Of a DNA stretch of 24,516 nucleotides, positions 1 to 24,516 are shown one piece after another. Each line of letters starts with the position of its first letter. Positions within the stretch are counted from its first letter, which is position 1. Origin of the DNA: a virus; the IMG/VR virus record IMGVR_UViG_3300029989_000148, positions 1 to 24,516 of that record, one strand, 5' to 3'. The position numbers and the translations under genes are program-made. Below the pieces are notes generated by a model that was given only the letters and a program-made list of their open reading frames with translations, did not search any database and was not told the origin of the DNA.

Positions 1-43
1 CCTTGTCGATGTACTCGACTATTATTGCTGCGTTACTGCTCAT
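1..43 (-). CDS. 5' end of a phage gene, cut by the window edge
   Basis: An ATG at 43-41 (minus strand) opens a frame of 14 codons, reading MSSNAAIIVEYIDK, that runs off the left edge without a stop. It begins 4 nt after the stop of the 87-aa gene at 48-311, which is the spacing seen throughout this leftward operon, so it is probably the next gene. Too little is visible to name it. Confidence 0.45.
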   Translation of the reverse strand, partial: MSSNAAIIVEYIDK

Positions 44-47
44 TTTG

Positions 48-311
48 TTAGCGTTTTCTTCTATTCATGTTTTGAGTTTTTAAACCCAAATGTTGTGCAA
101 TACAATTATCCATCTGATCTTTCAATCGAAATTTTCTTGTAAGTAAAGCTTGAGACTTTTGCAGTATAAGAAGTTTGTCAATAAGACTAATCTCTTTTAG
201 CGTTTCTTCCATTGATTCACCCTTGCTTTGACCTATTTTAAGGAATATAATCCCTTCATTTGCCCGCACAATCTGAGTGTCGAACAATTCTGATCCAAGT
301 GGATTACTCAT
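48..311 (-). CDS. hypothetical phage protein, 87 aa
   Basis: The ATG at 311 overlaps the TGA of the upstream HD-domain gene (ATGA), so this start is preferred over a TTG six bases upstream that would add two residues. The protein is hydrophilic with a helical centre rich in Leu, Lys and Glu (KEISLIDKLLILQKSQALL) and a basic C-terminus ending NRRKR. There is no signal peptide or TM segment. I do not recognise a family. Its tight linkage to the HD and PP-loop genes indicates co-expression in the leftward accessory operon. Confidence 0.65.
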   Translation of the reverse strand: MSNPLGSELFDTQIVRANEGIIFLKIGQSKGESMEETLKEISLIDKLLILQKSQALLTRKFRLKDQMDNCIAQHLGLKTQNMNRRKR

Positions 312-928
312 TGCCAAACTCCGCTTTCAGTTATTGCATGCCTATTAGCATTTGTCCAAGTGTCAATACTACCGTCTTTGTGCTCTTCCACCCACTTTAT
401 CATATACTCGCAAAGCTGTGCGTGCCACACTTTTTGACCTTCAACCGGCTTCCAGTGTTTAGTTTCGGCCTTCTTTGCATTCTTTAGATATTCGTGAATT
501 TCACCGGTTGCATTGACCATCGGAAGATATAGCCAACGAGGTGTAAGAGCGAATGATAGTTTGTCGGCGAAACAAAGTTTTGAAGGTAGTGCCTCGTTCT
601 TCTTTGCATAGTAGCGGGAATGATACAATGAGAAATTATACCACTTGAATAGCTCCTCATCCGGCAATTTGTTGATGTCTTTGAAGATTGTACGGGGTAC
701 TTCACAGAGCCAGAACATGATATTCGCACCGAGTTCAACATGGGTTTCACCTTCCGGTCCGTCCATGTTGGGTTTGCCCCAGTAGCCTAAATCATGAACT
801 ATGAAAGCAAGCCATAAGCGAGGATCCCAAGGAAAGCCAAAGAGCTTCCACCAGGCTGCAAATACGAAGATTGGGTGAATGATGAAGCAATGCGCTCCGA
901 ACAATACTGATTTAGTTCCTACTTTCAT
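308..928 (-). CDS. HD-domain protein, probable metal-dependent phosphohydrolase
   Basis: This 206-aa protein carries the spaced residues of an HD fold. They are a His at 13 or 18, H45-D46 within IVHDLGYWG, H63 followed by VELGA, H103 within LYHSRYYAK and D122 within CFADKLSF. HD proteins hydrolyse phosphomono- or diesters, often of nucleotides, using one or two metal ions. The substrate cannot be read from the sequence. Aromatic residues are unusually dense between residues 20 and 50 (FVFAAWWKLFGFPW), but charged residues break the run, so it is probably buried core and not a membrane span. The gene sits 27 nt after the PP-loop gene and overlaps the next gene by an ATGA, so all three are co-transcribed. 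A role in nucleotide metabolism or counter-defence is inference. Confidence 0.7.
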   Translation of the reverse strand: MKVGTKSVLFGAHCFIIHPIFVFAAWWKLFGFPWDPRLWLAFIVHDLGYWGKPNMDGPEGETHVELGANIMFWLCEVPRTIFKDINKLPDEELFKWYNFSLYHSRYYAKKNEALPSKLCFADKLSFALTPRWLYLPMVNATGEIHEYLKNAKKAETKHWKPVEGQKVWHAQLCEYMIKWVEEHKDGSIDTWTNANRHAITESGVWQ

Positions 929-955
929 GGTATTAAGGGTTTTTAGATTTGTTAT

Positions 956-1921
956 TCAAAGACTTCCGCCTCCGTTGCCAAAGGCCCCAGCAGGTAATTG
1001 CCAATTATTTGTTGATATAGGAGTATTAAAATCGGATATTGCAAGCTTAACGTACTTGTGGTTTTCTGGTATAAGCAGGCTTTTACCCATCTGGGAGAGC
1101 TCCTTTATAGTGAATTTATTATCAATTTTGAAATTCAGATCTTCCTCTGTCTCTGCTATCATTCTGATTACTTCTGGGCTCACCTGGTCAAGCGTGGCCC
1201 AATGATCTTTTGAGTAGAAGATACAGCTACGACAACTCAGACGTGGGAATCCCAGATAGTAAGCAGGATGTGGGGTAATCCCGTGTTTCTCCATTAGATC
1301 CCACACACGTCTCTCAGGCCAGTCAATACCCATACGCCAGTGATGGACCAAACGAGACTTTGAGTTAGTCCTGTGAAGCTCTGACTCGTTGTATTTGGAT
1401 CGCGCTGTGCTTTCCTCTCTGCGTTCACCGGTGACATAGAGGATTCTTTTATCCCGCAAGTCCGGCATATTAGCAAGTGCCCGTGCAGCAACATCTATTT
1501 TCAGATATGCTGAACACCATCTGGTTGTCAATGAAGCGGTCTTTGCCGGCCACTTAAGTCTCGTTGACTTCTGCCCCGATGGGGAAGATGGGAGATGGCC
1601 GAATAGTCCATGCCGTTCGAACCTCACGCCGTTTGTTCGCGAATCGGTGCGGTACAACTCCCCATAAAAGCCGTATTCTCGCCATTGGTATGATAAAGAC
1701 AAATTGAGGTGTCTTGCTATCTGGTTTACATAGCCTTCTGTCGCTGGCCAGTCAAAGAATCTACGGCAGGTTTCACCACGCCCATCAATACTTTGGTGCC
1801 ACAGCTCCATTTGGGCAGGATCCGCTCCATTCTCAAGCAGATTAAGCACCAAAGCAGTGCTATCCTTGCCTCCACTGTAAGAGACGATTATTTTGTCGTA
1901 ATATGAAAATTCTCTGATCAT
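956..1921 (-). CDS. PP-loop phosphoadenosine phosphosulfate reductase family protein (DndC-like)
   Basis: This 321-aa protein has the PP-loop SYSGGKDST at residues 14-22, which binds ATP or PAPS in the PAPS-reductase/ATP-pyrophosphatase superfamily. Further family signatures are WCSAYLK (C136), GERREEST (165-172), HPAYYLGFPR (218-227) and a CRSC motif (C230, C233). C136 together with C230/C233 could ligate a metal or Fe-S cluster, as in DndC and some phage relatives; this is inference. A fourth Cys, C52, lies near the N-terminus. Free-standing members are frequent in phage genomes and mostly uncharacterised, so sulfate assimilation is not assumed. The start ATG overlaps the TGA of the 58-aa gene. 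Family assignment is firm and the reaction is unknown. Confidence 0.88.
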   Translation of the reverse strand: MIREFSYYDKIIVSYSGGKDSTALVLNLLENGADPAQMELWHQSIDGRGETCRRFFDWPATEGYVNQIARHLNLSLSYQWREYGFYGELYRTDSRTNGVRFERHGLFGHLPSSPSGQKSTRLKWPAKTASLTTRWCSAYLKIDVAARALANMPDLRDKRILYVTGERREESTARSKYNESELHRTNSKSRLVHHWRMGIDWPERRVWDLMEKHGITPHPAYYLGFPRLSCRSCIFYSKDHWATLDQVSPEVIRMIAETEEDLNFKIDNKFTIKELSQMGKSLLIPENHKYVKLAISDFNTPISTNNWQLPAGAFGNGGGSL

Positions 1922-2094
1922 TGACTTGACGCTAATTCCATTATTTCTGTATATACCTCACCAAGGGCTATCTCGGTTTGTCGTTTAAATTGATAGTCTT
2001 GCTCATTAAATACCGGAAGTACGAATTGGGCTTCAAGGGCTCTCATCTTTACTTCAAGTATTTTCTGAGGCGAAGCATCAACTTGTCTACTCAC
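1918..2094 (-). CDS. small hypothetical phage protein, 58 aa, GTG start
   Basis: A GTG at 2094 opens a 58-codon frame ending in a TGA that overlaps the ATG of the PP-loop gene (ATGA). An in-frame TAG six codons or fewer upstream fixes the 5' limit. The product (MSRQVDASPQKILEVKMRAL at its start) is predicted to be mostly helical, acidic at the C-terminus and soluble. The GTG lies inside the 3' end of the lipoprotein gene, so translation is probably coupled on both sides. An internal ATG at codon 17 is an alternative start. No family is recognised. Start-stop coupling is the main support. Confidence 0.6.
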   Translation of the reverse strand: MSRQVDASPQKILEVKMRALEAQFVLPVFNEQDYQFKRQTEIALGEVYTEIMELASSQ

Positions 2095-2245
2095 CTGGTT
2101 TTTCTATTTTAGTTCCGAAAGGATATTGGCCCTCGTTGGGTTTAGTAGGAACCTGTTTTTGTTTAGCGGGTTCCGGTTTAGGATCATCGGGTCTACAAGC
2201 TCCAAGTGATAGGAGGCTTAAAATGAGAATGAGTAATTTTTTCAT
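2087..2245 (-). CDS. small proline-rich lipoprotein, 52 aa
   Basis: The frame starts MKKLLILILSLLSLGAC, a textbook type II signal peptide: basic n-region, Leu/Ile core and lipobox LGAC with the lipidated Cys at residue 17. The mature part is only about 36 residues and rich in Pro and Lys (RPDDPKPEPAKQKQVPTKP), with no recognised domain. It ends by overlapping the GTG of the next gene by 8 nt. Size and proline content resemble Rz1-type outer-membrane spanins and also some superinfection-exclusion lipoproteins; neither is proven. It is far from the lysis module, which weakens the spanin reading. The frame was read by hand and passes through A and T runs near 2220-2242, so a base-count error there would change it. 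Confidence 0.6.
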   Translation of the reverse strand: MKKLLILILSLLSLGACRPDDPKPEPAKQKQVPTKPNEGQYPFGTKIEKPGE

Positions 2246-2259
2246 AATCTTATACGGTT

Positions 2260-2493
2260 TCAGTAAACTTCAATGCCTTCGGTGGCATTAGCAATATCGC
2301 GTTGCATTCTGCTAATCGTATTGTTAAGTCCCTCATCGTTTTTGAAGGAAGAACTCGCAAAGTGAGCGGGGGTGCACCACATAACTACATTTTTCCTTAT
2401 CCGGCATTGGTAACCGGCATTTTCAAGTTCCTTGATTAAGGATTGTAAGATTTCCACTTTTCTAAAATTTTTAAGTGTGCCTAATAAGAACAT
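2260..2493 (-). CDS. hypothetical phage protein, 77 aa, first gene of the leftward operon
   Basis: The frame starts MFLLGTLKNFRKVEILQSLI and looks like a small alpha/beta protein. It has one helix near residues 12-27, a strand-like segment CRIRKNVVMWCTP and an acidic C-terminal helix (ISRMQRDIANATEGIEVY). Two cysteines lie ten residues apart (C30 and C40). No family is recognised. It follows a good Bacteroidota-type promoter so closely that the mRNA may have almost no leader. The lipoprotein gene begins 14 nt after its stop. Confidence 0.6.
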   Translation of the reverse strand: MFLLGTLKNFRKVEILQSLIKELENAGYQCRIRKNVVMWCTPAHFASSSFKNDEGLNNTISRMQRDIANATEGIEVY

Positions 2494-2688
2494 AATACCT
2501 CAAAAATAGTGCATATATTTAATATATACAACAATTAACCAATAATTTTTAGAAATATTTTTTGACCCGGTCTAAATTCTTAACAGGTTGAACGTTAAGT
2601 GTAAAAAAATAAGTGTGTTTAATGGGCACATATAAATTTTTATAATTATATTTGGTGCGATTCGACAAAAAACCGATTAAAAAAGATC
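2494..2688. promoter_or_regulatory. divergent intergenic control region
   Basis: This 195-bp AT-rich stretch separates the leftward accessory operon from the rightward structural operon. It holds the leftward promoter described separately and, facing right, a -7-like TATATTTG at 2647-2654, about 35 nt before the scaffold-gene ATG. I could not find a well-placed -33 element for the rightward box. No ORF, tRNA or clear operator palindrome is seen. The late operon probably starts here. Confidence 0.5.
2501..2534 (-). promoter_or_regulatory. candidate promoter of the leftward accessory operon
   Basis: On the minus strand a TTGTTG (2534-2529) lies 20 nt upstream of TATTTTTG (2508-2501). This matches the Bacteroidota -33 TTG / -7 TAnnTTTG pattern with normal spacing. 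Transcription would start only a few bases before the ATG at 2493. The match is by eye. Confidence 0.5.
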
Positions 2689-3300
2689 ATGAATAAGAAA
2701 TTATTGGAACTGTTTAAAGCCAAATGCAAAGACATGGGGCTTTCAGACGTAGCAATCGAGGCCATGGTAACAGCTGGCAGCGAGGGCTTGACCGATGCGT
2801 CTACTGACGCAGAAATCGAGGCAAAGGCAAACCTTATTCTCCCATTTGCGAAAGCAGCACAGGCAGAATCTACAAGGTGGGCACAAGCGGCCTCCACAAA
2901 AACAAAAACCGAATTAGAGGCGGAAGCAGCTAAGGCGAAAAAGCAAGAAGGGGCAGAGGAAAAACCTTGGGAAGCCGCTATTAACGGATTGAAAGCCGAT
3001 TATGACAAGAAATTGTCAACTCTTGAACAAGAGAATCAGGCATTCAAGACTGAAAAAGCGGGAACAGAAAGGACAGTTTTAATCGCAGGCCTTCAAAAAA
3101 AGCATGGCCTTACTGATGAGCACATGAAATTTGTGACCGTACCGGCAGACGTCGATCCTGACGTTTACCTGACCGGATACAAACAGCATCTCATCACGCA
3201 GGGCTTAGTCCCGGCAGTTGCCGGAACCGCAGCAACAGCACAGCAGGCTTCAGAAGATGCTGCTAAAGCGTTGTTGGCAGAAGTTGAAGTTAAATCTTAA
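2689..3300 (+). CDS. probable capsid scaffold protein
   Basis: This 203-aa protein is Ala, Glu and Lys rich. It has a long coiled-coil centre (about residues 55-125, including KTKTELEAEAAKAKKQEG and KLSTLEQENQAFKTEK) and a small C-terminal domain (HGLTDEHMKFVTVPAD). This composition and its place just upstream of the decoration and major capsid genes are typical of phage scaffolds, which template procapsid assembly. The N-terminal 30 residues (ELFKAKCKDMGLSDVAIEAM) form a compact helical module. No protease motif is seen, so a fused protease is unlikely. It is the first gene of the rightward operon. Confidence 0.65.
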   Translation: MNKKLLELFKAKCKDMGLSDVAIEAMVTAGSEGLTDASTDAEIEAKANLILPFAKAAQAESTRWAQAASTKTKTELEAEAAKAKKQEGAEEKPWEAAINGLKADYDKKLSTLEQENQAFKTEKAGTERTVLIAGLQKKHGLTDEHMKFVTVPADVDPDVYLTGYKQHLITQGLVPAVAGTAATAQQASEDAAKALLAEVEVKS

Positions 3301-3314
3301 AAAATCCACAACCC

Positions 3315-3962
3315 ATGAAGTTCGGAAAGAAAACTTATGGCGGTGGCCGTCCGGTTTACACATCCAGCCCCTTGAGGGTTACGGGTGGTTTTAGCCTGGA
3401 TACCACTGCGCAGGGTTTCAATGCCGGGGATATTATCCCTGCCGGAACTCTGGCCGTTTATGATGAGCTGACACGCAAGGTGAAGGTTCTCAAAACAGGC
3501 AAAGTGAAAGCAATCGATGAGGGAGACGCCAAAATCGTTACTCTCGAAAGCTCTATGCATCTCAGACCTATTTTCAAAATAGGTGATCAGGTGCTCAAAA
3601 CTGTAACTGGTCTGCTGGCCTCTGCGCCTTCGATCACTGCGATTACAATTGGTGCAGATAATGGTGAATACGTAATCACTCTCTCAGCTGCTATCACTGG
3701 TTTGGCTGTTGGCAATGTTATTGTTCAGGTCGTTGCTGATGCAACTACTCCAACCAATGCCGCCTTAGTCGGTACGGCCAATGCCGCTGTTATTGCCCCT
3801 GTTGAAGTCAACGAGGGCACAAATGAAACCGGTATTGATGTTACAATTGACTCCGGGGCTGGTGCCTGGTACGTTCGACGTATCCCGCCTATCCTTGGTA
3901 CGCTGATGACAGGCAACGTGTTGCTTGCTAACCACAACATCAAATTCACACAATCTTATTAA
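3315..3962 (+). CDS. probable head fibre / capsid decoration protein
   Basis: This 215-aa protein is beta-rich with many Thr, Val, Ala and Gly, and lies directly before the major capsid gene. The N-terminal half (GDIIPAGTLAVYDELTRKVK) resembles the compact beta modules of capsid-bound decoration or head-fibre proteins. The centre (AITIGADNGEYVITLSAAIT) looks like a bacterial Ig-like strand pattern. The C-terminus contains RRIPPILGTLMTGNVLLAN. There is no signal peptide. The position between scaffold and capsid supports a virion-surface role. The family name is inferred from position and composition, not from a clear motif. Confidence 0.55.
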   Translation: MKFGKKTYGGGRPVYTSSPLRVTGGFSLDTTAQGFNAGDIIPAGTLAVYDELTRKVKVLKTGKVKAIDEGDAKIVTLESSMHLRPIFKIGDQVLKTVTGLLASAPSITAITIGADNGEYVITLSAAITGLAVGNVIVQVVADATTPTNAALVGTANAAVIAPVEVNEGTNETGIDVTIDSGAGAWYVRRIPPILGTLMTGNVLLANHNIKFTQSY

Positions 3963-3967
3963 GGAGG
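3961..3967 (+). promoter_or_regulatory. strong Shine-Dalgarno before the major capsid gene
   Basis: AAGGAGG lies 7 nt before the capsid ATG at 3975. A perfect SD is unusual in Bacteroidota, and the neighbouring phage genes lack one, so it probably reflects the high capsid dose required. Confidence 0.7.
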
Positions 3968-3974
3968 AAAAGTT

Positions 3975-5102
3975 ATGCCGCAAAGTATTTTCACAAAATT
4001 AACTTTCCCCGGACAGCCTATTGACTTGCTGAAAACTATGCAAATCATGTTCGATCAGGCATCTTTACAGAATAAGATCCTGTGGGAAAAAACCTACGTT
4101 GATCGTTGGTTCACTGCTAACCTGCCACAATACGGCCTTACTTGCGAAGGAATTGTTGGTAAGTACAAACTCCGCTTCCTTGCTTCAATCATTGGAAACG
4201 ATTCGTCCACACCGCTTCGCCCTTCTGATGGTTTCGACACCTGGTCTGGTGAGATTCCTCGCGTAGGTCATAAATTCCTGATGGAGGCCCAAAAGCTTCG
4301 TAAACTTCAGGAAATCTACGAATCTCCTCGTTTGAATGACGCTCAGAAATTTGCTGAGATCAAAAAAACGATGATCTCTGACTTCCAGGAGGCCTATTTG
4401 GGCACCAAGGATGCTGTTGACCATATCATTTTGCGCGCGCTCTCTAATGGCGGCGTTGCTGACTTCACCTCTACCATCAACCCTGATGGTCGTGTCTACA
4501 AAGTAGATTACGAAATGCCCGAGGACAATAAGTTGCACGTTGCAACCGAGTGGGTAGATGCGAACATCGCTACTGTTGATATTATGCTCGAACTGGGCAA
4601 GGCCATTTATGACTTTGCCGCTAAAGGGGTAGTTTTTGGTGAGGCTTGTATGGCCCCTGAAATCAAGTATTTCATGAAGCGTTCGGCGTTAGTAAAGACC
4701 GCTATCCTTGGTAACGACAAGAGTAAAGGTGTTGTATCTGATTCCGCATTTGATGCCTACTGGGCTGAAAACGGTCTTCCTCCTATCACTCTGATCACGA
4801 AGCAAAACGCCATTCAGAAAGATGGCGAGCGTGTGACTGTGGATCCTTGGAATCACGACATGATCGTATTGAAACCTGCCGGTACTATCGGTGAATTGCA
4901 GCCTGCATTCGAAGATAGTGCTATTATCCCTGAGGAACATGTAAACTATACCGATGCCGGCAGCGGTATCCGTATGGCAAAATGGACCGTAGGCGAAAGC
5001 TCTGGACAGGCAGCGGGTGAGTACACACAAGGCAGCTGGAGGGTAGTTCCTATCATCAACAGCATCAATGCCGTTGTGAACCTGAAGGTTCGTAACCTGT
5101 AA
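3975..5102 (+). CDS. major capsid protein
   Basis: This 375-aa protein sits where the capsid gene is expected, after scaffold and decoration genes and before small connectors. Its length suits a siphovirus capsid subunit. Visible features include an early LP-containing segment (WFTANLPQYGLTCEG), GEIPRVGHKFLMEAQKLRKL (about residues 93-112), a helical stretch with DFQEAYLGTKDAVDHIILRA (about 138-157) and a C-terminal beta segment with WRVVPIINSINAVVNLKV. The pattern recalls the lambda gpE-type/HK97-fold capsids seen in Bacteroidota phages. No N-terminal delta-domain cleavage site is evident, which agrees with a separate scaffold. Its perfect SD suggests it is the most heavily translated gene here. 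Confidence 0.8.
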   Translation: MPQSIFTKLTFPGQPIDLLKTMQIMFDQASLQNKILWEKTYVDRWFTANLPQYGLTCEGIVGKYKLRFLASIIGNDSSTPLRPSDGFDTWSGEIPRVGHKFLMEAQKLRKLQEIYESPRLNDAQKFAEIKKTMISDFQEAYLGTKDAVDHIILRALSNGGVADFTSTINPDGRVYKVDYEMPEDNKLHVATEWVDANIATVDIMLELGKAIYDFAAKGVVFGEACMAPEIKYFMKRSALVKTAILGNDKSKGVVSDSAFDAYWAENGLPPITLITKQNAIQKDGERVTVDPWNHDMIVLKPAGTIGELQPAFEDSAIIPEEHVNYTDAGSGIRMAKWTVGESSGQAAGEYTQGSWRVVPIINSINAVVNLKVRNL

Positions 5103-5113
5103 TAAAGCTGACC

Positions 5114-5428
5114 GTGACAAATTTAGAAGCTATACAAGCCGAAATCGAGCCCTTTACACTAAGCAGAGTGGCACTCACTAAAGCATTAACCGATGTAGGG
5201 TTAGTTGCAATAGCTGAATACAACGATGCAAAATTGGTTGCCCGGGCTACCGTTAAAGCCCTCTCTCGATTGACTGTTCTTGCGAAAGAATCCGAAGGGA
5301 AATTTTCTCAAGACTATACTGCCGGAGAGGTTGAAAAACGGATTGTATTGATATGCAATGAATTTGGCTTTACTGTTTCTGAATTTGTCATAAGTTCCTC
5401 AATCTCTGATGGATCAAATAGTTGGTAG
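5114..5428 (+). CDS. head-tail connector-like protein, 104 aa
   Basis: A GTG start 11 nt after the capsid stop opens a 104-aa, mostly helical protein (MTNLEAIQAEIEPFTLSRVA at its start). Small helical proteins directly after the capsid gene are usually gp6-type adaptors that form the first ring on the portal. No catalytic motif is seen. Its stop lies at 5426-5428, just before the next start, suggesting coupled translation. The role is assigned by position and fold type only. Confidence 0.55.
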   Translation: MTNLEAIQAEIEPFTLSRVALTKALTDVGLVAIAEYNDAKLVARATVKALSRLTVLAKESEGKFSQDYTAGEVEKRIVLICNEFGFTVSEFVISSSISDGSNSW

Positions 5429-5430
5429 TC

Positions 5431-5760
5431 ATGGCAAGATATAACGGCTCCTTCAAGTACAAAACAACTACTCCCGGGCAAAAGGATCCTGATACAGGGT
5501 TCTTTGCCGAAGGGGTTGACTCTGATTGGCTTGATGGTGGACCCTGCCACGTTGAAAAGCATATACCTCCTAAAGAGATAAAAGGCATGGATGGGACTGT
5601 GACACGCTATGAGTACGAGATCTTTTTGCCTTTGTCTTCTTTGAACCTGAGTGCCGGGACACCTCTTGCCCTTTTTGGGGAAGATGGTATTCAGATTGAT
5701 TCTGTCCAGGTTATAGGGTTTGACCGAACTGGCAGAAAGAATATTGTAGTCTGGGCTTAA
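5431..5760 (+). CDS. putative head-closure (stopper) protein
   Basis: I chose the ATG at 5431 (MARYNGSF) over an in-frame TTG at 5422; the ATG follows the previous stop by 2 nt. The 109-aa protein is beta-rich, with strands such as YEYEIFLPL and KNIVVWA at its C-terminus and a GxDGxxTRYEYE segment. Small beta-barrel proteins at this position act as head-closure stoppers in SPP1/HK97-type phages. The assignment is by order: capsid, helical adaptor, beta stopper, gp10-like, terminator, tube. Confidence 0.55.
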   Translation: MARYNGSFKYKTTTPGQKDPDTGFFAEGVDSDWLDGGPCHVEKHIPPKEIKGMDGTVTRYEYEIFLPLSSLNLSAGTPLALFGEDGIQIDSVQVIGFDRTGRKNIVVWA

Positions 5761-5769
5761 TTCAAAGCA

Positions 5770-6195
5770 ATGGGTTTCAAGCAAACTACCCCGCCATCGG
5801 CGATAGGTCAATATCTGGACGACCAGCTTAACAGAAGACTGACCGTTATCTGGAATGTTTTCAACTACGTGGGTATTTCCTGTGTAGATGAGGCGAGGGA
5901 TAAAGGGTCCTATACAGACAGAACCGGCAATCTTAGGAATTCGATCGGATATGTAATTGTAAAAGACGGGTTCATTATGTCAGAAGGTGGTTTTCAGGGA
6001 CCAGGAGGGGCAGAGAGTTTGGAATTTGCGAAAAAACTGGCAGCCGGGCACGTGAAGGGGATCACCCTTATAGTTGTGGCGGGTATGAATTACGCTGACA
6101 ATGTTGAAGCCCTTAACTATGATGTTTTAACCAGTGCCGAATTACTTGCAGAGCAGCTTGTACCGCAGATACTGGAAAAATTAGGTTTAAAATGA
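5770..6195 (+). CDS. HK97 gp10-like tail-connector protein
   Basis: This 141-aa protein contains YTDRTGNLRNSIGYVI (about residues 48-63). The T-x-x-T/R-G-x-L-R-x-S-I core is the signature of HK97 gp10-like neck or tail-completion proteins. The C-terminal part (VVAGMNYADNVE, then a Leu-rich helix) also fits: family members end with a strand carrying a Y-A-x-x-V/Y-E motif. It acts at the head-tail joining ring. The stop overlaps the next gene's ATG (ATGA at 6192-6195). Confidence 0.72.
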   Translation: MGFKQTTPPSAIGQYLDDQLNRRLTVIWNVFNYVGISCVDEARDKGSYTDRTGNLRNSIGYVIVKDGFIMSEGGFQGPGGAESLEFAKKLAAGHVKGITLIVVAGMNYADNVEALNYDVLTSAELLAEQLVPQILEKLGLK

Positions 6196-6599
6196 ATAAG
6201 ACAGGCAGCGAAATAGAAGGAGATGTTTTTACAATCATCAAAAATAGCGTGTTAGCGACGGCCCTGCACGGAACGATTTACCGTGAGGGCATGAGGCCTA
6301 ATGGTGCTACTTCTGAAGATGCTATTGTCACTTTCATTACCGGTTTAGATTCACAGATCCAGACAGGGGCATTAAACCTTAACATCTATGTACCGGACAT
6401 TGATAACGGGAGCGGAACACTGGTTAAGAATGGCCTACGCTGTCAGGCTTTGGAGATTCTGGCAAACAACATCGTTCAAGGGCTGAAACCTACACAATAT
6501 CGCTTTTCACTTGGGGCCATAGTTCAAACATTCAAAGCCGAGGGGCTTAATCAGCATTTCGTTAACGCGAAGATAAAATTTCAATTAGTAACATTTTAA
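6192..6599 (+). CDS. tail terminator / completion-like protein
   Basis: This 135-aa protein overlaps the gp10-like gene by ATGA. It shows an early helix (IEGDVFTIIKNSVLATAL), a strand GTIYREGMRP and a late strand HFVNAKIKFQLVTF. Position and size match tail terminator proteins (lambda gpU, gp17-like), which cap the tail tube and join it to the head. The pattern of an early Gly-x-Ile-Tyr strand followed by Asp-rich loops is typical, but no diagnostic motif is present, so the call relies mainly on gene order. Confidence 0.58.
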   Translation: MNKTGSEIEGDVFTIIKNSVLATALHGTIYREGMRPNGATSEDAIVTFITGLDSQIQTGALNLNIYVPDIDNGSGTLVKNGLRCQALEILANNIVQGLKPTQYRFSLGAIVQTFKAEGLNQHFVNAKIKFQLVTF

Positions 6600-6611
6600 A
6601 AACATACAGAA

Positions 6612-7067
6612 ATGTCAATCTTATCATGGGGTAAACCAAAAATTGAAGTAGTTGTAACAACTACAGGTGCGATTCCCACAACACCCACCTGGGTGGTATT
6701 TCCAGTTGTTAAAGAGAACACCGCAAAATTGACAACCACGAAGGGGAATAAAACAGAGGCAACCGGTGAGGGTGGTGAGACCGTCGATGTCCGCTACCAG
6801 AAAAACAAATTTGCCTTTGAGTGTGAAGTTTTTGTGAAGAAAGGAGATTCAAAACCGATTGTAGACGCCGATGGACTGATCACAGCAAACTATTGCTGCC
6901 GTCTCACTCCTGAAGATGATACACTGGAAGGCTGGATCATGGAAAATACTTCTGTGAGTTGTGAAGAGAGCTGGACCAGTGCAGACGGGAAGATGTGGAA
7001 ATACACCTTTGAGGGCCTGAAACCGGCAACCGGCAATATCCTGAAACCTTACACTAAGGTAGCATAA
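6612..7067 (+). CDS. major tail tube protein
   Basis: This 151-aa protein starts MSILSWGKPKIEVVVTTTGA and is beta-rich. It contains KLTTTKGNKTEATGEGGE and the strand VRYQKNKFAFECEVFVKKG, and ends with WKYTFEGLKPATGN. The sheet-loop-sheet plan and the position before the chaperone pair are those of siphovirus tube subunits. Two adjacent Cys occur in NYCCRLTP. A strong hairpin follows the stop by 10 nt and may attenuate or protect this abundant transcript. Confidence 0.75.
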   Translation: MSILSWGKPKIEVVVTTTGAIPTTPTWVVFPVVKENTAKLTTTKGNKTEATGEGGETVDVRYQKNKFAFECEVFVKKGDSKPIVDADGLITANYCCRLTPEDDTLEGWIMENTSVSCEESWTSADGKMWKYTFEGLKPATGNILKPYTKVA

Positions 7068-7076
7068 CAGAACAGC

Positions 7077-7094
7077 AGCCCGGATCTCCGGGCT
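7077..7094 (+). terminator. stem-loop after the tail tube gene
   Basis: AGCCCGG (7077-7083), a 4-nt loop and CCGGGCT (7088-7094) form a perfect 7-bp GC-rich stem 10 nt after the tube stop codon. The following ACCGTTTTG is only weakly U-rich. It may therefore be a partial terminator or a 3'-end stabiliser or processing signal before the tRNA. Confidence 0.55.
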
Positions 7095-7111
7095 ACCGTT
7101 TTGATCAAGAT

Positions 7112-7184
7112 CGCGTTTTGGTGCAGTTGGCAACACGGCGGGCTCATACTCCGCAGACCACAGGTTCGAGTCCTGTAACCGCAA
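7112..7184 (+). tRNA. tRNA-Met(CAT), initiator-like, phage-encoded
   Basis: The 73-nt cloverleaf was folded by hand. The acceptor pairs CGCGTTT (7112-7118) with AACCGCA (7177-7183). The D-stem starts GTG and closes with CAC. The anticodon stem GCGGG/TCCGC surrounds loop CTCATAC with anticodon CAT at 7145-7147. The variable loop has 5 nt, the T-stem is ACAGG/CCTGT and the T-loop is TTCGAGT. Position 1 is C and position 72 is A, the mismatch diagnostic of bacterial initiator tRNA. The anticodon stem ends GGG opposite UCC, close to the initiator's three G-C pairs. Against this, 11:24 is U-A (elongator-like), and 5:68 is a T/C mismatch. No CCA is encoded. It lies between the tube and chaperone genes on the coding strand. 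Confidence 0.65.
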
Positions 7185-7202
7185 CAAATAAATTTTTAGA
7201 CA

Positions 7203-7715
7203 ATGGAAAAAACAATCGAACAGAAGGTAGCAGAGACAGTACTCCAGAGAACTACTGAAGTGCTAATCGGGGGTAAAACCTTTCATATATCTCCGCCAAG
7301 CACAGCCACACTGATCCGTGTTTCCGAACTGGTATCCTTGATGCCGGGAATTAAACTTGATCCAAAAAATATTGTCGTTGAGAGCCTCAGAGTGGCTAAG
7401 GACTGCAAAGTACTCGGGGAAATAACCGCGGTTATGGTTCTCGGCGAGGGTTTACCACACAGGGTACAGAAAATAAAAGACAAGGGCCTTCGTGGTTTCT
7501 TAGGGGGTACGACAGAAGAGGTTGTCGACCCCTACAAAGAACTTGCTCACGAGGTCCTGCATTCGTTAACGGCTAAACAGCTCAATGCCCTTATCATCCA
7601 GCTATTAAAACAGATGGAGATAGCTGATTTTTTCGGGCTTACCACTTCCCTCATAGAGGTAAATCTGCTACAAGCAACCCGGGAGGTGGAAATGACAGCA
7701 TCTGGGCCACAGTAG
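7203..7715 (+). CDS. tail assembly chaperone (G-type)
   Basis: This 170-aa protein lies between the tail tube and tape-measure genes, where the tail assembly chaperone is always found. The N-terminus carries a compact beta segment (TEVLIGGKTFHISPPSTATL) followed by helices. The C-terminal part contains KQLNALIIQLLKQMEIADFF and ends TASGPQ. Such proteins hold the tape measure soluble while tube subunits polymerise. The second form, GT, comes from a -1 frameshift; a perfect slippery heptamer lies at 7628-7634, at codons Phe143-Phe144. The shifted product would be about 233 aa. Confidence 0.75.
   Translation: MEKTIEQKVAETVLQRTTEVLIGGKTFHISPPSTATLIRVSELVSLMPGIKLDPKNIVVESLRVAKDCKVLGEITAVMVLGEGLPHRVQKIKDKGLRGFLGGTTEEVVDPYKELAHEVLHSLTAKQLNALIIQLLKQMEIADFFGLTTSLIEVNLLQATREVEMTASGPQ
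7628..7634 (+). other. probable -1 ribosomal frameshift site, T TTT TTC
   Basis: The heptamer TTTTTTC sits in the G frame as T|TTT|TTC, the X XXY YYZ form needed for simultaneous -1 slippage. The -1 frame is open without a stop from 7634 through the downstream chaperone ORF to 7903. Conserved-looking residues of the T part (NDSIWATVAG) lie upstream of its first ATG, so independent initiation would lose them. Confidence 0.6.
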
Positions 7716-7720
7716 CAGGA

Positions 7721-7903
7721 ATGGCAAAGGGGTACACCCTGACTTTTGACTACGTTCTTTATAAAATGAGTTATGCTAACCTGATCCTTTATAGTTCGGT
7801 TCTTCCGGGTTACGATGACGATAAGAAAGCAGAAGAGGAAGAAATAATAAATGCGGATGATCCGAAAAATGTAAAAAAGGTTAGAGAAGCATTATACAGC
7901 TAA
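7721..7903 (+). CDS. tail assembly chaperone T-part, expressed as a G-T frameshift fusion
   Basis: The frame is -1 relative to the G gene. The first ATG is at 7721 and gives 60 aa (MAKGYTLTFDYVLYKMSYAN at its start), but the frame is open back to the slippery site at 7628-7634. The T-specific segment of the fusion would therefore be about 89 aa. The segment around DYVLYKMSYANLILYSSVLP is typical of the second chaperone part in Bacteroidota phages, and the C-terminus is highly charged (DDDKKAEEEE). The T part recruits the tube subunit and G coats the tape measure. Translation from 7721 alone cannot be excluded. Confidence 0.68.
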   Translation: MAKGYTLTFDYVLYKMSYANLILYSSVLPGYDDDKKAEEEEIINADDPKNVKKVREALYS

Positions 7904-7918
7904 TTAATTTTCCTTTAG

Positions 7919-10900
7919 ATGAATACAGACGGCGGTAAAATATGGTATGCCTCAGGATTGGACACCTCCGATTTGCAAAATGATGCAAACAGGGCAAAAG
8001 CTATCTTTAAGGATATCGCCAATTCCGCTAAGGAGCAAGGAGAAAAAGCACAGGGCTCTTTCAGTGAGATAGGCAAAGGTATTACCATGATCGGTGGGAC
8101 TGCCGCTATCGGTATGCTGGGAAAAGAGATACTGGATGTCACCGCTAAGTTTGAAAAGTTTGGGATTGTCCTTCGCAACACACTGGGCGACACTAAAGGA
8201 ACTGAAGCCCTGGCCATGATTGCCAACTTTGCCGCCACTACGCCATTCCAACTTGATGAAGTCACCGGATCGTTTATAAAAATGGCCAACCAAGGTTTCG
8301 TTCCAACTCAGGAACAAATGATCAAACTTGGAGATTTGGCCAGCTCTACAGGTAAAAGTTTTGATCAATTGACAGAAGCCCTTCTGGATGCCCAGACCGG
8401 AGAGTTTGAAAGGCTTAAAGAGTTCGGGATCAAAGCGAGTGCGAACGGAGATAAAGTTACTTTCTCTTTCAAAGAACAAAAAACAACGGTAGAAAATACC
8501 AACGGCGCAATACAGGCCTATATCCTCAGTCTCGGCACACTGAAGGGGGTATCAGGCGCAAATGCTTTAATCTCCGCGAGCCTGACCGGGCAGATATCCA
8601 ATTTACAGGATAAGTTATCTATGATGTTCAATGATCTTGGTACTGCCAACAAGGGCATACTTTACGAGGTTGTTGGCGGGGCTGCCCAGCTGATAGATAA
8701 CTATAAGTTAGTAGGTGAGATGGTTGCTGCTTTAGTCACGGAGTACGGTATATATAAAGTGGCCGTGATGGCAGTAGCCTATCAGGAAAATGCCAACATG
8801 GTGGCTAAGGTACGTAATACGGCGATCGAAAAAGTCATGGCCTCGGATCTTTTGATGATTGAATCCCTGTCTGACTCTATGGCTGCCTCGCGCGGCGGGA
8901 AAGAAGTACTGATTGCAAATGCAAGAATAGCTGCAACGCAAAGGGTGATCGCTGCCGAAGAAGAGTTGGCCGTTGTATCAAAGGAATCTGCTCTGGCCAA
9001 TCCTTACGTTTTGGCAGCTATGGCCGTTGCCGCTCTTGGATTTGCAATTTACAAGGTAGTAACTTATCAAAGTGATCTGGATAAAGCTATTGAAAAGACA
9101 AATATACAGATTGAGAATGAGAGGGATAAAGCTGCGGGATTATTTGCGGAGCTTCAGCACACAGCTGAGGGTACCGACGAATGGAAAAAAGCAAAGCAAA
9201 GCATCCTTGACCAATACGGGAAGTACCTGACTTCTCAGGAACAGGAAGCCCTCGGGCTGAAAAACCTTGAAGAAATCAGAAAGAAGGTAAATCTCGGGAT
9301 CGAGGAGAGCATTGCCTTAAAGGTAAAAGAGCAAACCCTTGCAGGGATCAGCGACCAGTACAATGGTAAGATTACCAGCGCGACAAAGAAGATCGTTGAT
9401 ATTGTTAAGGATGAAAAAGGAGGTCAGCAGGCGGCTTATGTCAATCAGGACCTATCCGCCGCAGTTGGGGCGTACAAATATGCCGTAACCCCCGCCGAAA
9501 TTGAGGCAGCGGGTAAGAAACTTGACGAATTACAGAAACAAATATTTGCGGACACCGGATCAGGAAGGGCAAATGAACTGTTCAGGTGGCTGAGAGGTCA
9601 GATAGACGGGATGAAAGAGGCCACGGCTGAAGCCACAGCAGGTTTTAACCAATTCGCGCAGGCAAAAGCCGCATCCGCTTCAAAAGATAAAGCCCCGGAT
9701 CCGGTACTTACAACTTACGCTGCGCAAAGGAAATTACTTGAGGACAGAAAAAAAGCATTAGAGGCGCAGCTCGAGAAAGCGAAAGCTACCCCCGGGGTAG
9801 ATCCGACCAAAACGGTCACGGATATACAGGGTAAAATTGACGAGGTCAATAAACAGCTTGGGGTCAAAGATACTAAGGAGAAACTCACGCAGATTGAGAA
9901 GATCAAGAAAGCGATGGAGACTGCCCAGGGGCGTGAGCTTTATCTGCTCACACATAAGCTTGCGAAACTCGAAGAGATCAAAAAGATACAGGAAGAAATT
10001 GCAAGCGGAGCTATGATGAAGGGCGTAAACGATTCGGGGGCCACTGCATACGACCCGAACGCATTAGACGGTACTTCCGGGTTAAAGAGTAAACTCTCAA
10101 GTAAAGTAAGTTCCGGAATACTGAAGGAATTCACTGATTCGATAGATCCGCTTGCTAAAAAGCAGGACGCGAATAACCTAAAGGAGATTGACAGGGCAAA
10201 AGAAAAGATGCGCCTGTCCAATGATGCTTATCAAAAAGAGAAAGACCACCAGCAGTGGCTTTTCGATGATAAGAAGGACAAAGACGAGAAGGAAAAACAA
10301 CGGGTAGAGGAAAGGGCAAACGCGCTCTACCAAATTGCTGATGCTTTTAGCAGTATAGCGGGCAAAATCGGAGATTCCAACAAGCCTCTGGCCGACATGA
10401 TCAACGGAGTCGGGCAATTGGCAAATGAGATGGGCAATCTCGTTAAAGCCGGTGCTTTCTCAAAAGAGGGCATGAGTAAATCAAGTGCGATCTCTGCAAC
10501 TATCAGCGGGGCAACATCCCTCATTGGGTTGGTTGCTGGTCAAGCGGCGGAGAACAAACGCGTAATGAACGAATACTATGCCAGCATAATCAAACAACAA
10601 CAGGACTATAACCTTCTTCTTAATGATCAGCTCCTCATCAATTCAAGTATTAAAGGATCTGTTTTTATAAAGGATTATGAAGGCTCCCTGACTGATAGTA
10701 CAGCGGCCTATAACGACGCGCAAAAGAAATTAGCGGAGGAGCAAAAGAAGTTTTTGAGTTCCGAGGCGATAGTAGGTAAAAAGAGTGTTGTTAGTGGGGC
10801 AAATGTCTTATCAGGCGTTGCAGCCGGGGCAGCTGTAGGGGCCGGAGTTGGATCGATCGTGCCTGTGGTAGGGACTGTTGTTGGAGCTGCTATAGGAGCG

Positions 10901-11758
10901 GCTGTTGGTTTGTTTACAGGTTTATTTGCAAAAAAGAAAAAGGATGTTGTTGCTCCTCTTTTAGATACTTATCCGGATTTGATAAAAGCCAACGGCGAGT
11001 TCAATGCGGATCTGGCAAAAACACTGATTACAAATAACAAAGTGACTGATGCCACAAAGGCCACTTTGCAAAATATGATTGACTGGAAGGAAGCAGCGGA
11101 CAAAGCCACAGCACAGCTTAAATCTGTGATCAGTGACCTTACAGGAAGTTTAGGCGATGACCTTAGAAACTCTTTGGTAGATGCCTTTAAGGCTGGTACT
11201 GATGCCGCGGAGGCCTTCAAGGGATCGGTAAATAAAGTGCTTGAAAACATCATGTCAAACATGATTTTCAATAAAGCTTTTGAGGGGGCTTTCAAAACCC
11301 TCGAAGACGCGATGGCGGCCAGCTATGCCGTTGGCGGTGATCAAAGCTGGCTTGATGATTTTCAGAAGTTCTATTCCCAATCCCCTGAGCTGATCAAAAC
11401 CTTTAATCAGGGAATGTCAGACGCGCAAACAGCCGCTGCAGGAGCGGGGCTATCAATATTCAGCAGCACTAAAGCTGAGTCAACTCGAACAGCAACGACT
11501 ACGGGGATAACTTCTCTGTCGCAAGAAACCGGTAACGAGATGAACGGGCGTTTTACAGTGATTCAGGGGCACACGTTCAGACTTGCTGAAGGAATGGACA
11601 TACTCAGGGCAAACAGTGCACAAACGCTCAAATACCTTGCAGGAATTGAGGCAAATACTGATTACTGTAAAAGGCTTGAAGCGATAGACGGGAACATAAA
11701 AAAGGTTAGTGAGGGGATCGATATAATCACATTAAAAGGGATAACCTTAAAGCAATGA
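7919..11758 (+). CDS. tail tape measure protein
   Basis: At 1279 aa this is the longest coding frame in the tail block before the fibres. It lies directly after the chaperones. The N-terminal ~200 residues form the family's conserved region (AAIGMLGKEILDVTAKFEKF, then LRNTLGDTKGTEALAMIANF). A hydrophobic segment near residue 365 (YVLAAMAVAALGFAIYKVV) and a glycine-zipper segment near 958-1003 (AAGAAVGAGVGSIVPVVG, then VVGAAIGAAVGLFTGLFA) are likely membrane-inserting parts used in DNA ejection. Long Lys/Glu-rich coiled coils lie between about 380 and 800. It sets tail length and is threaded inside the tube. Its end overlaps the next ATG (ATGA). Confidence 0.9.
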   Translation: MNTDGGKIWYASGLDTSDLQNDANRAKAIFKDIANSAKEQGEKAQGSFSEIGKGITMIGGTAAIGMLGKEILDVTAKFEKFGIVLRNTLGDTKGTEALAMIANFAATTPFQLDEVTGSFIKMANQGFVPTQEQMIKLGDLASSTGKSFDQLTEALLDAQTGEFERLKEFGIKASANGDKVTFSFKEQKTTVENTNGAIQAYILSLGTLKGVSGANALISASLTGQISNLQDKLSMMFNDLGTANKGILYEVVGGAAQLIDNYKLVGEMVAALVTEYGIYKVAVMAVAYQENANMVAKVRNTAIEKVMASDLLMIESLSDSMAASRGGKEVLIANARIAATQRVIAAEEELAVVSKESALANPYVLAAMAVAALGFAIYKVVTYQSDLDKAIEKTNIQIENERDKAAGLFAELQHTAEGTDEWKKAKQSILDQYGKYLTSQEQEALGLKNLEEIRKKVNLGIEESIALKVKEQTLAGISDQYNGKITSATKKIVDIVKDEKGGQQAAYVNQDLSAAVGAYKYAVTPAEIEAAGKKLDELQKQIFADTGSGRANELFRWLRGQIDGMKEATAEATAGFNQFAQAKAASASKDKAPDPVLTTYAAQRKLLEDRKKALEAQLEKAKATPGVDPTKTVTDIQGKIDEVNKQLGVKDTKEKLTQIEKIKKAMETAQGRELYLLTHKLAKLEEIKKIQEEIASGAMMKGVNDSGATAYDPNALDGTSGLKSKLSSKVSSGILKEFTDSIDPLAKKQDANNLKEIDRAKEKMRLSNDAYQKEKDHQQWLFDDKKDKDEKEKQRVEERANALYQIADAFSSIAGKIGDSNKPLADMINGVGQLANEMGNLVKAGAFSKEGMSKSSAISATISGATSLIGLVAGQAAENKRVMNEYYASIIKQQQDYNLLLNDQLLINSSIKGSVFIKDYEGSLTDSTAAYNDAQKKLAEEQKKFLSSEAIVGKKSVVSGANVLSGVAAGAAVGAGVGSIVPVVGTVVGAAIGAAVGLFTGLFAKKKKDVVAPLLDTYPDLIKANGEFNADLAKTLITNNKVTDATKATLQNMIDWKEAADKATAQLKSVISDLTGSLGDDLRNSLVDAFKAGTDAAEAFKGSVNKVLENIMSNMIFNKAFEGAFKTLEDAMAASYAVGGDQSWLDDFQKFYSQSPELIKTFNQGMSDAQTAAAGAGLSIFSSTKAESTRTATTTGITSLSQETGNEMNGRFTVIQGHTFRLAEGMDILRANSAQTLKYLAGIEANTDYCKRLEAIDGNIKKVSEGIDIITLKGITLKQ

Positions 11759-12576
11759 GCGGGATACTAAACATAGACGGGATTGACGTTCAAGTAACCT
11801 ACGGGGTTTATTTGCTTGAAGGATACTGTAGCGAGGTTTTGAGATATCCTTCGTTGAAACAGCCTGAAATTAACGACTGGCACGAAGAGGATGGGATAGA
11901 GGTAGATCTTGTTAATCCTACTCTTGAAGCAAAAGAGCTCAGTTTATCTTTTTTTGCAAAATCAAAATCAGGGATGCATGATTTCATAGGAATCCTAACT
12001 ACCGGATCTGTGCACCAATTTAGTTTTACTGAGTTGGGAGTTACACTTTCCCTTCGTGTTTCAGGGGTAGCAAATACCTCAATTGTAGGACAAACAATCA
12101 ATTTTGAGCTACAGCTTTCAGAAGATCTGCCCGGTAAAGATTATATCTACCTCGCCCCTACCTCATCGGCACAGGATGAAGGGTATAAGATTGACGCGCT
12201 GAATATTGCAAAATACGGTCTGATATTCTTGCAGGGGACACAGGCGGCTATTGCCAAACCAGCAGCCCCAAAACAGAACTTAACAGTGAATCTGAAAGGA
12301 AAGTCCGGGGTTAGTTATGATGGGGCAACCGTTAAACTTCAGAGTAAAGAGATAGCAATCCCTTGTTTGATGAGGGCATCAACGGGCAGTCAATTCATAA
12401 TCAATTACAAAGCTCTTCTATATGATTTGATAAGATCTGGTGCAAGAAGCCTAACGGTACTGGGCGCGGATCGGGTATTGCCTTTCTATTACAAGAGCTC
12501 AAACGTGGACTACATTGACCTAACCGCAGGCGGCTGGTGTAAATTTTCATTAACAATAGTAATCATAAAGCCATAA
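11755..12576 (+). CDS. distal tail / baseplate hub-associated protein
   Basis: This 273-aa protein starts within the tape-measure stop (ATGA). It shows a beta-rich N-terminal part (MSGILNIDGIDVQVTYGVYL) with LSLSFFAKSKSGMHDFIGIL, a segment typical of distal tail (Dit-like) proteins in Bacteroidota phages. A C-terminal part follows with LYDLIRSGARSLTVLGADRV. Dit proteins form the hexamer ring that joins the tube to the baseplate. The placement directly after the tape measure supports this. A split into two similar beta domains (about 1-125 and 150-273) is possible. Confidence 0.6.
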   Translation: MSGILNIDGIDVQVTYGVYLLEGYCSEVLRYPSLKQPEINDWHEEDGIEVDLVNPTLEAKELSLSFFAKSKSGMHDFIGILTTGSVHQFSFTELGVTLSLRVSGVANTSIVGQTINFELQLSEDLPGKDYIYLAPTSSAQDEGYKIDALNIAKYGLIFLQGTQAAIAKPAAPKQNLTVNLKGKSGVSYDGATVKLQSKEIAIPCLMRASTGSQFIINYKALLYDLIRSGARSLTVLGADRVLPFYYKSSNVDYIDLTAGGWCKFSLTIVIIKP

Positions 12577-12579
12577 ACC

Positions 12580-12924
12580 ATGCAAAACCACAATTTAAGG
12601 CCGGTACGTTTTGGTAATACCTATGATGGTGTAAAGATATCATTGCCAAATGTTGACGCATACAACCTGGCTGGGGCAAAGATTATTATGCAGTTAAAAC
12701 TTGCCCCTAAAAAACTTGCCGTTGCGACTTACAGAAATGACGGAGATAATCCAAAAATAATAATTACAGGTGCTTACACCTTTGAGATAATAGAGCATGT
12801 AGTAACGATTGAACCCGGAACATATCGGTATGATATTCTTATAATCTTTTCCACAGGGGTTAGAAAAACATACGTGGGAGGCACGTGGGAAATACCTGAG
12901 GTAATATCAGAAGAAACAATCTAA
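12580..12924 (+). CDS. small baseplate/tail protein, 114 aa
   Basis: This compact beta-sandwich-like protein (strands VRFGNTYDGVKISLP, GAKIIMQLKLAP, TYRYDILIIFSTGVRKTYVG, GTWEIPEV) lies between Dit-like and fibre genes. The strand order ending in a G-x-W-x-I motif recalls BppU-N-type baseplate domains that connect fibres to the tail tip. It has no TM segment or signal peptide. The function is inferred from neighbours and strand pattern. Confidence 0.5.
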   Translation: MQNHNLRPVRFGNTYDGVKISLPNVDAYNLAGAKIIMQLKLAPKKLAVATYRNDGDNPKIIITGAYTFEIIEHVVTIEPGTYRYDILIIFSTGVRKTYVGGTWEIPEVISEETI

Positions 12925-12930
12925 AAAATC

Positions 12931-14913
12931 ATGACAGAAGAAATTAAGATTGTTATAGACGAGACGATAGAGGAAGTTACAATTCAACTTCAAGAGATCG
13001 AACAACCCGTACATGTTTCTATAACCGAGACTGCGGGACAGCGGGGGCGCAATTTGCTATTCTCTGATCTAACTGAAGAGGAAAAATTGCTTATAAAAGG
13101 TGAGAAAGGAGATCCTTTTCGTTTCTCAGACTTTACACCGGAGCAGTTGGCTGCTCTTAAGGGGGTGGCGTTCCGTTTTTCTGATTTTACCACGGAACAA
13201 CTTGCCTCTCTCTCTTTTCATTTCTCAGACTTTACACCGGAGCAGTTGGCAGCTCTTAAGGGAGAGGCTTTTCATTTCTCAGACTTTACACCGGAGCAAC
13301 TTGCAGCGCTAAAAGGGGCAGCTTTCAAATTTGAAGACTTCACAATCGAACAACTGGAAGCATTACAGGGTAGTAAAGGGGACATGGGGGAGGCTTTTCA
13401 TTTCTCAGACTTTACGCCGGAACAGCTGGCTATGCTGAAAGGAGAAAAAGGAGATGCGGGCGATCTATCCGAGGAGTCACTTGCAATACTGAATGGCATT
13501 GTTGATCAATGTGAAGCAAACGAACTTAACTCCCGGGCAAATGCCGAATTCATTTTATCCCTTCTAAGGGATGCAGAACAGGAAACCTTTTATAACGTGC
13601 TGGCTATTTTAGATTCCCGGAAAATCGCTCCGGTTGGCTGGAGTGTCCCTACAACAGGAGATTATGATATACTGTTTACCCGGGTTAAGCAAGGTAATAT
13701 CACACCGGGAGCTATTCAGGGAGGATACTTAAAATCATCCAAGTCATCAGAATGGGATCCTGCGGATCAAATATACCAAAACACTTACGGATTTGACGCT
13801 GCCGGTACGGGTATAAGGACCGAGCAGGGGGCATTTTTATATCGTAAAACAATGACCTATCTGGCTACAATATCTGAAGGCTCGGTAGGTATTTACTGCT
13901 ATGAGGTCAATGCAAATTATGTCAATACCTTTCTGCACGAGGTAGATAAAAAGGCTGGCGTTTCGGTTCGTCTTGTCAAAGACAGCACAAATCTTTTGCA
14001 CGGGCAGGTAGGTGCAGCCGTCATGACAGACGGGTCGGTAGTGCCGACTATTTGTATCGGGACGCAGGAGTGGATGATGGTGAACCTGTCAACTAAAACG
14101 TATCGTGACGGAACTGAAATACCGACTGTGACTGGTACGGAAGCCTGGGCGGCGCTTGCTTCAGGCGCAAAGTGCACATACAACAATGAAGAGACTGCAA
14201 GCGAGAAAGGATTGATTAAAAAGTCTGAGGACTTAGCGGCTTTCTATGCGCAACAAGCCTTAACTGCATACACTGAAATATTGACCTTTAAAGCAACCAA
14301 GGGGGATAAAGGGGACACTGGAGATACAGGGGCAACACTTGAGCTGCAGATATCGGGTGGTTACATCCAGTACCGGCCTGTTGGAACTTCAACGTGGATA
14401 AACTTGCTTAATACCTCTACACTTGTTGGAGACAAGGGCGACAAAGGTGACACAGGAGAGAAGGGAGATACCGGAGCAGCGGGGGCAACCCTTGAATTAC
14501 AGGTTTCAAGCGGATACATCCAATACCGTCCGGTTGGAGGGTTGACCTGGACGAACCTAATTGCAGTCAATTCCCTTGTTGGTGCAAAAGGAGATACCGG
14601 GGCAACGGGTAAAGGTATAGCATCAACTTCCTATGATGCGGGTACAGGAATTTTAACACTGACTTTCACCGATGCAACAACATATCAAACAAGCGATTTG
14701 AGGGATACGGCGGTAGAGGTTAATATTAACTTCCTTGATCTTACCCCCTATGTGTATAACGCGCCGAAGGCGTTGAAATTTACCTCACAGGAAAGCGAAG
14801 GAACAGCCGCGACGCTGAGTACAGCATTGAATACCAACCTTGCGAGGTATGCAAAACTCACAGTCACGCCCTCAGTCGTCGGATTGATAACCCTTAAAGG
14901 TATCCTGCTATGA
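12931..14913 (+). CDS. repeat-rich tail fibre with collagen-like and FISUMP segments
   Basis: This 660-aa mosaic starts with about 60 residues of acidic head. Six copies of an SDFTPEQLAALKG-type repeat follow (about residues 63-171). A beta domain comes next (about 225-330), then a FISUMP-like domain with CIGTQEWMMVNLSTKTYRDG (about 370-425), which is typical of Bacteroidota surface proteins. After it come two collagen-like GDKGDTG tracts separating duplicated ATLELQ...YIQYRPVG modules (about 457-562), and a short C-terminal domain. Collagen-like Gly-X-Y tracts form trimeric stalks, so a trimeric fibre is likely. It is co-transcribed with the BspA-like gene, whose ATG overlaps its stop. It probably takes part in host-surface binding; the receptor is unknown. 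Confidence 0.75.
   Translation: MTEEIKIVIDETIEEVTIQLQEIEQPVHVSITETAGQRGRNLLFSDLTEEEKLLIKGEKGDPFRFSDFTPEQLAALKGVAFRFSDFTTEQLASLSFHFSDFTPEQLAALKGEAFHFSDFTPEQLAALKGAAFKFEDFTIEQLEALQGSKGDMGEAFHFSDFTPEQLAMLKGEKGDAGDLSEESLAILNGIVDQCEANELNSRANAEFILSLLRDAEQETFYNVLAILDSRKIAPVGWSVPTTGDYDILFTRVKQGNITPGAIQGGYLKSSKSSEWDPADQIYQNTYGFDAAGTGIRTEQGAFLYRKTMTYLATISEGSVGIYCYEVNANYVNTFLHEVDKKAGVSVRLVKDSTNLLHGQVGAAVMTDGSVVPTICIGTQEWMMVNLSTKTYRDGTEIPTVTGTEAWAALASGAKCTYNNEETASEKGLIKKSEDLAAFYAQQALTAYTEILTFKATKGDKGDTGDTGATLELQISGGYIQYRPVGTSTWINLLNTSTLVGDKGDKGDTGEKGDTGAAGATLELQVSSGYIQYRPVGGLTWTNLIAVNSLVGAKGDTGATGKGIASTSYDAGTGILTLTFTDATTYQTSDLRDTAVEVNINFLDLTPYVYNAPKALKFTSQESEGTAATLSTALNTNLARYAKLTVTPSVVGLITLKGILL
13117..13443 (+). 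repeat. six in-frame SDFTPEQLAALKG-type repeats
   Basis: Units begin near 13117, 13171, 13216, 13270, 13324 and 13396. Four are closely similar at DNA level (core TTTCTCAGACTTTAC) and two are diverged. Unit lengths are 45-72 nt, always in multiples of 3. They encode a short F-x-F-S-D-F-T-P-E-Q-L-A-A-L-K-G helix-turn unit that links to collagen-like KGD triplets. Confidence 0.85.
14299..14616 (+). repeat. duplicated collagen-like linker and beta module
   Basis: Two copies of a module of about 50 residues occur in tandem. Each has Gly-X-Y triplets (GDKGDTGDTGA, then GDKGDTGEKGDTGAAGA) followed by ATLELQ...YIQYRPVG...LVG. A third collagen tract (GAKGDTGATGKG) closes the array. Confidence 0.8.
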
Positions 14914-16259
14914 GAGAGTATATAACATCAAGAGCGATCGGGGGTACATCGGGATGGGCACCTCCAGCAGACTGGCAGGATATTTCTAACTGTGCTGATA
15001 ATGAAATACTAATGCTTGCAACGGACGGAGCGGCAGGTGTTGCATTTACGGTTGGAATGTCAAGTGGAACGTACTCGATCGACTGGGGGGATGGCACTGT
15101 TGAGACCGGGGTAGCAAATAACGCTGTAAAGTCTCATTCATACAACGGCATAGGAGGCGTGTGGTGTTCTTTAGGTTATAACACATACAAAATAAGGGTT
15201 TACGGGGCTGCAAATAATATCTCGACTTTCAAGTTTCAAAAATCTGTGACTACCTCATTTTATCAGGCGGTACCTGTACTGTCAATAAGTATAGGTGCGA
15301 GATATATTACCGATTATTCTGCAACTTTTTACTCCGCGTCGTACAGGGCTATTGCACTAAGGTACTGTAAAATCAGCAGCTTTCAGGCTTGTAGCACTGC
15401 CTTGAACATGTTTAACGGGTGTTACTCTTTAACCCGTATTGACCTTCCAGGCAGCTGGGGCAATGTGACTACAACGAGCTATATGTTTTCAGGCTGCAGC
15501 GCGTTGTTCTATTTGACCCTTCCGTCCAGTTGGGGCAATGTAACTGATGTTACATACATGCTTAACGGTTGTTACTCGCTGCCCGCTTTGACCCTTCCGA
15601 GCAGCTGGGGCAATGTAACTCAAACAGGGAGGATGCTACAGAATTGTTACTCACTGCCTGCATTGATATTGCCAAGCAGCTGGGGCAATGTAGCAAACAT
15701 AGATGCAATGTTTAGCGGGGACTATTCTTTGCTTGCTTTGACCCTTCCATCCAGCTGGGGAAGCGTGAACTCAACGAATTACCTTCTTAATAATTGCTAT
15801 TCATTAGCGGTATTAACCCTTCCGGGGAGCTGGGGCAACATCGATACAGCAGGTAACATGCTAAGTGGGTGTGTGTCGCTCAGGCTTGTTAATAATTTGC
15901 AATATTTTGGCAGCCAAAGCCTTCAATGCGATTTTTCAAGTTTTATGACAGGATGTACTTTGAACAATCAAGCTATCGAAATAGCTGCCAAATTGGCGAT
16001 TTTCGGAATGAATGGATCATCCGGGGCTGGTATTATAAAAACTACTTCTATACGCCTCACAAACCCGGGATCAACCTTTACGGGGTCAAGCCCCCAAATC
16101 AACATTTCATACACATCATTGAATGCGGCTGCTCTTGACCTGCTTTTCGGAGACCTGCCCACACTGACTGGTAAATACATAAATATAACAGGATGCCCCG
16201 GTGCTTCAACTTGTACCCGGTCGATAGCAACAGCAAAAGGATGGTCAATAACCGGATAA
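14910..16259 (+). CDS. BspA/DUF285-like repeat tail protein
   Basis: This 449-aa protein starts within the previous stop codon. The N-terminus has a WxxP-like segment, then a PKD-type strand pattern with YSIDWGDGTVETG (about residues 54-66). Residues about 167-327 hold six to seven 25-residue repeats of the form M-L-x-G-C-Y-S-L-P-x-L-T-L-P-S-S-W-G-N-V. This is the BspA/DUF285 leucine-rich-like repeat found on surface proteins of many bacteria. A C-terminal region with Cys pairs follows. The repeats suggest a curved adhesion surface on the tail tip. One Cys per unit in most repeats could stabilise it. There is no signal peptide, in agreement with a virion protein. Confidence 0.72.
   Translation: MREYITSRAIGGTSGWAPPADWQDISNCADNEILMLATDGAAGVAFTVGMSSGTYSIDWGDGTVETGVANNAVKSHSYNGIGGVWCSLGYNTYKIRVYGAANNISTFKFQKSVTTSFYQAVPVLSISIGARYITDYSATFYSASYRAIALRYCKISSFQACSTALNMFNGCYSLTRIDLPGSWGNVTTTSYMFSGCSALFYLTLPSSWGNVTDVTYMLNGCYSLPALTLPSSWGNVTQTGRMLQNCYSLPALILPSSWGNVANIDAMFSGDYSLLALTLPSSWGSVNSTNYLLNNCYSLAVLTLPGSWGNIDTAGNMLSGCVSLRLVNNLQYFGSQSLQCDFSSFMTGCTLNNQAIEIAAKLAIFGMNGSSGAGIIKTTSIRLTNPGSTFTGSSPQINISYTSLNAAALDLLFGDLPTLTGKYINITGCPGASTCTRSIATAKGWSITG
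15408..15890 (+). repeat. 75-bp tandem repeats of the BspA-like gene
   Basis: Six to seven head-to-tail units of 75 nt share cores such as CTTCCGAGCAGCTGGGGCAA. They are all in frame and diverged mostly in the linker between units. Close DNA similarity makes unit gain or loss by recombination plausible. Confidence 0.85.
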
Positions 16260-16269
16260 ACTAAACGAC

Positions 16270-16464
16270 ATGAACGAAGGGTTTTATATTAATATCAACG
16301 GATCAGTAATGTACGCACCAAATTTCGTGAGTGCACCTGATTTTGAGCTTCGCAAAGAGAATAAAGATCAGTACCAATACCCGGTACATGGGTGGTATTG
16401 GTTTGACAGCGAGGACCTGGCCTATGAGTTTTTTGGAATTGAGAAACCAGAATTAAAAGATTAA
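16270..16464 (+). CDS. small hypothetical tail-region protein, 64 aa
   Basis: This acidic, aromatic-rich protein (GWYWFDSEDLAYEFFGIEKP near its end) lies between two fibre genes, with 10 nt before it and 1 nt after it. It has no signal peptide or TM segment. Small proteins of this kind next to fibre genes can be fibre-assembly chaperones or baseplate plugs, but nothing in the sequence decides. Its tight spacing supports that it is a real gene. Confidence 0.55.
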   Translation: MNEGFYININGSVMYAPNFVSAPDFELRKENKDQYQYPVHGWYWFDSEDLAYEFFGIEKPELKD

Positions 16465-16465
16465 A

Positions 16466-19400
16466 ATGATCCTGCACTTTAATAATACTCAGCTTGAAAT
16501 AGAGGCCGATGATGCTTCTTACCGTTATCAACAGATAATGGGTGAAAATAGTCTTACCCTGACCTTCTCGTTATCAACTTACATTGAGATCCCTGTTGGC
16601 ACCTACTGCGATTTTCAGGGGGAGAGATACACTCTAACCAAACCACAAAACATCAAGCAGCAGCATAGCAGAAGTTTAGAATGTACGATCGTCATGGATT
16701 CGAGTCAGTCTCAGCTTTCAAAATATAAATTCAAAGATCCGGGTACCGGTAGATTAAAATTTTGGGTTACCGCCAAACCTCAGGAACATCTTGAAATGCT
16801 TGTAACAAACCTTAACGCACGGGATGGCGGATGGTCAGTAGGTGATTACATCGATGCGAGTGAAAAGTTGCTAACGTATAACCACAATTATTGCATTGAT
16901 GCCCTCAAGATGATGTCCGAAGCGTATAATACCGAATACGAGATAGTAGGAAAAACGATCCATCTCAGAAGAGTAGAATACAATAAAGATAACCCGCTTC
17001 CACTATCGTATGGTAAAGGAAATGGCTTTAAAGCCGGATTAGGAAGAACAAATTTTGATAGCAGCAAGGCCGTTGAAATTCTTTATGTTCAGGGAGGGGA
17101 TAAAAATATAGATCCTTCTGTATATGGAAACACCGATTTGTTATTACCAAAAAATCAAACCCTTGTTTACGAAGGACGAACTTATACAACTGATGCTAAC
17201 GGGGCATACGTCAAAAGAGCAGACAAAGACCTTCAGACAAATGAAGAGGATTCGCTTGACTGTTCCGATATTTATCCTAAAAGGATTGGAACGGTCTCGG
17301 GTGTGGTGGTCGTGGATGCGGACAAAAATTTCTATGATTTCATAGATAACTCCTTAAATTTTGATTTCAACGATTACCTGATCACAGGTGAAACGATGAC
17401 CGTTATCTTTCAGACAGGGATGTTGTCCGGAAGAACATTCGATGTAAAGTATATCCATGCTGCTACGGCGACCAAGCAAGCAAAACGATTCGAGTTGGTG
17501 CCTGCTGAATTAGACGGGGTTACTATGCCAAACACAACTTTTAAACCCGAAGTGGGGGATCAGTACGTCGTATTCGGTACCAAATTGCCGCAGGCGTATG
17601 TCTGCGATGACACAGCTCAAACAGGCGCGAGCTGGGAGATGTTCCAGAAAGCCGCTAAATATTTGTACGAAAACGAGGATCCGCGCTTCAGCTTCACCGG
17701 AGAGCTGGATGGTATCTATTCTAAAACGAACTGGCTGGCCATAGGGGCTAAAATTATCCTGGGGGGTTACATTTTATTTTCTGACGAACAATTCCAGATC
17801 GCGGGGGTTCCTATCCGGATAATGGGTATCAAACAACCGGTTAATGATCCTTACCGGCCTCAGATCGAGCTTTCAAATGTCACGGCAGGTAATACCGTCT
17901 CCTCAGCATTAAGAAAAGTAGAGACAAATGAAACTTACACGGACGCGGTAAACAGCGACGCAGTTAACTTCACAAAAAGGCGTTACCGTGATGCAAAAGA
18001 AACTATCGAGTTATTGAAGAAAGCGCAACTTTACTTTAGCGACGCAATCAATCCTATCGCTGTAGAAACTATGTCCTTACTTGTTGGGGATGTTTCCCTA
18101 CAATTCAGGTTTGTAGAAGCAAAACAGAGCCAGACAACTATAAACCACAACATTGTTTGGAACAACACAGAAAAGAAATTGATGGTAGATGCAGGGTGGT
18201 TACAGCACATGACCCTTGGTATCGGATCAATTACAAAAAGTCATGCGGCCTCTGAATATAAGTACTGGAACCTCGCACAATATACTTCTCCTTTTCTCGA
18301 GGATCAGCTGGTAGACGGAGAAATGAAAAGCTTAGCTTACTATCTGTATGCCCATTGTATCGGAGACGGTATCACGGTAAATACGGCTTCCTTTGTTCTT
18401 ACCCCGGAAGCACATCAATCTTCTGAGGGGGATTATTATTTTTTGGTAGGCGTTCTGAACAGTGAATACAATGATGACAGAAGTTTTGTATCCCTGTACG
18501 GTTATACTGAGATCTTGCCTGGACGGATTACAGCTGACCGTATAGTTTCAACCGATGGCCTTAATTTTATGGACTTTGTAAAAAAAGCGGCTCGGATCGG
18601 ATCGGATAACAATTACCTTGAGTATAACCGGGATATCTGGGATGCGGGTCAACAAAAATATGTTGGGGATGGTAAGCTAAGGCTTAAGGGCACTTTAGTA
18701 CAGAATGCCGGAGGAGTGGAGGATGTAATCGGAGTATTTCGCGGCAGCTATAGCCCCGAAAGCCTATACTATTACGGAGATGAAGCCTACTATGAAAACC
18801 CGGTAACTAAGGAAGGGGCAACGTACAGATATATTGGCTCAACCCCCTCTAACGAAGTTCCAACTGACTCAAACTGGATAATTAAAGCAAAGGGGGCAAA
18901 AGGAACAAACGGGACAAACGGAGCTGACGGGTTAAATGGTGATGACGGGCGCGACGGAACCGATTACGAGTATGTGTTTAAAAGAACTTCGACTAACTCT
19001 GCCCCGGCAACACCGGGTACATCACAAACAGACGACTTCGTCCCATCGGGATGGACGGATGATCCCGCAGGACCAACCGAAACACTGCCCTACGAATGGG
19101 TGTGTATGCGTTTTAAATCGGACGGGGTATGGAGTTCATTTTCCGCACCGGCTTTATGGGCAAAATATGGTTTTAACGGCGCCGCAGGAACCGACGGGAA
19201 AGATGGTACAGACTATGAATATATTTTCAAACTAACATCAACTAACTCTGCTCCTGCAACGCCGGGTACATCGCAAACAGATGATTTTGTCCCATCGGGA
19301 TGGTCGGATGATCCCTTACTTGTTACAAGCACCAACCAATACGAATGGGTGTGTCAGAGGTTTAAAACTTCAGGGGCTTGGTCGGCCTTTACCGCTCCCG

Positions 19401-20560
19401 TTTTATGGGCAAGGTATAGTATAGACGGAACAAATGGTACCAATGGCACTAATGGTACCAATGGTGCTAATGGCACAAATGGAAAAGATGGAATATCAAA
19501 TCAGTTTGTATATGCCCTGACCCTGGATGAGACACCCCCATCGACTCCCGCTACCTCGCAATTGGATACAAATGTCCCCGCTGGATGGACAGCTAATCCT
19601 ACCGGTGTAAGTCAGACGTATGTTGCGGAATGGGTTTCAAAAAGAACAAAGGCAGATGGCATCTGGTCCTCCTATTCAACGCCTGCAATTTGGTCAAAGT
19701 ATGGAAAGAATGGCTACAACGGTGCGGCTATGGTTTTCAGGGGCGAGTACAGCCCGGATCTTACCTACTTCGGAAGTGCGGACCAGCAGCAAATTGTAAA
19801 TTACCAAGGGCTTTCATATTATACAAAGAAAACCGCCGGATCTTTTTCAGGGAAATTACCAACTAATACAACCTACTGGGAGCCATTTGGGGCACAATTC
19901 GAGAGCGTAGCAACAAAGATCCTATTCGCAGAGTTGGGCTACGTAGATAACTTGGGGGTCCATTACCTGAATACCGGTGGGGGTAGCACGGGATTAGGGC
20001 AAAGGGTTACAATCGACGGTTCAACCGGCACTCTTTCGTTCTACGACAACGACAATAAACTTGTGATGTCGCTTGCAAACGGAGTACTGACAGCGCTCGG
20101 GGCTTTGCTAAAAAATGCTCAGTTCTTGTCTGGATCCGCATCTGCAAATAGCGCTCTGAAAATCGACTCCGGGAGCATTGTAATGACAGAAACAGAAACA
20201 GGGGAGGTAAGCCTTACCTGGAAAACCCTTGATATTAATGCAAGCGGAATAGATCTGTACCAACTTTTAGGAAGAACCGCAAAACATATCATCATTCATA
20301 ACCGAAATGCGACGATCAGCCTAAACGATGAAGAGATTACAATTACTGACACGTCAACCGGATTGGTCACAGCTAAGATGAGCCTGACGGGGATTTCTGG
20401 AAATTCCCTGGTTGCCCCCTTTGCTAAAGTAGACATGCTAAAACTTCGCCCCCTAACAGCAGCAGAAGAGACAGCCGTACCGGTTTACGCAATATATGTT
20501 AATCAGTACGGAAGGCATTATGCGAAAGACGGTAACAATACCCCTCATTCGCTGTGGTAA
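16466..20560 (+). CDS. large tail-tip protein (Tal/hub-like) with triplicated C-terminal modules
   Basis: This 1364-aa protein has an N-terminal region (about residues 1-480) of the tail-associated hub type. Segments include TYIEIPVGTYCDFQGERYTL, GYILFSDEQFQIAGVP and PVNDPYRPQIELSNVT. A helical and beta linker follows. About residues 808-830 form a Gly-Thr-Asn/Gly-Asp collagen-like tract. Three related modules of about 80-90 residues then occur (about 828-1088), each with NSAPATPGTSQTDDFVPSGW or a diverged form and a W-x-x-x-R/K-F/T-K core. Asn-Gly-Thr triplets separate modules two and three. The C-terminal ~280 residues carry GSTGTLSFYDNDNKLVMSLA and a short Y-G-R-H-Y tail. It probably forms the tail-tip hub with protruding binding arms. 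No peptidase motif was found. Confidence 0.75.
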   Translation: MILHFNNTQLEIEADDASYRYQQIMGENSLTLTFSLSTYIEIPVGTYCDFQGERYTLTKPQNIKQQHSRSLECTIVMDSSQSQLSKYKFKDPGTGRLKFWVTAKPQEHLEMLVTNLNARDGGWSVGDYIDASEKLLTYNHNYCIDALKMMSEAYNTEYEIVGKTIHLRRVEYNKDNPLPLSYGKGNGFKAGLGRTNFDSSKAVEILYVQGGDKNIDPSVYGNTDLLLPKNQTLVYEGRTYTTDANGAYVKRADKDLQTNEEDSLDCSDIYPKRIGTVSGVVVVDADKNFYDFIDNSLNFDFNDYLITGETMTVIFQTGMLSGRTFDVKYIHAATATKQAKRFELVPAELDGVTMPNTTFKPEVGDQYVVFGTKLPQAYVCDDTAQTGASWEMFQKAAKYLYENEDPRFSFTGELDGIYSKTNWLAIGAKIILGGYILFSDEQFQIAGVPIRIMGIKQPVNDPYRPQIELSNVTAGNTVSSALRKVETNETYTDAVNSDAVNFTKRRYRDAKETIELLKKAQLYFSDAINPIAVETMSLLVGDVSLQFRFVEAKQSQTTINHNIVWNNTEKKLMVDAGWLQHMTLGIGSITKSHAASEYKYWNLAQYTSPFLEDQLVDGEMKSLAYYLYAHCIGDGITVNTASFVLTPEAHQSSEGDYYFLVGVLNSEYNDDRSFVSLYGYTEILPGRITADRIVSTDGLNFMDFVKKAARIGSDNNYLEYNRDIWDAGQQKYVGDGKLRLKGTLVQNAGGVEDVIGVFRGSYSPESLYYYGDEAYYENPVTKEGATYRYIGSTPSNEVPTDSNWIIKAKGAKGTNGTNGADGLNGDDGRDGTDYEYVFKRTSTNSAPATPGTSQTDDFVPSGWTDDPAGPTETLPYEWVCMRFKSDGVWSSFSAPALWAKYGFNGAAGTDGKDGTDYEYIFKLTSTNSAPATPGTSQTDDFVPSGWSDDPLLVTSTNQYEWVCQRFKTSGAWSAFTAPVLWARYSIDGTNGTNGTNGTNGANGTNGKDGISNQFVYALTLDETPPSTPATSQLDTNVPAGWTANPTGVSQTYVAEWVSKRTKADGIWSSYSTPAIWSKYGKNGYNGAAMVFRGEYSPDLTYFGSADQQQIVNYQGLSYYTKKTAGSFSGKLPTNTTYWEPFGAQFESVATKILFAELGYVDNLGVHYLNTGGGSTGLGQRVTIDGSTGTLSFYDNDNKLVMSLANGVLTALGALLKNAQFLSGSASANSALKIDSGSIVMTETETGEVSLTWKTLDINASGIDLYQLLGRTAKHIIIHNRNATISLNDEEITITDTSTGLVTAKMSLTGISGNSLVAPFAKVDMLKLRPLTAAEETAVPVYAIYVNQYGRHYAKDGNNTPHSLW
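18950..19728 (+). repeat. three related adhesion modules within the tail-tip gene
   Basis: Modules begin near 18955, 19196 and 19490. The first two are nearly identical over about 110 bp (encoding NSAPATPGTSQTDDFVPSGW and flanks). The third is diverged but keeps the TPATSQ, VPAGW and W-x-x-x-R spacing. A recent duplication of module one or two is likely. Confidence 0.8.
19426..19482 (+). repeat. Asn-Gly-Thr microsatellite
   Basis: Nine-base units of the type AATGGTACC/AATGGCACT encode (G-T-N)n and differ mainly at third positions. Varied synonymous codons suggest selection for the peptide more than recent slippage. Confidence 0.75.
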
Positions 20561-20590
20561 TTAATAGTAATAACCCTTATACTAAACAAC

Positions 20591-20863
20591 ATGACAAATG
20601 GAGAAATGGTAACTGCTGTACTGACTGTGATCGCGATCATCTTAGGTCTATTAAAAGTTTGGATCCAGAGTCAGACTGATATCGCAAAAATTCAAATCCA
20701 GATAACTGAGGTAAATAAAAGGTGCGATAAAAGCGATATTGACCTTAAGGATCACAAAAAGGAGGATGATGCAAAGTTTGAACGGATGAGAACTGAGAAC
20801 CGAGAAGATCACGGAAAACTGTTTGACAAAATCGATCAATTAGTAAAATCAATGAAAAATTAA
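20591..20863 (+). CDS. small membrane protein with coiled coil, holin candidate
   Basis: This 90-aa protein has one N-terminal TM segment (MVTAVLTVIAIILGLLKVWI, about residues 5-24). A hydrophilic, highly charged helix rich in Lys, Asp and Glu follows to the end. This plan resembles BhlA/UviB-type holin-like proteins. It precedes the anchored hydrolase by 4 nt, and both lie in the lysis position after the tail genes. A single TM and no charged hairpin are compatible with a class III-like holin or an antiholin. The function is inferred. Confidence 0.6.
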   Translation: MTNGEMVTAVLTVIAIILGLLKVWIQSQTDIAKIQIQITEVNKRCDKSDIDLKDHKKEDDAKFERMRTENREDHGKLFDKIDQLVKSMKN

Positions 20864-20867
20864 TGCC

Positions 20868-21755
20868 ATGAAAAATTTTTTAAAATTAGTTAAGGGAAAC
20901 CTTGCATACTATGCAATGAAATTAGTAAGCTGTCTCACTACGCTTTTAAAGAGCTATAAAGAAGAATTGCTATCCACAATTTTTCTTGTTTTAGGATTTT
21001 ATTATCTGAACGCCTGGTTACTATCAAAATATCCGGGGGGCACATATTTTGAATTTTCAAGCATGATGGAGACAATTTTTTATCGGCTTGTCTCAGTTGT
21101 GATTTGCTTTGTATTTAGCTGGGCGGCGCTTAGGATCACCTTTCCGCAAGTATACACCTACCTAAGAGAAGAATTTTATCATAATTTTAAAGAGCTCGAT
21201 GCTGAAATTAAAAGAAAGTACGCTGTCCATATTTTCTTGGTTTTTGTCCTTTGCGTTGCACTCGTTAGCAGGTCGGTTGGTGGTAATACTTCTGAGATAC
21301 GATCACAATTAATTAAAAGGCTGGATACTCAACTGAACATTCGGGAAACTTCACCAAACAGAGGACCTGAAGTTGATGTTTTTTTGAAATCCGTTGGAAC
21401 TAAGCCCCCAGCCCCCTGGTGTGGGGCATACGTAGGGTATAACCTGAGTTATTTTAAAGTACCAAACCCAAACTCGGCATGGTCACCAGCTTATGCAGAT
21501 CCGAAGAACATAATTTGGCAGCCTAAGCGATTGAAAAAGATTAGTCCATTACCCGGCGATGTCTTTACCCTGTATTATAGTAGTTTGAAGCGTGTTGGGC
21601 ATGTCGGGTTTTTTATCGGATTAGATCAGAGCGGTTACTTTATCATTCAGGCAGGAAATACAAATTCGGGAGGATCCCGCGAGGGGCAAGGAGTAGGAAG
21701 AAAGAAAATTGAACCCGGAAAAATTCACGCAATTTCAAGATACATTAAGCCATGA
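20868..21755 (+). CDS. membrane-anchored CHAP/NlpC-type endolysin
   Basis: This 295-aa protein has three predicted TM segments: about residues 34-53 (LSTIFLVLGFYYLNAWLL), 70-92 (LVSVVICFVFSWAALRITF) and 119-137 (IFLVFVLCVALVSRS). A soluble hydrolase domain follows, with nucleophile-type C185 in PAPWCGAYVGYNL, H245 in RVGHVGFFIG and a polar GNTN segment near residues 265-268. The order Cys...His...Asn is that of CHAP/NlpC-P60 peptidoglycan amidases or endopeptidases. PGDVFTLYY before the His is also typical. TM topology would place the C-terminal domain on one side of the inner membrane, most usefully the periplasm. Phage endolysins seldom carry three TMs, so a fusion of holin-like and endolysin parts is possible. 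The stop overlaps the next ATG. Confidence 0.72.
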   Translation: MKNFLKLVKGNLAYYAMKLVSCLTTLLKSYKEELLSTIFLVLGFYYLNAWLLSKYPGGTYFEFSSMMETIFYRLVSVVICFVFSWAALRITFPQVYTYLREEFYHNFKELDAEIKRKYAVHIFLVFVLCVALVSRSVGGNTSEIRSQLIKRLDTQLNIRETSPNRGPEVDVFLKSVGTKPPAPWCGAYVGYNLSYFKVPNPNSAWSPAYADPKNIIWQPKRLKKISPLPGDVFTLYYSSLKRVGHVGFFIGLDQSGYFIIQAGNTNSGGSREGQGVGRKKIEPGKIHAISRYIKP

Positions 21756-22318
21756 TTACACTTTTACTGAAATATTGGAAAGAGATATTGGCAATTCTGA
21801 TGGTGATTGCAATCTCAGTACTTGCAAACATGTTGTATAACACGTCTCAGGATAAAGCAAGAGCAGAAGAGAACGTTCGTCAAATGCAATTGATCAATAC
21901 AACTCTGACTCTAACATCTAAGGAGTTTAAGGATCTTTTAAGCAAGTCAGAACAGCGGACAGCAAAACATATTGATTCTCTTTTTAAAGCAAATAAAATC
22001 AATCCCAAAGGGGTTCAGGAAGCCCATAATATTGTGAACAACTATTATAAAAAGGATTCAACAAACATTTATATCCCGGTTACTAACGCATTAACCCCAA
22101 TTTCAGTAGGTGATCAGTGCTGGGGCTTTTCCGGGATAATGAATAATCAAAAGCTCGAGATTAAGGAAAAGTACTTTCACTCTGAGATTGATCTGGTTGA
22201 CTATGCAAAGCCAAAGAAATTCTTATTCATCCGGGTGGGCTGGCATCCCCCTGAGCTGAAATCATTCAGCGACTGCGGTACCGTGACCGTCAGATCGTAC
22301 AAAAGAGCAAAGAAATAA
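21752..22318 (+). CDS. spanin-like inner-membrane coiled-coil protein
   Basis: This 188-aa protein has an N-terminal TM segment (ILAILMVIAISVLANMLY, about residues 12-29). A coiled-coil region follows (about 33-65, KARAEENVRQMQLINTTLTL) and then a globular C-terminal part with two Cys (C123 and C175) that could form a disulfide in the periplasm. TM plus periplasmic coil placed after the endolysin gene is the plan of Rz-type inner-membrane spanins, although 188 aa is longer than many. The start overlaps the endolysin stop (ATGA). No partner lipoprotein was recognised in this module; the 52-aa lipoprotein at 2087-2245 is a distant candidate. Confidence 0.58.
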   Translation: MITLLLKYWKEILAILMVIAISVLANMLYNTSQDKARAEENVRQMQLINTTLTLTSKEFKDLLSKSEQRTAKHIDSLFKANKINPKGVQEAHNIVNNYYKKDSTNIYIPVTNALTPISVGDQCWGFSGIMNNQKLEIKEKYFHSEIDLVDYAKPKKFLFIRVGWHPPELKSFSDCGTVTVRSYKRAKK

Positions 22319-22321
22319 TTT

Positions 22322-23665
22322 TTAGGTTAGTTTTGGTGCTGGCTCGGAAACCCGTTTGCGTTTATGCATAGCGGGTTTTTTCTCTTTCTTTGGTTCAGTC
22401 ACGGATTCAATTCTCAGTTTCACAAGATTCAGAACCTTTCTGTTGGCTGCATCAATCAGAGAATAGCTTTTGTCTATGTACCGGTCCGTGACTTTCATAT
22501 CCTCGTCAACGTGGTTCAGGGCTGTATGTACGGTGTATTTATTGACTTTTGCCTGGTTTGTAGCAATAGTCGCCCAACTGTGCCGAGCAGCATAAAATTC
22601 AAGATCCTCAATTTTTATTGAATCAAGTTTTCCAATTTTCTTTAATCCTTTATTAATTGCAGTATTAAACGTATCCGCGTTTGCGTAGTGCTGATAAAAA
22701 TTGAATACTCTTTTGCCAGTTTTGTCCCTGTACTTCTCAACCAGAGGTTTTATTTCAGGCTCTATTCTAATACTGATTTCTGCCTGGTCCTCTCTTCTGT
22801 TTTTTGTCTTTGTCCTGTTGTAAGTGATTCGTCCGGCATTTAAACAATCACAATTAAACAGGTCCACGGTATTCATGCCAATCAAACCAAACGATAGAAT
22901 AAATAAATCCTTTGCCAGATTGAACCGATTCAGACCGTCCTGTGGTACTAAAGTATAAGGCAAAGCTGCAATGGCCCTTATATGTTCGACCGACTCAGCC
23001 CTTTTTCTTACTGCCGGAGGTTTTGGTACTTTAAACTTAGCAAATGGAGATAGCGGAATATTTATTATTCCATTATCCTCATCATTGAATTCGTCCTTTG
23101 CCATGTTGTGGAGTGCTCTGAGATTAGATAGGTAGAGCGAAACCGCCCGCTCACCTTTTTTCCTGTTCGGCTTCTCCGGCCTACCTTCGATATATTCGGC
23201 AAAGCTCTTTACAAATCGTCCGGATATCTCTGATACATCAAGACCGCTTAGACAAAATTTAGCCAATACCCTGAGCATTACATCGTAGGTTTTGGCATTT
23301 CCTGTATTTCCTTTTGCCTGAAGTTCCTTTACCTTATCCTCTCCATATTTGAGAAAATCAAGCCGAAAAACGTCTCCTTTGACTTTGTAATTTTCCAGAT
23401 AGTTCAGCAATTTGTCGGCTGACAGGTCCCTAATTTGTTCACCAAGTTCGTCACAAGCCTTTCTGTAATTTTTGATTATAATATCAAGGTCATCAATAAG
23501 GGATTGATTTTTGATTTTGTAGCCCTTGGTTAAATCGTCTTTTGTAACAAAGCGGGATGTTGCAATGTGTCTTTTTAAACGATTGTGGGTAATTCGGATC
23601 TTGACATTAAATGTGCCATCCTCTTTTTTATGATGTTTATAAACTACCGCTTTGAAAGTTGCCAT
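22322..23665 (-). CDS. tyrosine recombinase, phage integrase
   Basis: The ATG at 23665 (MATFKAVVYKHHKK) is preferred over one 45 nt upstream because Bacteroidota integrases typically begin with this basic beta segment, giving 447 aa. The N-terminal arm-binding and SAM-like core-binding domains span about residues 1-210 and the catalytic domain about 225-410. Visible catalytic elements are the beta-hairpin Lys in RTKTKNR (286/288), R361 in ARHSWAT, H385 in ALNHVDED and Y396 in TDRYI. The usual first Arg (GLR) is Asn265 in LIGMNTVDL, and the His three residues before R361 is Tyr; both variants are seen in Bacteroidota relatives. It converges on the lysis genes with a 3-nt gap. It lies 176 bp from tRNA-Arg, the likely attachment site. 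Confidence 0.9.
   Translation of the reverse strand: MATFKAVVYKHHKKEDGTFNVKIRITHNRLKRHIATSRFVTKDDLTKGYKIKNQSLIDDLDIIIKNYRKACDELGEQIRDLSADKLLNYLENYKVKGDVFRLDFLKYGEDKVKELQAKGNTGNAKTYDVMLRVLAKFCLSGLDVSEISGRFVKSFAEYIEGRPEKPNRKKGERAVSLYLSNLRALHNMAKDEFNDEDNGIINIPLSPFAKFKVPKPPAVRKRAESVEHIRAIAALPYTLVPQDGLNRFNLAKDLFILSFGLIGMNTVDLFNCDCLNAGRITYNRTKTKNRREDQAEISIRIEPEIKPLVEKYRDKTGKRVFNFYQHYANADTFNTAINKGLKKIGKLDSIKIEDLEFYAARHSWATIATNQAKVNKYTVHTALNHVDEDMKVTDRYIDKSYSLIDAANRKVLNLVKLRIESVTEPKKEKKPAMHKRKRVSEPAPKLT
22348..22381 (+). terminator. candidate terminator of the rightward late operon
   Basis: AAACCCG (22348-22354) pairs with CGGGTTT (22372-22378) across a 17-nt loop, followed by TTT for six U in the tract. 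It lies about 30 nt past the spanin-like stop, inside the 3' end of the convergent integrase gene. It would stop late transcription before antisense reading of the integrase. Confidence 0.55.
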
Positions 23666-23746
23666 GCCTGAACCACTTTTGAAGAACAATGTACCGTAAA
23701 TGTAGTTCAAAAGTTCGGAAAGTAGATAGCAGTATCAAATATTTAT

Positions 23747-23766
23747 GCCGAAACAATCCGAATTAA
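23747..23766. repeat. near-direct repeat, copy 1 (of 23920-23940)
   Basis: GCCGAAACAATCCGAATTAA here resembles the segment at 23920-23940 with two substitutions and one extra A. The two copies flank the tRNA-Arg. Copy 1 does not form the hairpin that copy 2 does. Confidence 0.5.
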
Positions 23767-23802
23767 TATGCTTTTTGGGCGCACTTTACTCCATATAAAC
23801 AC

Positions 23803-23839
23803 AATACCCTGAACACTTTACGCATCCAGGGTATTTTTT
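23803..23839. terminator. hairpin beside the tRNA 3' end, canonical on the plus strand
   Basis: AATACCCTG (23803-23811) pairs with CAGGGTATT (23827-23835) over a 15-nt loop, followed on the plus strand by a U tract to 23839. Read from the tRNA (minus strand) the hairpin starts a few bases after the tRNA end and is followed by TGTGTTT, so it may serve both directions. Confidence 0.6.
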
Positions 23840-23840
23840 G

Positions 23841-23912
23841 TAGCCCCACCGCGACTCGAACGCGAATTTAAAGTTTAGGAAACTTCCGTTCTATCCCTTG
23901 AACTATGAGGCC
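23841..23912 (-). tRNA. tRNA-Arg(CCT), probable prophage attachment target
   Basis: The minus strand folds into a full cloverleaf: acceptor GGCCTCA/TGGGGCT with two G-U pairs, D-stem GTTC/GAAC, and anticodon stem GAAGT/ACTTT around loop TTCCTAA (anticodon CCT, reading AGG). The T-stem is TCGCG/CGCGG with T-loop TTCGAGT. The discriminator is A and no CCA is encoded. Its 3' end points to the integrase, the usual arrangement when a prophage recombines in a tRNA 3' half. The left att copy lies outside the window, so the core cannot be confirmed. Confidence 0.85.
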
Positions 23913-23917
23913 CTTTT

Positions 23918-23955
23918 AAGCCGAAATAACCCGAAATTAACGGGTTATCTGGCTT
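23918..23955 (-). terminator. hairpin after the aminotransferase gene
   Basis: ATAACCCG (23926-23933) pairs with CGGGTTAT (23941-23948) over a 7-nt loop, with an outer AAGCC/GGCTT pairing interrupted by short bulges. It lies about 25 nt past the aminotransferase stop and before the tRNA on the same strand. It probably ends aminotransferase transcription, though a U tract is weak. Confidence 0.5.
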
Positions 23956-23980
23956 ATTATCTTTAAGATATTAAGAACGT

Positions 23981-24516
23981 TTATTCGTTTTTTCGGAAAC
24001 TCACAGGTACATGATGCAACCGGTGGGCCGCTTCTTCAAGTAATTTGTTGGTTTTGGCAAAACAGACCCGGATCATCTGCATCTTTGTCTTCTCGTGCTG
24101 AAAGGCGGAGAAGGGGACCGTTGCAACCTGATACTCTTTGGCCAACCTCAACACGAACTCTGTGTCGGGTTCATCGGAGACTTTGCTGTAATCAAGCAAT
24201 TGGTAAATCGTCGATTTAGTAGGTATCCACTCAAATTTACTCCCCGCCATCAGTTCCAGAAAATAATCCCTTTTGCTTTGGTAAAAAGCGTTGATCTCTT
24301 TGAAATTCTGACCCTGTTTCAGAAATTCGGCCAGCGCATATTGTGTTGGTGTATTCATGCTGAATCCCTGATATTGCTGTGTTTTACGGTATTCAGCCAT
24401 CAATTTTTCCGGACCGGCAATGTACCCGATACCCCAGCCGTTGATGTTGAACAAGGCTCCGAAAGAGGATACTACCAGACTCTTGACAGCCAGCTCGGGT
24501 ATCGATGCCACACTGT
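23981..24516 (-). CDS. aminotransferase class I/II, C-terminal part (5' end outside the window)
   Basis: The frame is open through the right edge; about 178 C-terminal residues are visible. It matches PLP-dependent fold-type I enzymes of the methionine/kynurenine aminotransferase group: SLVVSSFGALFNINGWGIGY, then FSMNTPTQYALAEFL, LLDYSKVSDEPDTEF, VATVPFSAF and QMIRVCFAKTNKLLEEA, the last holding the substrate-carboxylate Arg. In active members the first motif reads SSFGK, with the Lys forming the PLP Schiff base; here that residue is Ala, and the later GWK is GWG. The frame is otherwise intact. This is host chromosome beyond the prophage. It may be a diverged paralogue with another role, or an inactive copy. 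Confidence 0.85.
   Translation of the reverse strand, partial: SVASIPELAVKSLVVSSFGALFNINGWGIGYIAGPEKLMAEYRKTQQYQGFSMNTPTQYALAEFLKQGQNFKEINAFYQSKRDYFLELMAGSKFEWIPTKSTIYQLLDYSKVSDEPDTEFVLRLAKEYQVATVPFSAFQHEKTKMQMIRVCFAKTNKLLEEAAHRLHHVPVSFRKNE

Follow-up and report, generated by a model that had tools for sequence, protein, structure and literature searches.

A tRNA-derived element at a tail-gene junction of Bacteroidota phages as a candidate signal for mRNA processing

A tRNA-like element is confirmed at positions 7112–7184 of a 24,516-base virus fragment from IMG/VR (the whole analysed stretch, hereafter the window), where it separates a tail-tube-like gene from a tail assembly chaperone-like gene. 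The same junction is occupied in most relatives, with retention of the half of the tRNA that is read by maturation enzymes and repeated loss of the half that decodes. The best reading of these data, which we hold with moderate confidence, is that the element is a tRNA-derived processing signal splitting the tail-tube mRNA from the chaperone/tape-measure mRNA. Slightly less firmly, we propose that host tRNA genes, both the initiator and several elongators, have repeatedly been taken up at the tail-tube/chaperone junction by tailed Bacteroidota phages and pared down to an acceptor/T-arm signal through which the host tRNA maturation enzymes would set tail-protein stoichiometry with no involvement in decoding.

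The element and its setting in the tail operon

The preliminary description had proposed an initiator-type tRNA-Met embedded in the tail operon, and the tRNA callers agreed with it: ARAGORN calls a tRNA-Met (cat) at 7112–7185 on the + strand, and Rfam family RF00005 matches 7112–7184 at 50.5 bits (gathering score, 29; E = 2.7e-8). The location was borne out as well. The element, positions 1–73 in tRNA numbering, follows the tail-tube-like ORF (6612–7067, + strand, phrog_17745) and precedes by 18 nt the start of the chaperone-like ORF (7203–7715, + strand, phrog_12247), with the annotated tail length tape measure gene (7919–11758, + strand) downstream. The labels 'tail tube' and 'chaperone' are inferences that rest on gene order, the annotation of the two PHROGs giving no function; the tube protein has a single, unannotated match in phage records, and the chaperone protein has no match in them. 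Between the tail-tube stop and the element lies a hairpin, AGCCCGGATCTCCGGGCT (7077–7094, + strand), followed by a weak U-run, which is a possible mRNA 3'-end stabiliser or attenuator; the window carries both structures. Besides the chaperone-like ORF, with its end at 7715, there is a second ORF in the -1 frame that extends to 7903, and relatives have similar pairs. Such a pair would be expected for a G/GT-type programmed frameshift; no slippery site was identified within 7203–7903.

The 5' strand of the acceptor stem, CGCGUUU (7112–7118, + strand), forms G2-C71, C3-G70, G4-C69, U6-A67 and U7-A66 and leaves C1×A72 and U5×C68 unpaired, so that the acceptor/T stack, 12 bp in relatives, has two unpaired acceptor positions in the window. 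The D arm (7121–7136, + strand) contains G10-C25, U11-A24, G12-C23 and the mismatch C13×A22. In the anticodon arm, GCGGG-CUCAUAC-UCCGC (7138–7154, + strand; ARAGORN and sequence), the pairs G27-C43, C28-G42, G29-C41, G30-C40 and G31·U39 close the loop CUCAUAC, which holds CAU at 7145–7147 and C38. The T arm ACAGG-UUCGAGU-CCUGU and the acceptor 3' strand AACCGCA (7160–7183, + strand) are the parts that relatives conserve. The 3' end reads A73, C74, A75, A76; C74 (7185, + strand) is encoded in the genome, and CCA itself is not. All the features listed earlier are present, namely the C1/A72 mismatch, the CAT anticodon, GGG facing UCC (29:41, 30:40 and 31·39), the 5:68 mismatch and U11:A24, and to these C13×A22 and C38 can be added. 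The energy fold of the element is no better than that of shuffles (z = +1.1) and unremarkable by itself; hence, the case for the element rests on the tRNA models and on conservation.

Descent from an initiator tRNA, as previously suggested, is supported at the sequence level by C1×A72, by CAU and by closer identity to initiators than to CAU elongator/Ile2-type tRNAs: 48–55 of 75 aligned positions are identical to five Bacteroidota initiator tRNAs (64–73%), against 42–47 of 76–77 for four host tRNAs of the CAU elongator/Ile2 type. Compared with these Bacteroidota fMet genes, the window element has U11:A24 in place of A11:U24, C38 in place of A38, two extra stem mismatches where the initiators are paired, and G31·U39 within the G:C triplet 29-31:39-41, one pair of which is thus lost. 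This triplet is present in all five host initiators and in only 3 of the 26 CAU elements found at this junction, whereas the unpaired 1:72 position is kept in 24 of the 26. The CAU elements also keep the five anticodon-stem pairs (26/26), U33 (25/26) and, less strictly, a purine at 37 (19/26). The suggestion that an extra initiator tRNA could favour late translation found no support, given that the slot is conserved and decoding is not; a functional initiator as the main reading was rejected on the loss of the triplet and on the non-decoding relatives. As for a degenerate gene, which had been left open, degenerate features do exist, but the acceptor and T stems are held by compensatory change, as in a gene kept for another role.

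Elsewhere in the window, ARAGORN calls a tRNA-Arg (cct) at 23840–23912. Within 22322–23912, a tyrosine integrase gene adjoins this tRNA, and beyond it stands an aminotransferase gene that is probably a host gene, a layout consistent with prophage integration at tRNA-Arg. Other genes encode a PAPS-reductase-family protein beside the head genes (956–1921, - strand), a tail-fibre-like protein containing repeats of FSDFTPEQLAALKG and collagen-like GDKGD motifs (12931–14913) and, in the tail fibre region, a leucine-rich-repeat protein of the BspA type (14910–16259).

Occupancy of the junction and conservation of the acceptor/T half in relatives

Loci of relatives came from scans of IMG/VR and GTDB in which the proteins of the tube and chaperone genes served as queries, and belong to Bacteroidota phages and prophages, including Paludibacter, Azobacteroides, Polaribacter, Alistipes, Capnocytophaga and others; the chaperones of the relatives were too diverse in alignment for a scan. 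Removal of duplicates left 134 junctions, reduced to 128 by k-mer clustering. An earlier loose detector matched 195 of 3158 control windows (6%) and was replaced by a strict core detector, defined by a 5-bp T stem, a TTCRA loop and the acceptor. In the comparison with related prophages that had been proposed, about 81 of the 128 distinct junctions between the tail-tube gene and the next gene contain a tRNA-like element (46 called by ARAGORN, 28 found by the detector only and 7 by eye), and the 46 ARAGORN calls lie nearly always in the gap and on the coding strand. The strict detector fired at 66 of 128 junctions, compared with 5 of 1968 other windows on the + strand and 7 of 2264 on the - strand of the same loci, controls that rule out a chance cloverleaf. 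High-scoring matches outside the junction were inspected singly and corresponded to an ordinary tRNA-Glu, the tRNA-Arg of the window, a copy of the junction element in locus L085 and chance-looking matches. L085 had been scored as element-free owing to a misassigned tube ORF and carries an element of the type seen in L066; the detector match in L037 was judged spurious and discarded from the count.

In most loci the element ends about 12–50 nt before the start of the next gene and hence sits in its short 5' leader. Occupancy extends to another tube family, since L016, whose tube lacks any PHROG match, and its relative L321 have a CAU element before the chaperone. The element is not indispensable, because about 36% of the junctions, including that of the closest relative, L001, are free of it. 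Among 40 whole virus records, most of those no longer than about 55 kb contain a single Rfam tRNA match or lack one altogether. Two further observations concern individual loci: L008 contains tandem tRNA-like elements at the junction (709–777 and 783–854), the first degenerate (38.7 bits) and the second with CAU, and in L005 (5436–5696) the tail-tube protein has a C-terminal extension that by eye resembles a BACON/Ig-like domain.

Decoding capacity has been lost in many members. ARAGORN reads CAU in 26 clusters, and the remaining anticodons correspond to Thr, Gln, Gly, Arg, Phe, Val, Asn, Ile and Sec or are unreadable. The 7-nt anticodon loop with U33, present in the window and in most CAU elements, is absent from many members at the same site: tetraloops replace it in L071 (GCAA) and L079 (GAGA), L084 has an extended stem with GGAA, L009 a 14-nt loop, and big insertions expand the arm in L123, L251, L232, L097 and L099. 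The anticodon arm is missing altogether from L051, almost nothing separates the acceptor from the T arm in L236, and L115 consists of a continuous 12-bp acceptor/T minihelix with its T loop. On the tube-protein tree, at least 42 changes among the states CAU, other element and none are required, and CAU and non-decoding forms are adjacent in supported clades (L224/L230 with L232, L008 with L052, and L204 with L208/L210). Some elements, for instance that of L039, could still be working tRNAs.

The acceptor/T half shows the opposite trend. Across 26 elements rejected by ARAGORN, the 12 acceptor and T pairs are paired in 96.8% of cases against 63.6% for shuffles and 45–51% for slid partners, values in which acceptor pairing is overstated by the choice of the best 5' partner and T-stem pairing, fixed in register, is thresholded, a selection that the control windows answer for frequency only. 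In the same elements both sides have changed in 11 of the 12 pairs, two-sided changes amount to 104 cells versus 25 expected, and the TTCRA loop is intact. Thermodynamic folding is informative for L115 (z = -2.9) and L009 (z = -2.3) and uninformative for most elements. Beyond the pairing, C74 occurs in 62 of 66 phage elements (27/29 non-ARAGORN and 35/37 ARAGORN-called) over a background of 22% C, and in 50 of 50 tRNA genes examined in two Bacteroidota host genomes, where 75 and 76 vary. The elements thus obey the host rule for tRNA gene 3' ends even when unable to decode. T at position -1 was found in 24/37 ARAGORN-called and 12/29 other elements, and in 15/26 and 15/24 tRNA genes of the two hosts; A at position 76 in 24/29 non-ARAGORN elements versus 9/26 and 14/24 host genes. 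Pseudogene decay was rejected on the persistence of the acceptor/T pairing, the T loop and C74.

Junctions devoid of the element tend to have hairpins instead. A strong hairpin is found at 32 of 46 element-free against 23 of 75 element junctions (p = 3.5e-5), and a terminator-like site at 22 of 46 against 12 of 75, an association confounded by kinship and by the greater length examined where the element is absent (110 nt). Such an excess is expected if either device ends or protects the tube mRNA. Under phylogeny control, with 7 independent pairs, the association was not significant, and a universal alternation of element and terminator hairpin, although suggestive, was dropped once kinship was allowed for.

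A proposed processing signal and its alternatives

The tube protein of tailed phages is needed in many copies, and the chaperone and tape-measure proteins in few. RNase P reads the acceptor/T half of its substrates, which is the half conserved in the elements (see also PMC12710915). Because the conserved half is that of RNase P and the junction is one between many-copy and few-copy products, we infer that the element serves as a cleavage signal between two mRNAs. In such a scheme, the nascent tail-operon transcript would fold into the half-tRNA formed by acceptor stem and T arm, with host RNase P cutting at the 5' end of the element and a host 3' tRNA-maturation nuclease perhaps making a second cut after position 73/74. 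The cuts would part the abundant tail-tube mRNA from the chaperone/tape-measure mRNA, and the new 3' end of the former would often be guarded by a hairpin just upstream. The element would thus act as 'tRNA punctuation' in a phage operon, with an initiator-derived copy in the window phage and, in relatives, copies from other tRNAs or trimmed non-decoding ones.

The position of the element in the 5' leader of the next gene would equally suit a tRNA-shaped structure that is never cut, ending or protecting the tail-tube mRNA as a roadblock or stabiliser, or controlling chaperone translation, perhaps by binding a tRNA-recognising protein. The tendency of element-free junctions to terminator-like hairpins suggests exchangeable structural roles and fits this possibility too. 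We nevertheless consider it unlikely, since a mere block needs neither C74 nor the T-loop sequence, both kept as in host tRNA genes, and bacterial RNase P is expected to act on such a fold. Less probable still is a working phage tRNA, an initiator in the window, that enhances late translation or stands in for a host tRNA cleaved by defence systems, the non-decoding copies being decaying pseudogenes. ARAGORN and Rfam do accept the element as a tRNA, and phage tRNAs can resist tRNA-cutting defences (PMC10264068). The processing model leaves unexplained the A at position 76 and the 1:72 mismatch of 24/26 CAU elements; the latter does not follow from processing alone and counts against the processing reading, and together with U33 in 25/26 it speaks for a working tRNA. 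On the other side, the initiator G:C triplet survives in only 3/26 CAU elements, other tRNA types fill the slot, the element is usually the sole Rfam tRNA match in records of up to about 55 kb, and non-decoding copies, unlike pseudogenes, retain acceptor/T pairing, T loop and C74.

The elements might also mark a point of recombination or insertion that joins modules or mobile DNA and is kept by repeated exchange, given that tRNA genes are common attachment sites and that extra genes occur at some junctions (L003, L037 and L107). This we regard as very improbable, for the element has no integrase attached to it here, that of the window adjoining the tRNA-Arg at 23840–23912, and the compensatory changes imply selection on the RNA.

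Comparison with known systems

Should the processing reading be correct, phages would have converted tRNA genes into signals for RNA processing alone, on many occasions and starting from different tRNAs, at a junction that needs a strong drop in expression. This would explain some lone or odd phage tRNA genes not accounted for by codon usage, and would caution that a tRNA call within a phage structural operon need not denote a decoding tRNA. It would also offer a graded set of naturally occurring minimal RNase P substrates for study in Bacteroidota, with the full tRNA at one end and the 12-bp minihelix at the other. Precedents exist for tRNA punctuation, for the release of tRNA-like RNAs by tRNA enzymes and for RNase P cleavage within mRNAs; a literature search that lacked most subscription journals returned no earlier account of tRNAs repeatedly captured at a single junction of a phage operon to act as a signal that does not decode.

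In mitochondrial tRNA punctuation, tRNA folds separating coding regions signal the release of the flanking mRNAs, as proposed here. Mitochondrial punctuation tRNAs also decode, whereas many phage copies cannot, and the phage elements belong to the late operon of bacteriophages, where cleavage is a proposal. RNase P makes the 3' end of MALAT1. MALAT1/mascRNA and menRNA resemble the proposed element in being non-decoding tRNA-like folds that enzymes free from a longer transcript (PMC9777231), but their setting is that of mammalian nuclear lncRNAs and their sequence is unrelated to the phage element. Host RNase P likewise processes non-tRNA transcripts, phage RNAs included, such as the his operon, M3 RNA and C4 antisense RNA (PMC11143913); unlike the phage elements, these sites are not tRNA genes repeatedly recruited to one operon junction. 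Viral tRNA mimicry recognised by RNase P is exemplified by the 3' tRNA-like structures of TYMV and TMV (PMC11143913), which lie at the 3' ends of RNA-virus genomes and have a pseudoknotted acceptor, whereas the element described here is internal to a DNA-phage mRNA and has an ordinary acceptor stem. Finally, phage-encoded tRNAs are likewise tRNA genes in phage genomes, and some of the present elements are similarly intact; those tRNAs usually decode and lie away from structural genes, while the elements reported here occupy a fixed tail-gene junction and are often non-decoding.
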